Source of the DNA: an uncultured Flavobacteriales bacterium
Lineage (GTDB): Bacteria > Bacteroidota > Bacteroidia > Flavobacteriales > Crocinitomicaceae
Length of the DNA stretch: 64,000 nt
NCBI GenBank assembly: GCA_946482515.1
Contig: CAMLRS010000015.1
Span: 1 to 64,000 of the forward strand
Direction of reading: 5' to 3'
Below are positions 1 through 64,000 of this stretch, one piece after another. The notes under the pieces were generated by a model, which ran no database searches, had not been told where the DNA came from, and saw only the letters and a list, made by a program, of their open reading frames with translations. How positions within the stretch are numbered: the first letter of the stretch is position 1; every line of letters begins with the position of its first letter. The translations under genes were made by a program, and so were the position numbers.

Positions 1-54
1 TCAGGACGCCAGGTTTTCATCCTGGAAACAGGAGTTCGATTCTCCTATGGGCTG
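1..54 (+). tRNA. tRNA-Glu (anticodon TTC), 5' part outside window
   Basis: The window opens inside the D arm. An anticodon stem CCAGG/CCTGG (9-13 and 21-25) holds a 7-nt loop with anticodon TTC at 16-18. It is followed by a T arm AGGAG-TTCGATT-CTCCT (30-46) and a 3' acceptor strand ATGGGCT with discriminator G at 54. CCA does not appear to be encoded. The 5' acceptor strand and most of the D arm are missing, so the pairing of the acceptor stem cannot be checked. Confidence 0.9.
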
Positions 55-87
55 CAGGTTATATTATTGTAAATTTAAGAAAACAAG

Positions 88-339
88 ATGGCAAATCATA
101 AGTCAGCACAAAAGCGTATCCGTTCCAACGACGTTAAGCGTCTGCGTAACAAATACCAGCATAAAACGACACGTAATGCTGTTCGCAAACTGCGTGCCCT
201 GAAAACTAAAGGTGAAGCTGAAACATTGCTTCCTTCTGTTGTTTCCATGCTGGACAAACTGGCTAAGCGTAACATCATCCACAAAAACAAGGCAGCAAAC
301 CTGAAGTCAGGTCTGACTCTTTTTGTGAACGGACTCTAA
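88..339 (+). CDS. rpsT: 30S ribosomal protein S20
   Basis: S20 binds 16S rRNA and helps early assembly of the 30S subunit. The 83-residue product has the family's usual length. It is very basic, begins [12 protein letters not shown], and has the alternating Lys/Arg helical pattern and the internal [14 protein letters not shown] C-terminal segment of S20. The gene starts 34 nt after the end of tRNA-Glu, a common Bacteroidota neighbourhood, and is followed by a hairpin terminator, so tRNA and rpsT may share a transcript. Confidence 0.97.
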
Positions 340-358
340 TCCGGTACGAACTTTTTTG

Positions 359-397
359 AAAGGTCTTATCTCGGTTCAGCTGAGTTAAGGCCTTTTT
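359..397 (+). terminator. Rho-independent terminator after rpsT
   Basis: A stem of AAGGTCTTA pairing with TTAAGGCCTT (one G-T pair), with an inner CTC/GAG extension, is followed directly by a T run at 393-397. It lies 20 nt after the rpsT stop codon and ends 26 nt before the porin start. Confidence 0.8.
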
Positions 398-423
398 CTA
401 TTTTTGTGTTTTTCAGTTTTCGA

Positions 424-2160
424 ATGTCTATATCCATCAAATGGTTGGTCTTGTGCGGAATGCTGGTGAGCCTCAACGGATTCTCCCAGCTGCCCTTTTT
501 CCATCATTTTGAGGACACGATTCAGCCCGGTTACCGCATTTCCGGTCGTTTCGACAGCATCGACTGCAAAATCGCCGATTACCAATCCACTTTGCCATCC
601 TGGTGGCGCCCTGCCGTTCACCGCTTTGACCCGACCAGGCTTTACCAGCCCGTACATCAGCGAGCGCCGATTCGTTTCAGCGCCATTGCACACATCGGCC
701 TGCGTTATTCGCTTGGTTCCAACAGCACACAGAAAGCAGGTATTTCCTACACACAGTCGCTGACCAAAAATCAGTTCATCCAGCTCGACTACGAGCGCCT
801 TTCCAGCAGCGCCGCGGTCCGCAATTCATCGTATGAGTCCAATCATTTCGATCTGGCGCACCTCGTACGAAAAACGCGCTATGCTTCGCGCTTTTCTTTG
901 CTGTTCGACGGGAACGATCAATCGCTCAGTGGCGGAACAGTAGGCGATACGATAGACGAGCGCTTTCCGTTGATCTTTACGGATGTCGAGCACACAAGCG
1001 CTTCGCAATTCCGGCGTTATTTCCAGGCAGAATGGGCGAATTTCTTTTCATTCACCAACGATTCCCTGCTGAAGACGGGGATTTTCCTCACGCCGCATTA
1101 CAAGATCGAAAACCGCCGGTTTACCGAAACAGGATTCATCGACACCATTTATGGCGTTGTCAATAAAGATTCTACGCAGACTTATGATCACTGGGAGCGC
1201 TCTGAAATAGGAGGGACGGCCGGCTATTTTTTCCATACACCCGTATTTGCGATCAATGGTGGAGTAAAAGGCGCGTATTGGGAATTCGACAACCTGGGAC
1301 GATTCAGCGATACATCAGAATGGGGCGTTACAGGCGATCTGGCTTTGCGTTTTTCGGATCAATTCGAGCTGAAAGGAACAGGTTTCTATACGTTTGTCGG
1401 AGCCGCTGGCGAAAAACAGCTGCGCGCGTCGTTGAATTACAAGCATTCCCTTCTGGATGTCGGACTGACAGCCAGTTACACCGATCGCTATCCTCAAAAC
1501 TACCAGCGTGCGCTCTACGGCAACTCCTTCGATTACGCCTGGACTAACAAAACGCTGATCTCGACAACGCAAGCAGAAGCGACCGCGCGTTTGAAAAACC
1601 GCTATGTACCTCTGACGGTAACAGCCGGATTCGGAAATTACAGCAACCTGCCGTTTTTCACCGATACTTCCGATGCGAGCGGGATGCACTGGCGCCAGGA
1701 TACGCTCACCAGTTTGTCGTTCCTGTATCTGGAAGCCCGCGCCGATTATGCGTTCGGGAAATTTTTCTTCCAGCCTGCGGTCCGTTTCCAGCAATCCGAC
1801 CTGGATTTTGTGCCATCGGTGCAGCTCTTCGGGCGTTTGGGATTCAACGGCTATTTGTTCAAGGCGAAAAAGCTGCATGCGGCCATCGGGATCGAAGGTG
1901 GTTACACGACATCATACCGTTTGATGGATTACCTGCCGCTGATGGATACGTATCTGTTGCCTTCCGGAGCAAGCCGTTCGTATGAAGCGATGCCGAAATT
2001 GCATGTATTTGCACAATTCGAGCTTGGATTCCTGCGCTGGTTCATCCGCGTGGAAAACATCGAGCAAACGTTCATCGAAACCACCAACTACGAAGCGCTC
2101 GGCTACCCGGTTCTTCCGCTGCAAATCCGTTTAGGACTTTCCTGGGACCTCTTTAATTAA
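424..2160 (+). CDS. Putative outer-membrane porin (Bacteroidota Porin_10 type)
   Basis: Predicted outer-membrane beta-barrel of 578 residues. It starts MSISIKWLVLCGML, a signal peptide ending near GFSQ. The rest is rich in alternating aromatic/polar strands (for example FRRYFQAEWANFF, KLHAAIGIEGGY) and ends in a strand finishing LGLSWDLFN, as expected for barrel insertion. The pattern resembles the 'putative porin' family common in Bacteroidota, whose substrate is unknown. The ATG at 424 was chosen because an in-frame GTG at 406 lies right after the rpsT terminator. No operon partner: the next gene, fabG, has its own promoter. Confidence 0.75.
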   Translation: MSISIKWLVLCGMLVSLNGFSQLPFFHHFEDTIQPGYRISGRFDSIDCKIADYQSTLPSWWRPAVHRFDPTRLYQPVHQRAPIRFSAIAHIGLRYSLGSNSTQKAGISYTQSLTKNQFIQLDYERLSSSAAVRNSSYESNHFDLAHLVRKTRYASRFSLLFDGNDQSLSGGTVGDTIDERFPLIFTDVEHTSASQFRRYFQAEWANFFSFTNDSLLKTGIFLTPHYKIENRRFTETGFIDTIYGVVNKDSTQTYDHWERSEIGGTAGYFFHTPVFAINGGVKGAYWEFDNLGRFSDTSEWGVTGDLALRFSDQFELKGTGFYTFVGAAGEKQLRASLNYKHSLLDVGLTASYTDRYPQNYQRALYGNSFDYAWTNKTLISTTQAEATARLKNRYVPLTVTAGFGNYSNLPFFTDTSDASGMHWRQDTLTSLSFLYLEARADYAFGKFFFQPAVRFQQSDLDFVPSVQLFGRLGFNGYLFKAKKLHAAIGIEGGYTTSYRLMDYLPLMDTYLLPSGASRSYEAMPKLHVFAQFELGFLRWFIRVENIEQTFIETTNYEALGYPVLPLQIRLGLSWDLFN

Positions 2161-2240
2161 TTCAGAAAGCAGAATTCAGAATTCAAAATGCAGAATTGCT
2201 CCAATAATTACGCATTCTGAATTATGCATTGTGAATTGTC
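2161..2240. repeat. AT-rich word repeat, family A, copy 1
   Basis: About 80 nt made of degenerate copies of the words AGAATTCAGAATTC, AAAATGCAGAATT and CATTCTGAATTATGCATT in both orientations. It fills the spacer from the porin stop to the fabG -7 box. Related tracts occur at 3013-3050, 55381-55419 and 60806-60873. Confidence 0.8.
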
Positions 2241-2243
2241 TTG

Positions 2244-2251
2244 TATATTTG
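2244..2251 (+). promoter_or_regulatory. fabG -7 promoter box TATATTTG
   Basis: Exact match to the Bacteroidota -7 consensus TAnnTTTG, 17 nt upstream of the chosen fabG ATG. No clear TTTG -33 box is visible; the upstream spacer is repeat family A. Confidence 0.65.
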
Positions 2252-2268
2252 AAGCCAAATCAAACAGA

Positions 2269-3015
2269 ATGGGATTACTTGACAATAAAGTGGTATTGAT
2301 TACCGGTGCTTCCCGCGGAATCGGGAAAGCGATCGCGGAAGAATGTGTGAAACAAGGCGCGACTGTAGCGTTTACGTACCTGTCTTCCGAAGAAAAAGCC
2401 AAAGCATTGGAAGCAGAATTGACGCAAAACGGCGGAACGGCAAAAGGATTTAAATCCGATGCAGGTAATTTCGATCAGGCGCAGCAATTGGTTGACGATG
2501 TCGTAGCAGCTTTCGGAACGATCGATGTACTGGTGAACAATGCCGGGATCACCCGTGATACGCTCCTTATGCGAATGACGGAAGAACAGTGGGACGAAGT
2601 GATCAACACCAACCTGAAATCGGCATTTAACCTTACGAAAGCGGTTCAGCGTCCAATGCTGAAAGCACGCAAGGGATCTATCATCAATATGTCTTCCGTA
2701 GTAGGCGTGAGCGGCAACGCCGGCCAGTCGAACTACGCTGCTTCCAAAGCCGGACTCATCGGTTTCACGAAATCAGTGGCGCAGGAGCTCGGTTCACGAA
2801 ACATCCGTTGCAATGCAATCGCTCCGGGATTCATTGAAACAGAAATGACGGGCGCGCTCGACCAGAAAGTGGTGGAAGAATGGCGCAACAGTATTCCGCT
2901 GAAGCGCGGTGGCTCGCCAAAAGATGTGGCTGATGCAACTGTTTTCCTCGCATCAGATATGTCGGCTTACATTACGGGCCAGACGCTGCATGTGTGTGGT
3001 GGAATGCTTATGTAA
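2269..3015 (+). CDS. fabG: 3-oxoacyl-ACP reductase FabG
   Basis: NADPH-dependent reduction of 3-oxoacyl-ACP in type II fatty acid elongation; cytoplasmic tetramer by family knowledge. The N-terminal TGASRGIG cofactor loop, NNAG, the catalytic Ser of the MSSVVG segment and the YAASK pair (Tyr/Lys) identify a classical short-chain dehydrogenase. With the ATG at 2269 (MGLLDNKVVLITGASRGIG) the protein is 248 residues, the usual FabG length. An upstream in-frame ATG at 2224 would place translation start before the -7 box and inside a repeat, so it was rejected. The gene stands alone with repeat family A on both sides. Confidence 0.93.
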   Translation: MGLLDNKVVLITGASRGIGKAIAEECVKQGATVAFTYLSSEEKAKALEAELTQNGGTAKGFKSDAGNFDQAQQLVDDVVAAFGTIDVLVNNAGITRDTLLMRMTEEQWDEVINTNLKSAFNLTKAVQRPMLKARKGSIINMSSVVGVSGNAGQSNYAASKAGLIGFTKSVAQELGSRNIRCNAIAPGFIETEMTGALDQKVVEEWRNSIPLKRGGSPKDVADATVFLASDMSAYITGQTLHVCGGMLM

Positions 3016-3050
3016 TTAATGCACAATTCATAATTCAGAATGCATAATTC
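3013..3050. repeat. AT-rich word repeat, family A, copy 2
   Basis: Runs from the fabG stop codon into the terminator: CACAATTCATAATTCAGAA then TGCATAATTC. Same words as copy 1, so fabG is bracketed by family A on both sides. Confidence 0.8.
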
Positions 3051-3079
3051 AATCCCGTGGCGATGCTGCGGGATTTTTT
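3051..3079 (+). terminator. Rho-independent terminator after fabG
   Basis: AATCCCG (3051-3057) pairs with CGGGATT (3069-3075), followed by a T run to 3079. Confidence 0.85.
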
Positions 3080-3097
3080 GTTCTAATAAATCGTGTT

Positions 3098-3132
3098 GAG
3101 ACGGAGGACTGTCTGACCGTCAGACTGGAGAC
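3098..3132. repeat. GACTGGAGAC word repeat, family B, short copy
   Basis: GAGACGGAGGACTGTCTGAC followed by GTCAGACTGGAGACC. It uses the same words as the large family B tracts at 7748-7902, 8898-9030 and 32584-32752, and sits just after the 3' end of the minus-strand ABC gene. Confidence 0.6.
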
Positions 3133-3143
3133 CGCCAAAGGCG

Positions 3144-6100
3144 TTACTTCTTGCGAAGGGTTGGAATTTTGATCTTCTCGGCTGCAACGAGTGCTTTGCG
3201 GGTAAGATCGTAATAGAGCATAATCAGGAGAACGATGGTCATACCCCACAAAACGAGCACATTGCCCCAGAACGTACTGACGCGCTGGCCAAAAATGTAT
3301 TTCTGATGCGTATAGAATGGGGCATCGAGGAAACGCACCCCGATCGGATCGATGAATAACGGATCGTCTTTCTGAAGAATTTCGTCTTCGGTAACAATCA
3401 TTTTCTGCACTTCCGTACGGTTGGTCACCAGGTCCTGCAGGCTTTCATTCATATACGAATTCTGACTTTTCTGGAAAGTGCTGTCGCCGGTTTTGGCAAT
3501 AACGTTGTCCAGCTGGGCGGAAGCGTCGTTGTAATTGCGGTTGTACTGTTCTTTCAGAATATCGATAAAAGCACCAATGTTTTGCTGAATTTCTGCTGTC
3601 GAAGCGCCATATTTCAGCTGTTCAAGACCGATTACACAATCCTTGCATGGCAGGTTGTCCCACAGATTGAGCTCTTTCTGTATTTCATTCGAAAGCACAC
3701 GGCGTGCATGATCGAATACTTTTGGTGTGGATTTTTTATCGCTGAGCAGGTTCAGCTGATTTTTCATCTCCGGGATCCAGTAATCGCGTTTCCAGCCACA
3801 GCTGCTCTTGCGCTGATCGAGCTTGAAGAGCTTTTGTTCATGGTAGTTGTCACTGGATTGTACAACGGCCAATGCTTCGTATGCCCAGCGCGAAGCCATG
3901 AGGTTCCCGATCCACGGCACTTCATTGGTGCGAGAGAAAATAGGGTGGAGCTTGTCGAATTTCACGATCACACCACTGAAGAGCAATTGTGGAATGATGA
4001 GCAGTGGAACGGTGATGTAAATCACTTTGGCGGAGTTGAACGCCGAAGAAATGTTGAGTCCGAGGGCATTTGCCAGGCACGATGTGGAGAACAGGATGAC
4101 CCAGTATTGCCACCACATGCCCTGTATTTCGAGCACGAAGTTTCCGACACCAACAAAGAACAGGGTCTGTATGCCCGAAATGATGAACATGATGGAAACT
4201 TTCGACCACAAATAGCTGGCGCGGGAAAGGTTGAGGAAGCTTTCGCGCTTGAGGATTTTCTTGTCTTTGATAATTTCTTCCGCTGCAACGGTCAAACCAA
4301 GGAAAAGTGCCACGACCACAGCAATAAAGAGGTATTGCGGGATGTTTTCGTTCGAGAAGAAGATGTATTGCGAGTCGGAGCCGGCATCGTAGTTGAAGAA
4401 CTTGACGAAAAACGCCAGGATCAAAGCCAGTACGGGTGCTTCGAGCATATTGATGAGCATGTACTGGCGATTGGCGATTTTGCTCAGCACATCGCGCAGG
4501 AAAAACACTTTGAACTGCGACAGACGTGAAGCGATTTTCGAACTACCGGTTACAGGTGGCAGCTGTTTGTCGCTGATTGGCTCAGAATGATTCTTCAGGA
4601 AACGCTCGTTCCATTCTTTCGGAGAAACTTTGCGATATTTCGTCAGGTTCCCGTATTCGTCCACGACCTTCGATTCGATAATGTTGAAGATCTGCTCCGG
4701 GTTCACATTACCACATACCGGGCATTCCCGCTCGTTGGCGTTGACGTGATGGATATGTTTTTTGAAATACACGACCGCATCGATCGGGTTGCCGTCGAAA
4801 ATAGGGTAGCCGCCGTGATCGAGGATCAGGAGCTTGTCGAACATTTTGAAAATATCCGATGAAGGCTGGTGGATCACCACAAATACGAGCTTTCCTTTCA
4901 GGGCGAGCTCTTTGAGCATGTCCATGATGTTCTCCGAATCGCGCGAAGACAAGCCCGATGTCGGTTCATCGACAAACAGTACCGTTGGTTCACGGATGAG
5001 CTCCAGGGCGATGTTCAGACGCTTGCGCTGACCACCTGAAATGGTTTTATCGAGCGGACTTCCTACGCGCAGGTGTTTCACTTCGCTAAGTCCGATATCG
5101 GAAAGCAGATCGAGGACTTTTTTCTTGATCTGCGTTTCGGAAAGCTCGCTGAAACACAGCTTGGCATTGAAATACAGGTTCTGAAAAACGGAAAGTTCTT
5201 CAATGAGCAGGTCATCCTGGCTCACGAAACCGATGACACCTTCCAGTCGTGATTTTTCCTTGTGCAGATCAACGCCGTTAATCGTAACCGCACCTGAAGT
5301 AGGCGTGTAGTTACCATTCAGTACGTTGAGGAAGGTCGATTTTCCGGCTCCGGAACCGCCCATTACACCGACCAGCTTTCCGGATGCTTCGCGGAAATTG
5401 ATCTCGTGCAGGCCGATTTTTCCGCTTTTGAACTGGAAAACGAGCTTATCGACATTGAAAATGATCTTATCGGTATGGTTATCGCGCAGGAAACGCGAAA
5501 TCACGTCGCTGTAATAGATCGGAGAGCTTTTCGCCGTACGCAGAACCGAACCCTGGTTGAGGATGTGGTGGCGTTCGTTGGAAATGCTCTGACCGTTCAG
5601 GTTCAGCTCATCTGAGCCATAATAGCGGAAGAACAGGATATTCACGCTTTCCATGCGCACCACGCGGATGATACCGTCGAGGGCATCGAGTCGAATCAAC
5701 GGTGCCTGCTCCAGCGTTAGGTCTTTTCCTGAAATGTAAAGGAAATGGTCTTCGTCGATGAGATTGGTGATCGGTTCCTCGATGAAACGACGAAGCTGCG
5801 TGTATTCTTTCGCTGAGATGTTGAACGATTCGGATACCGTTTCCACGAATTCCTGTTCCTGCTCATGCACCTGGTCGTTGGCGTGAATGAACTCGAAAAT
5901 ACGCAGCAACACGATCATTTTCTGTCGCTGGGTGAGCTCTTCGTTGATCTGGGAACAGATGCGCAGTACTTTCACCGAGTTGACGGAAGTACGCTTGCGC
6001 TGACCGTCTTTTTTGGAAGAACCGCTGTGGTGAACAAGCAGGAACTCGTCGAACAGCTGGATGTAATGATTGATCAGCTCGTTGTTGAGCTCCGAACGCA

Positions 6101-6227
6101 AGAATCCTTCAATGATACGACGCCCGTTGGAGCTTTCGATGGCTTCCGGGGTGACTTCACTTACTTCGTCTACTTTCGCAATGATTGCGAAAAGCTGCAT
6201 CAATGCACGAAGGATGCGTTCGCTCAT
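3144..6227 (-). CDS. TerB-like/ABCG-type ABC transporter, single polypeptide
   Basis: 1027-residue half-transporter in which ATPase and permease are fused. The first ~140 residues are helical and look like a TerB/DjlA-type acidic domain (KVDEVSEVTPEAIESSNGRR). An ABC ATPase follows with Walker A GGSGAGKST near residue 290, signature SGGQRKRL near 394, Walker B LFVDEPTSGL near 414 and the switch His in VIHQPSSD. This order (ATPase before membrane part) is that of ABCG/ABC-2 exporters. A CPVCG motif lies near residue 500. Membrane helices span about 590-770, then a ~200-residue extracytoplasmic segment and a last helix near 990-1015. Last gene of a three-gene minus-strand run; substrate unknown. 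Confidence 0.85.
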   Translation of the reverse strand: MSERILRALMQLFAIIAKVDEVSEVTPEAIESSNGRRIIEGFLRSELNNELINHYIQLFDEFLLVHHSGSSKKDGQRKRTSVNSVKVLRICSQINEELTQRQKMIVLLRIFEFIHANDQVHEQEQEFVETVSESFNISAKEYTQLRRFIEEPITNLIDEDHFLYISGKDLTLEQAPLIRLDALDGIIRVVRMESVNILFFRYYGSDELNLNGQSISNERHHILNQGSVLRTAKSSPIYYSDVISRFLRDNHTDKIIFNVDKLVFQFKSGKIGLHEINFREASGKLVGVMGGSGAGKSTFLNVLNGNYTPTSGAVTINGVDLHKEKSRLEGVIGFVSQDDLLIEELSVFQNLYFNAKLCFSELSETQIKKKVLDLLSDIGLSEVKHLRVGSPLDKTISGGQRKRLNIALELIREPTVLFVDEPTSGLSSRDSENIMDMLKELALKGKLVFVVIHQPSSDIFKMFDKLLILDHGGYPIFDGNPIDAVVYFKKHIHHVNANERECPVCGNVNPEQIFNIIESKVVDEYGNLTKYRKVSPKEWNERFLKNHSEPISDKQLPPVTGSSKIASRLSQFKVFFLRDVLSKIANRQYMLINMLEAPVLALILAFFVKFFNYDAGSDSQYIFFSNENIPQYLFIAVVVALFLGLTVAAEEIIKDKKILKRESFLNLSRASYLWSKVSIMFIISGIQTLFFVGVGNFVLEIQGMWWQYWVILFSTSCLANALGLNISSAFNSAKVIYITVPLLIIPQLLFSGVIVKFDKLHPIFSRTNEVPWIGNLMASRWAYEALAVVQSSDNYHEQKLFKLDQRKSSCGWKRDYWIPEMKNQLNLLSDKKSTPKVFDHARRVLSNEIQKELNLWDNLPCKDCVIGLEQLKYGASTAEIQQNIGAFIDILKEQYNRNYNDASAQLDNVIAKTGDSTFQKSQNSYMNESLQDLVTNRTEVQKMIVTEDEILQKDDPLFIDPIGVRFLDAPFYTHQKYIFGQRVSTFWGNVLVLWGMTIVLLIMLYYDLTRKALVAAEKIKIPTLRKK

Positions 6228-6257
6228 GCTTCCAGGGTGTTGTCGGCTTATTTAATG

Positions 6258-6680
6258 TTAACGTTTAAATCCGATCATCATCACGGCGCAGCCGGTGACT
6301 TTTTTATCGAGATCCAGCTCTGTACGGATAATTACCGGTATAGTAGAAGGTACTTTGAAATCCCAGTAGTTGGCGTTTTTGTAATCGCGGTTCGTAAAGA
6401 TTGGGTTACCATCGAGATCGGTTACCGTGAAAATCACATATGTATCGTCTTCACCAGCTGTTGCAGCGATGCGGTAAGTCGAGCCACCGAAGAATGTGGT
6501 TTTGAATTCGGCATTTTCGCGATCGAGGAAAGCAGTGTAAACCTGTCCATCAGAAACAAAACGATTGTCTTTGCCTTTCAGGATGGTTTCGCAGACTTTT
6601 ACAAGTGACTCGCAGTCCTGTGCGTAGGTAACGGTTCCGGCAAATACGAGGTAAAAAGATAAAAGGATCAGTTTCTTCAT
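6258..6680 (-). CDS. Secreted protein of unknown function
   Basis: 140 residues with a clear signal peptide (MKKLILLSFYLVFAGTVTYA, cleavage before QDCES). The mature part, ~120 residues, has a beta-rich pattern and two cysteines at its start (CESLVKVC) plus one near the C-terminus. I do not recognise the family. It lies 30 nt upstream of the ABC transporter and 11 nt downstream of the lipoprotein gene, so it probably works in the envelope with them. Confidence 0.7.
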   Translation of the reverse strand: MKKLILLSFYLVFAGTVTYAQDCESLVKVCETILKGKDNRFVSDGQVYTAFLDRENAEFKTTFFGGSTYRIAATAGEDDTYVIFTVTDLDGNPIFTNRDYKNANYWDFKVPSTIPVIIRTELDLDKKVTGCAVMMIGFKR

Positions 6681-6691
6681 GATTTCCTGAA

Positions 6692-7582
6692 TTATGCAGT
6701 GATTTTAGTTCGGATGGAAGCGATTTTCTGGTTGATGAAATTCAGAAGGTTCGTATCCATGTTTACGGTCAGTTTGTGCTGAAGGGTGGTAATACGATTT
6801 TTCGCATCGGTTTTTGGCTGAACGAAATCGTAATTCACCTGGATCTTGTCGAAATAATCCTTCAGGTCTTTCATGTCGCTAATGAGCTCATCGTTGCTTC
6901 CTTTTTTGTTGTATTTCTGCAGGATTTCGATGATCGTATTCAGGGTTTCGCGCTGCTCACCGATACGCTGGGTGATTTTCTGGTTGCTTTTCTCTTTGTT
7001 GATCTCGCAAGCCAGGTAAAGCGATTCTACCCATCCGCCAACGAGGATCAGTGCCGAAACACCTTTGCGGTCGTTGGATTTGAGGAAGTTGTCGGATTTT
7101 TTGAAGGCATCGGAAACGATCACCATCATGGAATCTTCATTCGTGCTGTTTTTCTCGAAACGCGTCATGAAGTTCTTGTCGAACGCACCTTCCAGTCCGA
7201 GATCAGAAGTCAGCTTCTCGATCGTTGCCAGGTATTTCAGGGAAAGGGTGTTCTGTTTGAAAATGGAAAGGTAGCCGAGATCGGTACCGTAAATGCCCAG
7301 GTTCAGGGCCTTTTTCATTTCCGTTGTATAATTCGATGCGTTATCAAGGCTGTTCAGGTACGACTCGTTAAACGTGGCGTTGACTTCTTTCAGCAGGAGA
7401 GCAGTTTGCATCGGAGACGGAATACTGAAGATCTTGCCATCGAAGTTCGTGTTCAGCGAGCTGTTCGGATCGAGTACTTCCTTGTCTACTTTTTGCTTTT
7501 CTTCTCCTTCGCCGGAGCCGCAGGCACTCATGAAACCCGTTAGGGCACAACCTGCTAATAGGACTGATAACCGTGTATTCAT
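6692..7582 (-). CDS. Lipoprotein of unknown function
   Basis: 296 residues from the chosen ATG (MNTRLSVLLAGCALTGFMSAC), with a type II signal peptide and the lipid-attachment Cys in MSAC followed by an acidic linker GSGEGEEKQ. The mature protein is helical and hydrophilic and is predicted to sit at the membrane. An ATG six codons upstream is possible, but the chosen one gives a standard signal. First gene of the lipoprotein - secreted protein - ABC transporter run; the spacing suggests one operon with an envelope or export role. No family recognised. Confidence 0.75.
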   Translation of the reverse strand: MNTRLSVLLAGCALTGFMSACGSGEGEEKQKVDKEVLDPNSSLNTNFDGKIFSIPSPMQTALLLKEVNATFNESYLNSLDNASNYTTEMKKALNLGIYGTDLGYLSIFKQNTLSLKYLATIEKLTSDLGLEGAFDKNFMTRFEKNSTNEDSMMVIVSDAFKKSDNFLKSNDRKGVSALILVGGWVESLYLACEINKEKSNQKITQRIGEQRETLNTIIEILQKYNKKGSNDELISDMKDLKDYFDKIQVNYDFVQPKTDAKNRITTLQHKLTVNMDTNLLNFINQKIASIRTKITA

Positions 7583-7747
7583 AGAGGAAAGTTGTTGCAT
7601 ATTCTGCGACTAAAATATACAAAATAGTGAACTGGGAACGACAATTGTTAATAATTATCAATAAGTAATGTGTAACGGCAGTGTTAAGGTGAATTTTCGC
7701 TCATCATCGTCGTTTTTAGTTCAAATTCTTTGTGTTGGATAACAGGA
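7583..7747. other. Spacer upstream of the lipoprotein operon
   Basis: AT-rich DNA between the minus-strand lipoprotein start and repeat family B. On the minus strand CTATTTTGTATATTTTAG holds near-matches to TAnnTTTG and may be the operon promoter, but no exact box with a -33 element is present. No ORF is convincing. Confidence 0.4.
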
Positions 7748-7902
7748 TTTCAAGATATTAGGACATTAGACATTAGACATTAGATTGATAGACTATAGAT
7801 GGGAGACCGAAAGACCGGGGACTGGGGACTGGGGACTGGAAAGTTGAAGAGTTACTGAGCCACGAACTTCCAACTAGCAACTTCTAACTAGTAACTAGTT
7901 AC
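7748..7902. repeat. Composite word repeat, family B, hemB copy
   Basis: Ordered blocks of short degenerate words: TTCAAGATATTAGGACATTA and further TTAGACA words; GACTATAGATGGGAGACCGA; AGACC with triple GGGGACTG; AAGTTGAAGAGTTACTGAG; then AACTTCCAACTAGCAACTTC and TAACTAGT words. It ends directly at the hemB -7 box. The tract upstream of rpe (32584-32752, minus strand) has the same blocks in the same order. Confidence 0.85.
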
Positions 7903-7910
7903 TATCTTTG
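7903..7910 (+). promoter_or_regulatory. hemB -7 promoter box TATCTTTG
   Basis: Exact TAnnTTTG, 15 nt before the ATG. No TTTG at the expected -33 distance, where repeat family B lies. The rpe promoter has the identical box in the same repeat context. Confidence 0.7.
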
Positions 7911-7925
7911 CCCAAAATCACTCTT

Positions 7926-8897
7926 ATGCATATCCGTCCGAGAAGAAACCGCAAGAACAGTGCGATCCGAGCCATGGTGGAAGAAACCAGGCTGCATGCC
8001 GATAACCTGATTTTCCCGGTTTTCCTGCAAGACGGAACGGGGATTCAGCACGAGATCAGCTCGCTGCCGAACAATTACCGCTGGAGTCTAGACAAGCTGC
8101 TTCCTGCATTTGAATCCTGGATGGAGCTGGGTATCCGCACGTACGATCTTTTTCCGGCCGTTGACGAGCATTTGAAAGACGCTATCGGTTCCTATAGTTA
8201 TGCCGATGAGAATTTTTACCTACACGTGATCCGTACGCTGAAGGAACGCTTCCCGGAAGCCGTTCTGATGTCGGATGTGGCGCTGGACCCTTATTCTTCA
8301 GACGGTCACGACGGTATTTACGAAAACGGACAGATCCTGAACGATCCTACGCTTCCTATTCTCGGACGCATGGCTGTCGCCCAGGCGCAAGCCGGAATCG
8401 ATATCATCGGTCCTTCGGATATGATGGACGGCCGTGTCGGCGTGATCCGCGATGAGCTCGATGAAGCCGGTTACACCGATGTTTCCATCATGTCGTATAC
8501 TGCTAAATATGCGAGTGCATTTTACGGTCCGTTCCGCGAAGCATTGAACTCAGCCCCGAAATCGGGTGACAAGAAAACCTACCAGATGAATCCGGCCAAT
8601 AAACGGGAAGCCTTGCTGGAAGCAGAGCTCGATGTAGCCGAAGGAGCTGATTTCCTCATGGTAAAGCCGGCATTGTGCTACCTCGATGTGATCCATTTGC
8701 TGAAAGAAAACTTCGTACAGCCAATTACCGCCTATAATGTAAGTGGCGAATGCGCTATGGTTTACGCCGCAGCACGCAACGGATGGCTCGATTTCGACCG
8801 TACGATGATGGAAATGTTGCTGAGTATCCGCAGGGCAGGAGCCGATGGCATCCTGACGTATTTTGCGCCGGAAGCGGCAAAACTGATGAAAGGGTGA
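7926..8897 (+). CDS. hemB: Delta-aminolevulinic acid dehydratase (porphobilinogen synthase)
   Basis: Condenses two 5-aminolevulinate to porphobilinogen in haem synthesis. 323 residues, usual length. Schiff-base lysines are visible as K194 (SYTAKYASAF) and K247 (LMVKPALCY). The metal segment reads DVALDPYSSDGHDG, so the cysteines of the zinc type are replaced by Asp. By family knowledge this marks the magnesium/potassium-dependent, zinc-independent class. The N-terminus MHIRPRRNRK is standard; a TTG further upstream lies inside the promoter box and was rejected. Monocistronic, framed by family B repeats. Confidence 0.95.
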   Translation: MHIRPRRNRKNSAIRAMVEETRLHADNLIFPVFLQDGTGIQHEISSLPNNYRWSLDKLLPAFESWMELGIRTYDLFPAVDEHLKDAIGSYSYADENFYLHVIRTLKERFPEAVLMSDVALDPYSSDGHDGIYENGQILNDPTLPILGRMAVAQAQAGIDIIGPSDMMDGRVGVIRDELDEAGYTDVSIMSYTAKYASAFYGPFREALNSAPKSGDKKTYQMNPANKREALLEAELDVAEGADFLMVKPALCYLDVIHLLKENFVQPITAYNVSGECAMVYAAARNGWLDFDRTMMEMLLSIRRAGADGILTYFAPEAAKLMKG

Positions 8898-9030
8898 TCG
8901 CAGGACGCCAAGACTTCAGGATATTAAGACTTCAAGACCTTAGACTTAGGGACAATGGACTGGAGACTGAAAACCGGAGGCTGGAATAAAAGTCATAAAA
9001 TCCTAATGTCTGACATCTTAATATCCATTA
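8898..9030. repeat. Composite word repeat, family B, nnr copy
   Basis: Contains AAGACTTCAGGATATTAAGA, CTTCAAGACCTTAGACTTAG, GGACTGGAGACTGAAAACCG and, in inverted orientation, CCTAATGTCTGACATCTTAA TATCC as two adjoining words. It fills the hemB-nnr gap. A TATCTTCA sequence at about 9033-9040 is a degenerate -7 box for nnr. Confidence 0.75.
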
Positions 9031-9045
9031 TCGTATCTTCAGGAT

Positions 9046-10518
9046 ATGAAAATCCTTTCTGCTGAACAGATCCGCGAAGCCGACCGGCTTACGATTGCCA
9101 ATGAGCCCATTGCTTCACTTGATTTAATGGAACGGGCTTCGCTGACACTTATCGAAGCACTGCAGCCGTATTTAGATCGCGAAAAAACCATCCATATTTT
9201 CTGTGGCTCCGGTAATAACGGCGGCGACGGACTGGCAATTGCACGGCTGTTGCAGGAGAAAGAATTCCAGGTAGCAGCTTATTTCATCGATTTGGGCCGG
9301 CAAACAGACGATTGTACAGCGAATCTCGAGCGTTTCGATAAGGTGAATAGGGTGCATGCAGCAACGGATTTTCCTATTCTGGAAACCGAATCGGTTGTAA
9401 TTGACGCTTTATTGGGAGCCGGAACATCGCGTGCACCTTCGGGATTGGTGGAAGCGGCGATCAGGCATATCAATAGAAGCAAAGCCACTGTTTATGCCAT
9501 TGATCTGCCTTCGGGATTGCCAGTCGATTTTCTTCCGGATTGGGAATGTGTACAAGCCGATCGCACGTTTACGTTTCAGTCACCCAAGCTTACCTTTTTT
9601 CTGAAAGAAACGGCCCATCTTGCCGGAAGCTGGGAAGTGCTCGATATCGGCCTGGATAAGAAAGCGATGCGTTTGCAACAATCGGATTATTATTACCTCG
9701 ATCCGGCGACTATACAAACGCTGGTGAAGCCTCGGGAGCGGTTTTCCCATAAAGGAACCTATGGACACGGTTTGCTGGTGGCAGGAAGCAAAGGAAAAAA
9801 CGGTGCGGCTGTACTCTCGGCCAAGGCGGCTTTGCGAAGCGGCATTGGTTTGTTGACAGCCCATATTCCCGCTGATGGTTATATCATCTTCCAGACGGCG
9901 GTTCCCGAAGCCATGTGTCTTACGGATGAGCAGACGGACTACCTTACTGACTTGACAACTGATTTATCGCCTTACAGCGCAATTGGAGTTGGCCCCGGAA
10001 TAGGGACGGCTATGGAAACCTTGCAGGTTGTGCGACAGGTGATTACTGCCAATCAGAAAACGGTTTTCGATGCGGATGCACTTAATCTATTGGCTGTTCA
10101 CCGGGAATTGTTGCAGCAATTACCTGAGGCCAGCATTCTGACACCGCATGTGAAAGAATTTGAGCGACTGGCAGGCATGAATGCCACATCACTGGAGCGG
10201 CTGGAATTACTGCGGCGCTTTTCCACCGAAAATCGCTGTGTGGTAGTGCTCAAAGATGCCATTACAGCCATTGCAGAACCTTCAGGAACGATCTGGTTCA
10301 ATATGACCGGCAATCCAGGAATGGCGACTGGTGGTTCCGGCGATGTACTGACGGGTATTTTGCTCGGATTGCTGGCACAAGGATATTCAGCAGTAGAAGC
10401 TGCTCAAATCGGCGTGTATTTTCATGGAAAAGCAGGTGATGCAGCTGCAGAACGTCGTGGTGAACCGGCAGTTATTGCAAGTGACCTGATTGATCAGCTG
10501 AGAATTGGAACAGCATAA
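9046..10518 (+). CDS. nnr: Bifunctional NAD(P)H-hydrate epimerase / ADP-dependent NAD(P)HX dehydratase
   Basis: Repairs damaged (hydrated) NADH/NADPH: the N-terminal YjeF_N domain (about residues 1-210, CGSGNNGGDGLAIARLL) epimerises NAD(P)HX. The C-terminal ribokinase-like domain (about 225-490) dehydrates the S form using ADP. The latter shows FDADALN and the anion-hole motif GNPGMATGGSGDVLTG. Length 490 is normal for the fused enzyme. Starts at ATG 9046; stop is immediately followed by a terminator hairpin. Monocistronic. Confidence 0.94.
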   Translation: MKILSAEQIREADRLTIANEPIASLDLMERASLTLIEALQPYLDREKTIHIFCGSGNNGGDGLAIARLLQEKEFQVAAYFIDLGRQTDDCTANLERFDKVNRVHAATDFPILETESVVIDALLGAGTSRAPSGLVEAAIRHINRSKATVYAIDLPSGLPVDFLPDWECVQADRTFTFQSPKLTFFLKETAHLAGSWEVLDIGLDKKAMRLQQSDYYYLDPATIQTLVKPRERFSHKGTYGHGLLVAGSKGKNGAAVLSAKAALRSGIGLLTAHIPADGYIIFQTAVPEAMCLTDEQTDYLTDLTTDLSPYSAIGVGPGIGTAMETLQVVRQVITANQKTVFDADALNLLAVHRELLQQLPEASILTPHVKEFERLAGMNATSLERLELLRRFSTENRCVVVLKDAITAIAEPSGTIWFNMTGNPGMATGGSGDVLTGILLGLLAQGYSAVEAAQIGVYFHGKAGDAAAERRGEPAVIASDLIDQLRIGTA

Positions 10519-10520
10519 AA

Positions 10521-10552
10521 AAAATACAGGCAGACGAATCTACCTGTATTTT
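10521..10552. terminator. Terminator after nnr
   Basis: AAAATACAGG (10521-10530) pairs with CCTGTATTTT (10543-10552), with A-rich 5' and T-rich 3' flanks, so it could act in both directions. Confidence 0.75.
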
Positions 10553-10603
10553 ACCTATTAAACTCAGACGGACTCCCGCAAGGATTCCGTTGGACCTAAA
10601 ATT

Positions 10604-10693
10604 ATGTGGCGTTATCACAATCATCATCATCATGATCCTCCTCACATTTGGATAACACCCATGGTCTTAGACACGACAAAAATTGTTTTTTAG
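10604..10693 (+). other. Candidate 29-codon His-rich micro-ORF
   Basis: ATG at 10604 opens a reading frame MWRYHNHHHHDPPH... ending TAG at 10693. It sits in the 278-nt gap before the TPR regulator. It is followed by a nested inverted repeat: ATATCCCC (10698-10705) with GGGG-ATAT after 10736, and inside it the palindrome TACCATTTGGTA (10719-10730). No promoter or ribosome site supports translation. The CAT run may be a simple-sequence tract (TCATCATCATCATGATCC). Confidence 0.25.
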
Positions 10694-10796
10694 TTTGATA
10701 TCCCCTCAAAAAGATAGTTACCATTTGGTAGACATGGGGTATATAATTGGTTTACTTATTATCTTAACAGCCTGATATACTGATTAAATTTTTAAA

Positions 10797-12533
10797 ATGC
10801 GCAAGCTCCTTTTCGTTTTCTTTTTGCTTCTGAGTTTTTCCCTTGAAGCGCAGCCATTGCCTCCCAACCTGAGAAAGCCTGCGCGATTAATTGAAGAAAG
10901 ACACTATGAAGAGGCATTGACATTATTGGAATTCATAGAGAAGGAAGGCGTTACGCATGTCAAAACCCGGGATCAGATTCAATTGTATGTACTCTTGGCG
11001 AAGTGTTACCGTAATCTCGACCGGGATGCTGAAACCATTAATTACCTGCTCAAGGCCCAGCGACTGAACAAAGAAGGCTCTCCCGAATTAGGGAAAATCT
11101 ATTACAGCCAGTTTGCGGAATTTTTCCTGGACCAGGAATACTATGAGCTTTCGATCAGGTTTTACCGCCAGCTGGCAGTAGCCTCACGGAAAGACTTTGA
11201 TAAATACCTGGCTTTTAATCGCATGGGAGTTATGTATTTAAGACTCGGTGAGCCGGAGAAAGCCTACGAATGCTTTATTGCTCAATACAATGTAGCTACG
11301 AAGCTTACGGAAATAACAGTCATCTCTTCAGAGAACAACAAGGCCATGGCTTTCATCCGTATGGAAAAGATAGCTGAGGCAGAAAAGCTGCTGGATTGGG
11401 CGTACAGAAAAATGGCTTCCTACGGTACTGAAGAAGAACAACCCTTGAGGAACTCTATTAAAAGCAATCTGGCTGAAATTTACTTTTATCGCGGACAGTA
11501 CAAACAGTCGGCTGCTCTGCTCGAAGAAGTGATGACCTACCAGTACTCACAAAGCGGGTTCACTTTTTCCCCGGAAGAAGATAGACTGGCCCGATGTTAT
11601 GCTGCAATGGGGGAGGCCGGTAAGCTGAAGCTGCTTCTCACAGATATCAACACCCGGTTTTATACCATGGAAACACCGGCTAAGATAAAATTCGTCTCGC
11701 TGCTGCAGTTCAGCGCCGAGCAAGGCATTACAATCGCTAGAAAACCCGATTCCCGCTTGATGTCAGGCTTGCTAAAGCAGGCTGAAGAGGAGGAAGTTGC
11801 AAGCGACAGCAAGCGCAACCAGTTTTTGTCGATTTACCTGGAGCACATCGGGAAGCTCAGGTTATCCGTCGAAAAAAGAAACCAGCAAAGCTTGGTGCGC
11901 TCACTGAATGTTACCAGGGCTGAAAATGCGGTCTATGGATTACTCGTCCTTCTTTTACTGGTGATCGGAGTTTCCCTGCTGGTGTTCTTTAGAAGGCGAA
12001 GCAGAATGCAGCAAAAAGAGCTGGAAATAAAAAGCAACCTGCAACAGCTGGAAAAGGAGCGACTGGAATTTCAAAACCGTGTTCAGCAACAGAACCTGGT
12101 GGAGCTCTCGCTGGAATTCGACCATACGATTACGCAGAACAAATTCGTCATTACCGAGCTCAGTCGCTTGAAGGACCTGTCACCGACCGAAATGAAGAAG
12201 AAAATCCGGGAAGTGATCATGGATCTGAAGCAGCAGGAGTCAGAACAACTGGATATCACGCGGATTTCGAAAGAATCACAGGCAAATCTGCGATTGCTGA
12301 AAGCACGGTTGAAGGAAGAGTACGCTGATTTATCGAAAACAGAGCTGAAGCTGTGTATGCTCATCCTGCTCGACTTCTCGAACAAGCAAATTGCCGCCGC
12401 AATGAACGTGGCCGAAAACAGCGTGAAAATGTACAAGAACAGGTTGAGCAAAAAAATGGGGCTCGAAAATGCGATGCAATTATCCGAACACCTGCATAGC
12501 TTTGCTTTACTTCCGGGAAATGATGCCGATTAA
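10797..12533 (+). CDS. TPR-repeat transmembrane regulator with LuxR-type HTH
   Basis: 578 residues: signal peptide (cleavage near LEAQP), tetratricopeptide-like helical repeats to about residue 340, one membrane helix near 383-402 (GLLVLLLLVIGVSLLVFF) followed by RRRSR, a coiled coil rich in Gln/Glu (about 405-450), and a C-terminal helix-turn-helix with the LuxR/FixJ-like pattern LSKTELKLCMLILLDFSNKQ then IAAAMNVAENSVKMYKNRLS. This 'TPR outside, HTH inside' architecture is common and mostly uncharacterised in Bacteroidota. The signal probably enters through the TPR domain. No target can be read from context. Confidence 0.85.
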   Translation: MRKLLFVFFLLLSFSLEAQPLPPNLRKPARLIEERHYEEALTLLEFIEKEGVTHVKTRDQIQLYVLLAKCYRNLDRDAETINYLLKAQRLNKEGSPELGKIYYSQFAEFFLDQEYYELSIRFYRQLAVASRKDFDKYLAFNRMGVMYLRLGEPEKAYECFIAQYNVATKLTEITVISSENNKAMAFIRMEKIAEAEKLLDWAYRKMASYGTEEEQPLRNSIKSNLAEIYFYRGQYKQSAALLEEVMTYQYSQSGFTFSPEEDRLARCYAAMGEAGKLKLLLTDINTRFYTMETPAKIKFVSLLQFSAEQGITIARKPDSRLMSGLLKQAEEEEVASDSKRNQFLSIYLEHIGKLRLSVEKRNQQSLVRSLNVTRAENAVYGLLVLLLLVIGVSLLVFFRRRSRMQQKELEIKSNLQQLEKERLEFQNRVQQQNLVELSLEFDHTITQNKFVITELSRLKDLSPTEMKKKIREVIMDLKQQESEQLDITRISKESQANLRLLKARLKEEYADLSKTELKLCMLILLDFSNKQIAAAMNVAENSVKMYKNRLSKKMGLENAMQLSEHLHSFALLPGNDAD

Positions 12534-12573
12534 CAGGATTTACTTATTTTTCCTACTGATATAACGACACAGC

Positions 12574-13221
12574 ATGATCAATTTCACTGAACTGTTCAGG
12601 AATAATGAACGATGGGTGCAGGAAAAACTGGGCATTAACCCCGATTACTTCAAGCAGCTGGCAGAAGGCCAAAGCCCGGAATATTTATACATCGGTTGCT
12701 CCGATAGCCGCGTTACGGCTGAAGAATTGATGGGAGCGGAGCCCGGTGAGATTTTCGTTCACCGCAATATCGCGAACCTCGTGGTGAATTCCGACAGCAA
12801 CATCAACGCAGTAGTCCAATATGCGGTTGAATTCCTCAAAGTGAAGCACATTATCGTCTGCGGTCATTACGAATGTGGCGGTATCAGGGCGGCTATGAAT
12901 CCCACCGACATGGGACAGCTGAACTCCTGGCTGCAAACATTGCGCGACGTTTACCGCTTTCACCAGGAAACGCTGGATGCAATTACCAGCGATCAGGAGC
13001 GTTTCGACCGTCTGGTGGAATTGAACGTACTCGAACAGTGTTTCAATATCATGAAAATCGACCACGTGCAGCGTGCCTGGTACAACACCGGTTTTCCGAC
13101 CATTCACGGCTGGGTCTTCGATGTGCGTACCGGTCGCTTGAAAGACCTCCAGCTCGACCTGAAAAAGGAGTTTTCAGCTATCCGTTCCATTTACGATCTC
13201 AAGCCGAAAATCGGGGAATAA
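12574..13221 (+). CDS. can: Beta-class carbonic anhydrase
   Basis: Interconverts CO2 and bicarbonate. 215 residues. Zinc ligands Cys42 and Asp44/Arg46 dyad in GCSDSR, His98 and Cys101 in CGHYECGG are all present, as is the AGxxxxxxRNIAN-like segment (VHRNIANLVV). Starts at ATG 12574, 40 nt after the TPR gene; no hairpin seen between them, so read-through is possible. The next 90 nt hold the histidine promoter. Confidence 0.94.
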   Translation: MINFTELFRNNERWVQEKLGINPDYFKQLAEGQSPEYLYIGCSDSRVTAEELMGAEPGEIFVHRNIANLVVNSDSNINAVVQYAVEFLKVKHIIVCGHYECGGIRAAMNPTDMGQLNSWLQTLRDVYRFHQETLDAITSDQERFDRLVELNVLEQCFNIMKIDHVQRAWYNTGFPTIHGWVFDVRTGRLKDLQLDLKKEFSAIRSIYDLKPKIGE

Positions 13222-13276
13222 TCGTTTGAAAAATCACCTTAGTACTATTTTTATTTAAAAAATAAACACAAAAAGG

Positions 13277-13305
13277 TTGTAGTACTAAATCTTTGATTAC
13301 ATTTG
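13277..13305 (+). promoter_or_regulatory. Histidine operon promoter
   Basis: TTG (13277-13279), an 18-nt spacer and TACATTTG (13298-13305), an exact TAnnTTTG -7 box. Transcription should begin about 4-7 nt after the final G, that is at or within 1-2 nt of the leader ATG at 13311. Confidence 0.75.
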
Positions 13306-13310
13306 CGTCC

Positions 13311-13364
13311 ATGAACACGTACAAGTCACAATTCCATCATTACCATCATTGCATGCTTTGCTAA
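13311..13364 (+). CDS. hisL: Histidine operon leader peptide
   Basis: A 17-codon ORF, MNTYKSQFHHYHHCMLC then TAA, with four His codons in a five-codon window (HHYHH). It is followed 37 nt later by a strong intrinsic terminator and then hisG. This is the layout of ribosome-mediated attenuation: when charged tRNA-His is scarce the ribosome stalls on the His codons and the terminator is avoided. Too short for routine gene finding. The -7 box ends only 5 nt before the ATG, so the message is probably leaderless. Confidence 0.85.
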   Translation: MNTYKSQFHHYHHCMLC

Positions 13365-13401
13365 GCGCATTGGTGAGAGAATTGTACACGATACAAAATT
13401 T

Positions 13402-13432
13402 AAACCCGCTTGGCTTTCCAGGCGGGTTTTTT
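13402..13432 (+). terminator. his attenuator terminator
   Basis: AAACCCGC (13402-13409) plus TGG pairs with CCA plus GCGGGTTT (13422-13429), followed by a T run. It lies between the leader peptide and hisG, so it is a regulated terminator. Confidence 0.85.
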
Positions 13433-13473
13433 ATTTCAGACAACTTTCCGGGAGCCAGGCATAAACAACGAAG

Positions 13474-14331
13474 ATGAAACGTTTGATTATTGCTTTACAG
13501 AAATCTGGAAGGCTGCAGGAAGGCTCGCTGAAGCTGCTACGCGATTGCGGTATGAAGGTCGATTACCGCGACGGCCAGCTCAAAGTAGTGGCAGGTGGCT
13601 ACCCGGCCGAGCTGTTGTTCCTGCGAAACAGCGACATTCCCGAATACGTAGCCGACGGTGTGGTCGACCTGGGAATTGTAGGCAGCAACCTGCTCGAAGA
13701 AGAAAACGCACCGGTACAGATCGTACAGTCGCTCAATTTCTCCAAATGCCGCGTATCGTTTGCTGTTCCGAAAGATTCACCGATTCGCGATGTTACCGAT
13801 TTACAAGGGAAACGCATCGCCACATCGTATCCGAATACGGTCGAAAAGTTCCTTTCACGCCAGCAGATCACGGCTGATATTCATACCATTTCCGGTTCTG
13901 TCGAAATAGCCCCGTCTCTTGGATTGGCGGATGTGATCGCCGATATTGTTTCTACCGGAAACACCTTGTTTCAGAATGGTTTGCGCGAGGTGTTCTCTTT
14001 CCTGGAATCGGAAGCGGTACTCATTCGCGGCAACAATTTCGACCCGGAAAAACAGCCCTTGCTCGATCAATTAGTGTTTCGCATTCAATCTGTATTGGCG
14101 GCTGCTGAGAACAAGTACATCCTGCTGAATGCGCCAAACGATCAGCTCGACAATATCTGTGGCATCTTACCAGGTATGAAAAGTCCAACGATTTTGCCAC
14201 TTGCCATAGATGGCTGGAGCAGCGTACACTCGGTTGTAGCGCAGGCTGATATCTGGTCTGTAGTTCACAATCTTAAAACCGCCGGTGCACAAGGGATTCT
14301 TGTAGTGCCTATTGAAAAAATGATCGCTTAA
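13474..14331 (+). CDS. hisG: ATP phosphoribosyltransferase, long form
   Basis: First step of histidine synthesis: ATP + PRPP to phosphoribosyl-ATP. 285 residues, the long form with a C-terminal ACT-like domain (about 210-285) that mediates feedback inhibition by histidine, so no HisZ is needed. Typical segments: MKRLIIALQKSGRL, DLGIVGSNLL, and the PRPP loop region ADIVSTGNTLFQNGL. First structural gene of a nine-function operon; all following genes overlap or nearly touch. Confidence 0.95.
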   Translation: MKRLIIALQKSGRLQEGSLKLLRDCGMKVDYRDGQLKVVAGGYPAELLFLRNSDIPEYVADGVVDLGIVGSNLLEEENAPVQIVQSLNFSKCRVSFAVPKDSPIRDVTDLQGKRIATSYPNTVEKFLSRQQITADIHTISGSVEIAPSLGLADVIADIVSTGNTLFQNGLREVFSFLESEAVLIRGNNFDPEKQPLLDQLVFRIQSVLAAAENKYILLNAPNDQLDNICGILPGMKSPTILPLAIDGWSSVHSVVAQADIWSVVHNLKTAGAQGILVVPIEKMIA

Positions 14332-14342
14332 ACCAACGCACG

Positions 14343-15635
14343 ATGAATACATATATACAACCGGATAATAAGCTGCTCGAAATCATTCTTCAGCGCCCGG
14401 AAGCGGCGGCTCCTGACATGGACGTGCTGTTGACCAGCATTTTTGATGAAGTCGGCAAAAGCGGCGATGCTGCATTGCGTCGGTACACCGAAAAGTTCGA
14501 TGGCGTAGTACTGGAAGAATTGAAAGTAACGCCGGACGAATTTCTGTTGGCCGAGCAAGCATTGCCTGAGCAGCTCAAAACCGCTATTCGCGCAGCAGCC
14601 GGCAATATCGAACGCTTTCACGCAGCACAGCTTACGGAGGAACAAGTGACGGAAACCATGCCGGGCGTGACCTGTCGTCGCCGTTCGGTTCCGATTGGAT
14701 CGGTAGGTTTGTATGTGCCCGGCGGAACAGCGCCGTTGTTCTCAACCGTCCTCATGCTGGGCATTCCGGCGAAAATAGCTGGTTGCCGTGAACGGATCCT
14801 GTGTACACCACCGGCCAAAGACGGCCGTGTTCACCCGGCCATTCTTTTTGCCGCGCAGGTGGCGGGCGTTCAGACCGTCTTTAAAATAGGAGGTGCGCAG
14901 GCGATCGCAGCCATGACGATTGGCACGGAAACGATCCCGAAGGTGGATAAGCTCTTCGGTCCGGGTAACAGCTACGTAACGGCCGCCAAACAATACGCTC
15001 AGCGACGGGGAATTGCCATCGATATGCCGGCCGGACCTTCGGAAGTACTGGTAGCTGCCGACGATTCCGTATCGGCGGACTTCATTGCTGCCGATCTGTT
15101 GGCACAAGCCGAGCACGGTCCTGACAGCCAGGTGATTTTTCTTACCGATACCGGACAGCTGGTGAAAAAAGTGGAGCAGGCGATTGCCAGTCAATTGAAA
15201 GTTTTGCCGCGCGCCGCGATCGTGAAAAAAGCATTATCGAAAAGTGCTGTAATCGTCTTGCCAGTGGAAAAATGGGCTGATGTGATCAACGATTACGCGC
15301 CCGAGCACTTGATCCTGATGGGAAAGTACGAAGACGAGATCGCCGACCAAGTGGTGAATGCCGGTTCCGTTTTTCTCGGTCAATACACGGCTGAAAGCTT
15401 TGGAGATTATGCTTCCGGAACCAATCACACTTTGCCAACAGCCGGTTTTGCCCGGGCTTACAGCGGCGTTTCGGTGGATACATTCGTGAAAAAGATCACC
15501 TACCAACGCGTCAATGCCGAAGGATTGACGAATCTCGGTCCCACAGTGATCACCATGGCCGAAGCGGAATCCTTGCAGGCACATGCCAATGCCATTTCGG
15601 TTCGGCTCGCATCACTTAAACAACCCGTAACATGA
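14343..15635 (+). CDS. hisD: Histidinol dehydrogenase
   Basis: Final two oxidations, L-histidinol to L-histidine, NAD- and zinc-dependent. 430 residues, standard. Visible family blocks: VGLYVPGGTAPLFSTVLM, the glycine-rich KLFGPGNSYV, DMPAGPSEVLV, LLAQAEHGPDSQ and the C-terminal YAPEHLILM and GDYASGTNHTLPT. Begins 11 nt after hisG; its TGA overlaps the hisC ATG (ATGA). Confidence 0.96.
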   Translation: MNTYIQPDNKLLEIILQRPEAAAPDMDVLLTSIFDEVGKSGDAALRRYTEKFDGVVLEELKVTPDEFLLAEQALPEQLKTAIRAAAGNIERFHAAQLTEEQVTETMPGVTCRRRSVPIGSVGLYVPGGTAPLFSTVLMLGIPAKIAGCRERILCTPPAKDGRVHPAILFAAQVAGVQTVFKIGGAQAIAAMTIGTETIPKVDKLFGPGNSYVTAAKQYAQRRGIAIDMPAGPSEVLVAADDSVSADFIAADLLAQAEHGPDSQVIFLTDTGQLVKKVEQAIASQLKVLPRAAIVKKALSKSAVIVLPVEKWADVINDYAPEHLILMGKYEDEIADQVVNAGSVFLGQYTAESFGDYASGTNHTLPTAGFARAYSGVSVDTFVKKITYQRVNAEGLTNLGPTVITMAEAESLQAHANAISVRLASLKQPVT

Positions 15636-16663
15636 AGCAGTTGAAAGACTATATACGCGAAGACCTGCTGGATGTGCGCCCCTACGAAAGCGCACGGCAC
15701 GAATTCACCGGCACGGCCGATACCTGGCTCGATGCCAACGAAAATCCGCTGACAACGTATTACAACCGTTATCCCGATCCGTTCCAGTCGGAATTGAAGA
15801 CCGTGATTTCCGAGCTCAAAGGCATTCCGGCCGAGCAGCTTTTCCTGGGAAATGGCTCTGATGAGGTACTGGATCTGATCCTGCGCCTGACCTGTCAGTC
15901 GTACAAAGACACGATAGCGTCGCTCGATCCGTCGTATGGCATGTACGAAGTGCTGGCAAAACTGAACGCGCTGACATACCGAAAAATTGCGCTGGATGCA
16001 CAGTTTGAGTGGGATATTGAAGCCGTAAAAGCGCAATTGGAGGATGTGCGGGTGTTGTTCATCTGCCGACCGAACAATCCGACGGGAAACCTGTTTCCAT
16101 TGAGCGATCTGCGTTCGCTGCTGCAGGATTTTAAAGGCGTTGTAGTGGTCGACGAAGCCTACATTGATTTCTGTCCGGAAGCTTCAGCTGCCGTTTTGGT
16201 GAAGGAATTTCAAAACCTCGTAGTCGTTCAGACACTTTCCAAAGCCTATGGAATGGCCGGTTTGCGTATAGGAATGGCAGTTGCCCGTCCGGAATGGGTA
16301 GCCGCACTGAACGCCGTTAAACCACCGTACAATATCAGCTCGCTGACCCAGCAAACAGCTATCGATTTGTTGCGTACGATCGATTGGTCGGCCATCCGGA
16401 CAAGTATTTTGAAGGAACGCGAACGCCTGGAAACCGCATTGAAGGCAAATCCGCTGGTACAGGAAGTGTTCCCGAGCGAAGCCAATTTCATTCTTTTCCG
16501 CATTTCGGACGCCGGGAATGTTTACCGCTACCTGACTGAGCAGGGCATTGTGGTTCGCAATCGCAGCAGCCAGTATAATTGTGCCGATACCTTGCGCATT
16601 ACGGTCGGGACACCTGAAGAAAACAACCGATTTATCAACGCTTTAAACAACTACAATGACTAA
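15632..16663 (+). CDS. hisC: Histidinol-phosphate aminotransferase
   Basis: PLP enzyme, imidazole-acetol phosphate to histidinol phosphate. 343 residues, fold type I. The PLP Lys is in TLSKAYGMAGLRIG; NPTG (CRPNNPTGN), the VDEAYIDF aspartate and the YNISS region also match. Start overlaps hisD by 4 nt and its end overlaps hisB by 8 nt, indicating translational coupling. Confidence 0.95.
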   Translation: MKQLKDYIREDLLDVRPYESARHEFTGTADTWLDANENPLTTYYNRYPDPFQSELKTVISELKGIPAEQLFLGNGSDEVLDLILRLTCQSYKDTIASLDPSYGMYEVLAKLNALTYRKIALDAQFEWDIEAVKAQLEDVRVLFICRPNNPTGNLFPLSDLRSLLQDFKGVVVVDEAYIDFCPEASAAVLVKEFQNLVVVQTLSKAYGMAGLRIGMAVARPEWVAALNAVKPPYNISSLTQQTAIDLLRTIDWSAIRTSILKERERLETALKANPLVQEVFPSEANFILFRISDAGNVYRYLTEQGIVVRNRSSQYNCADTLRITVGTPEENNRFINALNNYND

Positions 16664-17795
16664 ACAAAAAGTATTGTTCATCGACCGCGACGGTACGATC
16701 ATCAAAGAACCGCCGGGCTACCAGATCGACAGCTACGAAAAACTGGCTTTCACCGAAGGTGTTATCAGCGCTTTGAAAACCATTGTTTCCTGGCAGGAAT
16801 ACGAGCTGGTGCTGGTGACCAACCAGGATGGATTGGGAACAGATGTATTCCCGCGCGAAACATTTACCGGTCCGCACAACCTCATGCTATCCGTATTGGA
16901 GAGCGAAGGTATCACGTTTGCCGAAGAATGCATCGATTGCAGCTTTCCGGAGGACAATTCACCGAATCGCAAGCCACGAACGGGTATGTTGCAGCGCTAC
17001 TTTGGAGAGCAATACGACCTCGCTGGCTCGTTTGTCATCGGTGACCGGCTCACAGACGTGGAGCTGGCGAAAAACCTCGGATGCAAAGCCTTTCTGTACA
17101 GATGCAACAGTGAGCTTGGGGCTGGCGAGACCGAAAACAACGAGCAGGAACTGGAAGCGTACATAGCGCGTCGCGTGGACAACTGGAACGACCTGGTAGC
17201 CGATCTGCGACTGGGGGTTCGCAAGCAGGAAGTTCGTCGCAAGACAGCTGAAACCGACTGTGCCATCACGTTGGATCTCGACGGTACGGGCGTTTCGGAG
17301 ATTAATACCGGCATTTCCTTTTTCGATCACATGCTCGATCAGCTGGCGCGACACGGACAACTGGATCTTTCCATTCAGATGAAAGGCGACCTCGAAGTGG
17401 ACGAGCACCACACGATCGAAGACACGGCCATTGTACTCGGACAAGTATTTGACCAGGCATTGGGCTCGAAACGCGGAATCGAACGCTATGGTTTTTCCCT
17501 ACCAATGGACGATTGTTTTGCAACCTGTGCGATCGATTTCGGTGGTCGGGCAGAGCTGATCTGGAAAGCGGACTTTCAACGGGAATTCGTCGGTAAAATG
17601 CCGACAGAAATGATTCAACACTTCTTTAAAAGCTTTTGTTTTTCAGCTCGTTGTAATGTATATATTGAAGCAATAGGTGAAAATGAACACCACAAGGTGG
17701 AAAGCATCTTCAAAGCGTTTGCCAAAGCTATTCTCATGGCCAAACGTCGTTCGGGAAACCTGGAATTATTGCCCACCACGAAAAACGAATTGTGA
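16656..17795 (+). CDS. hisB: Bifunctional histidinol-phosphatase / imidazoleglycerol-phosphate dehydratase
   Basis: Two steps in one chain. Residues 1-165: HAD phosphatase with nucleophile motif FIDRDGTI, VTNQDG and GDRLTDVELAKNLGC. About 185-379: IGPD with two DHML/EHHTIEDTA/EHHKVES histidine clusters that bind the catalytic metals. 379 residues fits the fused E. coli-type HisB; the fusion is usual in this phylum. Overlaps hisC by 8 nt and hisH by 1 nt. Confidence 0.95.
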   Translation: MTKQKVLFIDRDGTIIKEPPGYQIDSYEKLAFTEGVISALKTIVSWQEYELVLVTNQDGLGTDVFPRETFTGPHNLMLSVLESEGITFAEECIDCSFPEDNSPNRKPRTGMLQRYFGEQYDLAGSFVIGDRLTDVELAKNLGCKAFLYRCNSELGAGETENNEQELEAYIARRVDNWNDLVADLRLGVRKQEVRRKTAETDCAITLDLDGTGVSEINTGISFFDHMLDQLARHGQLDLSIQMKGDLEVDEHHTIEDTAIVLGQVFDQALGSKRGIERYGFSLPMDDCFATCAIDFGGRAELIWKADFQREFVGKMPTEMIQHFFKSFCFSARCNVYIEAIGENEHHKVESIFKAFAKAILMAKRRSGNLELLPTTKNEL

Positions 17796-18361
17796 TGCAG
17801 GTAGCGATCATTGATTACGGTGCCGGTAATGTGTTCTCCGTGCAGCAGGCCTTTCGCAGGCTGGGTATTGAACCGGTCGTAACGGCCGATAAATTGCTCA
17901 TTGCAACGGCCGACCGTGTGGTATTTCCCGGTGTTGGTCACGCAAAAGCGGCTATGGAACAGCTTCGAAAACAAGAGCTGGATGTGCTGATCCCGCGATT
18001 GCAGCAGCCGGTACTCGGTATTTGTCTGGGAATGCAGCTGTTGTGTCAATCAACTGAAGAAGGAAATGTAAGCGGCCTGGGTGTTTTCGATACAACCGTG
18101 AGCAGCTTCACGCAACGTGTTGTGGTTCCGCACATGGGATGGAACGATGTCCGTTTTCCGGATGAACAACAACAGGGCGTTTTCTACTTCGTTCACAGCT
18201 TCAAAGCCGGAATTTGCGCCGATACCTGGGGCGTTTGCGATTACGACGAGCCTTTTTCCGCGGCCCTGAAAAAAAACAACTTCACCGGAGTCCAGTTTCA
18301 CCCGGAAAAAAGCGGTGCTGCCGGTGAAGGGATCTTAACCCATTTTTTAGCAACGATATGA
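17795..18361 (+). CDS. hisH: Imidazole glycerol phosphate synthase, glutaminase subunit
   Basis: Class I glutamine amidotransferase that feeds ammonia to HisF. 188 residues. Catalytic Cys in GICLGMQLLC, His and Glu in QFHPEKSG; N-terminal IIDYGAGN is typical. The ATG at 17795 overlaps the hisB stop by one base (TGATG); a GTG one codon earlier is possible. Its end overlaps hisA (ATGA). Confidence 0.95.
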   Translation: MQVAIIDYGAGNVFSVQQAFRRLGIEPVVTADKLLIATADRVVFPGVGHAKAAMEQLRKQELDVLIPRLQQPVLGICLGMQLLCQSTEEGNVSGLGVFDTTVSSFTQRVVVPHMGWNDVRFPDEQQQGVFYFVHSFKAGICADTWGVCDYDEPFSAALKKNNFTGVQFHPEKSGAAGEGILTHFLATI

Positions 18362-19089
18362 TAGCTATTCCAGCCATAGACCTGATCGACGGACAGGTTG
18401 TTCGCCTCTTACAGGGCGATTTCGGCAAACAAACTTCTTACAACCGCGATCCGCTGGTCTACGCGCAGCAACTAGCAGCGGCAGGACTGAATTACCTGCA
18501 CCTGGTCGATCTTTCGGGCGCGAAACAGGGCAAACTGGTCCACACAGAGCTGGTGAAAACGATTTGCGACACGACAAGCCTGAAAGTGGATTTCGGCGGT
18601 GGCGTACAATCGGAAGCTGATGTGCAAACCATTCTGGCTACCGGCGCTAATCAGGTAGTAATTGGCAGTTTGTGTGTGAAACAGCCCGAATTGGTGGCTT
18701 CCTGGATACAAACATATAGCGCGGAGCGTTTCCTGCTGGCCATCGACACGGACGGAATGACAGTAAAAATCAACGGATGGCAGGAAGGATCTGGAAAAAC
18801 ACTGATGGAAGTCGTGGCCGGATTTGAAGCATTCGAAGGCATTACGGTGCTCACTACCGATATTCGTCGCGATGGAACCGGAACGGGTGCTAATACGGAA
18901 CTGTACAGCGAGCTTGTAAACACGTATCCATCCATTCGCTGGATTGCCAGCGGCGGCGTGGAATCGTTGTCGGACCTGGAAGAGCTGCGTGCAGCCGGCT
19001 GTTACGGCTGTGTGATCGGAAAAGCCTTGCTGGAAGGAAAAATCACCCCGGAAGAGCTCCAGCAATTTAACGAACGAAGCTATGTATAA
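18358..19089 (+). CDS. hisA: ProFAR isomerase (HisA)
   Basis: Opens the ribose ring of ProFAR to PRFAR. 243 residues, beta/alpha barrel with paired phosphate-binding half-barrels. N-terminal catalytic Asp in IPAIDLIDGQVVRL, second catalytic Asp in TDIRRDGTGTG, phosphate sites FGGGVQ and ASGGV. Overlaps hisH by 4 nt and hisF by 8 nt. Confidence 0.95.
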   Translation: MIAIPAIDLIDGQVVRLLQGDFGKQTSYNRDPLVYAQQLAAAGLNYLHLVDLSGAKQGKLVHTELVKTICDTTSLKVDFGGGVQSEADVQTILATGANQVVIGSLCVKQPELVASWIQTYSAERFLLAIDTDGMTVKINGWQEGSGKTLMEVVAGFEAFEGITVLTTDIRRDGTGTGANTELYSELVNTYPSIRWIASGGVESLSDLEELRAAGCYGCVIGKALLEGKITPEELQQFNERSYV

Positions 19090-19864
19090 GCGCATTATTC
19101 CTTGCCTGGACATCCGCAACGGACGAACGGTGAAAGGCATTCAGTTTGAATCCATTCGCGATGCCGGCGATCCGGCCGAGCTGGCAGCATTGTATGCCCA
19201 ACAAGGCGCCGATGAGCTGGTATTGCTCGATATTTCGGCTACGATCGAAGAACGTTCCGCATTCATTCCCGTAGTGGAAACCGTGGCGAGCCGCATCAAC
19301 ATTCCGTTTACGGTAGGTGGCGGCATCACGTCGGTGGAAACGGCTTACCAGCTGCTGCGAGCGGGCGCCGACAAAATTTCGGTGAACTCGGCAGCCGTTT
19401 ACCGACCTGAATTGATCAGCGAGCTGGCGGCACAATTCGGCAGTCAGTGCGTTGTAGTGGCCATGGATGTTAAACGACAGGAAAACGACTGGATGGTCTT
19501 TACCCACGGTGGCCGCAATAATACCGGGATTTCCATGCGTGACTGGATCAGACGCGTGGTGGAGCTGGGAGCCGGCGAATTGCTGATCACTTCCATGGAC
19601 GGCGACGGAACGAAAAACGGCTTTGATTGCGATTGCTACCGCGTGGTGGGTGAATTGACCAATCTGCCGGTTATTGCTTCGGGTGGAGCCGGTTCAGCAG
19701 AGCATTTCGAAGAATTATTTCTCCAAACACCAGTAACAGGAGGTCTGGCAGCCAGTATTTTCCACTTTGGAGAAGTGCCGGTGCCGGTTTTGAAAACACA
19801 ATTGCAGGAACGCGGAATTCGTATGCGCCTGCCGAAAACAACAGAATATGGAATTGAAATTTGA
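19082..19864 (+). CDS. hisF: Imidazole glycerol phosphate synthase, cyclase subunit
   Basis: Uses ammonia from HisH to convert PRFAR into IGP and AICAR. 260 residues. Catalytic Asp in IPCLDIRNGRTVKG and in TSMDGDGTKNGFD; phosphate sites TVGGGI and ASGGAGS. It overlaps hisIE by 17 nt. Confidence 0.95.
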   Translation: MYKRIIPCLDIRNGRTVKGIQFESIRDAGDPAELAALYAQQGADELVLLDISATIEERSAFIPVVETVASRINIPFTVGGGITSVETAYQLLRAGADKISVNSAAVYRPELISELAAQFGSQCVVVAMDVKRQENDWMVFTHGGRNNTGISMRDWIRRVVELGAGELLITSMDGDGTKNGFDCDCYRVVGELTNLPVIASGGAGSAEHFEELFLQTPVTGGLAASIFHFGEVPVPVLKTQLQERGIRMRLPKTTEYGIEI

Positions 19865-20438
19865 CAAAGACGGATTGATCCCGGCCATTGTTCAGGATGC
19901 CGTTTCGAAGCAGGTACTGATGCTGGGCTATATGAACGCGGAAACGGTCAAACAAACCGAAGAAACAGGAATTGTGACGTTTTTTAGTCGTTCGCGACAG
20001 GAAACCTGGGTAAAAGGCGCTACTTCGGGCAATTACCTGCGACTGGTGAGCTGGTCGGATGATTGCGACAACGACGCGTTGCTGATACAGGCACTTCCCG
20101 ACGGCCCAACCTGTCACACGGGCAGCGTTTCCTGCTTTCCGGATGCAACAGCACACGAGCTGGCGTTTCTTTCTGCTTTGGAACGAACTGTTGATGACCG
20201 TTTTACCAATCCGAAGGAAGGATCGTACATCCAAACATTGATCGAAAAAGGCTTGCCAAAAATCGCTCAGAAAGTAGGTGAGGAGGGCGTGGAAGTGGTA
20301 ATCGAAGCACTACGTGACGAACCGGAATTGTTCCTGGGAGAAGCAGCCGATCTGTTGTTTCACTACCTGGTTTTATTGCGTGCTAAAAACGTACCGCTCA
20401 GTGATGTACTGAACGTATTGGAAAAACGGTCGAAATAA
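19848..20438 (+). CDS. hisI: Bifunctional PR-AMP cyclohydrolase / PR-ATP pyrophosphohydrolase
   Basis: Steps 2 and 3 of the pathway, fused as HisIE. N-terminal cyclohydrolase (about 1-108): VLMLGYMN, SRSRQETWVKGATSGN, zinc Cys segment DGPTCHTGSVSCF. C-terminal pyrophosphohydrolase (about 112-196): KVGEEGVEVVIEAL, EAADLLFH. 196 residues. Last gene of the operon; its stop is 3 nt from the convergent proC stop and no terminator hairpin is visible between them. Confidence 0.95.
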   Translation: MELKFDKDGLIPAIVQDAVSKQVLMLGYMNAETVKQTEETGIVTFFSRSRQETWVKGATSGNYLRLVSWSDDCDNDALLIQALPDGPTCHTGSVSCFPDATAHELAFLSALERTVDDRFTNPKEGSYIQTLIEKGLPKIAQKVGEEGVEVVIEALRDEPELFLGEAADLLFHYLVLLRAKNVPLSDVLNVLEKRSK

Positions 20439-20441
20439 CGA

Positions 20442-21236
20442 TTAAGCTTTGCGTTCGATCTTCTGGTAAGAAGTCACGATGCCTTTGATCAGCGCGGAGC
20501 TGAAGCCGCTGTGTTCCATTTCGTTGAGTCCGACAATGGTACAGCCCTTCGGCGTGGTCACTTTGTCGATTTCCTCTTCCGGGTGGAGGCCGTTGCGGAT
20601 CAATAATTCCGCTGCGCCTTTTACAGTCTGATTCACGATTTTATTCGCCGTTTTCGAATCAAAGCCCACTTCGATACCGCCCTGGATCATCGCTCGGATA
20701 AAACGCAAGGCATAAGCAACGCCGCAAGCCCCGAGAATGGTCGCTGATTCCATCAGCTGTTCGTCGATCCAGACCGTTTCGCCAATGGCTTCAAACAAAG
20801 CTTCAACCGTGGCTTTTTTATTCAACGGATCGTTGTGAACGCTCAGCGCCGTCATACTTTCCTGCACATCGGCAGCGGTATTTGGCATGGCTCGGAATAC
20901 GGAATAGTCATCCTGCCCAAGTGCGAAGCTTAATTCCTGGATGCGAATGCCTGTTGCAACGGAAATCACCGTATGACGGCTGGCATCGAAAGAAGCGGCA
21001 TGTTCGCGCACGAAATCCAGGATAGTGAAAGGCTTCAGCGCAAGAATGATCGTATCGCATTCTTGTAGCGCACGTTTATTATCGGCTGTAAAAATGGTGC
21101 GGTCATCGGCCAGTGGTTGCAGGCCTTCGGGGTTTCGGCGCGTACCGTAGATCAGGGCCTCGGGGTAATGCTTCCGCAATCCCTTTACAAGTGCCAATCC
21201 TAAGTTTCCGCATCCGATAACCGCAATTTTTTCCAT
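20442..21236 (-). CDS. proC: Pyrroline-5-carboxylate reductase
   Basis: Last step of proline synthesis, NAD(P)H-dependent. 264 residues. Rossmann motif VIGCGNLGLALVKGL, then IILALKP, FRAMPNTAA, and the C-terminal helix with TPKGCTI and the conserved GL.EME region. Monocistronic and convergent with hisI. Minus-strand -7 box TAAGTTTG at 21253-21260, 16 nt before the ATG. Confidence 0.93.
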   Translation of the reverse strand: MEKIAVIGCGNLGLALVKGLRKHYPEALIYGTRRNPEGLQPLADDRTIFTADNKRALQECDTIILALKPFTILDFVREHAASFDASRHTVISVATGIRIQELSFALGQDDYSVFRAMPNTAADVQESMTALSVHNDPLNKKATVEALFEAIGETVWIDEQLMESATILGACGVAYALRFIRAMIQGGIEVGFDSKTANKIVNQTVKGAAELLIRNGLHPEEEIDKVTTPKGCTIVGLNEMEHSGFSSALIKGIVTSYQKIERKA

Positions 21237-21252
21237 TTTGTTGTTTTTGTCA

Positions 21253-21260
21253 CAAACTTA
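21253..21260 (-). promoter_or_regulatory. proC -7 promoter box
   Basis: CAAACTTA on the plus strand, that is TAAGTTTG on the minus strand: exact TAnnTTTG, 16 nt upstream of the proC ATG. Confidence 0.65.
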
Positions 21261-21340
21261 CTCTTTTGCTGTTGATTAATCTAGTCCTGAACTAGATAAT
21301 TTATACGCGCCTCAACCGGGCAGGAATGCTGAACTGTTTG

Positions 21341-21348
21341 TATCTTTG
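21341..21348 (+). promoter_or_regulatory. -7 box of candidate RNA gene
   Basis: TATCTTTG, an exact TAnnTTTG facing away from proC, with no ORF downstream. Predicted transcription start about 21353. Confidence 0.6.
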
Positions 21349-21353
21349 TTCTA

Positions 21354-21592
21354 ACTGTTCGTCCCGATAGATCGGGAGTGTAAACAGGATTCCGATTCGT
21401 CGGAAGACCCATGCAGTTTTTTGTTGACGTCTAACATTTTTAACGAACGGGGAGACTTGACGATTCAATGGCGGGCCGTATCCCGATTTATCGGGAAGAG
21501 GAAGGATTCCAAACAACGGATTACAACGAAGCGCAGCGAACTAAATCGTGCTTTTTCTGAGACGTTCAGAAGATCCGCTGCATGGGTTTTTT
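21354..21592 (+). ncRNA. Candidate structured RNA (6S-like layout?)
   Basis: No protein gene fits here. From the promoter at 21341 the DNA carries: TCCCGAT-AG-ATCGGGA (21362-21377); TTCCGA-TTCG-TCGGAA (21390-21405, UUCG tetraloop); then ACCCATGCAG (21407-21416) pairing over 160 nt with CTGCATGGGT (21578-21587). Inside that closing stem ACGTCT (21427-21432) pairs with AGACGT (21560-21565), and TCCCGAT-TT-ATCGGGA (21481-21496) and GGAA-GGA-TTCC (21501-21511) form local hairpins. The closing stem runs into TTTTTT. A ~181-nt rod closed by a long terminal stem resembles 6S RNA; it matches no RNase P, tmRNA or SRP motif known to me. Identity is inference. Confidence 0.5.
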
Positions 21593-21654
21593 AGTTGATG
21601 TTTGATTTTGGATGCTGGATTTTGATGAGCATCTTCGTGTGAAGATATAAAACG

Positions 21655-21682
21655 AAAAACCCCGACGAAAGCCGGGGTTTTT
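21655..21682. terminator. Bidirectional terminator
   Basis: AAAAACCCCG (21655-21664) pairs with CGGGGTTTTT (21673-21682). It is 18 nt downstream of the minus-strand lipoprotein stop and also downstream of the candidate RNA; both A and T flanks are present, so it can serve both strands. Confidence 0.85.
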
Positions 21683-21699
21683 CATTATGCTGATCAATA

Positions 21700-22143
21700 T
21701 TATTTCTGATAAGTTTTGTAGACGTTCGATTTGCGATCGCTTCCCTGTGTAATGAGTGTTTGATCGTCGAGCTGGCTGATCTGCAGCTTTTCCATATACG
21801 AGGTGTCGTTCTTCAGGTGGTTCAGTGTGAGCGTTTTGCCCTCAATTTTCCACTGTCCGTGTGAGCGCTCGTTGATCATCGGCAAGCCTTTGTTCTTCCA
21901 GGAAGGATCGATGAACGTGTCGTAAATGAGGAAATAGCCGCCTTTTTGAATGTGAAGGATCACGTAAGTAGGCTGATCGGCATACGGTACACCTTTCTCA
22001 CGTGTGGAAGTACGCTCTTCTTTCTGAAGCTTCCATTTGCCTTCGAGCGGCTGCGCTGTTTCTTTTGTGGTTTTTTCTGTTGATTCCGAACATGCTGCCA
22101 GCATACCGGAACCGAGTATCAGGATAGCGTAAATAGTTTTCAT
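21700..22143 (-). CDS. Small lipoprotein, lipocalin-like
   Basis: 147 residues. Type II signal peptide MKTIYAILILGSGMLAAC with lipobox LAAC. The mature part reads LEGKWKLQKEER... GQWKIEGKTLTLNHL, the GxW start and closing strand pattern of the lipocalin-like/DUF families common in Bacteroidota. It probably binds a small hydrophobic ligand at the membrane; not shown. Single gene ending at a strong terminator. Confidence 0.7.
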   Translation of the reverse strand: MKTIYAILILGSGMLAACSESTEKTTKETAQPLEGKWKLQKEERTSTREKGVPYADQPTYVILHIQKGGYFLIYDTFIDPSWKNKGLPMINERSHGQWKIEGKTLTLNHLKNDTSYMEKLQISQLDDQTLITQGSDRKSNVYKTYQK

Positions 22144-22195
22144 GATCTAAATATAACCAATGACGGAAAAGGGAACAACGCCCGCTTAACTTTTT

Positions 22196-23329
22196 TCATT
22201 TTTCCAGTTTTCGGCGCCAAATTTCACAGGCAATGGCGCGATGATCGGAATAAGCTTTCTTCTGAATAGTAAAATTGCGGGCTGCAAGCTCCTGCGTATG
22301 GAAAATGTAGTCGATTCGTCCGGCGGGAATTTTGCCTACGTATGTCACTCCCAAACCGTTCGATGTTTCGCGGTAGGAATCCACGAGCAATTTGTCGAAC
22401 TGGTTGTAGACATATGAAAGCGGCGTATCGTTGAAATCGCCGCAGATCACGACCGGATAAGGCGAGCTTTCCACGTGTTCCATAACGGTCCGCGCCTGAT
22501 TAGCCCGCTCAGGATAGGCGATGCGCAGCTTTTCGATCAGCAGTCGGAAAGTGGATTTCTGCTCGGCGCTGTTCGCGTTTTCTTCCCCGAACAAGGCGTA
22601 ATCGTCCTGTTGCAGCTTGATCGACTGCAAGTGGATGTTGTAAAAACGGATCGTGTCGTTGCCTTTCACGATATCGGCAAACACGCAGTAATTATCGCTG
22701 TTCTGTGTTTTGAACATCACATCGCCTTTCGCGATCATCGGGTATTTGGACAGCATGCAGATACCATAATACTGGCGGCCTTTCAGCTTGTGCGAATACC
22801 GTTCCTGGTAATCTTTGATCTTCAGCAGCTGGATCAGCTTGTCCTTGGTCGAGAAATTGGTAGGCGCGTCCTGGTGATAGAATTCCTGGAAGCAGACAAC
22901 GTCGGGCTGAAATTCGTTGACGTAGGCGATAATAGAATCGCGGTTTTGTCGTGCTACGTCCAGCGATTCATTGTAGCGGTCGAACAGGCGCACGTTGTAG
23001 CTCATGATCTTCCACGACGTCACGTCTTCGGGCATTTCCGGCGGCGAAAAGGTAATGGCCAGTGTACGAAAGTGCAGATTGCCGCCCAGCAGAACGATGC
23101 CAAGGATCACCAATGCCCAGCGGGAACGCTTAAGTGCCCAGTAGATCAGGAACAGCAGCGTAACGGAAATGATGATCGGATAACTGAGTCCGAAGAACGG
23201 CAGGATCCAAAGGGTTTCCGGGTGTACATACGGACACAAATACGCAAGGAACAGGGAGATCAGGCACAGAATCGTCAGTACCTTCATCAGCGTAGCAAAA
23301 CGCCCCGATTTCCCTGTTTGTTTCGCCAT
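22196..23329 (-). CDS. Membrane-anchored endonuclease/exonuclease/phosphatase family protein
   Basis: 377 residues. Three N-terminal membrane helices within about residues 15-95, then an EEP fold domain (about 105-370). Catalytic blocks are visible: SYNVRLFDR, CFQEFY, the GDFNDTPLS Asp/Asn, RIDYIF and YSDHRAI with the closing Asp-His pair. The domain acts on phosphodiesters (nucleic acid, lipid or nucleotide); the substrate cannot be predicted. Last gene of mutL-rhomboid-rhomboid-EEP, starting directly at the stop codon of the preceding gene. Confidence 0.85.
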   Translation of the reverse strand: MAKQTGKSGRFATLMKVLTILCLISLFLAYLCPYVHPETLWILPFFGLSYPIIISVTLLFLIYWALKRSRWALVILGIVLLGGNLHFRTLAITFSPPEMPEDVTSWKIMSYNVRLFDRYNESLDVARQNRDSIIAYVNEFQPDVVCFQEFYHQDAPTNFSTKDKLIQLLKIKDYQERYSHKLKGRQYYGICMLSKYPMIAKGDVMFKTQNSDNYCVFADIVKGNDTIRFYNIHLQSIKLQQDDYALFGEENANSAEQKSTFRLLIEKLRIAYPERANQARTVMEHVESSPYPVVICGDFNDTPLSYVYNQFDKLLVDSYRETSNGLGVTYVGKIPAGRIDYIFHTQELAARNFTIQKKAYSDHRAIACEIWRRKLEK

Positions 23330-24241
23330 CTACTTTTTACTTTGGGTAAACAGAAATTCTTTTTCCGCCTTGGTCAGCGATTCGTAACCCGATTTCGAGA
23401 TCTTATCGAGGATCGCATCGATACGACGCTGACGCTCCTTGGCTTCCATGTTGTATTGTTCGTCGGTTTTGCCCATACGACCGCCGCCACGCTCGGCACG
23501 CAGGCGTGATTTCGGCTTGAACAGGTTATTGAAGAACGAACGAACACGTTGCATGAATCGTTCAGACATATTGATGATATTGGAAGACGAATGCAGGTTT
23601 TGTACCGAAAGGATTCCCGTCAATGCTCCGCCGATGTGCGCAAAATGGGCTACGCTGTCGTCGGAACCGAGACTAAGCAGGTTCGACAACAGGAAAATCC
23701 CCGCCAGCAGGATGAGCGGAACCGGAATCAAGCCAAACAGGTTCACCTGTAACGACGGACGGTAAAAAGCCATGGCAATAAAGATAGCTGTTATCGAACC
23801 GGAAGCACCCACGACCACAGCGTGTTCGTTCATGGAAGCAAACAGCAGATGGGCCAGCAATTCGAACAAACCGCCCACCAAACCGCCGATTACGTAGAGG
23901 TGCGTCAGTCGCCGTGCATTGAAAAACTGCAGGAACATATTACCCGAGACATACAGGAACAGCATGTTGAGCAGGAAATGCAGAAAATCAAAGTGGGAAA
24001 AAATGCTGGTAACGAGCCCCCATGGTTTGCGGAGGAACTCACTGAAGTTGGTTTCGAGCGTAAAAACGTCCGTCATGACGTTCGACACTATTCCGCCGGC
24101 ATTCCCGGTTAATTTTTCGATCATCAGGGAAATCCCGATCACCAGGAACACGACCGTATTGATGAAAATCAACCGGATGTGCGCTCCACCATGTGTGTAC
24201 TGGTGCTTCAGCTCATCGATAAAAGTGCGTTCGGTTTGCAT
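23330..24241 (-). CDS. Rhomboid family intramembrane serine protease
   Basis: 303 residues from the ATG at 24241 (an in-frame TTG lies 4 codons upstream). Rhomboid signs: HFDFLHFLLNMLFLYV (HxxxxHxxxN), nucleophile Ser147 in GASGS and catalytic His in AHFAHIGGAL. A ~90-residue hydrophilic tail rich in Arg/Lys/Glu follows the membrane core (RLRAERGGGRMGKTDEQY), unlike the neighbouring paralogue. Second of two adjacent rhomboids between mutL and the EEP gene. Confidence 0.9.
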   Translation of the reverse strand: MQTERTFIDELKHQYTHGGAHIRLIFINTVVFLVIGISLMIEKLTGNAGGIVSNVMTDVFTLETNFSEFLRKPWGLVTSIFSHFDFLHFLLNMLFLYVSGNMFLQFFNARRLTHLYVIGGLVGGLFELLAHLLFASMNEHAVVVGASGSITAIFIAMAFYRPSLQVNLFGLIPVPLILLAGIFLLSNLLSLGSDDSVAHFAHIGGALTGILSVQNLHSSSNIINMSERFMQRVRSFFNNLFKPKSRLRAERGGGRMGKTDEQYNMEAKERQRRIDAILDKISKSGYESLTKAEKEFLFTQSKK

Positions 24242-24259
24242 GTTAGCAGTCAACTAGGG

Positions 24260-25027
24260 TTAATAAAAATTCGTTCGGTTCCTGCGCCAGAACAGTACGA
24301 GTATCGCTCCCACGATCGCACCGCCGACGTGAGCCAGGTGGGCTACATTATCGCCTTCGACCTCGTAAATACTGCGGTACAATTCGTAAACGAAGTAACC
24401 ACCGATTAAGAATTTAGCTTTGATCGGAATAGGCGGAAACAACAGCATCAGCTCGGTATTTGGGAACAGGATAGCAAAGGCTGCCATGATCCCGAAAATG
24501 GCTCCGGAAGCGCCTACCATTGGCGTTGTTGTCAGGTCAAAGTATTTTTTGACAACGTCCATATCCAATAAACCAGGTCGGTTGTGAATGTAATTATTCA
24601 ATGCATCAACGATCTCGTGTCTGTCGTAGGTGTATTTAATGATCTGGTCGGCTTGTGCCAGGAAATCAGCTGGCAATTGTGCTCTTACCTGCATAAGCTG
24701 ATAAACGCCGATGCTGTTGTAAAGAATAAAGGCACCAAAGGCTGAAGCGATGTAGAGGATGAAAAAGCGCTTTGGTCCCCAGAGCTTTTCCAAAAAGCCG
24801 CCGAACATCACCAGGGCGAACATATTGAAGAAAATATGCATGAAGCCGCCGTGCATGAAAAAATGCGAAACCAGCTGGTAAGGCTTGAAGGAAGGTGCGT
24901 TGATGTAGTGTCCTCCCAATAAATAGGAGAGGTCCAGGTTATTCGATTCGAAATACAAGGTGATAATGAACATTAGCACATTCAGTATCAACAGGTTTTT
25001 GGTGACGGATGGAATGTCTCTGAGCAT
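24260..25027 (-). CDS. Rhomboid family intramembrane serine protease
   Basis: 255 residues, six to seven membrane helices. HGGFMHIFFNMFAL motif, nucleophile Ser174 in VGASGAIFG and catalytic His233 in VAHLAHVGGA. A ~60-residue loop (about 110-165) separates helices 2-4. Substrates of bacterial rhomboids of this type are mostly unknown. Only 2 nt separate it from the upstream mutL stop, and 18 nt from the next rhomboid, so mutL and both rhomboids should be cotranscribed. Confidence 0.92.
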   Translation of the reverse strand: MLRDIPSVTKNLLILNVLMFIITLYFESNNLDLSYLLGGHYINAPSFKPYQLVSHFFMHGGFMHIFFNMFALVMFGGFLEKLWGPKRFFILYIASAFGAFILYNSIGVYQLMQVRAQLPADFLAQADQIIKYTYDRHEIVDALNNYIHNRPGLLDMDVVKKYFDLTTTPMVGASGAIFGIMAAFAILFPNTELMLLFPPIPIKAKFLIGGYFVYELYRSIYEVEGDNVAHLAHVGGAIVGAILVLFWRRNRTNFY

Positions 25028-25029
25028 TG

Positions 25030-26877
25030 CTAAAACAGTTGGATTAAATCTTCATTGGTTATGGTGTGCAAAATGCGTTTTCCGCCCGGTGTGAACTGGT
25101 GTTCACTTTGGGCAAAGAGGCGTTCGAGCAGGTCGGCAATGACTTCTTCCTCGGCTGAAATCCGCAGGTGCATACTGCCGGCGAATGCCAGCTGCGACAT
25201 GGCCGTGTGGGCGATTTCACCTTTGTCGAGCGTTCCCATCTGGAGCTGCTCGAGGATTTTATCGACGCAGGATAAAACGGTCGATTCTGTCAGGATTTCC
25301 GGGATACCGGTCAGGTGCAACATTTCCTGTTCCCAGTTCCACGAAAAACCGATGCGTTCAAGTGTCATACGGTGTTCATCCCACGAGAGCTTTTCCTGTT
25401 TCGACAGGCTTTTTTCGAGCGGGAACAGCAATTGCTGCGAAGCCAGCGGGGAAACGTAAAATCCGCGCATGAGCTCTTCGTAGAGCAGGCGTTCCTGCGC
25501 CCGGCGGTAATGTACAAGCAGCAATCCCGTATCGATGGCAGCAACGATAAACGAGCCTTTCAGGATATACGGACCGTGCGGATGCAGGGAAGCGATGTCG
25601 AGCTGCTGTTGCTCCGGCTCTGCTTCCTGTTCCGGAACCGACAGCTCGTCGGTATTCCAGAATTGTTCCCATTGGGATGTCTCGGCGTGTTTTTTGATTC
25701 CGAATCCGGCCTGGTTCAATGCTTTGCTGAACGACGTTGTTTTGGTCGTTGAAGCCGCTGCCGTTTCCACGCGGAATGGATTGTAGGTCTTATCGACGCG
25801 GATCACCGGTTCAACAGGTGGTGCGTCCAGCATAGCCATCGGCAGGTCGAACTCACTTTCGCGGTCGAAATCGAGCGTAGGAGTAATGTTGAATTTCCCC
25901 AGTCCGAGACGGATAGCGCTGCGCAGAATGGAATAGATCGCTTTGTCTTCTTCGAATTTGATTTCCGTTTTCGTCGGGTGAACGTTCACGTCGATGTGTT
26001 TGGGATCAACTTCCAGGAAAAGGAAATAGCCCGGATACAGCTTCGCCGGCAGCAATTGTTCGAAGGCTGACGTAACGGCATGATTGAAATAAGTATCGCG
26101 GAAAAAGCGGTTGTTGACAAAGAAAAACTGTTCGCCGCGGGTTTTCTTGGCGGCTTCGGGCTTGGCCACAAATCCTTCGATGCGCACGATATCGGTTTGT
26201 TCGTTTACCGGAACGAGCTTGTCGTTGTAGTTTTTGCCGAATACATCTACCACGCGCTTGCGCAGCGGCCCTGGCAATAGATGGTAAATTTCCTGGTCGT
26301 TGTGCGTTAAACGGAACGATAGATCCGGATGGGCGAGGGCCACGCGCTCGAATTCTTCGAGGATGTGACGAAACTCGACGTTATCGGATTTCAGGAAGTT
26401 GCGGCGCGCCGGAACATTGTAGAACAGGTTTTTCACTTCAAAGGAAGCGCCTACGTTGCATTGAACGGGTTCCTGTTTGACGACCGTGCTGCCTTCAATC
26501 TGGAGGAGCGTGCCGAGCTCATCTTCCGTGCGACGCGTTTTCAGGCTCACGTGAGCGATCGCAGCAATGGAAGCCAATGCTTCCCCACGGAAACCTTTTG
26601 TAGTGAGCGCAAACAAATCACTGGCCTGACTGATCTTGCTGGTGGCGTGGCGTTCGAAACACATGCGCGCATCGAGCAGCGACATACCTTTTCCGTTATC
26701 GGAAACATGAATGAGCGTACGCCCTGCATCTTTGATCGCCACTTCAATTTTGGCCGCACCGGCATCGATGCAGTTTTCGATCAGCTCCTTGACAACAGAA
26801 GCCGGTCGTTGTACCACTTCGCCGGCAGCGATCTGGTTGGCAATATGATCGGGAAGTAAACGGATTACGTCAGCCAT
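25030..26877 (-). CDS. mutL: DNA mismatch repair protein MutL
   Basis: 615 residues. N-terminal GHKL ATPase (about 1-330): ELIENCIDAGA, DNGKGM, FRGEALASI, NVHPTKTEIKF. C-terminal dimerisation domain from about 425. In the place of the endonuclease metal motif DQHAxxE the chain reads LLLVHYRRAQERLLYEE (about 452-468), so the first Asp and the His are lost. The C-terminal CPHGRP block reads TPGGKR. The endonuclease may therefore be inactive. First gene of a four-gene minus-strand cluster. Confidence 0.94.
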   Translation of the reverse strand: MADVIRLLPDHIANQIAAGEVVQRPASVVKELIENCIDAGAAKIEVAIKDAGRTLIHVSDNGKGMSLLDARMCFERHATSKISQASDLFALTTKGFRGEALASIAAIAHVSLKTRRTEDELGTLLQIEGSTVVKQEPVQCNVGASFEVKNLFYNVPARRNFLKSDNVEFRHILEEFERVALAHPDLSFRLTHNDQEIYHLLPGPLRKRVVDVFGKNYNDKLVPVNEQTDIVRIEGFVAKPEAAKKTRGEQFFFVNNRFFRDTYFNHAVTSAFEQLLPAKLYPGYFLFLEVDPKHIDVNVHPTKTEIKFEEDKAIYSILRSAIRLGLGKFNITPTLDFDRESEFDLPMAMLDAPPVEPVIRVDKTYNPFRVETAAASTTKTTSFSKALNQAGFGIKKHAETSQWEQFWNTDELSVPEQEAEPEQQQLDIASLHPHGPYILKGSFIVAAIDTGLLLVHYRRAQERLLYEELMRGFYVSPLASQQLLFPLEKSLSKQEKLSWDEHRMTLERIGFSWNWEQEMLHLTGIPEILTESTVLSCVDKILEQLQMGTLDKGEIAHTAMSQLAFAGSMHLRISAEEEVIADLLERLFAQSEHQFTPGGKRILHTITNEDLIQLF

Positions 26878-27003
26878 ACAGGATCGGTTAAACAGGTTCG
26901 TTTTTCACTGTTGAAGCTCCGGGGAATTTCCCCGAAAAAAGAACCATTATTATTGGATTCCTGATAGCTGAAACGCATAGCCGCTCTTCTGGTACACATC
27001 CTG

Positions 27004-27011
27004 CAAACATA
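27004..27011 (-). promoter_or_regulatory. mutL cluster -7 promoter box
   Basis: CAAACATA on the plus strand, TATGTTTG on the minus strand. It would give mutL a ~120-nt leader carrying the 26920-26934 hairpin. Confidence 0.5.
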
Positions 27012-27247
27012 CGATTTATAATCCTTTTTGTGAACCGATTTTCCACCAATTCCGTTCCATTTTTCATCACCTGACAATGCGTCAGTTTATGCGCCTCACA
27101 GTCATTCAGATTCGTGCAAATTCGACAATTCACGAGAGAATGCATTTGGATAAAATGATATGCATCATTGAAAAGACGCTCCTTCACGCTACCTTCCGAT
27201 TGTGTGATTCTATCGTAGCTTTCCAATCTTCGAGCGGTGATAATCTT

Positions 27248-27255
27248 TATTTTTG
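27248..27255 (+). promoter_or_regulatory. -7 promoter box of the NagZ fusion gene
   Basis: TATTTTTG, exact TAnnTTTG, 15 nt before ATG 27271. Confidence 0.6.
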
Positions 27256-27270
27256 TCAAAAATAGATAAG

Positions 27271-30210
27271 ATGACCCATACGCGGTTTTTTGCCTTCTCC
27301 AGCCTCACGATTCCTTTTGTTCTGTTCTTCTCCATTGGCGCTAATCCGCTGCGTGTTTTGCCGAAGCCGTCTACGCCGGATGCCGGACAGGAAAAATGGG
27401 TCAACAGTCAATTGGCGAAGCTGACAACCGAAGAAAAGATCGCGCAATCGTTTATGGTAGCTTGCTGGTCGAACAGAAGCGAAGCCCATTTGCTTGAGAT
27501 TGAGCAGCAAATCCAGAAAGACAAGATAGGCGGTGTGATCTTTTTCCAGGGCGAACGCAAGAACCTGGTGAGCGCTATCGACCGTTTTCAGCAGAAAGCA
27601 GCTGTTCCGCTGTTGATTGGAATGGACGCTGAATGGGGGATCGCGATGCGCATTTTCGGTGAAGAGCGGTTCCCGTATGCACAAACCATCGGCGCGGCCG
27701 ACGACCTCGAATTGACACGCAAAATCGGCGAGTACATGGGCATCGAATGCAGTCAGCTGGGTATTCACCTCAATTTCGCACCTGTAGCCGATATCAACAG
27801 CAATCCCAACAACCCAGTGATCGGTTTCCGTTCTTTTGGCTCGTCGACGAATCATGTGGGCAAACACGTAAACGCTTTCGTACGTGGTATGGAAGGAACC
27901 GGCGTATTAAGCTGTGTGAAACATTTTCCCGGCCACGGCGACACCGATAAAGATTCGCATTACGAATTGCCGGTCGTTTCGCATACGCTGGCGGCCTTTG
28001 AAAACATGGATTTTATTCCGTTCAGCAGTGGCATTGCGGGCGGAACAAGTGCGGTGATGGTTGCACATCTGAACGTTCCATCGCTCGACAGCACTGGTAC
28101 GCCGAGCAGCTTGTCGAAGCCCGTTATCCAGCATTACCTGCGCAAAAAGCTCGGCTTTGAAGGCCTGGTAGTTTCCGACGCGCTCAATATGCAGGCGGTG
28201 AGCGATAAATACGGCAAATCCGAAGTGGTGGCCAAAGCTTACATTGCCGGTTGCGACATTTTGCTGTACCCTGAAAGCGTTTCCGAAGCCATTGCGCTGA
28301 TCAAACAGAAAATAGCTGCGGGCGAGCTTACGATGAACGACGTCGACGAGCGCTGCAAACGCGTCTTGCGGGCCAAATACAAAGCTATTGTGAACCGCCC
28401 TATGATCAAGCGTCCGGACCCAACAACCGGTCGTAGCCTGGCCATTGCGCAGACCTATGAAAAAGCATTCACGGTACTCAAAAACGAAGGAAATGCGTTG
28501 CCGATCGACCGGCTCGACATCAAAATCGCGCGTATCAGCATTGGTATGCACACCGGTCCGTTTGCCGAAAGCCTGGAGCGCTATGCGACGATGGACCAAT
28601 TCCATTACTTCACCGTTGATGAAGCGCTGGAACGTATGAAAGCGACAGCTGAATGGGAGCAATACGATGTCATTCTGACCGATTTTCATGCCAGTACACA
28701 GCGCCAGAAAGATTACTACGGCTTCGGTTTGTGGGAAAAACTGCTGCAGCGACTGCCGGAGAAACCGAAAGTGATTTCCGTCTTTTTCGGTAATCCAGCC
28801 GGACTTTCCCGCGTAGCGACTTTGCCTACACAGATGGACGCCTGCGTGGTAGCATACGAAAACCATGCAGTGGCGCAGGAACGTGCCGGTCAGCTGGTAG
28901 TAGGAGCGATCGGTGCCAATGGCACACTGCAAACGGCCATTAACGATGCATTTCCGGTTGGATCAGGCATCAAAGTCAATGGAAATGGTCGTTTGAAATA
29001 CACCGTTCCGGAAGAATTGGGCATTTCTTCAGCAAAACTGAACGAAATCGACGCGGTGGTAGACAACGCCATTCGTTCGCGCGCTTTACCGGGCTGTCAG
29101 ATTGTGGTGGCGGTAAAAGGAAGGATCATTTTCCGGAAAGCATACGGAACGACGATGTACGAACAGGGTGATTCCATTACGAACGATCATTTGTACGATA
29201 TTGCTTCGGTGACCAAGATCGCTTCGTCGACCATGTCTTTGATGAAGCTCGCTTCGGAAGGCAAATTCGATGTGGACCAGACGCTGGGCGAGCTGTTGCC
29301 GGATGTAACCAACGGAACGCCGTACGCGAAGCTCAAAGCACGAGATTTACTCACACACCAGGCAGGATTAACGCCGTGGATTCCGTTCTACAAATCGACG
29401 CTCAACAGCGGTGCGCTTGATCCGGCGATTTACAGTCGCACGAAAAAAGAAGGCTTTTCAACGCCTGTAGCCGAGAATATCTGGATCCGCGATGATTATG
29501 CGCAGACCATGATGCGAACCATCCTGAATACGGCGCTTTCGGGCAAAAAAGCCTACGAATATTCCGATCTCGGATACTATTTCTTCAATCAATATATTCG
29601 GAAGATAAGCGGTCAATCGCAGGACCAGTATGTGCTGAACGCGCTGTACAAACCACTTGGATTGCGCCGGATTATGTATTTGCCGATGAAGCGTTACCCG
29701 CTGAATCAGATCGTTCCGACCGAATTCGATAAGGAATTCCGTCAGCAGATTGTTCACGGCTATGTACACGATCCGGGAGCAGCTATGTTGGGTGGTGTAG
29801 GCGGTCATGCCGGCATTTTCTCCAATGCAACCGATTTGGCGGCCATTATGCAGCTCTTCCTCAATGACGGACAGATCGGTGATTACAGCCTGATAGATAA
29901 AGCTGTGGTGAAAGAATACACGCGCTGTCAGTTTTGTCCGGGGAATCGTCGCGGCATTGGCTTCGACAAACCGACTGTGAATCGTCAGGGCGGACCAACA
30001 TCGTCGCTGGTTTCACTGGCGAGCTTCGGTCATTCGGGCTTTACGGGAACACTGGCCTGGGCCGATCCGGAATACCACATCAATTACGTCTTTTTATCAA
30101 ACCGCGTCTATCCCGACGCCGACAACTGGAAAATTACCAATATGGGGATCCGCACGGAAATCCAACGCATTATTTACGAAGCCGTTTTACAGGCTGGAAA
30201 CCCACAATAA
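27271..30210 (+). CDS. GH3 beta-N-acetylhexosaminidase fused to a class C beta-lactamase-like domain
   Basis: 979 residues with a signal peptide. About 40-560: glycoside hydrolase family 3 with the NagZ-type catalytic loop KHFPGHGDTDKDSH and nucleophile Asp in VSDALNMQAV. About 590-979: serine beta-lactamase/esterase-like fold with SxxK (SVTK in DIASVTKIASS), a YSD motif in the Tyr position and HSGFTG near the C-terminus. By family knowledge this Bacteroidota architecture acts in the periplasm on peptidoglycan fragments, the second domain as a peptidase or esterase. ATG at 27271 chosen because the upstream TTG lies in the promoter. Confidence 0.9.
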   Translation: MTHTRFFAFSSLTIPFVLFFSIGANPLRVLPKPSTPDAGQEKWVNSQLAKLTTEEKIAQSFMVACWSNRSEAHLLEIEQQIQKDKIGGVIFFQGERKNLVSAIDRFQQKAAVPLLIGMDAEWGIAMRIFGEERFPYAQTIGAADDLELTRKIGEYMGIECSQLGIHLNFAPVADINSNPNNPVIGFRSFGSSTNHVGKHVNAFVRGMEGTGVLSCVKHFPGHGDTDKDSHYELPVVSHTLAAFENMDFIPFSSGIAGGTSAVMVAHLNVPSLDSTGTPSSLSKPVIQHYLRKKLGFEGLVVSDALNMQAVSDKYGKSEVVAKAYIAGCDILLYPESVSEAIALIKQKIAAGELTMNDVDERCKRVLRAKYKAIVNRPMIKRPDPTTGRSLAIAQTYEKAFTVLKNEGNALPIDRLDIKIARISIGMHTGPFAESLERYATMDQFHYFTVDEALERMKATAEWEQYDVILTDFHASTQRQKDYYGFGLWEKLLQRLPEKPKVISVFFGNPAGLSRVATLPTQMDACVVAYENHAVAQERAGQLVVGAIGANGTLQTAINDAFPVGSGIKVNGNGRLKYTVPEELGISSAKLNEIDAVVDNAIRSRALPGCQIVVAVKGRIIFRKAYGTTMYEQGDSITNDHLYDIASVTKIASSTMSLMKLASEGKFDVDQTLGELLPDVTNGTPYAKLKARDLLTHQAGLTPWIPFYKSTLNSGALDPAIYSRTKKEGFSTPVAENIWIRDDYAQTMMRTILNTALSGKKAYEYSDLGYYFFNQYIRKISGQSQDQYVLNALYKPLGLRRIMYLPMKRYPLNQIVPTEFDKEFRQQIVHGYVHDPGAAMLGGVGGHAGIFSNATDLAAIMQLFLNDGQIGDYSLIDKAVVKEYTRCQFCPGNRRGIGFDKPTVNRQGGPTSSLVSLASFGHSGFTGTLAWADPEYHINYVFLSNRVYPDADNWKITNMGIRTEIQRIIYEAVLQAGNPQ

Positions 30211-30234
30211 GCGACCCCGATGCAGCAACAGATT

Positions 30235-31374
30235 ATGAAAATAGGAATTGTACTTTATCCCACCTTCGGCGGAAGCGGAGTGGTGGCAACCGAACTGGGC
30301 AAGGCGCTCGCGCTGAAAGGCCACCAGATTCATTTTATCACCTATTCACAGCCCGTTCGATTGGGCAGCTTCCGTGAGAATATCTTCTACCACGAAGTCG
30401 CCGTGAGCGATTACCCGCTGTTTGAATACCAGCCGTATGAGACTGAGCTGGCCAGTAAAATGGTCGATGTGGTGAAATACGAAAAGCTCGATCTTTTGCA
30501 CGTACATTACGCTATTCCGCATGCTTCGGCGGCGTTTATGGCCCAGCAGATCCTTAAATCGCAGGGAATCGATATTCCGTTCATCACTACGCTGCACGGA
30601 ACCGACATTACACTTGTAGGGAAAGACCCTTCGTTTGAACCCGTCATTACTTTTTGCCTGAACGCTTCGAATGCTGTTACGGCGGTTTCAGAAAGCCTGA
30701 AAAAAGACACCTATACGCATTTCGCCACCGAGCGCGAGATTCACGTAATCCCGAACTTCATCCAGGCCAAGCCTGAGCTGCCGGTGATCGATATGGAAAA
30801 ACGCCGTCATTATGCGGAAGACCACGAGCGCATTTTGTGCCACATTTCCAATTTCCGGAAAGTGAAACGTATCGAAGATGTGGTGGCTGTTTTCAAAAAA
30901 GTACAGGATCAGATTCCGGCCAAGCTTATCTTGGGTGGCGACGGTCCCGAACGTCCGCTGGTAGAGCGCATGGCCCGCGAAATGAATATTTGTCACAAGA
31001 TCATTTTCACCGGGAAAGTCCGCGATACGGGGCCTATCCTCGAGATCGCCGACCTGTTCCTGTTACCATCCGAAACGGAAAGCTTTGGTCTTGCGGCTTT
31101 GGAAGCCATGGCAGAAGGCGTTCCGGTGGTTTCGTCCAACACGGGCGGTATTCCGGAAGTGAACGAGCACAATTTCTCCGGTTTCTTATCCGACGTAGGC
31201 AACGTAGAAGAAATGTCGCAATACGCGCTTCAGCTGTTTTCCAACGAGGAAACACTGCAGAAATTCCGCAAGCAAGCCCTCGAACAGGCCCACAAGTTTT
31301 CATTGAAAGTCATTCTGCCGGTTTACGAAGAGCTGTATGAAAGCGTGGTGAAGCAGTTGCAACCGGTGAAGTAA
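30235..31374 (+). CDS. bshA: N-acetyl-alpha-D-glucosaminyl L-malate synthase BshA
   Basis: First step of bacillithiol synthesis: UDP-GlcNAc + L-malate to GlcNAc-malate. 379 residues, GT4 fold. MKIGIVLYPTFGGSGVVATELG at the N-terminus is nearly diagnostic; TTLHGTDITLVG, VSNFR-like ISNFRKVKR and the nucleotide-sugar motif PSETESFGLAALEAM complete it. An in-frame ATG five codons upstream (30220) is an alternative. No other bsh gene is in the window. Confidence 0.92.
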   Translation: MKIGIVLYPTFGGSGVVATELGKALALKGHQIHFITYSQPVRLGSFRENIFYHEVAVSDYPLFEYQPYETELASKMVDVVKYEKLDLLHVHYAIPHASAAFMAQQILKSQGIDIPFITTLHGTDITLVGKDPSFEPVITFCLNASNAVTAVSESLKKDTYTHFATEREIHVIPNFIQAKPELPVIDMEKRRHYAEDHERILCHISNFRKVKRIEDVVAVFKKVQDQIPAKLILGGDGPERPLVERMAREMNICHKIIFTGKVRDTGPILEIADLFLLPSETESFGLAALEAMAEGVPVVSSNTGGIPEVNEHNFSGFLSDVGNVEEMSQYALQLFSNEETLQKFRKQALEQAHKFSLKVILPVYEELYESVVKQLQPVK

Positions 31375-31387
31375 ATAGGATTTTATG

Positions 31388-31421
31388 CCTCCCCCTTTGG
31401 AGGGGGACTGAGGGGGAGGAT
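31388..31421. repeat. REP-like inverted repeat, left copy
   Basis: Begins CCTCCCCCTTTGGAGGGGGA and ends CTGAGGGGGAGGAT. It folds on itself: CCCCCT-TTGG-AGGGGG. The last base is part of the DUF559 stop codon (TTA on this strand). Confidence 0.9.
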
Positions 31422-31792
31422 TACTCCGATTGGGCTTTCATGGAATGAACAACGTGTTGTAATTGCTGGATTACAGTATCGATGTTATTCAACACTTCTC
31501 CTTCTGAAAAGCGTATAATGGTGTATCCAAGTTCTTCGATTCTTCGTTGCCGGTAAGCATCGTAGTTTCCTTTTGCGTTATGTGAGCTGCCATCGATCTC
31601 TATAACAAGACCAACTTCCTGACTGAGAAAATCGACGATAAAACGATCGAGTGGTCGTTGACGTTTGAATTTTATGCCTAATTGATTCCTGGAGAGCCCT
31701 GCTTTCCACAAATACTTTTCTGCACGGGAAACAGTTTCTGTCCTTAATTCATGAGCGAATTCCTTCAGTGTTTTGTTGTAGTGATCATTCAT
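31421..31792 (-). CDS. DUF559 (VSR/PD-(D/E)XK-like) endonuclease-domain protein
   Basis: 123 residues, the whole chain being one DUF559 domain: helical start with Glu25 (SRAEKYLWKAGL), KFKRQRPLDRFIVDF with Asp54, IEIDGSSH with Glu65, Asp67 and His71, then RRIEELGYTIIRFSEGEVLNN. All expected nuclease-core residues are present, so it should be active or recently so. Family members resemble Vsr mismatch endonuclease; their biological role is unknown. It stands alone between inverted repeats, its stop codon overlapping the left one. Confidence 0.88.
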   Translation of the reverse strand: MNDHYNKTLKEFAHELRTETVSRAEKYLWKAGLSRNQLGIKFKRQRPLDRFIVDFLSQEVGLVIEIDGSSHNAKGNYDAYRQRRIEELGYTIIRFSEGEVLNNIDTVIQQLQHVVHSMKAQSE

Positions 31793-31843
31793 TCAATAGC
31801 CTGTTTCTATTGAATATACGGAAAATTTATGACAAAGCGTTTC

Positions 31844-31876
31844 ATCCTCCCCCTTAGTCCCCCTCCAAAGGGGGAG
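31844..31876. repeat. REP-like inverted repeat, right copy
   Basis: ATCCTCCCCCTTAGTCCCCC followed by TCCAAAGGGGGAG: inverted copy of 31389-31421 with a single difference (T for C at 31855). It lies 51 nt upstream of the DUF559 start codon. Confidence 0.9.
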
Positions 31877-31906
31877 TAGTTTCTCCTTACAAAAGAGAAC
31901 AGAAGT

Positions 31907-32557
31907 TTAAAGTGCTTTCAAAGAAGCAATCACGGCCGTCGGATCTGCATTCCCAAACACAAAGCTTCCGGCAACGAGCGCATCGGCACCTGCGGCAACC
32001 AATTCTGCACCTGTTTCGGTATTCACGCCGCCGTCTACTTCAACGAGTGCTTTAGAGCCTTTTTCAGCGATGAGCTGTTTGGTTTGTTTCACTTTGTCGA
32101 TGGCCGTGCGGATGAATTTCTGTCCGCCGAAGCCCGGATTAACCGACATGATCAGTACGAGGTCGAGATCGGCAATTACGTTTTCCAATGCGCTCACCGG
32201 TGTGTGTGGATTCAAAGCTACACCTGCTTTCATTCCAGCTTCCTTGATGGCAGCTATCGTGCGGTGCAAATGCGTGCAGGCTTCGTAATGAACTGTCAGG
32301 ATATCGGCGCCGGCTTTTGCCAGCGGAGCGATGTACTGATCCGGATTCACGATCATAATGTGTACGTCGAGCGGTTTTTTTGCCACCTTTTTCAATGCTT
32401 CGATCACCGGGAACCCGAAGGAAATGTTCGGAACGAAAACGCCGTCCATCACATCAACGTGGAACCAGTCGGCCTGGCTGTTGTTGATCAGTTCGAAGTC
32501 GCGCTGGAGGTTACCAAAATCGCAGGAAAGAATGGAAGGGGCAATGATGACCGACAT
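31907..32557 (-). CDS. rpe: Ribulose-phosphate 3-epimerase
   Basis: Pentose phosphate pathway, ribulose-5-P to xylulose-5-P. 216 residues, beta/alpha barrel. IAPSILSCDFGNL, HVDVMDGVFVPNIS, LDVHIMI, MSVNPGFGGQKF and EVDGGVN with the catalytic Asp pair and metal His/Asp are all present. Monocistronic. Its promoter box and upstream repeat are near-identical in organisation to those of hemB. Confidence 0.95.
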   Translation of the reverse strand: MSVIIAPSILSCDFGNLQRDFELINNSQADWFHVDVMDGVFVPNISFGFPVIEALKKVAKKPLDVHIMIVNPDQYIAPLAKAGADILTVHYEACTHLHRTIAAIKEAGMKAGVALNPHTPVSALENVIADLDLVLIMSVNPGFGGQKFIRTAIDKVKQTKQLIAEKGSKALVEVDGGVNTETGAELVAAGADALVAGSFVFGNADPTAVIASLKAL

Positions 32558-32575
32558 AAAATCAATTTAGTTGCG

Positions 32576-32583
32576 CAAAGATA
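32576..32583 (-). promoter_or_regulatory. rpe -7 promoter box
   Basis: CAAAGATA on plus, TATCTTTG on minus: exact TAnnTTTG, 18 nt before the rpe ATG. Same ACTATCTTTG sequence as at hemB. Confidence 0.7.
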
Positions 32584-32752
32584 GTATTTAGTTGGAAGTT
32601 GGTAGTTTGAAGTTACGAGTTGGTTTGAAGCTAGTGAACTCACTAACTCTTCAACTTCTCAGTCTCCAGTCTTTCGGTCTCCTGTCAATCAGTCTTGATG
32701 TCCTAATGTCTTAAAACCTGTCTGCCGACAGGCAGGTCCTGAAGTCCCGAAA
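32584..32752. repeat. Composite word repeat, family B, rpe copy
   Basis: Read on the minus strand: TTAGGACATCAAGACTGATT, then GACAGGAGACCGAAAGACTG, GAGACTGAGAAGTTGAAGAG, TTAGTGAGTTCACTAGC, and AACTTCAAACTACCAACTTC CAACTA words, ending at the rpe -7 box. Same block order as 7748-7902. It also contains repeat D (32716-32737). Confidence 0.85.
32716..32737. repeat. Palindromic repeat D (CCTGTCTGCCGACAGGCAGG)
   Basis: CTGTC-TGCC-GACAG hairpin with direct AGG/CCT flanks. A diverged copy is at 56156-56182. This sequence type is, to my knowledge, frequent between genes in Bacteroidota. Confidence 0.65.
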
Positions 32753-34333
32753 TCAATTTGGGTAAAACCAGGCTACATAAGCAGCATCGCGGCCGTAAAT
32801 GTCCGGATGGATGGTCAGGCGATTGGTTTCATCGGCCGTAACGGTGATGTAATCTACCTGGATATCGATCGGATGCTTGAGCTGGATTTTGCGGTGTTCC
32901 TGGCGGTAGAGCATGGAATCGAGCGAGTCGGGTGGCATCATGCGTTGTTCATCGCGACGGAGAATAAAGCGCGCCAAAGAATCCGGTAGCTGACAGCGAA
33001 TACAACCGTGTGAATAAGAGCGGACGTCGTTGCGAAACAGGCTTTTCGAAGGTGTGTCGTGTACGTAAACCCCATACGGATTGCTGAATTCAAACTTGAT
33101 GATTCCCAATGAATTGTGTGTTCCTGGATCTTGTATTACTTTATACGGAAATGTTTTGTCACGAATGCGTTTCCAGTTCACCGAATACGGATCGATTTCT
33201 TCGGATTTGTTGTAGACACGGTAATGGTTCCGTGCAAAATAACCGGGATTGCGCTTGGCTTCCGGCAGGATTTCCTTGCTGGTAATCGAGTAAGGAATGG
33301 TCCAGTAAGGATAGGAAACGATGGTGCGAATGCGCGATTTGAGCTGCGGCGTTTTGGTGTCGATTTTTCCTACCACGACGTTGTGCATGGAAAAGAGCGT
33401 ATCGTTGTAGTAAATGCGAAGCACGTATTCCGGAATGTTGATCCAGACATAGCGTTCCGGAAAGCGTTCCCGCCAGCGCCAGCGCTCGAGTGAAAGCACA
33501 ATGCGATCGACTTTTGCCTGAGCGGATTCTTCCAGTGCTTTTCGTGTATAGGTTCCGATCACGCCGTCGGTTTTCAGACCGTTGTCGAGCTGGAAGTTGG
33601 AAAGCGCTTGCAGGAAGATGGAATCGGGAACGGCATCTTTGGGCAGGTAGCCTTTGTCGATGAGCGATAAACGCCCCTGTTCGTAGCAGCCTGCTGAATC
33701 TTCCTTGATGTTGGGCAGCTTGAATGTCTTTTCGGAGAAGCTTTTCCCGAAGGAATAGCTGAACAATCCCTGCGCAATGCGTTTGTAATCGTCGTGTGGC
33801 GAGCCCATATCGGCAAACCATTTGCCCCAGTTTTTCACCGTATCGACTTGCTTAGAAAGCGTTTGAACGACCAGCACATCAGGCCAGGAGCAAGGCTTCA
33901 GGCTTTTCGCGGCGGTATCGAGGAAACCGGTTTTGAGATCCTTTACGGCATAACCGAACTGGGTGGTCATCAACAGCTCTTTGGCGATCAGCTCTTTTTG
34001 GTTGTTCACTTTCTGTTTCCAGCGACTCGTTGGCACACCGATGCAAGAGGGTTGTGTAACGATCTGCTGCATGGTTTTTCCTGTTTCTGTCAGCAGGGAA
34101 TCATTGGCCCACAGCGGACGGTAGCCACGCTCGCGGTAGAACGTTTTGATGGATTCGGCAGTGGTTGCGTCAACGCCCAGCTCTTTGATATAGCCTTTTT
34201 CGAGTGCCAGGCGGATCCGCGTATGCAAGGGTTGTTTATCGTCGAAAATAGGATCGGTGTCCGGAATTTTTTCCGCACAGGAAGTGGCTGCAAGCGCAAT
34301 GAATAATATCAGGTAACAGCAGAAAGGCTTCAT
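32753..34333 (-). CDS. L,D-transpeptidase (YcbB-like), lipoprotein
   Basis: 526 residues. Lipoprotein signal ending ATSC near residue 19. A peptidoglycan-binding-like helical region (about 215-265, LDNGLKTDGVIGTYTRKALE) precedes the YkuD catalytic domain (about 300-460), whose motif SYSHGCIRC carries the catalytic Cys, His and Arg. It should make 3-3 cross-links or attach proteins to peptidoglycan in the periplasm. Divergent from the rhomboid gene with a 53-nt gap. Confidence 0.88.
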   Translation of the reverse strand: MKPFCCYLILFIALAATSCAEKIPDTDPIFDDKQPLHTRIRLALEKGYIKELGVDATTAESIKTFYRERGYRPLWANDSLLTETGKTMQQIVTQPSCIGVPTSRWKQKVNNQKELIAKELLMTTQFGYAVKDLKTGFLDTAAKSLKPCSWPDVLVVQTLSKQVDTVKNWGKWFADMGSPHDDYKRIAQGLFSYSFGKSFSEKTFKLPNIKEDSAGCYEQGRLSLIDKGYLPKDAVPDSIFLQALSNFQLDNGLKTDGVIGTYTRKALEESAQAKVDRIVLSLERWRWRERFPERYVWINIPEYVLRIYYNDTLFSMHNVVVGKIDTKTPQLKSRIRTIVSYPYWTIPYSITSKEILPEAKRNPGYFARNHYRVYNKSEEIDPYSVNWKRIRDKTFPYKVIQDPGTHNSLGIIKFEFSNPYGVYVHDTPSKSLFRNDVRSYSHGCIRCQLPDSLARFILRRDEQRMMPPDSLDSMLYRQEHRKIQLKHPIDIQVDYITVTADETNRLTIHPDIYGRDAAYVAWFYPN

Positions 34334-34386
34334 AACAGGAAAATAGCCAAATTTGTGCTAAATATACAGTTTAATCCAGCCCATAG

Positions 34387-35001
34387 ATGGACCAATTATT
34401 AACAACATACATATTCATCCTTGCAACCGTCCTTTTTTCACTCAAAGGATTCAGTGATAGGGATTTTACCGAAAAATACCTCTACAAACCTTACGACGTC
34501 AAACATCACCGGGAATGGTATAGGATCTTCTCGCACACGCTGTTGCATGCCGATTACCTGCACCTGTTCTTCAATATGTTTGCCTTATATGGCTTTGGCC
34601 GACTGGTGGAAATGGAATACATCTACGATTTCGGCAAACCGCTCGGCACGGCTTATTTCATTGCGCTGTACGTTTTGGGCGGCTTATTCGCTACGGCCAT
34701 CCCGTACCTGCGGCACAATGAAAATCCGGGCTATCGCAGCCTGGGAGCTTCCGGCGCTGTTTCCGCGGTGATCTTCGCGGGTATCCTGTTTCATCCGTCA
34801 GCGAACATCTATATTTACACCATTCCGATCCCTGCGTGGATCTTCGGACCGTTGTATCTTGCCTTCGAATTCTGGGCCGATCGGAACAACCGAACGGGCA
34901 TCGCACATGATGCACATATTGGCGGCGCGCTTTTCGGGATTTTATTCGTTTTAATTACTAATATTGAAAGTGTAAAAGACGGCATCAATTTATTATTCTA
35001 A
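34387..35001 (+). CDS. Rhomboid family intramembrane serine protease
   Basis: 204 residues, a minimal six-helix rhomboid. HADYLHLFFNMFALYGFG motif, nucleophile Ser122 in LGASGAVSA, catalytic His in AHDAHIGGALFG. Third rhomboid in the window and distinct from the mutL-linked pair. Its TAA shares its last base with the next gene's ATG (34999-35001), so it is translationally coupled to the aminotransferase gene. Confidence 0.92.
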   Translation: MDQLLTTYIFILATVLFSLKGFSDRDFTEKYLYKPYDVKHHREWYRIFSHTLLHADYLHLFFNMFALYGFGRLVEMEYIYDFGKPLGTAYFIALYVLGGLFATAIPYLRHNENPGYRSLGASGAVSAVIFAGILFHPSANIYIYTIPIPAWIFGPLYLAFEFWADRNNRTGIAHDAHIGGALFGILFVLITNIESVKDGINLLF

Positions 35002-35858
35002 TGGATCAGCAGGAACTCTTCGTCAATAACAACGGCACAATCATCAGTAACTCAGGACCATCCATTATGGCGGGCAACCGCGGATATACTTATGGCGACG
35101 GACTTTTCGAGAGTATGCGCGTGATGAACGGTCGTGTGCTGAACATCGAAAACCATTTCAATCGCCTGGTTGAAGGTGCCAAGGTGCTCAAAATGCGTTT
35201 TCCTGCTTTTTACACAGCTTCTTTTTTCGAACAACACATCCGCGAGCTGCTAGACCTGTCGAAGATCACAGAAGGCGGCCGTGTGCGACTTTCCATCGAT
35301 CGCCTGGGTGGCGGAACGTACCTGCCGGATGTCAACGAAGTCACTTTTTTCATTGAAGTCTATCCGATCGAAGCGAACCTGTTTGGTTTGAACGCCAAAG
35401 GGCTGGAAGTGGACTTGTACCAGGATATGAAAAAGGTCAAGTCGCCGCTGTCGAATTACAAAACCAAAAACGGCATCATTTACGTGCTGGCGGCAATTTC
35501 TGCCCGTGAAAAAGGCCTCGACGATATGCTGCTCACCAACGAAAAAGGGCAGATCCTCGAAAGCTCCAACAGCAACCTGTTTGTAGTCAGCAACGGCGTG
35601 TTGTATACACCAGGACTCACAGATGGCTGCCTGGCCGGAACGATGCGCATGCAGGTTATCAACCTCGCGATCAAGCACGGTCTGAAGGTCTACGAATGCA
35701 ACATTTTGCCGTCGAACCTGCTCGTAGCCGATGAGGTATTCCTTACCAACGCCGTGCGCGGCATTACCTGGGTAGGCGGCTACCGCACGAAGCGTTATTT
35801 CAACACCACAGCCCGCAAGCTGGTTGCTTATCTCAACGAAGAGTGGGAGCAGCAGTAA
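35001..35858 (+). CDS. Class IV aminotransferase (PabC/IlvE/DAAT family)
   Basis: 285 residues, PLP fold type IV. GYTYGDGLFESMRVMNG near the N-terminus, catalytic Lys in LSNYKTKNG, and ESSNSNLF plus the GTMRMQV phosphate-binding region. It could be aminodeoxychorismate lyase, D-amino-acid or branched-chain aminotransferase; the DGLFE start and length fit PabC-like enzymes but do not decide it. Middle gene of a rhomboid - aminotransferase - Dph6-like operon. Confidence 0.85.
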   Translation: MDQQELFVNNNGTIISNSGPSIMAGNRGYTYGDGLFESMRVMNGRVLNIENHFNRLVEGAKVLKMRFPAFYTASFFEQHIRELLDLSKITEGGRVRLSIDRLGGGTYLPDVNEVTFFIEVYPIEANLFGLNAKGLEVDLYQDMKKVKSPLSNYKTKNGIIYVLAAISAREKGLDDMLLTNEKGQILESSNSNLFVVSNGVLYTPGLTDGCLAGTMRMQVINLAIKHGLKVYECNILPSNLLVADEVFLTNAVRGITWVGGYRTKRYFNTTARKLVAYLNEEWEQQ

Positions 35859-36574
35859 CCAAGCCACTTGCGTACATGAACTGGAGCGGGGGCAAGGATA
35901 GCTCACTCGCGTTGCACACGGTTTTAACTCAACAGGATTTCCAGGTTTCCGCACTCGTCACGACAGTAAATGCCGCGCATCGTCGTATTTCCATGCATGG
36001 AGTGCGCGAAGAGCTGCTGGAACTACAGGCTGCGTCGATTGGGATTCCCTTGCATAAGATCATTGTTCCGGATAGTCCTTCCATGTCGGATTACGAAACG
36101 GCCATGGCCAACGGATTGCAGCCCTTACTCGATCAGGGCGTAACGCACAGCATTTTCGGCGATATTTTCCTCGAAGACCTGCGCCAGTACCGCGAGAACA
36201 AGTTGAGGGAGTTCAGTCTGACCGGAATTTTTCCATTGTGGAAAAAGGATACCAAAGCGCTGGTGGAAACTTTCATCGACATGGGATTCAAAACCATTGT
36301 CGTGTGCACACAAGCCGATAAGCTCGATGCATCGTTTACCGGAAGAATCATCGATCGCGATTTTCTGAAAGATCTTCCTGCCGATGTCGACCCATGTGGT
36401 GAAAACGGCGAGTTCCACACTTTCGTCTTCGACGGCCCGATTTTCAAACAACCCGTTCCATTTACGATAGGCGAGCGCGTGTTTCGCAACTATCCGGCTC
36501 CGTCAGGCGACTCGGATGATACCTGTGGGAGTGGGAAAGGCGTTTCCGGGTTTCATTATATCGATCTTTTGTAA
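35843..36574 (+). CDS. Dph6-like ATP-pyrophosphatase (diphthine-ammonia ligase family)
   Basis: 243 residues. PP-loop SGGKDSSLAL, MHGVREELLELQA, and SIFGDIFLEDLRQYRE match the Dph6/MJ0570 family of N-type ATP-pyrophosphatases. Bacteria lack diphthamide, so the true substrate is unknown. The GTG at 35843 (16-nt overlap with the upstream gene) is preferred because an ATG at 35876 would remove the beta strand before the PP-loop. Last gene of its operon; followed by a repeat-filled gap. Confidence 0.85.
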   Translation: MGAAVTKPLAYMNWSGGKDSSLALHTVLTQQDFQVSALVTTVNAAHRRISMHGVREELLELQAASIGIPLHKIIVPDSPSMSDYETAMANGLQPLLDQGVTHSIFGDIFLEDLRQYRENKLREFSLTGIFPLWKKDTKALVETFIDMGFKTIVVCTQADKLDASFTGRIIDRDFLKDLPADVDPCGENGEFHTFVFDGPIFKQPVPFTIGERVFRNYPAPSGDSDDTCGSGKGVSGFHYIDLL

Positions 36575-36910
36575 CCGTCCTCCTTCGGCGGATCTTCGAC
36601 AGTGGACGCTAAGAACACGCAGAGGACGCAGTGTTTTTTCTTTTTTCACCACAAAAGGCACAAAAGCGTAGGTTAAGTGCTTGCATAGTTTAAAGCGCTC
36701 CCGACACTTCGGTCGTGACCTACACAAAAGGAAATCTATATCCAGAACAGAACTTTTGTGTAATCCCGATGCAATCGGGATGCTTCGAACCACACACAGG
36801 ACGTCCAATTTTCTTTTGTGCCTTTTGTGGTGAAAAAGTACATATCATTTTACGCATTGCCAGAGTCTCTGGGGCTTTGCGAAAAATTCTGCGTCCTCCG
36901 CGGTTAAAAG
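36575..36910. repeat. Nested inverted-repeat region between convergent genes
   Basis: 336 nt with no gene. Repeat E (36575-36606) is followed by three nested inverted pairs: GCAGAGGACGCAG (36619-36631) with 36889-36901 (12/13); a perfect 25-nt pair 36642-36666 with 36813-36837 (core CACCACAAAAGGCACAAAAG); TACACAAAAG (36721-36730) with CTTTTGTGTA (36753-36762). ATCCCGAT-GCA-ATCGGGAT sits at 36763-36781. The whole can fold as one long cruciform. Confidence 0.85.
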
Positions 36911-38026
36911 CTATTGCACTTGCACAAACCGCCCATTCGCCATACGGAATTTCATCCCTGAGAGCTTGAACGTTTTCCCGTCGCCCATTGTTGCGATGTT
37001 CACCAGGTCTTCTTCCATCGTATGCACGCTTCCACCGGTTGCGTAGGCGATATCGAGGTACAGCGTATTCATGCGGTCGGTGACGCCGCATACCACGATT
37101 TTCACCGGGATTTTCTGCTGTTTCAGGTATTCGAGCAGGAACATATCGCAGGGATTTTCCCAGTTATCGGCTATCAGCACCACATTTCCTTTGCTTTCGG
37201 GGTATTTTTTCAGCGCATAACAGATGGCTTCCAGGTCGTTTTCCATATGATCACCTTTCTGCATCGCTTCCACGGCTTTATCGATCACTTTGTTTGCGTT
37301 GCCGCTTTCAATTGTCCACATCCCGGTTGGATCTTCTTTGGCTACCTGGTTGTTGCTTTTTTCATCGTCGTCATTGAAAAACACGATCTGCTTAAATGTA
37401 TTCAGTTTCTGATTCGCTTTGATCCATAGCAGGAGCTGGGCAGTATATGGCGACATACTTCCGGTAACGTCCATGACAACCAGCATATTTTTCCAGTTCG
37501 ATTGCCGTCCGAAAACTTTCAGCAGCGTTGAATCGGATGGAGGTGTTTTGCCACTGATCACACCCATCATATCACGGTGTTCCTCTTCGAACGTTGGCAT
37601 AGGGCGGTAGTAAACGACAAATCCGTGGAAGTAATTTTGCATCTCGGCGGTCGATTTGATGCCGGTTTGCTTGACGAGGTTCCACTTGACGATACCGCTG
37701 TTGAACGCCTCGGGAAGCTGAATATAGAGCTCGAGGATGCGCTTGCGGTTGAGCTCTGAGAAATCCGCTCCAACCGGGTAGTCGGAATAAACCAGGTCGA
37801 TGCGGATAATGGTTTGCTGGCGGAGAAAAGCCACATCATCCGGGTTCAGAATGGTGTGCTCGCCGGGCGTCATTTTCACCTTTTTGGTGTCGAAGCCGAT
37901 ATCCTCGACTTTATACTTTTCGATTTTTACCGTGTCGCGGAATTTAATGGTTTCATGGACACTTACCTGAGCGACGGCCACCTTTGCAAAAAGAAAGAAT
38001 ACAGCCAGTAAGGAGATGGTTTTCAT
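36911..38026 (-). CDS. Secreted VWA-domain protein
   Basis: 371 residues from ATG 38026 (MKTISLLAVFFLFAKVAVAQ signal peptide); an ATG 15 codons upstream would bury the signal. A von Willebrand factor A fold covers about 185-355, with MIDAS motif VVMDVTGSMSPY, a conserved Asp in LIADNWENP and DLEAICYALKKY. The N-terminal ~165 residues are unrecognised. A metal-dependent protein-binding role in the periplasm or outer membrane is likely. Confidence 0.75.
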   Translation of the reverse strand: MKTISLLAVFFLFAKVAVAQVSVHETIKFRDTVKIEKYKVEDIGFDTKKVKMTPGEHTILNPDDVAFLRQQTIIRIDLVYSDYPVGADFSELNRKRILELYIQLPEAFNSGIVKWNLVKQTGIKSTAEMQNYFHGFVVYYRPMPTFEEEHRDMMGVISGKTPPSDSTLLKVFGRQSNWKNMLVVMDVTGSMSPYTAQLLLWIKANQKLNTFKQIVFFNDDDEKSNNQVAKEDPTGMWTIESGNANKVIDKAVEAMQKGDHMENDLEAICYALKKYPESKGNVVLIADNWENPCDMFLLEYLKQQKIPVKIVVCGVTDRMNTLYLDIAYATGGSVHTMEEDLVNIATMGDGKTFKLSGMKFRMANGRFVQVQ

Positions 38027-38080
38027 AGGCTTCGTTTTCGATAGAATGTCGGAAACAGAAAAAGGTAACAAGAAATTTTA

Positions 38081-38116
38081 CCGTCCACCACGGCGGATCT
38101 TCGACAGAGGATGCAG
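38081..38116. repeat. Interspersed repeat E, copy 2
   Basis: CCGTCCACCACGGCGGATCT then TCGACAGAGGATGCAG. Shares the core GGCGGATCTTCGACAG with 36575-36606 and, inverted, with 55457-55489. Confidence 0.8.
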
Positions 38117-38152
38117 GGTTATCGCAATGATCGCAAAGTAATATTGCAAGTA

Positions 38153-38860
38153 TCAAACATCATTTAAGAACCAGCTGAATGTCGTTTCAAGATAAGAATG
38201 AAGATACTGTTGCGCATTGCCTGAAACGAAACCGAAATTCTTCAGACTGCGGTAAGGACTTCCCGGTGACGGCAGAGCCCGGCATTCGATTGTTCCACCA
38301 CCGGCTACATCCAGCACGCGGATAATGGGATTCACAGGATCGGTTCCGCCCAGCTGCGCGATGAGTGCGTGTTGCTGTTGTTCGGAGGCTTTTTTGTTGA
38401 TGGTCAGCTCGGTATGAACGCTGAAGAAAGCAGGAATCAGCAGCATGTTGTTCATGACACCTTTGGAAGTGCAAAGGATGCGGATGGTTTCGCCTGTGGC
38501 TGGAGTTCGGAAAAAGCGGTGATTGTAAACGCGTTTGGTGAGATCGGTATCGGAAGATGATTGCCCTTTGCGCTCGCAGGAATAAATGGCATCCGTGATC
38601 CCGATTTGGTGGCGTTTCAGGCTGTGGAGCAGGCTTTCAACGGCTGCTTTTTCGCTTTCGTGGTCAATAAACTCGCGGTACCAATGCCAGAACCGGTTGC
38701 GTTCGCTGCCGTAGAAAAAAGCAGGTTTTTGCTGATTGTCGGTTGCCATTGGTTTGGGATTGCCTTTGAGTGTATAAGGAAACGTTGGGAAGCTGCCCAG
38801 GATGATGCGCGATTCAGCCAGTTGTGGGCGTTCGATGTCGATTCGCGGATGAAATTCCAT
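38153..38860 (-). CDS. Uracil-DNA glycosylase superfamily protein
   Basis: 235 residues. RIILGSFPTFPYT, FFYGSERNRFWHWYREF, GITDAIYSCERKG and the C-terminal ALPSPGSPYRS follow the order of motifs in the UDG superfamily, closest by eye to the hypoxanthine/mismatch-type (family 6) glycosylases. The N-terminal HPRIDIERPQLAESR is a typical small lead. Catalytic specificity cannot be assigned. It begins one base after the topoisomerase stop codon, so the two DNA-repair genes are coupled. Confidence 0.7.
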   Translation of the reverse strand: MEFHPRIDIERPQLAESRIILGSFPTFPYTLKGNPKPMATDNQQKPAFFYGSERNRFWHWYREFIDHESEKAAVESLLHSLKRHQIGITDAIYSCERKGQSSSDTDLTKRVYNHRFFRTPATGETIRILCTSKGVMNNMLLIPAFFSVHTELTINKKASEQQQHALIAQLGGTDPVNPIIRVLDVAGGGTIECRALPSPGSPYRSLKNFGFVSGNAQQYLHSYLETTFSWFLNDV

Positions 38861-38861
38861 G

Positions 38862-39920
38862 TCACAAGATACCTTTTTTCTGCTTTTCCGCTGGCTGTTT
38901 CAATTGCTTGAGCAGGTGCATCAGGCGTTTTTCGGTAGCTGTGAGCTCGCCCGACGGTTTCGCAGCTTTTGCAGAAAGCATGTCCAGTTGATCGTTTTCG
39001 TAGAGCTCAAAGATCAACGGGTGGACGTAGTATTTCTTACAGACATTGCGCGTGTTGCCCAGCTTGGCGCTCACTTCGTCGAGTGTTTCCAGGATCTTCC
39101 GTTTTTTATCGGCTGCCGATTCGCCTTTGCCGGCGCTGTGTAACAGCTCGAGCGCCTGAACAGTTCCGACCCATGTCCGCAGATCTTTGGAGCTGAATGA
39201 TGGTCCGGCTATGTTTTTGATATAGGAATTTACTTTTCCGGAGTCGATGGATTTGCGCTGGCCATTTTCATCTAAAAACTGGAACAGCTCCTGTCCGGGA
39301 ATATCGCGGCATTGACCAACAATACGTGCCAGGCGGCGATCGCTTAGTGTAATGGTATGTGCAATGCCTTTTTTACCGGAAAAACTGAATACCATCCTGC
39401 TGCCGTTGATTTTCACGTGGCGGTCTTTGAGCGTTGTCAGTCCGTAGGAACGGTTGCTCTTTTCGTATTCGCCGTTGCCAATGCGGATCGCGGTGTTTTC
39501 CATGACCGAAAGCACGGTGGCAATGACTTTTGTTTCGGTCAGGCTGCGTTGTGCGAGGTCTTTCCGGATTTGCTTCCGCAGCTTGGGCAACACTTTCCCA
39601 AAAGCAAGCAGATCGTCGTATTTGCTCTGATTGCGCGATTGCTGCCATTCGATGTGGTAGCGGTATTGTTTTCGACCGCGAGCATCTCTTCCTGTGGCTT
39701 GCAGATGCCCGTTCGCTTTCCGGCAGATCCAGACCTGTGTCCACGCCGGCGGAATGGCCAGTTTCCGGATGCGCTCCATGTCGCGTTCGGAAGCCTGTTT
39801 CCCATTATCCAGCAAATAACGGAATTCATCTCCGTCACGCACACGGACAATGCCGGCTTCGTGATCGGTAACGTAGACCAGTCCGGCCAGTTCTTCAGGA
39901 ATCCCCGGTTGTTGCGACAT
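38862..39920 (-). CDS. DNA topoisomerase IB
   Basis: 352 residues, poxvirus-like type IB enzyme that relaxes supercoils through a 3'-phosphotyrosine. Active-site set: Arg in ENTAIRIGNGEY, Lys in the FSFSGKKG loop, Arg in SSKDLRTW, and nucleophile Tyr in CKKYYVHP. N-terminal domain IPPAWTQVWICRKANGHLQA with GRDARGRKQYRYH is typical. First gene of a topoisomerase - UDG pair, and divergent from the small 76-residue gene. Confidence 0.92.
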   Translation of the reverse strand: MSQQPGIPEELAGLVYVTDHEAGIVRVRDGDEFRYLLDNGKQASERDMERIRKLAIPPAWTQVWICRKANGHLQATGRDARGRKQYRYHIEWQQSRNQSKYDDLLAFGKVLPKLRKQIRKDLAQRSLTETKVIATVLSVMENTAIRIGNGEYEKSNRSYGLTTLKDRHVKINGSRMVFSFSGKKGIAHTITLSDRRLARIVGQCRDIPGQELFQFLDENGQRKSIDSGKVNSYIKNIAGPSFSSKDLRTWVGTVQALELLHSAGKGESAADKKRKILETLDEVSAKLGNTRNVCKKYYVHPLIFELYENDQLDMLSAKAAKPSGELTATEKRLMHLLKQLKQPAEKQKKGIL

Positions 39921-40042
39921 ACTGCTTGTTTTAACAAAAGTGCACGCACCTGTCGCCGGATGCTTACATCATTGCGGGAAAATCTTACATCATTCCACTC
40001 AAGTCCCGGAAATTGGAAAAGAAATCGTTAGCTTAAGTAAGT

Positions 40043-40273
40043 ATGGAACGTTACGGAAATAAAAGCCGGAAATCGGGGGTGCGTTCGTTTGAAATCGGGA
40101 ACGATTACATCGTTGTTGTCTTCGAAGACGGTGGACGATATCGTTATACCTATCGTTCGGCAGGTAAAAAACAGATCGAGCACATGAAAAAACTGGCTTT
40201 GAAAGGATTAGGTCTCAGTACTTTCATCTCTCAATACGTTAAGGATCGCTACGAAAGCACTAATAAATTCTAA
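40043..40273 (+). CDS. Small conserved-looking protein, possibly KTSC-like
   Basis: 76 residues, basic. Central IVVVFEDGGRYRYTYRS is a beta hairpin of the kind seen in KTSC domains, which often sit in DNA-repair or lysyl-tRNA contexts. The C-terminal half is helical (GLGLSTFISQYVKDRYE). Family assignment is tentative. Divergent from topoisomerase IB with a 122-nt gap; a stop is followed by 202 nt without a gene. Confidence 0.6.
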   Translation: MERYGNKSRKSGVRSFEIGNDYIVVVFEDGGRYRYTYRSAGKKQIEHMKKLALKGLGLSTFISQYVKDRYESTNKF

Positions 40274-40475
40274 CAACGGACTTTATTGTGTGATTTTTTA
40301 CGTTAAAAGAACAATTCCATTACCACCCGTTAATCCTATTTCCATAAATTGCCCTGATAACCCATTAAACTCACTGCTATGCAACCACAATTCAATACCT
40401 CCTGAGAGGACCATTTCCCCATAATCCACTGTTCCAATACCACAACCAATATTCATTTCCTTAAACACACACTTT

Positions 40476-43400
40476 ATGAAAAGATTGATCAGATCTATGC
40501 TCTGTCTTGGGTTAGTATTCCTGGCAGGCAGCAATCTTCTCGCGCAAAATGTCAGCACAGGAACTGACAACGCGGGCAACTCTATTCCCGTCGGTGCTGT
40601 CGATCCCAACTGGGAGATCACTGCCGGGCCGATCATGCCAACGGCCTACCGGGTCGTATCACACCCAATGTGGGAGCCGACACCTGTCCTCGGTACAAAT
40701 GCCGGATGGATTAACGGTACAGGTACACTGTACAATAACCCTCCGGGAACGTACACGTTCGAGCGTTCGTTCACTATCAGCAACTCCATCAGCAGCTTCA
40801 CTACCGATTTCGATGTGGCTGTCGATGACCTGTTGCTAACGCTCGAGCTGGTAGATCCGATGGGAGGTATCATCCCGCTCGGTGTTCCGCCATCCTCACC
40901 ATTCCTGCAGCCTGTACCAAACTATACACAGGTCGCACCGATGATGGGAACGTGGAAAATCCGGGCGCGTGTGTATTTCGCAGATCCGCTCGGAGGCTGG
41001 CTGTTATCGGGACACGTCCGTACAACCTGTGGTGATGAGCCATGTAACTGCGAGGATTTGCAGCCAATATTCGATTACACCATCGATCTGTGCAAAGGTA
41101 CCTTCTATGCCGGCGGAGACATTCCTGCCTGCCTTTCCAATGTGAAATACGACTGGTATGTGAACGGTAGCTATGTTGGCTCCGGAACACCATTTACGTA
41201 TACCTTCCCTGGAAACGGCGCCTACACAGTTTGCCTCAAAGTCAGCGGCACAACGCCGGATGGTACCAAGTGTGAGAAAGAGTTCTGTAAGAGCATCAGT
41301 ATCACCGATTGTGATTGCGATTGTTCGCAGCTGCAACCGAATTTCGACTTCAATATTAACCTCTGCGAAGGAACCTTCTACGCCGGTGGTAATATTCCTG
41401 ACTGTCTTTCTGATGTGAAATACGACTGGTATGTAAACGGCTGGTATGTAGGCTCTGGCACACCATTCAGCTACACATTCTCTTCAAATGGTATTTACAC
41501 CGTATGCCTTGTTATCAGCGGAACCATGCCGGACGGAAGTATCTGTTCGAAAGAATTCTGCCGTGAGGTCAAAGTGAAAAACTGCGGATGTAACTGTGAA
41601 CAGCTGCAGCCAACCTTCGATTATGTGATCGATGCTTGTAAAGGAACGTTCTTCGCAGGTGGTAACATCCCGTCTTGCCTTTCCAATGTGAAATTCGACT
41701 GGTATGTGAACGGCGGCTTCGTTGGTTCAGGAACACCATTCTCTTACACATTCCCAGGCAACGGAACATACATTGTTTGTCTGAAAGTAAGCGGTGTGAT
41801 GCCGGATGGAAGTATCTGTTCGAAAGAATTCTGCCGTGAAGTCACCATTACCAATTGTGGATGCCACTGTGAACAGCTGCAGCCATACTTCGACTTCCAG
41901 ATCAATCAATGTACGGGCGTCTTCTACGCTGGTGGAAACATCCCGGCATGCCTCACAAACATCAAGTACGACTGGTATGTGAACGGCGGCTACGCTGGTT
42001 CAGGTACACCATTCACGTACACATTCCCGGGCAACGGAACGTATGTTGTTTGCCTTGTGATCAGTGGTACGATGCCGGATGGAAGCATCTGCTCGAAAGA
42101 ATTCTGCCGTGAAGTGGAAATAACCGATTGTGGTTGCAACTGCGAAGAACTGCAGCCGATCTTCGATTACTACATCAATCTCTGCAAAGGTACATTCTAT
42201 GCCGGTGGCAACATTCCTGACTGTCTGACCAACATTAAATACGACTGGTCAGTAAACGGTTCTTATGTTGGTTCAGGTACACCATTCACATATACCTTCC
42301 CAGGTAACGGTGTGTATGTTGTTTGCCTCAAAATCAGCGGTACAATGCCGGATGGAAGCATCTGCTCGAAAGAATTCTGCAAAGAAATCCACATCACGGA
42401 TTGCGGATGTAACTGTGAGCAATTACAGCCAGACTTCGACTTTGTAATCGACAACTGTAAAGGGACATTCACCGCAACAGGAAATATCCCGGCTTGTCTC
42501 CAGAACATCAAGTACGACTGGTTCGTTAACGGAAGCTATGTTGGTTCCGGTACGCCATTCTCGTACACATTCCCTGGAAACGGTTGGTATGTTGTTTGCC
42601 TCAAGGTAAGCGGAATCATGCCTGACGGAAGTACTTGCTCGAAAGATATCTGCAAGGAAGTACAGATAACCAATTGCGGATGTAACTGCGAATTGCTGCA
42701 GCCGATCTTCACTTATGTGATCGATGGTTGCGTAGTCAGATTTACTGCCGGTGGCAATATCCCTGACTGTCTGCAAAACGTAACATTCGACTGGTACGTA
42801 AACGGTATGTATGTAGGATCAGGTAATCCTTACCTGCACACGTTCCCAGGCAACGGAACTTACAACGTTTGCCTCATCGTAAGAGGTATGATGCCGGATG
42901 GATCGATCTGTGAGCGCGAATACTGCCGACCGGTTACGATCACCAATTGTGGTCCTTGTAACTGCGAGCAGCTGATGCCGCAGATCAATATCGCACTCAA
43001 CGGCTGCTGTGCACAGTTCAGTGTTGTTGCCGGCGTTCCGCCGTGCATGCACCACGTAACTTACAGATGGTTCGTAAACGGTGTGTATGTTGGAGCCGGA
43101 AATCCGTTCAACTACTGCTTCCCGGGCAACGGAACGTATAACGTTTGTGTTGTTGTAACAGGAACCACGCCTAGTGGACAGGTTTGCCAGCGTCAGGTTT
43201 GCCGACCGGTGCATGTGAAGAACTGTATCGGTGTACCGACAGATCCTACAGGCATCATGCAGAACAACGAAGAATCAGCTATCGAGCAATCGATGTTGCT
43301 GTACCCGAACCCTGCCAGCGATGAGCTGAACATTTCCTTCACATTGGAGGAAGCAGGTGAGGTAACGCTTCTGTTGAAATCGATGGACGGAAAAGAATTA

Positions 43401-43544
43401 CTGACTGAAAAGAGAACTGCGGAAGCAGGCGATCAGGAATTCGTTCTGAAAATCCCTGCGTCGGTGGTCAATGGTATGGTTTTCATTGAAATCCATGCAG
43501 CCAATGAACGCATCATTCGCAAAATCGAAATCTCCCGCCAGTAA
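40476..43544 (+). CDS. T9SS-exported surface protein with eight Cys-rich PKD-like repeats
   Basis: 1022 residues: signal peptide to LLAQ (about residue 23), a ~165-residue N-terminal domain, eight tandem ~91-residue repeats (190-917) and a type A T9SS sorting domain (about 940-1022, LLYPNPASDELNISF). Each repeat has eight near-invariant cysteines (unit positions 1, 3, 17, 30, 64, 77, 82, 90), the strand DWYVNG.YVGSGTPF and FPGNGTY.VCL typical of PKD folds. The cysteines probably form disulfides. It should be a secreted or cell-surface adhesin; ligand unknown. The last two repeats are the most diverged. Confidence 0.88.
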   Translation: MKRLIRSMLCLGLVFLAGSNLLAQNVSTGTDNAGNSIPVGAVDPNWEITAGPIMPTAYRVVSHPMWEPTPVLGTNAGWINGTGTLYNNPPGTYTFERSFTISNSISSFTTDFDVAVDDLLLTLELVDPMGGIIPLGVPPSSPFLQPVPNYTQVAPMMGTWKIRARVYFADPLGGWLLSGHVRTTCGDEPCNCEDLQPIFDYTIDLCKGTFYAGGDIPACLSNVKYDWYVNGSYVGSGTPFTYTFPGNGAYTVCLKVSGTTPDGTKCEKEFCKSISITDCDCDCSQLQPNFDFNINLCEGTFYAGGNIPDCLSDVKYDWYVNGWYVGSGTPFSYTFSSNGIYTVCLVISGTMPDGSICSKEFCREVKVKNCGCNCEQLQPTFDYVIDACKGTFFAGGNIPSCLSNVKFDWYVNGGFVGSGTPFSYTFPGNGTYIVCLKVSGVMPDGSICSKEFCREVTITNCGCHCEQLQPYFDFQINQCTGVFYAGGNIPACLTNIKYDWYVNGGYAGSGTPFTYTFPGNGTYVVCLVISGTMPDGSICSKEFCREVEITDCGCNCEELQPIFDYYINLCKGTFYAGGNIPDCLTNIKYDWSVNGSYVGSGTPFTYTFPGNGVYVVCLKISGTMPDGSICSKEFCKEIHITDCGCNCEQLQPDFDFVIDNCKGTFTATGNIPACLQNIKYDWFVNGSYVGSGTPFSYTFPGNGWYVVCLKVSGIMPDGSTCSKDICKEVQITNCGCNCELLQPIFTYVIDGCVVRFTAGGNIPDCLQNVTFDWYVNGMYVGSGNPYLHTFPGNGTYNVCLIVRGMMPDGSICEREYCRPVTITNCGPCNCEQLMPQINIALNGCCAQFSVVAGVPPCMHHVTYRWFVNGVYVGAGNPFNYCFPGNGTYNVCVVVTGTTPSGQVCQRQVCRPVHVKNCIGVPTDPTGIMQNNEESAIEQSMLLYPNPASDELNISFTLEEAGEVTLLLKSMDGKELLTEKRTAEAGDQEFVLKIPASVVNGMVFIEIHAANERIIRKIEISRQ
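41043..43226 (+). repeat. Eight coding repeats of about 273 nt
   Basis: Each unit encodes one 91-residue Cys-rich module beginning C-x-C. Units 2-6 stay similar at the DNA level (for example ATGCCGGATGGAAGCATCTG recurs), so recombination between units could change copy number. Confidence 0.9.
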
Positions 43545-43567
43545 ACGGTAGATCGTTTTTAGATGAA

Positions 43568-43600
43568 AGCCGCCTCGTTGAAAAACGGGGCGGTTTTTTT
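43568..43600 (+). terminator. Rho-independent terminator after the surface protein gene
   Basis: CCGCCTCGTT (43570-43579) pairs with AACGGGGCGG (43584-43593), followed by T7. Confidence 0.9.
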
Positions 43601-43611
43601 ATTGTATAAGC

Positions 43612-44736
43612 TTATTCAAAGATATAATTCGCCGTCACCACTTTTTTTGTCGAAAGATCCGTCAGGTAAATTTTGCCGGCTTCTGTTTTATCGGAAGTCA
43701 ATTCATAGCGGGCGTTTTGCTCACCTGCCAGGAAACACGCTCGATCGCCAGTATCGAGATTGGTGTAGCGGACTTCGAATAACCTGCCATAAGGTGAAGA
43801 AGGGAAATACAGGTTGACCGGGAGATTTACTTCTCCCTCCATCATAGAAAGGCTCAGAAGCTGACCGTCGCTGCCTTCAATGGTGTATTGGCCCATCATA
43901 ATGATCCCGGCCGGAGTAGATTCGGCAGATTCGAGTTCAGTGAGTCGCATGGTTCCCAATACCTTTCCGGTTGAAAGATCGAGGAATGTAAATTCATTTT
44001 GTTCGCTATTCAACCGGGCTTTGTATAGCAGCTTGTTCTTTTCGGTGTAAAATTCATAGACCTGTTCCTGTTCGTTGAAAACCGTATACAGCATTCCTAT
44101 ATCAGCTTTCGTCATCCATTCTACAATACCGACGATTTTTGCCTTGGTCGCTTCGGGAATTAGTTGAGGATTCAATAATTCTTCGATACGGTTTCTGTTG
44201 CTGTAATCATAAAATATCAGCATATCCGGAAGACCAGCTAGTTTAGTTGGATTGAAAAACTCCATGTTGTGCAGGTGATGCGGATTTCCAACCAGTTCCG
44301 GATCTTCATAACCGCCACCGCTTTCTTCGTCATACATCTCGGAGTATTCTTCGGAAACACGACCTTCTTCCTCTTCGTATGGAGGCTCTTCTATCGGTCC
44401 CGTATAAATGAATGTACTGGAGCGTTCGAGATCGTAATTAAATAAATCTACCATTTGCGAATTATCCTTGAATTCAAGTGAGTAGGCCTTCGCTCCGTCA
44501 ATGATCACAAAGTATTTTTTTTCCTTCGTGTCGTAAAAAGCGGTATTTGTTGCTTCGTATGCTGAGAAGTTGATTGCAGACGCGGGATCATCCGGATTTT
44601 TAGCTTCTTCGGTTATTCGGATCCAGATACAATGATCTTCATACGAGCCGTTCTTGCAATAAACACCGGATGAAGCGCGCTGGGATAACCCGAACAGGGG
44701 AAGAAGCAAAAACAGGAGAAAGGTGATCTTATTCAT
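43612..44736 (-). CDS. Secreted protein of unknown function
   Basis: 374 residues with a signal peptide (MNKITFLLFLLLPLFGLS, cut before QRASS). The middle (about 115-150) is a very acidic Glu/Tyr/Gly stretch (PPYEEEEGRVSEEYSEMYDE), probably a disordered linker, between two beta-rich parts. No family recognised. Single gene, convergent with the T9SS repeat protein, separated by its terminator. Confidence 0.65.
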   Translation of the reverse strand: MNKITFLLFLLLPLFGLSQRASSGVYCKNGSYEDHCIWIRITEEAKNPDDPASAINFSAYEATNTAFYDTKEKKYFVIIDGAKAYSLEFKDNSQMVDLFNYDLERSSTFIYTGPIEEPPYEEEEGRVSEEYSEMYDEESGGGYEDPELVGNPHHLHNMEFFNPTKLAGLPDMLIFYDYSNRNRIEELLNPQLIPEATKAKIVGIVEWMTKADIGMLYTVFNEQEQVYEFYTEKNKLLYKARLNSEQNEFTFLDLSTGKVLGTMRLTELESAESTPAGIIMMGQYTIEGSDGQLLSLSMMEGEVNLPVNLYFPSSPYGRLFEVRYTNLDTGDRACFLAGEQNARYELTSDKTEAGKIYLTDLSTKKVVTANYIFE

Positions 44737-44809
44737 TCGGTTGATTTAGAAGTGATTTCGTGTAAAAGTAGAAAATAATTTAACAATCGCGTTCTTCGCT
44801 ATTGTCCAT

Positions 44810-44837
44810 AAAAAAAAGAGGCCCGAAGACCTCTTTT
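44810..44837 (-). terminator. Terminator after GAPDH gene
   Basis: On the minus strand AAAAGAGG pairs with CCTCTTTT around TCTTCGGG, with a T run to 44810. Confidence 0.85.
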
Positions 44838-44857
44838 CCTATAGTGTTTGCTGACGA

Positions 44858-46309
44858 TTAATAGTAAATCAGTCGGCGTACTTTCGTGATGTATTTCGCC
44901 ATGCGGATCACCTGCTTGGTATAACCGAATTCGTTGTCATACCATGTGTAAAGAACAACGTTCTTTCCGTCAGGGGAAACGATGGTCGCATGCGAATCGT
45001 AAACAGAGCAGCATGTATTGCCGATAATGTCGCTGGATACGAGCTCAGGATCGTAGGAGTAGAAGATCTGGTTTACCAGGTCGCCTTCCAGGGAAGCCTT
45101 GCGCACTGCGTTGTTGATGGCATCGATATCGGTACCGTTCTTCAATTCCAAAGCCAGGATAGCGAGGGAACCGTTTGGAGTTGGTACACGAACCGCGTTA
45201 GCTGTCAGCTTGTCTTTCAGGTCCGGGATAACTTTCGTTACCGCAGCGCCTGCACCTGTAGAAGTGATGACCATGTTAATGGCAGCTGAACGTCCGCGAC
45301 GGGAGCTCTTGTGCATGTTATCGAGCAGGTTCTGGTCGTTGGTGTATGCGTGAACCGTTTCGATGTGGCCTTTCACGATTCCGAAAGCGTCGTTGATTAC
45401 TTTCAGAATAGGAGAGATGGCGTTTGTTGTACAGGAAGCTGCCGAGTAGATTTTCTCCGTCTCCAGCTCGAGTGTTCCCTGGTTGATACCGTAAACGACG
45501 TTTGGAATTTCTTTTCCAGGTGCCGTAAGCAGTACGCGGGAAACGCCTTTAGCGTTCAGGTGACGGGAAAGTGCCTCACGGTTAGTGAACACACCTGTGT
45601 TGTCGATTACCAGGGCGTTGTTGATTCCGTAAGCCGTGTAATCCACATCTTCAGGGTTCGAAGCATCGATCATGCGAACGATCTGTCCGTTGATGATGAG
45701 CGATTTGTTTTCAAGGTCTTCCACAACCGTTCCTTTGAACGCACCGTGAACGGAGTCGCTGCGGAGCAAAGCCGCACGCTTGATGATGTCTTTGTCGGAA
45801 GAACCGCGTGTAACGATCGCGCGGAGACGCAATTGCTGTCCTTTACCGGCTTGTTTGATCAATTCACGGGCAGCCAGACGACCGATACGACCGAAACCGT
45901 AGAGCACTACGTCGCGTGGCTCGAAACCACCGGAAGTGTCGTTACCGAAGCCTTTCAGCTTGCTGGAAAGGAAATCTGCTTTCGAAGCGTGTTGTGCAGA
46001 CTCAGCAGCCCACTCGCTAGCCAGTTTACCGATGTCGATTTTCGCAGGAGCGAGATCCATTTTCAGGAGCTCTTCCGCCAATGCAGCACTGGTTTCAATG
46101 TCGATTGGCTTGTTGACCACTTTACCGGCATATTCATGCAGGTTGAGGATTTCGGAAATAGTAATGTCCGTCAGGTGGTTGCGGAACAATACCAGTTCGA
46201 TTCCTTTGTCGTACAGCAATTCTCCAACGTGGCTGGACAATTTCACTGCGGCGCGTTCGCGCTGAACGTGCGAGTTGAGCACTTTTTCGTAGCCTACTAC
46301 AGCTTCCAT
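44858..46309 (-). CDS. gap: Glyceraldehyde-3-phosphate dehydrogenase, long form
   Basis: Glycolytic oxidation of G3P. 483 residues, about 130 more than classical GAPDH. The Rossmann start VVLYGFGRIGRLAARE is at about residue 130; before it lies a helical extension seen in many Bacteroidota enzymes, whose role is unknown. Catalytic Cys in AASCTTNAISP and His in HAYTNDQN are present, as is WYDNEFGY. Separated from the upstream sigma factor gene by a terminator. Confidence 0.94.
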   Translation of the reverse strand: MEAVVGYEKVLNSHVQRERAAVKLSSHVGELLYDKGIELVLFRNHLTDITISEILNLHEYAGKVVNKPIDIETSAALAEELLKMDLAPAKIDIGKLASEWAAESAQHASKADFLSSKLKGFGNDTSGGFEPRDVVLYGFGRIGRLAARELIKQAGKGQQLRLRAIVTRGSSDKDIIKRAALLRSDSVHGAFKGTVVEDLENKSLIINGQIVRMIDASNPEDVDYTAYGINNALVIDNTGVFTNREALSRHLNAKGVSRVLLTAPGKEIPNVVYGINQGTLELETEKIYSAASCTTNAISPILKVINDAFGIVKGHIETVHAYTNDQNLLDNMHKSSRRGRSAAINMVITSTGAGAAVTKVIPDLKDKLTANAVRVPTPNGSLAILALELKNGTDIDAINNAVRKASLEGDLVNQIFYSYDPELVSSDIIGNTCCSVYDSHATIVSPDGKNVVLYTWYDNEFGYTKQVIRMAKYITKVRRLIYY

Positions 46310-46357
46310 TTGATGTTACCTATTGATGATTAAACAATTATATCCGTTGTGTAAAGT

Positions 46358-46391
46358 AAAAAAGGCCGCCCGCGTTTGCAGACAGCCTTTT
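46358..46391 (-). terminator. Terminator after primary sigma factor gene
   Basis: Minus strand AAAAGGC pairs with GCCTTTT, with an inner stem using several G-U pairs, then a T run. It sits 5 nt after the stop codon. Confidence 0.8.
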
Positions 46392-46395
46392 ACTG

Positions 46396-47262
46396 TTATC
46401 CTAAATAAGCTTTCAGCAGCTTGTTTCTCGAAGTATGGCGCAGTCGTCGGATGGCTTTCTCCTTGATCTGACGCACGCGCTCTCGCGTGAGATTGAATTT
46501 CGCGCCGATCTCTTCCAGCGTCAGTCCGTGGTTCATCCCGATCCCGAAGAACAGGCGGATGATCTCACGCTCTTTATCTGTCAGTGTGCTCAGCGAGCGC
46601 TCGATCTCACGTTGCAGCGACTCAGCCATCAGGGCGTGGTCGGCTTTCGGAGAGTCGGTATTCGCCATAACATCCATCAGTGTACCACCGTCTTCAGAAG
46701 AAGAGAGCGGAGCATCCATGGATACGTGGCGACCGGATACGTTGAGGCTTTCCTTGATCTTGTCTTCCGGAACTTCCAGCGCTTCTGCCAGCTCTTCAGC
46801 GGATGGCGGGCGCTCGAATTCCTGCTCGAGACGGGAAAATGCCTTGTTGATCTTGTTCAGTGAACCAACCTGGTTCAGCGGCAGACGAACGATACGTGCC
46901 TGCTCAGCCAGTGCCTGCAGAATGGATTGACGAATCCACCAAACTGCATAAGAGATAAATTTAAATCCGCGGGTCTCATCGAATTTTTGCGCCGCCTTGA
47001 TCAGTCCAAGGTTGCCTTCGTTAATGAGATCCGGTAATGTAAGTCCTTGATTCTGGTATTGTTTTGCCACCGAAACGACAAATCGAAGGTTCGCTCTTGT
47101 CAGTTTCTCCAGTGCCCGCTGATCGCCTTGTTTGATCTTGCGTGCCAGTTCTACTTCTTCCTCGGCGGTGATTAGCTCCTCTTTACCAATGTCCTGAAGG
47201 TACTTATCTAAGGATTGACTTTCGCGGTTGGTAATGGATTTTGTAATCTTAAGTTGTCTCAT
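46396..47262 (-). CDS. rpoD: RNA polymerase primary sigma factor (Bacteroidota type)
   Basis: 288 residues: regions 1.2 to 4.2 without region 1.1 or the nonconserved insertion, the form of the Bacteroidota housekeeping sigma (sigma-ABfr). Region 2 [20 protein letters not shown] and [14 protein letters not shown]; region 4 [20 protein letters not shown]. It should recognise the TTTG / TAnnTTTG promoters seen across this window, including its own. Confidence 0.95.
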
Positions 47263-47307
47263 GTATTGACGTACGAATTAGGATAATGATTTCTTAAAAT
47301 CAGGGTG

Positions 47308-47340
47308 CAAAGTTACGACTAAAGCAAAGTGATTTCCAAA
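47308..47340 (-). promoter_or_regulatory. rpoD promoter
   Basis: Minus strand TTTG (47337-47340), 21-nt spacer, TAACTTTG (47308-47315). Predicted leader about 40 nt. Confidence 0.65.
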
Positions 47341-47481
47341 TAAAAGAGGCAGATTTTTAAGCGGTTAGTGCCGCTCAAAAACCATGCCCTTCATGTTATG
47401 ATTTTAAATCTTTCATGTTGAATGATTGATTTCGAGGTCCAACCTCCCTGTTAAGTATCAAAACCAACCCGTCAATAGTTG

Positions 47482-48948
47482 TTACAATCCGAACCCGTGA
47501 TAGACTTTCTGACCGTTTTCCAATACGATCACCAGGAAGACATCCCCGTGGATGGTATTCAGCTTACTAGCCAGCTTTTCCGGTGAATCGACGAGCTCGT
47601 AATTGATCTTGTAAATCACCATTCCTTCTTCCAGTCCTTCGTTTTTCAGACGACCCGGCTCGAGGGTTTTGATGCGTACGCCGCTTTCAATATCCAGCTC
47701 TTTCTTTTCTTTTTCGGTCAATTCAACGAAAGTTGCCCCGAGTGCGGAATTCTTACTGATTTCTTCTTTTGTTTTTAACGTTGTCTTGCCATCTTCCGAT
47801 CGAAGAACGACTTCTTTGATCTCTACATCGCCTTTTTCATTGGTAAGCGTCAGTGTCACTTTGTCGCCCGGACGGCGTTTTCCGATCTCTTCCTGAAGCG
47901 ATGCGACCGAATACACTTCTTTCGAGCCCACTTTGGTGATCACGGATTTTGGCTTGATACCGACAATATCCGCGCCGCCGCCTTCTGTTACGGCCGAAAT
48001 GAACACGCCGCGGGTAGAGGAGAGCTTGTTCTGCTCTTTGATCTCCTGATTGATGTCGGCGATCTGAACGCCCAGGTAAGCACGCTGTACGATACCGAAA
48101 TCGATGATGTCGCGCATCACTTTGTTCACGAGATTCACCGGAACGGCAAAGCTGTAGCCCGAATAAGAGCCGGTTTGCGAAGCGATGGCGGTATTGATGC
48201 CCACCAGTTCGCCGCGGGTATTTACCAGCGCGCCGCCACTGTTTCCGGGATTCACGGCTGCATCGGTCTGAATGAACGATTCGATCGGAACCAGGTTGTT
48301 GCGCGATTTATCCGACAGCAGATTCAGGTTGCGGGCTTTGGCGCTCACAATCCCTGCCGTAACGGTCGATGTGAGATTGAACGGGTTGCCCACGGCCAGT
48401 ACCCATTCACCGATGTGCAGATCGTCGCTGTTGCCCAACGGCATTGGTCGCAGGCCTTTTGCGTCGATTTTCAGCACGGCAATGTCAGTCGAAGGATCGG
48501 TACCGATCAGCTTGGCTGAATATTTTGAATTGTCGTTCAGGATCACTTCGATCTCGCTGGCGCCTTCGATCACGTGGTTGTTGGTCACGATGTAGCCTTC
48601 GCTCGAAACGATCACGCCCGAGCCTGATCCCGAACCGTATTGCTTGTATTCGCGCCCGCCGGTTCCCGGACCGTAGAAAAATTCGTAGATCGCATCGCGC
48701 TGAACGGTGGTGCGCACCACTTTGGTGGTAACGTGTACAACCGAATTGATACTTCCTTCGGAAGCTTCGATGAAACCTTCGGTGCCCGCAGGCATGCCGG
48801 AATAACTAACAGGCCTGATCAGGCGGTTACCATCGATGACTTCGTCAGACAGCGATGAATAGCTGGTTGAATGTAGGATATAACCAAAAGCGAAGGGGAT
48901 CATTCCTCCCAGAATGCCCGCTCCCAGATACTTCCAGGTGTTGTTCAT
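47482..48948 (-). CDS. Do/HtrA-family periplasmic serine protease
   Basis: 488 residues from ATG 48948 (MNNTWKYLGAGILGGMIPF, a membrane anchor or signal). Trypsin-like domain about 60-300 with His in IVTNNHVIEG, Asp in PSTDIAVLKI and Ser in NPGNSGGALV. Two PDZ domains follow (about 310-390 and 400-488). Envelope protein quality control. The start 14 codons upstream gives a charged lead before the anchor and was not used. Single gene, divergent from dapF. Confidence 0.92.
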   Translation of the reverse strand: MNNTWKYLGAGILGGMIPFAFGYILHSTSYSSLSDEVIDGNRLIRPVSYSGMPAGTEGFIEASEGSINSVVHVTTKVVRTTVQRDAIYEFFYGPGTGGREYKQYGSGSGSGVIVSSEGYIVTNNHVIEGASEIEVILNDNSKYSAKLIGTDPSTDIAVLKIDAKGLRPMPLGNSDDLHIGEWVLAVGNPFNLTSTVTAGIVSAKARNLNLLSDKSRNNLVPIESFIQTDAAVNPGNSGGALVNTRGELVGINTAIASQTGSYSGYSFAVPVNLVNKVMRDIIDFGIVQRAYLGVQIADINQEIKEQNKLSSTRGVFISAVTEGGGADIVGIKPKSVITKVGSKEVYSVASLQEEIGKRRPGDKVTLTLTNEKGDVEIKEVVLRSEDGKTTLKTKEEISKNSALGATFVELTEKEKKELDIESGVRIKTLEPGRLKNEGLEEGMVIYKINYELVDSPEKLASKLNTIHGDVFLVIVLENGQKVYHGFGL

Positions 48949-49008
48949 TGTTGTGTGTGTTTTGTGAATTTTTAAGCTCAATAATAACACTCAAACCCGT
49001 GCTTTTAG

Positions 49009-49016
49009 TACATTTG
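49009..49016 (+). promoter_or_regulatory. dapF operon -7 promoter box
   Basis: TACATTTG, exact TAnnTTTG, 35 nt before the dapF ATG. Confidence 0.65.
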
Positions 49017-49051
49017 CCTATGTTAAAGATTGTTAAGCCCCATCAATCCAA

Positions 49052-49831
49052 ATGAAGGTCGATTTTGTCAAATACCAGGGAACGGGAAATGATTTCGTGA
49101 TGATCGACAACCGGTCGGGAAAATGGAATGCGCTGACCGTTCAGGACATTCGCCGCATCTGTGACCGCCGCTTCGGTGTAGGTGCCGACGGACTTATCCT
49201 GCTTAATTCCCACCCAAAACTCGATTTTGAAGTCGATTACTATAATTCCGACGGATCGAAAAGCTTTTGCGGAAATGGCGCGCGCTGCGCAGTAGCATTT
49301 GCCAAAACACTGGGTATTAACACGTCTTTAGCCCATTTTACAGCCATTGATGGCGAACACGAAGCCAGTCAGAAATACGAAACCGTATCGCTGCTCATGA
49401 AGGATGTATCGCTGGTGCAGCAGCATGAAGGCGATTACGTGATCGATACCGGTTCGCCGCATTATATTCAATTCCTTCCGGTCGAACACCTCGATGTGCG
49501 CGAACAAGGCCGGAAAATCCGTTATTCGGATACCTACCGCGCCAACGGCATCAATGTGAACTTCGTTGAAATAGTGGGCGATAAGCACATCCGCGTACGC
49601 ACGTATGAGCGCGGCGTGGAAGATGAAACGCTTTCCTGCGGAACAGGCGTAACGGCTGCGGCCCTGGCTTATGCGACAAAAGAAAACCTGCACGGCGAGC
49701 AGCTCATCGATGTAACTACCAGCGGCGGCGATCTGAAAGTGCATTTCAGCAGAACCGGCGAAATGGAATTCGAACGGATTTACCTCATCGGTCCGGCCAA
49801 ACGCGTATTTGAAGGCACTTTCGGAGAATGA
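49052..49831 (+). CDS. dapF: Diaminopimelate epimerase
   Basis: Converts LL-DAP to meso-DAP for lysine and peptidoglycan. 259 residues. The two catalytic cysteines are in FCGNGARC and LSCGTGVTAAAL; N-terminal YQGTGNDFVMIDN is typical. First gene of a six-gene run with overlaps of 4, 41, 19 and 4 nt and one 10-nt gap. Its stop overlaps the next start (ATGA). Confidence 0.95.
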   Translation: MKVDFVKYQGTGNDFVMIDNRSGKWNALTVQDIRRICDRRFGVGADGLILLNSHPKLDFEVDYYNSDGSKSFCGNGARCAVAFAKTLGINTSLAHFTAIDGEHEASQKYETVSLLMKDVSLVQQHEGDYVIDTGSPHYIQFLPVEHLDVREQGRKIRYSDTYRANGINVNFVEIVGDKHIRVRTYERGVEDETLSCGTGVTAAALAYATKENLHGEQLIDVTTSGGDLKVHFSRTGEMEFERIYLIGPAKRVFEGTFGE

Positions 49832-50355
49832 CCGGTTACCGTTTTCAGCAATTGGAATTTGCCTGGCCCGAGCAATTAACCGCCGGAACGTGGCTGTGGA
49901 TCTGGAATGCAGATAAAATTCCGCCACACCTGGCTGTTTCTATCGGCGACAGCTATTTCAGCCTTACATATAAGGATTGTGAGATCGCCAAAAGCGTGAA
50001 AGCGATGGTGCGCAAAGCCAAACGCGCAAAGATCCCGCTCGTGCTCGTCGACCTGTCTTCCAGTGAGCCGCAACGCGATTTCACAGCAATTTTTCAACAG
50101 TACGAAAGCGCTGCCAGCAACAAGGTAACCTGTCTTACACCTATAAAACAAATTTTTGGCTTCCCGGAAACCATCGGTCAGCTGTCTGAGTTGTTAACAG
50201 AATTGGAACACACCGGAAAATTGTCGAAGGTTTTTGCATTACATTTGACAAGCGACTACCACGGAATCCCCACCTATTCGGTTTCCGATATTATGCAGCG
50301 CATAGAACAGTTACATGATGCTAACAGGTCAGAAAGTCCGATTGCGTCCCGTTGA
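49828..50355 (+). CDS. Protein of unknown function in the dapF-mltG operon
   Basis: 175 residues, soluble, no signal peptide. AVSIGDSYFSLTYKDCEIAK and IPLVLVDLSSSEP suggest an alpha/beta fold with a central strand-loop, but I do not recognise a family. It overlaps dapF by 4 nt and the GNAT gene by 41 nt, so translation is coupled; the wall-precursor and wall-lysis genes around it suggest a cell-envelope or division link. Confidence 0.75.
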   Translation: MTGYRFQQLEFAWPEQLTAGTWLWIWNADKIPPHLAVSIGDSYFSLTYKDCEIAKSVKAMVRKAKRAKIPLVLVDLSSSEPQRDFTAIFQQYESAASNKVTCLTPIKQIFGFPETIGQLSELLTELEHTGKLSKVFALHLTSDYHGIPTYSVSDIMQRIEQLHDANRSESPIASR

Positions 50356-50842
50356 AAAGGAAGATGCCACCCGACTGCTGTTGTGGGAAAACGACCCGCG
50401 GCACTGGAAGGTAACTGGTACCGAAGTCCCTTTTTCCATGGACACGATCCTGGAGTACATTTCGCAGGCACAGCACATCCGTTCGCACGGACAATTGCGC
50501 CTGATGATCTGCCGTGTCGAAGACGAAGAGCCTGTGGGCACGATTGATCTGTACAATGCCGATTTCAAACACCTGCGCGCCGCAGTGGGCATCCTGATCG
50601 CCGAAGAAGCATCCCGCAAGAACGGTTATGCGATCGAAGCGCTGGAGCTGGCCGAACAATACGCAACGCGGATCCTCGGATTCCACAACCTGTATTGTTC
50701 CGTTCACAGCGACAATGCAGCGAGCAGGTCATTATTTGAAAAGGCGGGCTACGAGCTGGTGGGAAGACGCAAGAACTGGTTCCTGGAAAACAAGGAATGG
50801 ATTGACGAAATTTTATATCAGAAATGGCTGGAAAAAAAGTAA
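50315..50842 (+). CDS. GNAT-family N-acetyltransferase
   Basis: 175 residues, RimJ/SpeG-like. Acetyl-CoA loop in EEASRKNGYAIEAL, the HNLYCSVHSDNAASRSLFEKAG strand-helix and an aromatic C-terminus RRKNWFLENKEW. Substrate could be a polyamine, an amino sugar or a protein N-terminus. Two adjacent ATGs (50315, 50318) are possible. It overlaps both neighbours. Confidence 0.88.
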   Translation: MMLTGQKVRLRPVEKEDATRLLLWENDPRHWKVTGTEVPFSMDTILEYISQAQHIRSHGQLRLMICRVEDEEPVGTIDLYNADFKHLRAAVGILIAEEASRKNGYAIEALELAEQYATRILGFHNLYCSVHSDNAASRSLFEKAGYELVGRRKNWFLENKEWIDEILYQKWLEKK

Positions 50843-51897
50843 ACGGAAAGAAACGAACCGTACGCATGATGATCCTGGGCGTTGCAGTGGTCGGTTTGGC
50901 ACTGGTAGCCTGGAAATGGGACAAAGTAATGATGCTGTACTATGGCAGCACCAAAACCATCAACACGACTGAAAAGCAGATTGCAGTCGATAACCGTCTT
51001 TCGATCGAAGAAATAGCCGCTTTTTTCAAGAAAGAACAGTTGATTGACGACACTGAATCATTTCTTTATATAGCCAACCTTAAAGGATTGACAAGTAAAA
51101 CATTGGAAGCTGGAATGTATGCCGTCCCGGCGAAGACTTCCTACCGCGATCTCTGCAACGCCATGTTGTCGGGAAGCATGGAAGTGGAAGTAGTTGTGAC
51201 GTTCAATAATTGCAAAACCATCCACGACCTGGCCGTAAAAGTGAGTGAAAACCTCATGATCGACAGTACGGAGCTCGAGCAGTTTATCCTCGCTGATGCA
51301 ACATTGAACAAATACGATTTCACCGTTGAAACCATTCCGGCGCTGTTTTTACCGAATTCCTACCGCATGTACTACGATACCGACAAAGAGCAGTTCGTGG
51401 AGCGCATGGCCGAAGAGTTCAAGAAATTCTGGACAGCCGATCGTCTGGCAAAACTGAAGGAAGTGGGGCTCAAATCGCCGTCACAGGCTGTAACGCTGGC
51501 GTCTATCGTTTACGGCGAGCAATCCAAAAATGCTTCCGAATGGCCGATTATTGCCGGTTTGTACCTCAATCGCGTTCGTACAGGCATGAAGCTGCAATCC
51601 GACCCGACGTTCAAATTCTGCTGGGGCGATCAGCTCGAAGGCGTTCAGCGTCTGACCTACGAACACCGCGCAAAAGATTGTCCTTACAATACCTACTTAT
51701 ACGCCGGTTTGCCTCCGGGACCGATTTCCATGCCGCCAACAGGCGTGATCGATGCCGTGCTGAACCCGGATAAGAACAATTACCTCTATATGTGCGCACA
51801 GCCGAATTATGACGGCCTGCACAATTTTACCCACGATTATGCCGTTCATGCCCGAAATGCCAAAGAATTCCAAAACTGGCTGGCAGCGCAACAATAA
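50824..51897 (+). CDS. mltG: Endolytic transglycosylase MltG
   Basis: 357 residues. One membrane helix near 15-33, a LysM-like region and the YceG catalytic domain. The block ASIVYGEQSKNASEWPIIAG includes Glu232, aligned with the catalytic Glu of the usual ASIVEKET; the first Glu of that motif is Tyr here. NRVRTGMKLQSDPT and YAGLPPGPISMP are typical. It cleaves nascent glycan strands at the inner membrane and so sets their length. Confidence 0.92.
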   Translation: MAGKKVNGKKRTVRMMILGVAVVGLALVAWKWDKVMMLYYGSTKTINTTEKQIAVDNRLSIEEIAAFFKKEQLIDDTESFLYIANLKGLTSKTLEAGMYAVPAKTSYRDLCNAMLSGSMEVEVVVTFNNCKTIHDLAVKVSENLMIDSTELEQFILADATLNKYDFTVETIPALFLPNSYRMYYDTDKEQFVERMAEEFKKFWTADRLAKLKEVGLKSPSQAVTLASIVYGEQSKNASEWPIIAGLYLNRVRTGMKLQSDPTFKFCWGDQLEGVQRLTYEHRAKDCPYNTYLYAGLPPGPISMPPTGVIDAVLNPDKNNYLYMCAQPNYDGLHNFTHDYAVHARNAKEFQNWLAAQQ

Positions 51898-51907
51898 CAA
51901 CTAACTC

Positions 51908-52909
51908 ATGGATCGTCGTTCGTTTGTAAGAGCCGGAATGATCGGTGTGGCAGCCGGTGTCACCAAGCCTTTGTGGGGCGCAGCTCCGTTGGCCGAAATG
52001 CAGTCAGAGCCGGACAAATTCGTGGCCTACATGCCGGTTATGGTTTCCACCTGGGAACACGGAATGGAAGCCAACAGGGCCGGCTGGGAAATCCTGAAAA
52101 CCGGTGGCAGCTCACTCGACGCAGTGGAAGCCGGCGCGCGTGTGACGGAAGCTGATCGCAAAAACCGGAGCGTAGGTATCGGCGGAATGCCCGATCGTGA
52201 AGGACACGTAACGCTCGACGCCTGTATCATGGATTGGGAATCGCGCTGCGGTTCGGTGGCTTACCTCGAAGGAATTGCCCACCCGGTGAGTGTAGCGCGT
52301 CATATCATGGAAAACACGCCACACGTGATGCTCGTAGGTTCCGGCGCAAAGGAATACGCGCTGAAAAACAAATTTGACAAGATCCGCACACCGCTTCCTG
52401 AAGTCAAAAAGGAGTGGAAAAAGTGGAAAAAAGAACAAAATAAGCCCCAGCATCCCGAAATCAATCACGAAAACCACGATACCATCGGTTTATTGGCGAT
52501 GGATAGCAATGGCCGTATCAGCGGAGCGTGTACGACATCCGGCTGGGCCTATAAATTACCGGGACGCGTGGGCGATTCACCGTTGATCGGAGCAGGATTG
52601 TTCATCGATCAGGAAGTAGGAGGCGCCGTTGCCACAGGATTGGGCGAAGCCATTATCCGTATCGCGGGAAGTCATACCGTGGTCGAATTGATGCGCCAGG
52701 GAATGACGCCACAGGAAGCCTGCCAGGAAGCGGTTGAACGCATTATCCGTAAACACAAAGACCTGACCGGTTTGCAATGCGGTTTCATCGCCATGGATAC
52801 GCGTGGAAGAGTAGGTGCTTATTCGGTCTACAGCGGATTCAACTACGCTTTGCGGAACAACCTCGACGAGCAGCTCATGGATGCTACTTACAATCGCGGC
52901 TGGGAATGA
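51908..52909 (+). CDS. N4-(beta-N-acetylglucosaminyl)-L-asparaginase family Ntn-hydrolase
   Basis: 333 residues with a Tat-type signal (MDRRSFVRAGMIGVAAG). Autocatalytic Thr in NHDTIGLLAMD; upstream GGMPDREGHVTLDACIMD and downstream GRVGDSPLIGAGLF match glycosylasparaginases, which release Asn-linked GlcNAc. Periplasmic. It ends in an ATGA overlap with the beta-mannosidase gene, which suggests joint breakdown of N-glycans or glycopeptides. Confidence 0.9.
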   Translation: MDRRSFVRAGMIGVAAGVTKPLWGAAPLAEMQSEPDKFVAYMPVMVSTWEHGMEANRAGWEILKTGGSSLDAVEAGARVTEADRKNRSVGIGGMPDREGHVTLDACIMDWESRCGSVAYLEGIAHPVSVARHIMENTPHVMLVGSGAKEYALKNKFDKIRTPLPEVKKEWKKWKKEQNKPQHPEINHENHDTIGLLAMDSNGRISGACTTSGWAYKLPGRVGDSPLIGAGLFIDQEVGGAVATGLGEAIIRIAGSHTVVELMRQGMTPQEACQEAVERIIRKHKDLTGLQCGFIAMDTRGRVGAYSVYSGFNYALRNNLDEQLMDATYNRGWE

Positions 52910-55380
52910 TGCGATTGCTCGTTTTTCTTTGCTGTATGAGTACGCTATCGGTTGTTGGACAGGTGCTCGAATGGCAGTTCAAACATCCCGTTTCGGGGAA
53001 ATGGTTTAAACTGGGAGTAAGAGGATCGGTGCAGGAAGCTTTGGTGGAAGCCGGTGAATTACCGGATCCGTTCGTTGGAACGAATGAGAAGCTGTTCCAG
53101 TGGATCGAACGCTACAACTGGGAATTCAAATCCGATTTCGTCCTTTCCGAAGCTGATTTTAAGAAAAACCGTATCGATCTGGAGCTCCCGAACGTCGATA
53201 CTTACGCAAAAATCTACCTCAATAACAAGCTCATCGGTTCTACGGAAAACTGCTACGTCGTTTACCGTTTCGATGTAAAGAAATACGCCAAAGCAGGCAG
53301 GAATTCCATTCGCATGGTGTTTGAATCGCCGGTGGCTTACCAGAAAAAACACATGGCGGAAGTAGGCGTGATCCTGCCGTCGCCCAATGATTTAGGAGAA
53401 GTATCGGCAGCACCTTATTGCCGGAAACCGCAATACCAGTTCGGCTGGGACTGGGCGTTGCGCATGACCACGATCGGATTCTGGAATCCTGTGCAGGTAA
53501 TCGCTTTTAACGACAACCGCGTGATCGGGAAGAACATCCGCACGCTGAGCGTCAACGAGCAGGAAGCCGTGGTGGAATTTACCCTGATCCTGCGCCATCC
53601 GACCACAGACACGCTGCTCTGGAAAAGCCAGTTTTACGGCGATGTGAAAGTGGTTCCGCAAAACGGGATCGTGAAGCGCATTGTGAAGGAGAAAAACCCA
53701 CAATGCTGGTGGCCACGCGGACACGGCGAGCAACACCTGTATGCCGATACCTGGAATTTACAGCCGTTAACAGGAGGAAAGTACTTCCATCAGGATATTT
53801 ATTTCGGTATCCGGACCACGGAGCTCATCACGCAGCCCGACCAGTGGGGAACATCTTATATTGTTCGAATTAACGGGAAAGACATTTTCTGCAAAGGCGC
53901 CAATTACATTCCGCAGGATATTTTTCCTGCCCGGGTGAGCCATTTACAGATCCGGAATTACGTCAAACAGATGAAGGACGCCAATTTCAACATGGTGCGC
54001 ATCTGGGGCGGTGGTTATTATCCGGATGAGGGCTTTTACGAGGCTTGTGACGAAGCCGGTATCATGGTCTGGCAGGATTTCATGTTCGCCTGTGCGATGT
54101 ATCCCGGAAACAAGGAATTCATTGCGAACGTGAAACAGGAATTCGCCCAGCAGATCCCGCGCATCGCTTCGCATCCTTCGGTAGTGCTGTTCAACGGGAA
54201 TAACGAGGTGGATGTAGCCTGGAAAAACTGGGGTTTCATGGAAACCTACAAGCTTTCGAAGAAAGATTCGGTGCTTATTACCCAATACTACAACAAGCTG
54301 TTCAAGGAAGTGATCCCGGAAGCCGTCAGCGAATGGACGGATGTTCCGTATGTGCACACGTCGCCGCTGAGCAACTGGGGCAAAGACGAATATTTCAACC
54401 ACGGGACGATGCATTACTGGGGCGTGTGGCACGGGAAAGATGCCATCGAGGATTTTGGCCGTAAAACCGGTCGTTTCAATGCCGAATACGGTTTTCAGTC
54501 GTTCCCGGAATACGCAACGTTGTCGTCGTTCAGCGATACCAGCCAGTGGGATTTGCTTTCGGAAGTCATGCGGCACCATCAGAAAAGCTACGTGGGCAAT
54601 GGCATGATCGAAAAACACGCCAGCCTGTTGTACGGCAAAACCACTGATTTCAGGCGTTTCGTGTATTATTCACAGCTCACGCAGGCAACGGCCGTCAGCA
54701 TGGCCATCAGCGGCCACCGCACCAACATGCCACGCTGCAGCGGAACGATCTTCTGGCAGCTGAACGATTGCTGGCCGGCACCGACGTGGTCGAGCATCGA
54801 TTATTTCGGCAACTGGAAAGCACTGCAATACGCCGTGAAGCAGGATTTCCGCGATGTGGCCATCCTGGCCAAAACCGATACAATAGGGAAGGAGCGCTAT
54901 TTCTTCGTTTCGGACCTCTACAAAGGCTTTGCGTGCAAAATTACCGCTGAGCTGTTCGATCTCGATGGCAAGCAGCTCGATACGTTTTCCTGTAACCTGG
55001 CGGTGATCAATCGTTCGGTGCAGGAAGTATTCAAAACCGAATTGGCGCCGCACCGCCATTCCAATTACTTCATCCGTTTTCACTGGAACGCTGCCGATGG
55101 GTCAAAGCTCACGCGCGACTTCACCCACCTTTCCCAACCGGTACCATCGGCGACGAAAGGACAGGTGAAGCTCGAATTGCTGCAGGTTGATCCGCAAACC
55201 AAAACGGCTGTCATCCGCATCACCAATGAGGCTTTTGTGCAGCAGCTTTGGATCACTTCTGCTAAACAAGGCGTTCGCTTCGATCGGAACTTTATCGACC
55301 TGATCCCGGGCACGCACGATGTGAAGATTTCCTTTGAGAACTTGCCTGCGCTTTCTGACTTTGAGCTCATATGGCTTTAG
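52906..55380 (+). CDS. GH2 beta-mannosidase
   Basis: 824 residues, with signal peptide MMRLLVFLCCMSTLSVVG. Hydrolyses terminal beta-mannose. N-terminal jelly-roll, Ig-like domain, then TIM barrel with RIWGGGYYPDEGFYEACDEA, acid/base Glu in FNGNNEVD and nucleophile Glu in FNAEYGFQSF. The ATG at 52906 overlaps the upstream stop; the longer open frame from 52777 only runs antiphase through the asparaginase gene. With the glycosylasparaginase it forms an N-glycan core degrading pair. Confidence 0.93.
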   Translation: MMRLLVFLCCMSTLSVVGQVLEWQFKHPVSGKWFKLGVRGSVQEALVEAGELPDPFVGTNEKLFQWIERYNWEFKSDFVLSEADFKKNRIDLELPNVDTYAKIYLNNKLIGSTENCYVVYRFDVKKYAKAGRNSIRMVFESPVAYQKKHMAEVGVILPSPNDLGEVSAAPYCRKPQYQFGWDWALRMTTIGFWNPVQVIAFNDNRVIGKNIRTLSVNEQEAVVEFTLILRHPTTDTLLWKSQFYGDVKVVPQNGIVKRIVKEKNPQCWWPRGHGEQHLYADTWNLQPLTGGKYFHQDIYFGIRTTELITQPDQWGTSYIVRINGKDIFCKGANYIPQDIFPARVSHLQIRNYVKQMKDANFNMVRIWGGGYYPDEGFYEACDEAGIMVWQDFMFACAMYPGNKEFIANVKQEFAQQIPRIASHPSVVLFNGNNEVDVAWKNWGFMETYKLSKKDSVLITQYYNKLFKEVIPEAVSEWTDVPYVHTSPLSNWGKDEYFNHGTMHYWGVWHGKDAIEDFGRKTGRFNAEYGFQSFPEYATLSSFSDTSQWDLLSEVMRHHQKSYVGNGMIEKHASLLYGKTTDFRRFVYYSQLTQATAVSMAISGHRTNMPRCSGTIFWQLNDCWPAPTWSSIDYFGNWKALQYAVKQDFRDVAILAKTDTIGKERYFFVSDLYKGFACKITAELFDLDGKQLDTFSCNLAVINRSVQEVFKTELAPHRHSNYFIRFHWNAADGSKLTRDFTHLSQPVPSATKGQVKLELLQVDPQTKTAVIRITNEAFVQQLWITSAKQGVRFDRNFIDLIPGTHDVKISFENLPALSDFELIWL

Positions 55381-55419
55381 TTAATGCATAATTCAGAATG
55401 CAGAATGCACAATTTTTTT
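55381..55419. repeat. AT-rich word repeat, family A, copy 3
   Basis: TTAATGCATAATTCAGAATG then CAGAATGCACAATTTTTTT, starting at the mannosidase stop codon. Confidence 0.75.
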
Positions 55420-55456
55420 GGGTGTGAGAAGTCATAACTTTGCGTGGTCTCATCGT

Positions 55457-55489
55457 GCTCTGTCGAAGATCCGCCGAGGTAGACGGTTA
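55457..55489. repeat. Interspersed repeat E, copy 3 (inverted)
   Basis: GCTCTGTCGAAGATCCGCCG then AGGTAGACGGTTA; inverted relative to 36575-36606 and 38081-38116. Confidence 0.8.
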
Positions 55490-55537
55490 AAAAAAACATG
55501 AAAGAGTAGCTCCACAATTAAAAAATCATCGTTATAT

Positions 55538-55568
55538 TTTGAATATATTACCTTGGTAATTAATTTTG
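55538..55568 (+). promoter_or_regulatory. marR promoter with internal operator
   Basis: TTTG (55538-55541), exactly 19 nt, TAATTTTG (55561-55568): the best match to the full Bacteroidota consensus in the window. The spacer contains the inverted repeat ATTACC-TT-GGTAAT (55547-55560), well placed for a repressor. The box ends 4 nt before the ATG. Confidence 0.8.
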
Positions 55569-55572
55569 CACC

Positions 55573-56049
55573 ATGGAAATCGGTGAAATCATTCAGGCGA
55601 AGTTCAAATCCGTACAGCAGAAAGCGGTAGTGAATGTTCGCTATACGTCCAATTTTATCGGACAGTACCACAACAATTACATGGCGCAATTCGACTTGTC
55701 GATGCCACAGTTCAACATCCTGCGAATCCTGCGCGGATCGGGCAAGCCAATCAGTATCAATACCGTGAAAGAACGGATGATCGAGCGCTCGCCGAATACA
55801 ACGCGACTGATGGACAAGCTCATCGAAAAAGGATTCATGGAACGCGTACGTTGTGATGCCGATCGCCGGGTGGTCTACGTTTCTATCACCGAAAACGGAC
55901 TGAAGCTCCTGTCACAGATCGACATCGACATGGAAGATACGTCCATTTTTGCCCAGAACCTCTCCGATGCCGAAGCCGAGCAGCTCAGCCAGCTGCTGGA
56001 TAAAATGCGTGGTGACTGCGCGCTAAAATCCTGTTCTAAAGACGAATAG
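55573..56049 (+). CDS. MarR-family transcriptional regulator
   Basis: 158 residues. Winged-helix core LSMPQFNILRILRGSGKPIS, SPNTTRLMDKLIEKGFMERV and the wing CDADRRVVYVSITENG. MarR dimers bind short palindromes and release them on ligand binding. A palindrome lies between its own -33 and -7 boxes, so autorepression is likely. Cys-containing tail CALKSCSKDE. The next gene encodes an outer-membrane receptor 148 nt away and could also be a target. Confidence 0.88.
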   Translation: MEIGEIIQAKFKSVQQKAVVNVRYTSNFIGQYHNNYMAQFDLSMPQFNILRILRGSGKPISINTVKERMIERSPNTTRLMDKLIEKGFMERVRCDADRRVVYVSITENGLKLLSQIDIDMEDTSIFAQNLSDAEAEQLSQLLDKMRGDCALKSCSKDE

Positions 56050-56155
56050 CCGGCGGTGCCGAAAATGATACTGATTTTGTGGAAAAAGAGCCCGGTTACG
56101 GATTAAACCAATTGCTCCGAGAGTGATCCAACACTCCGGAAACTCTATTTTTTGA

Positions 56156-56182
56156 ACCCTGTCTGCCGTCTAAGGCAGGCCC
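56156..56182. repeat. Palindromic repeat D, diverged copy
   Basis: AACCCTGTCTGCCGTCTAAG GCAGGCC region upstream of the receptor gene; similar to 32716-32737 with an altered loop. Confidence 0.5.
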
Positions 56183-56197
56183 CAATTACTGAACATA

Positions 56198-58636
56198 ATG
56201 CGTTTGCTGCTTCTCCTTTTCCTGGTTATCACCGTTGCAGCTTCGGCGCAGAAACCCGCCACCGCCATAGGCTCGATCGATGGGCAGGTATTCGACTCGC
56301 TGGCACGAACGCCATTGGAATATGTTTCTGTGGGAGTTTTCAATGCAGAAGACTCTGCTTTGGTGGCAGGTATTTTCACCGACGAAAAAGGACAGTTTGC
56401 GCTTTATGACCTGCCAGCCGGCAAATTTTACCTCAAAGTCTATGCGGCGGGGTACAAAGACAAATTCATTTCAGGAGTTCAGCTTTCACGCGAGAAACCG
56501 TTGCGCAAGCTCGGAAATATTTCCCTGGCGCCCGAAGATGCCGAGGAGATAGATGAAGTAGTGGTGGTAGGCCAGAAAGACGTGTTGCAAACCGGGATCG
56601 ATAAAAAAGTCTACAACGTGGGCGAAGATATTTCCGTACAGGGCGGTTCGGTCAACGATGTGCTCAACAATGTTCCTTCGGTGGAAATTGACCAGGATGG
56701 CAACATCAGCCTGCGCGGCGATGGCAATGTAACGATCCTCATCGACGGCCGCCCGAGCTCGTTGTCGGGTGGAAACGGCAAAAGCCTGCTTGAAGGCATT
56801 CCGGCAGCCAGTATCGAACGCATCGAGATTGTGACCAATCCTTCAGCCAAATACGATCCGGACGGTACTTCGGGGATCATCAATATCGTTTTAAAGAAAA
56901 ACATCAAGCGCGGACTCAATGGCCAGGTAAGTCTTTCCGGGGCTACGGGTAATGCTTACAATGGAGCGGTATCGTTGAGCATGCGGAATACGAAATTCAA
57001 CGTGTTCGGAAATTACGCTTACGATTACCGCGAGAGCTACCGCAATATGTTCAGCGATCAGTGGGAAGTTTATCCGGATTCGACCGTTTACTTCCGTCAG
57101 CGCCGTTACGGGAATGATTTGCGTCAATCGCACACGCTGAACCTGGGGATGGATATCTACCTCAAGGACCGCAACACGCTTTCCTGGAACGTTTCGGGCA
57201 ATACCGGCCGTCAATACAGAGAAGCGGAGCAAACGTATTTCCGCTACCGTTCCGAAACAGATACAATTGGCTTCTGGAACCGCGATTCACGCGATCCGGA
57301 ACAAAACGGCAATCTCGATTTCGGTCTCAGCTACAACTGGGAGTTCAAAGACGAAAAAGGCTCGCTCGTATGGAACGCCTTTCAATCGCTGGGTGAGGAG
57401 GAAGACCAGGGCTATTACGACCAGCAGTTCACGATCCCGGCTGATTCGGCGGAAACACACCAGCGCCTGTTCGGACGAGAGCTGAATAACATTACGACAG
57501 CTTCGATGGACATGGTGCGTATTTTCAATGGCAAGTGGCGCACCGAAAGTGGCTTGAAACTCATTCACCGCGATATGGCCGTGAATACGCATTCCGATGC
57601 GCGTGATGTCTTTGGCAATTACCAGCCCGATACACTGGCATTTTTCGATTACGAATATACCGAGCGCATTTATTCGGCTTACGGAATTGTAGCGCGCGCT
57701 TACGAGAAAGTAAAGCTGCAGGCCGGTCTGCGTTTCGAGCAAAGCTTCCAGGAGCCGAACCTCGTTTCGAAGAATGAATCCTACAGCAATGATTATTTCA
57801 ATGTGTTCCCTTCCGTACACGTGCGATACACACCATTTAAGAAAGGTGAATTTTCCATTGGCTACAGCAAGCGTATCAACCGTCCTTCGGCCAATAACCT
57901 GAATCCGTTTACCAGCTATGCCGATCCATTCAACCTGCGTCGCGGTAACCCGGCCCTGAATCCGGAATACATTCACTCAATTGATATCGGCTACGAGCTC
58001 ACGGGGAAAAAGTGGTCGCTCATGGTTTCGGCCTACCAGCGCTATTCCTTCGATGTGATTCAGCGTGTGAAGATCTTCTACCCGGATGGAACAGCTGCCG
58101 GAACCTTTGCGAATGTCGACAACAGCCGCAGCACAGGCGGAGAAATCGTCTTGCAGGCGCGTCCGCTTTCGATCTGGCGAAACACACTTTCGGTTAATGG
58201 AAACTACATCGTGTACCGCGATGAAAACTCATTGGCCGACTGGAACCGTCAGGGCTTCCAATGGGGCATGAAATTCACCAGCGCCGTTGAGCTGATGAAG
58301 AAAACGCTTGTTTTGCAGATGAATGCCCGCTACAATGCACCATCCGTTTCACCGCAGGGACGAATGAACCCGCGCGGATCGGTTGATTTTTCAGCAGATA
58401 AATCGCTGAAAGGCGGAAAGTGGGGCATAGGCATGCGCGTTTCGGATATCTTCAATACGCAAGGCTTCAGCTATGAAGTAGACCAGGGAGTGATTTTCCA
58501 GAATACGGAAGCGAAATGGCAAACGCGTCGTGTGTTCCTGAGCGTGCGCTACAAATTCGGTAAGACCGAGCTCACTGACCAGAAGAAACGACAGGATGAT
58601 CCATCTGGCAATGGCGGCGGTGGATTTGATTTCTAA
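56198..58636 (+). CDS. TonB-receptor-like outer-membrane beta-barrel protein
   Basis: 812 residues. Signal peptide (MRLLLLLFLVITVAASAQ), carboxypeptidase-regulatory-like Ig domain (about 25-110, GSIDGQVFDSLARTPLEYVS), plug-like domain (about 115-230, SVNDVLNNVPSVEIDQDGN) and a barrel to the C-terminus, resembling the OMP_b-brl_3 family. No clear TonB box is seen. It probably imports or binds an unknown ligand. The tail DPSGNGGGGFDF is glycine-rich and extends past the last strand, which is unusual but known for this family. Confidence 0.88.
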   Translation: MRLLLLLFLVITVAASAQKPATAIGSIDGQVFDSLARTPLEYVSVGVFNAEDSALVAGIFTDEKGQFALYDLPAGKFYLKVYAAGYKDKFISGVQLSREKPLRKLGNISLAPEDAEEIDEVVVVGQKDVLQTGIDKKVYNVGEDISVQGGSVNDVLNNVPSVEIDQDGNISLRGDGNVTILIDGRPSSLSGGNGKSLLEGIPAASIERIEIVTNPSAKYDPDGTSGIINIVLKKNIKRGLNGQVSLSGATGNAYNGAVSLSMRNTKFNVFGNYAYDYRESYRNMFSDQWEVYPDSTVYFRQRRYGNDLRQSHTLNLGMDIYLKDRNTLSWNVSGNTGRQYREAEQTYFRYRSETDTIGFWNRDSRDPEQNGNLDFGLSYNWEFKDEKGSLVWNAFQSLGEEEDQGYYDQQFTIPADSAETHQRLFGRELNNITTASMDMVRIFNGKWRTESGLKLIHRDMAVNTHSDARDVFGNYQPDTLAFFDYEYTERIYSAYGIVARAYEKVKLQAGLRFEQSFQEPNLVSKNESYSNDYFNVFPSVHVRYTPFKKGEFSIGYSKRINRPSANNLNPFTSYADPFNLRRGNPALNPEYIHSIDIGYELTGKKWSLMVSAYQRYSFDVIQRVKIFYPDGTAAGTFANVDNSRSTGGEIVLQARPLSIWRNTLSVNGNYIVYRDENSLADWNRQGFQWGMKFTSAVELMKKTLVLQMNARYNAPSVSPQGRMNPRGSVDFSADKSLKGGKWGIGMRVSDIFNTQGFSYEVDQGVIFQNTEAKWQTRRVFLSVRYKFGKTELTDQKKRQDDPSGNGGGGFDF

Positions 58637-58744
58637 ATTATAATCTGCTGATGGGAAGATTAATTCGAACAAATTTCCACACATAACCGTTTGCGATAAT
58701 TCGCTAATCTGCGGGAAAGCCCAACCCGATTCTGTAACTGAATT

Positions 58745-58799
58745 CAAAAAGAAAAGGAACAGAAGCAGAAAATGAATGTTGTTTCTCTGCTGCTGTTCC
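58745..58799 (-). terminator. Minus-strand intrinsic terminator
   Basis: Minus strand GGAACAG-C-AGCAGA pairs with TCTGCT-T-CTGTTCC and is followed by TTTTCTTTTT. No known gene upstream on this strand except the 41-codon ORF. Confidence 0.75.
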
Positions 58800-58816
58800 C
58801 TGACGATCCGGTGATC

Positions 58817-58838
58817 GGGTGGTTGCTATGACCGACCC
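58817..58838. other. Stem-loop upstream of the minus-strand terminator
   Basis: GGGTGGT (58817-58823), loop TGCTATG, ACC-g-ACCC (58831-58838): seven pairs with one bulge. Adjacent GATC-CGGT-GATC (58805-58816) forms a second small stem. Confidence 0.5.
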
Positions 58839-58862
58839 TCGTTTAATGGGATAATTCGTTCT

Positions 58863-58988
58863 TTAATGTTTCTTCAGCATTGCTGACGGTTGTTGCGGGG
58901 CAAGGTGTTGTCCCAACCGCAGCAGCGCCATATCGAAACGGTTTGTAATCGTCTTTTTTGGTGTCGGTTTAATACTGCGCGTTTTCAT
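58863..58988 (-). CDS. Candidate small basic protein, 41 residues
   Basis: ATG at 58988 opens MKTRSIKPTPKKTITNRFDM and ends ...AMLKKH. It is strongly basic (Lys/Arg rich at both ends) with no membrane segment. A near-consensus -7 box TAACTTTT lies about 20 nt upstream, and an intrinsic terminator follows 65 nt after the stop, which supports a transcribed unit. No family recognised. It could equally be a small RNA gene with a chance ORF. Confidence 0.35.
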   Translation of the reverse strand: MKTRSIKPTPKKTITNRFDMALLRLGQHLAPQQPSAMLKKH

Positions 58989-59233
58989 GATTGAAATCTT
59001 TTGAGAAAAGTTAAACAAGAATAATGCCTTTTTTGTGCGTTGTTGATTGGACGGGGCTTTTCGTTGATTCAACCTTTTCAGAACGGCATCAGAATTTTTT
59101 CAAAGTGAAAAAGAACGTTTCATTCGTTCTTAATTGTTTTAACATTTCGAGCGGAAGCTGATGAGATGGAAAATTGCGAACGGGCGGTTTTAGGGCACTC
59201 CAACAAATAGTTTCCGAAAGTTGCATCCAATTG

Positions 59234-59264
59234 TTGTCATTTCCTTAAAAGAGCAGTACTTTTG
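59234..59264 (+). promoter_or_regulatory. Helicase gene promoter
   Basis: TTG (59234-59236), 20-nt spacer, TACTTTTG (59257-59264), exact TAnnTTTG; start codon 20 nt downstream. Confidence 0.7.
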
Positions 59265-59284
59265 TACCCCCTTTTACGCATTCT

Positions 59285-60805
59285 ATGATAGACTCCGGGT
59301 TGTTCGAAGCAAAAAAATTATATCCCTTCCAGGAAAAGACTGTTACGATCATTATCGACGAGCTGGACAAAAACGGTGCTGATTTTAACCTGCTGTTCCA
59401 GCTGCCTACGGGCGGTGGTAAAACCGTTATTTTCTCTGAAGTAGCCAAGCGCTACATCGATAAATACCAGAAGAAGGTACTGATCCTCACACACCGTATT
59501 GAGCTGTCTATTCAGACATCGCGTCAGCTGTCGGCTATCGGTATCGAAAACAAGGTCATCAGCAGCGACGTAAAGCACCTGACAGACGAAAGCCATTATC
59601 CGTGCTACATCGCCATGGTGGAGACGCTGAACAACCGCTTGCAGGAAAACGAAAATTTCGTCGATGGCGTAGGTCTCGTGATTGTGGATGAGGCGCACTA
59701 CAACAGCTTCCGGAAGATCTTCCAGTACTATGCAGGGGCAAATATCCTCGGAGTAACGGCCACGCCGCTGAGCTCCAACAAAACCTTGCCGCTCAACGAC
59801 CATTACAACAAGCTGATCGTAGGGGAGAGCATTTCATCGCTCATCCAGGGCGGCTACCTTTCCGATGCCGAAACGTTTACCTATGATGTAAACCTGCACG
59901 GATTGAAGATCGGTACGAACGGCGACTTTACCGTAAGCAGTAGCGAATTGGTCTACGGGAACTACTTCATGCAGGAAAAACTGTTGTTTGCCTACGAAGA
60001 AGTATCCGTAGGAAACAAAACCCTGATTTTTAACTCCGGTATCGAAACCTCGCTGCGCGTTGAAGAAACCTTCAAGAAGCGCGGCTATAAGATCCGCCAC
60101 CTCGATTCTACTTTCAGCGACAAAGACCGTAAAGATGTCCTGCACTGGTTCAAGCATACACCGGATGCGATCCTGACTTCGGTAGGGATCCTCACCACCG
60201 GTTTCGATGAGCCGACCGTAGAAACGATCATCCTCAACCGCGCCACGCGTTCACTTACGCTGTATCATCAGATGATCGGTCGTGGCTCGCGCCGTTTGCC
60301 GAATAAAGACAAGTTCCGCCTGATCGATCTGGGGAATAACGTACGTCGTTTCGGTCTGTGGCAGGATTACATCAACTGGCAGGACGCTTTCCGTTTTCCG
60401 GACCGTTTCCTCGAATCGCGCCTTTCAGAAGACGACGACCTCGAGTTCGAAGTAGAGTTCGAGTTCCCGAAACACATGGAAAACCTGGTCGATACCCAAT
60501 ACCTGGAATCGTTCAGCATGCGCGATGTTTACTACGATTGCCTCGACAAAGGCGATAAAGGCAAGCAGGCCGTTGATCTTTCGCTTCAGAACCACAGCGA
60601 GGGCATCATCCGCATGACGAAGAACTTCGACAAAGCGCTGAAAGTTCAGGAAGCCTTGCAGGAACACATTGAGCACCGTCTGAAAACGTACACCAAGTGT
60701 ATCGCCAAGAGCACACCGAATTACTTCAAATACCTGCTGGAAACGTACAATCGTCAGCTTCGCCAGGAATTGCGCATGGCGCTCGACGATCTGGACGAAG
60801 ATTAA
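59285..60805 (+). CDS. SF2 DEAH-box helicase (UvrB/Ssl2-like)
   Basis: 506 residues. Q-like start YPFQEKTV, Walker A LPTGGGKT, Ia THRIEL, II VIVDEAH, III GVTATPLS, V GILTTGFDEPTVE and VI QMIGRGSR. The order is that of type III restriction-subunit R/Ssl2-like helicases, but no nuclease domain is attached and no methylase or defence gene is nearby. The ~110-residue C-terminal part is acidic then helical and unrecognised. Likely an RNA or DNA unwinding housekeeping enzyme common in Bacteroidota. Confidence 0.88.
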   Translation: MIDSGLFEAKKLYPFQEKTVTIIIDELDKNGADFNLLFQLPTGGGKTVIFSEVAKRYIDKYQKKVLILTHRIELSIQTSRQLSAIGIENKVISSDVKHLTDESHYPCYIAMVETLNNRLQENENFVDGVGLVIVDEAHYNSFRKIFQYYAGANILGVTATPLSSNKTLPLNDHYNKLIVGESISSLIQGGYLSDAETFTYDVNLHGLKIGTNGDFTVSSSELVYGNYFMQEKLLFAYEEVSVGNKTLIFNSGIETSLRVEETFKKRGYKIRHLDSTFSDKDRKDVLHWFKHTPDAILTSVGILTTGFDEPTVETIILNRATRSLTLYHQMIGRGSRRLPNKDKFRLIDLGNNVRRFGLWQDYINWQDAFRFPDRFLESRLSEDDDLEFEVEFEFPKHMENLVDTQYLESFSMRDVYYDCLDKGDKGKQAVDLSLQNHSEGIIRMTKNFDKALKVQEALQEHIEHRLKTYTKCIAKSTPNYFKYLLETYNRQLRQELRMALDDLDED

Positions 60806-60873
60806 GAGCAATTATGAATTATGAAGTATCAATTATGAAGAGGGGCTACCCTTGATAATTCATAATTGATCAA
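60806..60873. repeat. AT-rich word repeat, family A, copy 4
   Basis: AATTATGAATTATGAAG and TATCAATTATGAAG face ATAATTCATAATTGAT across a short spacer, so the tract can form a hairpin between the two convergent genes. The words continue into the last codons of the lipoprotein gene (ATTAATAATTGAGAAT). Confidence 0.75.
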
Positions 60874-61488
60874 TTAATAATTGAGAATAATGTCTGTCGT
60901 ATCGAATGGCACGGTAATCACAGAGCGTTCGTCATCAGCAGCGGTTCCAAGCAGGAACCAGTGATAGCTGTATTCCGTGTTTCCGTTGTTGATACAGTAA
61001 AGGGTTGAATCCGTTACGCCGTAGAAATACATTTCGTTCCAGGTGCAGCATTCATCGCAGCCCGATTTTCCGTTCGTTTTGATCACTTTCAGGTTCTGGT
61101 CCGCATCAAAATTGCTGAATACCATGCGCACCCATGATTTGGCGGTCAGCGAAGTATTGAACACGTTCGGATCTTTGGAGCTCAGGTCGCCTAAGTTAAA
61201 CGATGTCGATTTGGAGAAATAAAGGTTCTTCGTATAAGACAGCTCGAACGCTTCGATCTTTTCACGTTTGACCTTAAAAGAGAACTTTCCGTCGGATCCG
61301 GTCACAACAGAAGCCTTTAATTGTTTCAATCCGCCGGCCGGTGTTTCGTATAATTCCACCAACATGCCGCTGCCGGGTGTATTAAAGGTCTCATCGGTCA
61401 CAACACCTTCAATAGTGTATTCAATTCCTTTTTTCTTGCAGGAAGCCGACAGGGTAAAAATCAGGAGGAGCAGTGCTGCGTATTTCAT
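60874..61488 (-). CDS. Lipoprotein with carboxypeptidase-regulatory-like fold
   Basis: 204 residues from ATG 61488. Lipobox SASC (about residue 17) followed by KKKG. The mature start IEYTIEGVVTDETFNTPGSG resembles the Ig-like regulatory domain that often begins Bacteroidota surface proteins; the second half has a CDECC cluster. Function unknown. The final residues DIILNY are encoded by repeat family A, so the C-terminus may have been altered by repeat growth. Confidence 0.7.
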   Translation of the reverse strand: MKYAALLLLIFTLSASCKKKGIEYTIEGVVTDETFNTPGSGMLVELYETPAGGLKQLKASVVTGSDGKFSFKVKREKIEAFELSYTKNLYFSKSTSFNLGDLSSKDPNVFNTSLTAKSWVRMVFSNFDADQNLKVIKTNGKSGCDECCTWNEMYFYGVTDSTLYCINNGNTEYSYHWFLLGTAADDERSVITVPFDTTDIILNY

Positions 61489-61691
61489 TGTCACCGTTTT
61501 AGCTGCTGGAAAGATACGTCATTTTCTGATTGCTGACCTTACGGGCCATGGATGTTGAGCCATTGGTAGCTTCTGGTGAGTGATAAGTAACAATCAAATG
61601 TTATTAAAAAAAGCGACTGTTTTTTAACAAAAATTGTCAACCATTAAAAAATGATACTATATTCGTTTTCGTAACTCAAAACTTAAATATT

Positions 61692-62114
61692 ATGTCAGAA
61701 ACATTAGACAGTGTAGCAGTAGAAAACAAAAGGCCAACCTTTTTGACTGTACTTTGTATCCTTAGCTTCGTTGGAGCGGGTATCTCAATCGTTGTGTTGC
61801 TTTTAGCAACCGTATTTGCAGGTGCTGCTACAGCTGGTCTGGCAGCAGCAGAAAATGCTGGTGCTGAAGTTGAATCCGCTGTAGGAAACATCTGGGCTTA
61901 CCTTGGTGTAGCTGCTGCTTTGATTATTACTTCTTTGGTAGGTGTAATCAAAATGTGGAAACTGCAAAAAAGCGGATTCTATATGTACACAGTTGCTGCT
62001 ATCGCTGGTATCATCGTTGACATCGTACTCGGTGCTGGTTTGAACGTAATGGGGATTGTATTCGCCGTTGCATTCATCGCTATGTACGCTGCTAACCTGA
62101 AAGCAATGAAATAA
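61692..62114 (+). CDS. Small four-helix membrane protein, tandem family member 1
   Basis: 140 residues, four membrane helices. Signature KRPTFLTVLCILSFVGAG in helix 1, MWKLQKSGFYMYT before helix 3 and FIAMYAANLKAMK at the end, shared with the genes at 62544, 63080 and 63526. Function unknown. It has its own terminator, and a near-consensus TATATTCG box about 20-40 nt upstream. Confidence 0.75.
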   Translation: MSETLDSVAVENKRPTFLTVLCILSFVGAGISIVVLLLATVFAGAATAGLAAAENAGAEVESAVGNIWAYLGVAAALIITSLVGVIKMWKLQKSGFYMYTVAAIAGIIVDIVLGAGLNVMGIVFAVAFIAMYAANLKAMK

Positions 62115-62136
62115 TCTGCACAAGTTGCAGTGATAA

Positions 62137-62164
62137 AACCCCGGTGTATGGCCGGGGTTTTTTA
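62137..62164 (+). terminator. Terminator after family member 1
   Basis: AAACCCCGG (62137-62145) pairs with CCGGGG-TTT (62153-62161), followed by a T run. Confidence 0.9.
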
Positions 62165-62186
62165 ATTTTAGAAAAAAACAAAAGCC

Positions 62187-62492
62187 ATGTCTACACAACA
62201 ATCCAATTCCAAAGCAGTGCTCGCCCTGGTGATGGGAATTATTTCCATCGTACTTTCATGGGTGCCGATTATCGGAACCGTACTGGGCATCCTGGCAATC
62301 GTTTTTGCCAACCAATCCAAGCGTCTCATCGCTGAGAATCCGGATCTCGCTTCTACGAAAGGAATGACTACCGGCGGACTTGTAACGGGAATTATTGGTT
62401 TGTGTCTTTCCGTGATCTACCTGATCTACTGGATTTTCGCAATCTTTTTCTTTGCAGCCGTTGCCAGCAGCGAATTCAATACATCCTATTAA
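62187..62492 (+). CDS. DUF4190-type small membrane protein
   Basis: 101 residues, two helices. ALVMGIISIVLSWVPIIGTV, FANQSKR and GLVTGIIGL.LSV are the DUF4190 pattern. Function unknown. It is not homologous by eye to its four-helix neighbours but shares their location and direction. Confidence 0.8.
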   Translation: MSTQQSNSKAVLALVMGIISIVLSWVPIIGTVLGILAIVFANQSKRLIAENPDLASTKGMTTGGLVTGIIGLCLSVIYLIYWIFAIFFFAAVASSEFNTSY

Positions 62493-62543
62493 AACCAGGC
62501 GTACAGGATTCGCAGTTCTGTACGCTCTTTAAAACACGAACCC

Positions 62544-63059
62544 ATGTCTGAAATTGTAGATGCTTCGTTTGACCTGGAACAAGGACCTAAGAAACGTCCT
62601 GTTTTCCTCACCGTTATATGCATCCTGACATTTGTAGGAAGCGGAATTACCTTCCTGAGCTCTGTATTCGGTCTGATTACCCAGAAAACCGTGGCTGAAA
62701 TGACCGTTGAAATGGAGCGTATGCAAGCGGTGACAGGCCAAAGCAATGCTTTCATCAACGGTCTTGCCGATCATGTAGTTGAATTGCACAAATGGACCAT
62801 CCTGGGGAATTACCTCGGATTGGGAAGTGCTATTCTTGGCTTGACAGGCGCTTTGCTTATGTGGAAGCTGCGCAAATCAGGCTTTTTCATTTATGTTGTG
62901 GGACAAATTCCACCATTCGTTACACTTTTCGGAATGTATGGTGCTGTGAAAGATATCCCGTTCATGGGCTTTGCCATGATCATTGGTGCTATCTTCTCTG
63001 TACTTTTCTCAGTCGGCTTCGTCATCATGTACGGACTGAACCTGAAACACATGCGCTAA
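62544..63059 (+). CDS. Small four-helix membrane protein, tandem family member 2
   Basis: 171 residues. KKRPVFLTVICILTFVGSG, MWKLRKSGFFIYVVGQIPP and FVIMYGLNLKHMR match member 1. A longer ~55-residue loop separates helices 1 and 2 (EMTVEMERMQAV). It begins the run of members 2-4 with gaps of 20 and overlap of 1 nt. Confidence 0.75.
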   Translation: MSEIVDASFDLEQGPKKRPVFLTVICILTFVGSGITFLSSVFGLITQKTVAEMTVEMERMQAVTGQSNAFINGLADHVVELHKWTILGNYLGLGSAILGLTGALLMWKLRKSGFFIYVVGQIPPFVTLFGMYGAVKDIPFMGFAMIIGAIFSVLFSVGFVIMYGLNLKHMR

Positions 63060-63079
63060 CCCTCCATCAACCTGCCATC

Positions 63080-63526
63080 ATGAATGAATTTGACGTAGTT
63101 GACCAGTTCGGCACCCCTAAAAAGGAATACGATCGTACGGTTTTCCTGACGATTCTTTGTATTGCGACCTTTATCGGGAGCTGGGTCACGATTTTGTACT
63201 ATACGCTTTACATCAATAAAGTAGATGATATCGAGCGCTCGGTGTACCATTTTGACGAAGGCCGCCTGGAGTATATGCTGATGAAAGTGAGTATCGGAGC
63301 ATCGTTCCTGAGCTTTATCGGTTCGATCTTTATCTGGCGGATGCGCCGCATCGGGTTGTTTATCTACGCGCTCGGACAAATCATTCCGGCTGCGCTGATT
63401 TTCTACATTTTCATAGTCATGGTTCCGGTCGAATACCCGAAATCGGTTATCATGATCGGCTACGGCGCCATGCAGCTGCTGTTCATCTGCCTGTATATCC
63501 TGAACTGGAAAATCCTGCGCTGGTAA
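63080..63526 (+). CDS. Small four-helix membrane protein, tandem family member 3
   Basis: 148 residues from ATG 63080 (MNEFDVVDQFGTPKKEYD). A longer open frame from 62792 overlaps member 2 out of phase and was rejected. TVFLTILCIATFIGSW, IWRMRRIGLFIYALGQIIPA and CLYILNWKILRW show the family pattern. Its stop overlaps the next ATG by one base (TAATG). Confidence 0.75.
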   Translation: MNEFDVVDQFGTPKKEYDRTVFLTILCIATFIGSWVTILYYTLYINKVDDIERSVYHFDEGRLEYMLMKVSIGASFLSFIGSIFIWRMRRIGLFIYALGQIIPAALIFYIFIVMVPVEYPKSVIMIGYGAMQLLFICLYILNWKILRW

Positions 63527-63996
63527 TGGACGAATTCGATACAGTCGACGAGCTGGAAATAAGCCCGATAAGAAAGCGCTCTGCTTTCCTGACCGTATTG
63601 TGTATCCTCACCTGGACCTATTGTGCTTTCCTGTTATTCTGGGTAATCTGGGCCGTGTTCAACACGCGCGAAAACCAAGTTGTTGGCTTCAGGATGCCCG
63701 AAAGAGAAAATGTATCCTATTGGTATTTAATCCATACGTTAGCGCCTGTTTTGTGTGCCGGCGGTGCGGTTCTGATGTGGCTGCTGAATCGCTGGGGATT
63801 TGTCATCTACCTGATCGGCCAGCTCATTCCGATCGTCTTTTCATTTTACATGGCCATCGCGATTCATGGCATCCAGGGCGCTTCGTTGATTTTTACAATT
63901 CTCGGAAATGTTATTCCCATTGGTTTCATTGCTTTGTATGCCATCAACGTACCGGCCATGAGATGGAGCCGCAATCCAACTCAAAAAACTACCTAA
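63526..63996 (+). CDS. Small four-helix membrane protein, tandem family member 4
   Basis: 156 residues. MDEFDTVDELEISPIRKRSA (the DEFDTVD start resembles member 3), FLTVLCILTWTYCAF, MWLLNRWGFVIYLIGQLIPI and IALYAINVPAMRW. Ends 4 nt before the window edge; whether the array continues cannot be seen. Confidence 0.75.
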   Translation: MDEFDTVDELEISPIRKRSAFLTVLCILTWTYCAFLLFWVIWAVFNTRENQVVGFRMPERENVSYWYLIHTLAPVLCAGGAVLMWLLNRWGFVIYLIGQLIPIVFSFYMAIAIHGIQGASLIFTILGNVIPIGFIALYAINVPAMRWSRNPTQKTT

Positions 63997-64000
63997 CTTT

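Follow-up and report, generated by a model that had tools for sequence, protein, structure and literature searches.

The hemB and rpe genes of the window (the whole stretch of 64,000 nucleotides analysed here) are each preceded by a tract of degenerate 7–8-bp words that ends at the −7 promoter box, and comparison with a sister genome reveals that, in the interval separating a stop codon from the −7 box, such tracts arise or are replaced by other words while the box itself stays. We interpret them, with a probability of about 0.55, as fast-turnover heptamer mosaics that fill weakly constrained DNA reaching from a stop codon to the −7 box. The pair of sister genomes displays the behaviour of such tracts over time and suggests that upstream promoter DNA in this lineage is only very lightly constrained; it also makes the choice between passive slippage, a terminator and a promoter module testable.

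The hemB tract spans positions 7753–7902 on the plus strand and is built of TTAGGACA/TTAGACA words, GAGACCG and GACTGGG words, AAGTTGAAGAGTTA and, as its last component, AACTTCC/AACTAGT words. It is followed by the −7 box TATCTTTG (7903–7910, plus strand) and by the gene for delta-aminolevulinic acid dehydratase, hemB (7926–8897, plus strand; Pfam ALAD), the ATG of which is at 7926. On the minus strand, the rpe tract (32584–32752) has the block order of the hemB tract, begins where the upstream gene, L,D-transpeptidase-like, has its stop codon and leads into the same box, TATCTTTG (32576–32583, minus strand), ahead of the ATG at 32557 of ribulose-phosphate 3-epimerase, rpe (31907–32557, minus strand; Pfam Ribul_P_3_epim). 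Both boxes (7903–7910 and, read in the direction of the gene, 32583–32576) fit TAnnTTTG and lie shortly ahead of the start codon. The 7–8-bp units of both tracts are TTAGACA/TTAGGACA, GACTGGG/GAGACCG, AGTTGAA/AGAGTTA and AACTTCC/AACTAGT, and the longer strings shared exactly include GAGACCGAAAGAC (7803–7815 in the hemB tract; 32669–32681, minus strand, in the rpe tract), AAGTTGAAGAGTTA (7841–7854; 32644–32657, minus strand) and ACTATCTTTG. The rpe tract is more degenerate than that of hemB and is detected at lower thresholds only. At its far edge lies a palindrome, CCTGCCTGTCGGCAGACAGG (32717–32736, minus strand); similar palindromes occur among heptads at three loci of the sister genome G134 (L111, L118 and L121) and at locus L114 of genome G140. 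The words that a sequence-only reading had placed, in order, upstream of hemB and rpe are found where it put them, with both tracts ending at TATCTTTG, and this confirms that its observation is real.

Global alignment of the two tracts gives a score of 136.5, compared with 38.8±6.4 (maximum 59.5) for dinucleotide shuffles, none of which reaches it in 300 trials; the common module order that had been claimed for the two loci is borne out by this value. When the five blocks of the hemB tract were permuted and aligned to the rpe tract, the native order ranked second among 120 permutations, and the single better-scoring permutation shifts the GACTGG block to the front with nothing else changed. 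Three of the alignment gaps are of length 7 and the others are of different lengths. Expressed in word classes picked by hand, the hemB tract reads ABCcC and the rpe tract, turned, reads ABCc. The same hand-picked classes were applied to 38 word clusters (3 from the window and 35 sampled from G134), and the order ABCc was found in none of the 35 G134 clusters, which points to related copies and not to a rule of the class. Block order as a class feature, which the sequence-only reading had proposed to scan for, is thus confined to two tracts in this sample, and a class-wide block grammar was rejected. We read the hemB and rpe tracts as related copies of one composite rather than two cases of a syntax.

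Heptad periodicity recurs elsewhere in the window. At a stricter threshold, we detected seven segments at lag 7, five at lag 14, one at lag 21 and none at any other lag from 4 to 22, every one of them intergenic (7/7 at lag 7); at a lower threshold, intergenic DNA held eight segments at lag 7 and one each at lags 6, 8 and 15. Three of the seven stricter lag-7 segments lie within the hemB tract, and the remaining four are AT-rich arrays just behind stop codons (2163, 3018, 55382 and 60810). These include an AATTCA array in a convergent gap (3018–3051), an AATTCAG/AATGCAG array (55382–55413) and an AATTATG array in a second convergent gap (60810–60839; fold z of the gap −4.8). Two further tracts had been absent from the sequence-only reading. 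One follows the hemB stop codon (8901–9026, plus strand) with CAGGAC/AAGACTT and GACTGG words and then AATCCTA/TGTCTGA, and leads to TATCTTCA at 9034–9041 and an ORF from 9046. The other (2161–2243, plus strand) has AATTCAG/AATGCAG words behind a stop codon and inverted GCATTCTG words, and runs into TATATTTG at 2244–2251.

Beyond the window, the samples of G134 and G081 show a clear heptad signal and that of G006 a weak one, and in the lag scan of the G008 and G001 samples lag 7 does not rise above other lags. Eighteen heptad segments of G134 are intergenic and seven lie in called ORFs, with intergenic DNA making up 52 of the 483 kb. Lag 8 is also enriched in intergenic DNA (lag 7/lag 8 counts of 29/17 in G134 and 11/16 in G081), indicating a repeat unit that switches between lengths of 7 and 8 bp; lag 16 is enriched along with lags 7 and 8 in both. 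When gaps of at least 60 nt in the window and G134 are sorted by the direction of their flanking genes, a tract is present in 24 of the 132 that are co-directional, 9 of the 48 that are convergent and 6 of the 56 that are divergent, so that a tie of tracts to promoters only is not upheld. Gene calls were made by a simple longest-ORF procedure, and gene-start assignments carry some error.

G134 (3.6 Mb) is close enough to the window for site-by-site comparison, with 98% identity in hemB and 99% in rpe over residues 1–148 (the gene includes a masked stretch). Its hemB promoter has no tract, with neighbour and leader unchanged (the leader reads GTATTTTTGCCCAAAATC in G134 and CTATCTTTGCCCAAAATC in the window), and DNA homology between the two genomes breaks off at 7699 and is found again from the first base of the box, 7903, onwards. 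The rpe promoter of G134 does have a tract, one built of different words, with TTGGACA/ATGGACA/GTTGACA following the stop codon and TTGTCCA/TTGTCAA leading up to TACTTTTGCGC. Here, homologous sequence extends as far as 32579, inside the box, and begins again at 32753, at the upstream stop codon. At 2161–2243, the AATTCAG/AATGCAG words of the window stand against TTGACA/TTGTCC words in G134, both preceding the same TATATTTGAAGCC, and behind hemB the CAGGAC/AAGACTT family is present in both genomes, with GACTGG words in the window alone. The four comparable tract sites in G134 therefore comprise one that is empty, two that are reworded and one that keeps its family. Tract-free gaps at sites A, D and F are still recognisably similar in the two genomes; that at site G has diverged, and G134 has a different palindrome there. 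Besides hemB and rpe, the comparison rests on sites A, B (2161–2243), C (behind hemB), D, F and G; no usable pairing was obtained at sites E, H and J, and sites I and K are within genes. The suggestion that these tracts insert or grow is supported in that both gain and replacement are visible against G134 (hemB, rpe and 2161).

How closely arrays adjoin the −7 box was analysed with an AACT array pattern, AACTnnnAACTnnnAACT, which occurs 173 times in G134 compared with 21 times for its backward control. The pattern is followed by TAnnTTTG within 0–12 nt six times in G134 (control 0) and three times across the remaining 199 genomes (control 6); combined with the reversed box TTTGnnTA it was found in none of the 200 genomes, its own backward control giving 11 counts. 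Extending the distance to 0–20 nt and the search to 399 genomes of the order gave 25 counts, spread over 13 genomes and including 11 in G134 (control 0), and outside G134 the combination of array and box is not enriched (14 compared with 20 backward-control counts). Among 31 G134 AACT arrays picked without regard to the box, 13 lead to a gene start, 10 enter the stop codon of an opposite-strand gene, 6 are far from called genes and 2 are in called ORFs. An exact TAnnTTTG was present in 6 of the 13 gene-start arrays, in all six at most 12 nt from the array end, compared with 50 of 248 G134 gene starts that have TAnnTTTG in their last 60 nt; the other seven have no exact box, several showing near misses such as TATCTTCA. 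A repeat class that often adjoins promoters, with arrays ending at the −7 box (6/13), is supported in this way; a tie to promoters only is not, given the 10/31 arrays that enter stop codons. For 7/8-bp tracts in general, pooled from the window, G134, G081, G006 and G008 with both window tracts counted in, seven lie at most 10 nt from a box where 2.6 are expected under uniform placement (p 0.011), but at the distance of at most 5 nt that had been put forward as a check there are three, with 1.4 expected (p 0.17); the same scan of G001 gave none. For AACT arrays in G134 the abutment to the box is clear; in general it is modest.

The arrays also have a polarity. Where two AACT arrays of G134 lie on opposite strands and are separated by less than 300 nt, AGTT comes first and AACT second in 11 of 11 pairs among the matches listed, the pairs being drawn from 64 merged arrays that represent 100 of the 173 places. 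In a mixed set of 30 arrays, among them loci selected for the box and both arrays of the window, the AGTT partner is upstream in 12 cases and downstream in 1. Taken over all words, the polarity is modest (odds 2.8, p 0.005; 1.34, p 0.05 in tract-free gaps), and word-cluster transitions run 21 to 8 in its direction. The same asymmetry is reported for G-rich heptamers of Xanthomonas and Nostoc in the consulted part of Rehm et al. (2015, PMC4692102).

The heptad structure, the copy relationship, the gain of tracts and replacement of their words, the breaks in homology and the AGTT-first, AACT-second polarity are direct observations. To account for them, we envisage degenerate 7/8-bp word mosaics that would be rewritten quickly, with strand slippage adding or removing units and words perhaps copied between tracts. 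Tracts would occupy the interval from stop codon to box because this stretch is under little constraint: the recognisable promoter of the lineage would consist of the −7 box and a short leader, with no clear −33 element detectable, and selection would halt the tract at the box. The tract itself would have no promoter function, and its inverted arms may double as a transcription terminator where a gene ends upstream, with folding potential at some sites. An excess of TATCTTTG at tract boxes and the strict polarity are not predicted by a purely passive tract.

The TATCTTTG excess is the least explained of our results. In the window and G134 loci, 7 of the 12 AACT-tract boxes are TATCTTTG, compared with 3 of 49 others (p 1.7e-4); the 12 include both boxes of the window and loci retrieved with a pattern in which nn was free. 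With the window excluded, the proportions in G134 are 5/12 and 3/40 (p 0.011), and in other genomes 7 of 11 tract boxes (orthologous pairs merged; 9/14 before merging) are TATCTTTG, compared with 49 of 316 boxes that come mostly from genomes other than those of the tract boxes (p 5.8e-4). Three explanations can be given: the box arrived together with the tract, a promoter without an upstream element needs the best box, or the word AACTATC supplies half of it. The first of these amounts to a promoter cassette, in which tract and −7 box are copied together and a TATCTTTG promoter is installed, by gene conversion or template switch with the downstream junction in the shared TTTGC. We regard this as possible but doubtful. 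The excess holds in G134 and in other genomes, and both window loci have TATCTTTG where G134 has TATTTTTG (hemB) and TACTTTTG (rpe). At 2161, however, the words differ and the box TATATTTG is identical in both species; AACTATC contributes part of the box by itself, a promoter lacking an upstream element may just require the best box, and the provenance of the comparison boxes in other genomes weakens that contrast. If the cassette were true, the stop-codon-to-box interval of one gene would be overwritten by the tract of another, and housekeeping promoters would be rewired by repeat-templated conversion with the box as landing site. Sigma-A promoters of the Bacteroidota have a TTG/TTTG element at −33, and the sequence-only reading had suggested that the tract replaces this element; a tract that does so and supports transcription is, in our judgement, very improbable. 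Both tracts span the −33 position, and TTTG is absent there from the hemB and rpe promoters, as had been noted, but this is not distinctive. At the −33 spacing, TTG occurs in 8 of 44 non-tract promoters of the window and G134 (6 of 44 at a control offset), in 5 of 34 of G081/G001 (control 6), in 28 of 118 of G006/G008 (control 17) and in 37 of 149 hemB loci (control 36), compared with tract-promoter counts of 0/6 in the window and G134, 1/2 in G081/G001 and 0/2 in G006/G008. Most non-tract promoters thus also lack TTG, and none of the four promoter sets has more than a weak −33 signal; the same promoter moreover has different words in the two species. Replacement of the −33 element was accordingly rejected.

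Folding bears on a further alternative, that the tract is a transcription terminator or mRNA 3′-end element whose inverted arms form the hairpin of the upstream gene, the next promoter being merely adjacent. Strong folds relative to shuffled sequence are found at G134 rpe (z −5.2 and −6.8 in two analyses), at G134 2161 (−6.1), in two convergent G134 gaps (−7.5 and −4.5) and at 60806 in the window (−4.8), as a terminator would predict; intermediate values are obtained at 2161 (−2.2), 3016 (−2.0) and 8898 (−1.4) in the window. The rpe and hemB tracts themselves fold weakly (−1.2 and −0.4, respectively), as do 55381 in the window and L163, L176 and L229 in G134, which speaks against a hairpin as the explanation of the two focal tracts. 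The hemB gap, moreover, is divergent and has no gene end inside, and divergent gaps are not significantly depleted of tracts (6/56 compared with 33/180, p 0.22). We consider the terminator unlikely. A riboswitch was rejected, the sole Rfam match of the window at gathering score being a tRNA at 1–54; the 5′ end of this tRNA gene is cut by the window edge. A post-transcriptional element in the 5′ leader, as the consulted part of MacGregor (2015, PMC4679880) proposes for the TAACTGA repeats of Beggiatoaceae, would fit the orientation of AACTnnn words before start codons, which is that of TAACTGA. Yet the hemB and rpe arrays end upstream of the −7 box, outside the mRNA if that box is used, and we consider such an element very improbable. 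Fast-turnover mosaics halted at the box remain the interpretation that we favour.

Relatives beyond G134 were surveyed at both genes. A blast search with the hemB tract matched its TTAGAC part in 6 of 20 relatives, and a search with the tracts in 200 genomes matched a CCTGCC palindrome and short words in 7; since matches were mostly of these kinds, word patterns were used for the genome counts. A tract at hemB was looked for in Fluviicola B02.bin.61 (L001) and is absent there; a Flavobacteriales metagenome-assembled genome (L007) has one of TTGTCCT words. The rpe orthologue of G081 has AACTCAT words ahead of TATCTTTA, and those of G001, G115, G093 and G030 have short AATTATC/GATAATT repeat arms before the box, so that all five repeat the anatomy seen in the window with other words. 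The rpe gene of G002 has a short GAGTCC/GACTC repeat, and in G024 a different gene lies upstream of rpe. One record, L002 (CP034120.1), is titled Glaciecola amylolytica and is probably mislabelled: its hemB is 83% identical to that of the window and is set in a Fluviicola-like neighbourhood. Arrays of heptads with different words (GGAGTAG, CATCCCT, CCCTAAA, GCTACAG, AATGACC and GTACTTT) were seen in Saprospirales, Fulvivirgaceae, Telluribacter and Algoriphagus (L050 at 5800–5899 and 13450–13520, L046, L075 and L077), which indicates that such arrays are widespread in the phylum.

Two other features of the window were recorded. At 13311–13426, within a gap of 252 nt that precedes an ORF at 13474, a short ORF, MNTYKSQFHHYHHCMLC, is followed by a GC-rich hairpin and a T run; this looks like a histidine-operon leader peptide with its attenuator, and the candidate is kept in G134. 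A tandem repeat with a 273-bp unit (5.1 copies, 73% matches) occupies 41517–42902, within the ORF 40476–43544.

Intergenic 7-bp tandem units are familiar from the short tandemly repeated heptanucleotides (STRR) of cyanobacteria, which the window arrays resemble in that respect and which come from another phylum. Closer to the present lineage, the consulted part of MacGregor (2015, PMC4679880) describes TAACTGA heptamer direct repeats that are intergenic, tandem and, in most sets, forward before start codons; they are reported in five Bacteroidetes, two of which have other intergenic heptamer repeats too, and close relatives have shorter gaps and no repeats. The window arrays are likewise intergenic tandem heptamers, with AACTnnn in the same orientation before start codons. 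Unlike those repeats of one fixed word, as that part of the paper presents them, they are many-word mosaics with opposite-orientation arms that end at the −7 box, upstream of the presumed transcription start, and TAACTGA itself was not found in the window arrays, the words of which are AACTTCC, AACTAGT and others.

The G-rich heptamers GGGNATC and GGGGA(C/T)T of Xanthomonas and Nostoc vary in unit number between relatives, and the G-rich word lies nearer the 5′ neighbouring gene in any gene orientation, according to the consulted part of Rehm et al. (2015, PMC4692102). In the hemB tract, the GACTGGG words are this GGGGACT unit and show the same asymmetry. At least two GGGGACT units are present there (7816–7839), together with three GGGG runs and one GG, and the rpe tract has no such units. 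Unlike the Rehm repeats, just part of the hemB tract is of the GGGGACT type and the rpe words have no GGG runs; a relation to the −7 box is not described in that part of the paper (PMC4692102). The TAnnTTTG consensus that both window boxes fit is that of the Bacteroidota sigma-A promoter, described with three motif variants in Flavobacterium psychrophilum in the consulted part of PMC9723704, which, unlike the window, mentions no repeat tract as upstream neighbour. The titles and abstract openings of the open-licence papers searched name no heptad tracts at −7 boxes, and the function of heptamer repeats in unrelated bacteria is described as not established in the parts consulted of PMC4692102 and PMC4679880. 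Intergenic heptamer repeats as such are known; what is informative here is that their mosaics occupy the interval that a stop codon and the −7 box delimit, and that they undergo turnover from one sister species to the other.
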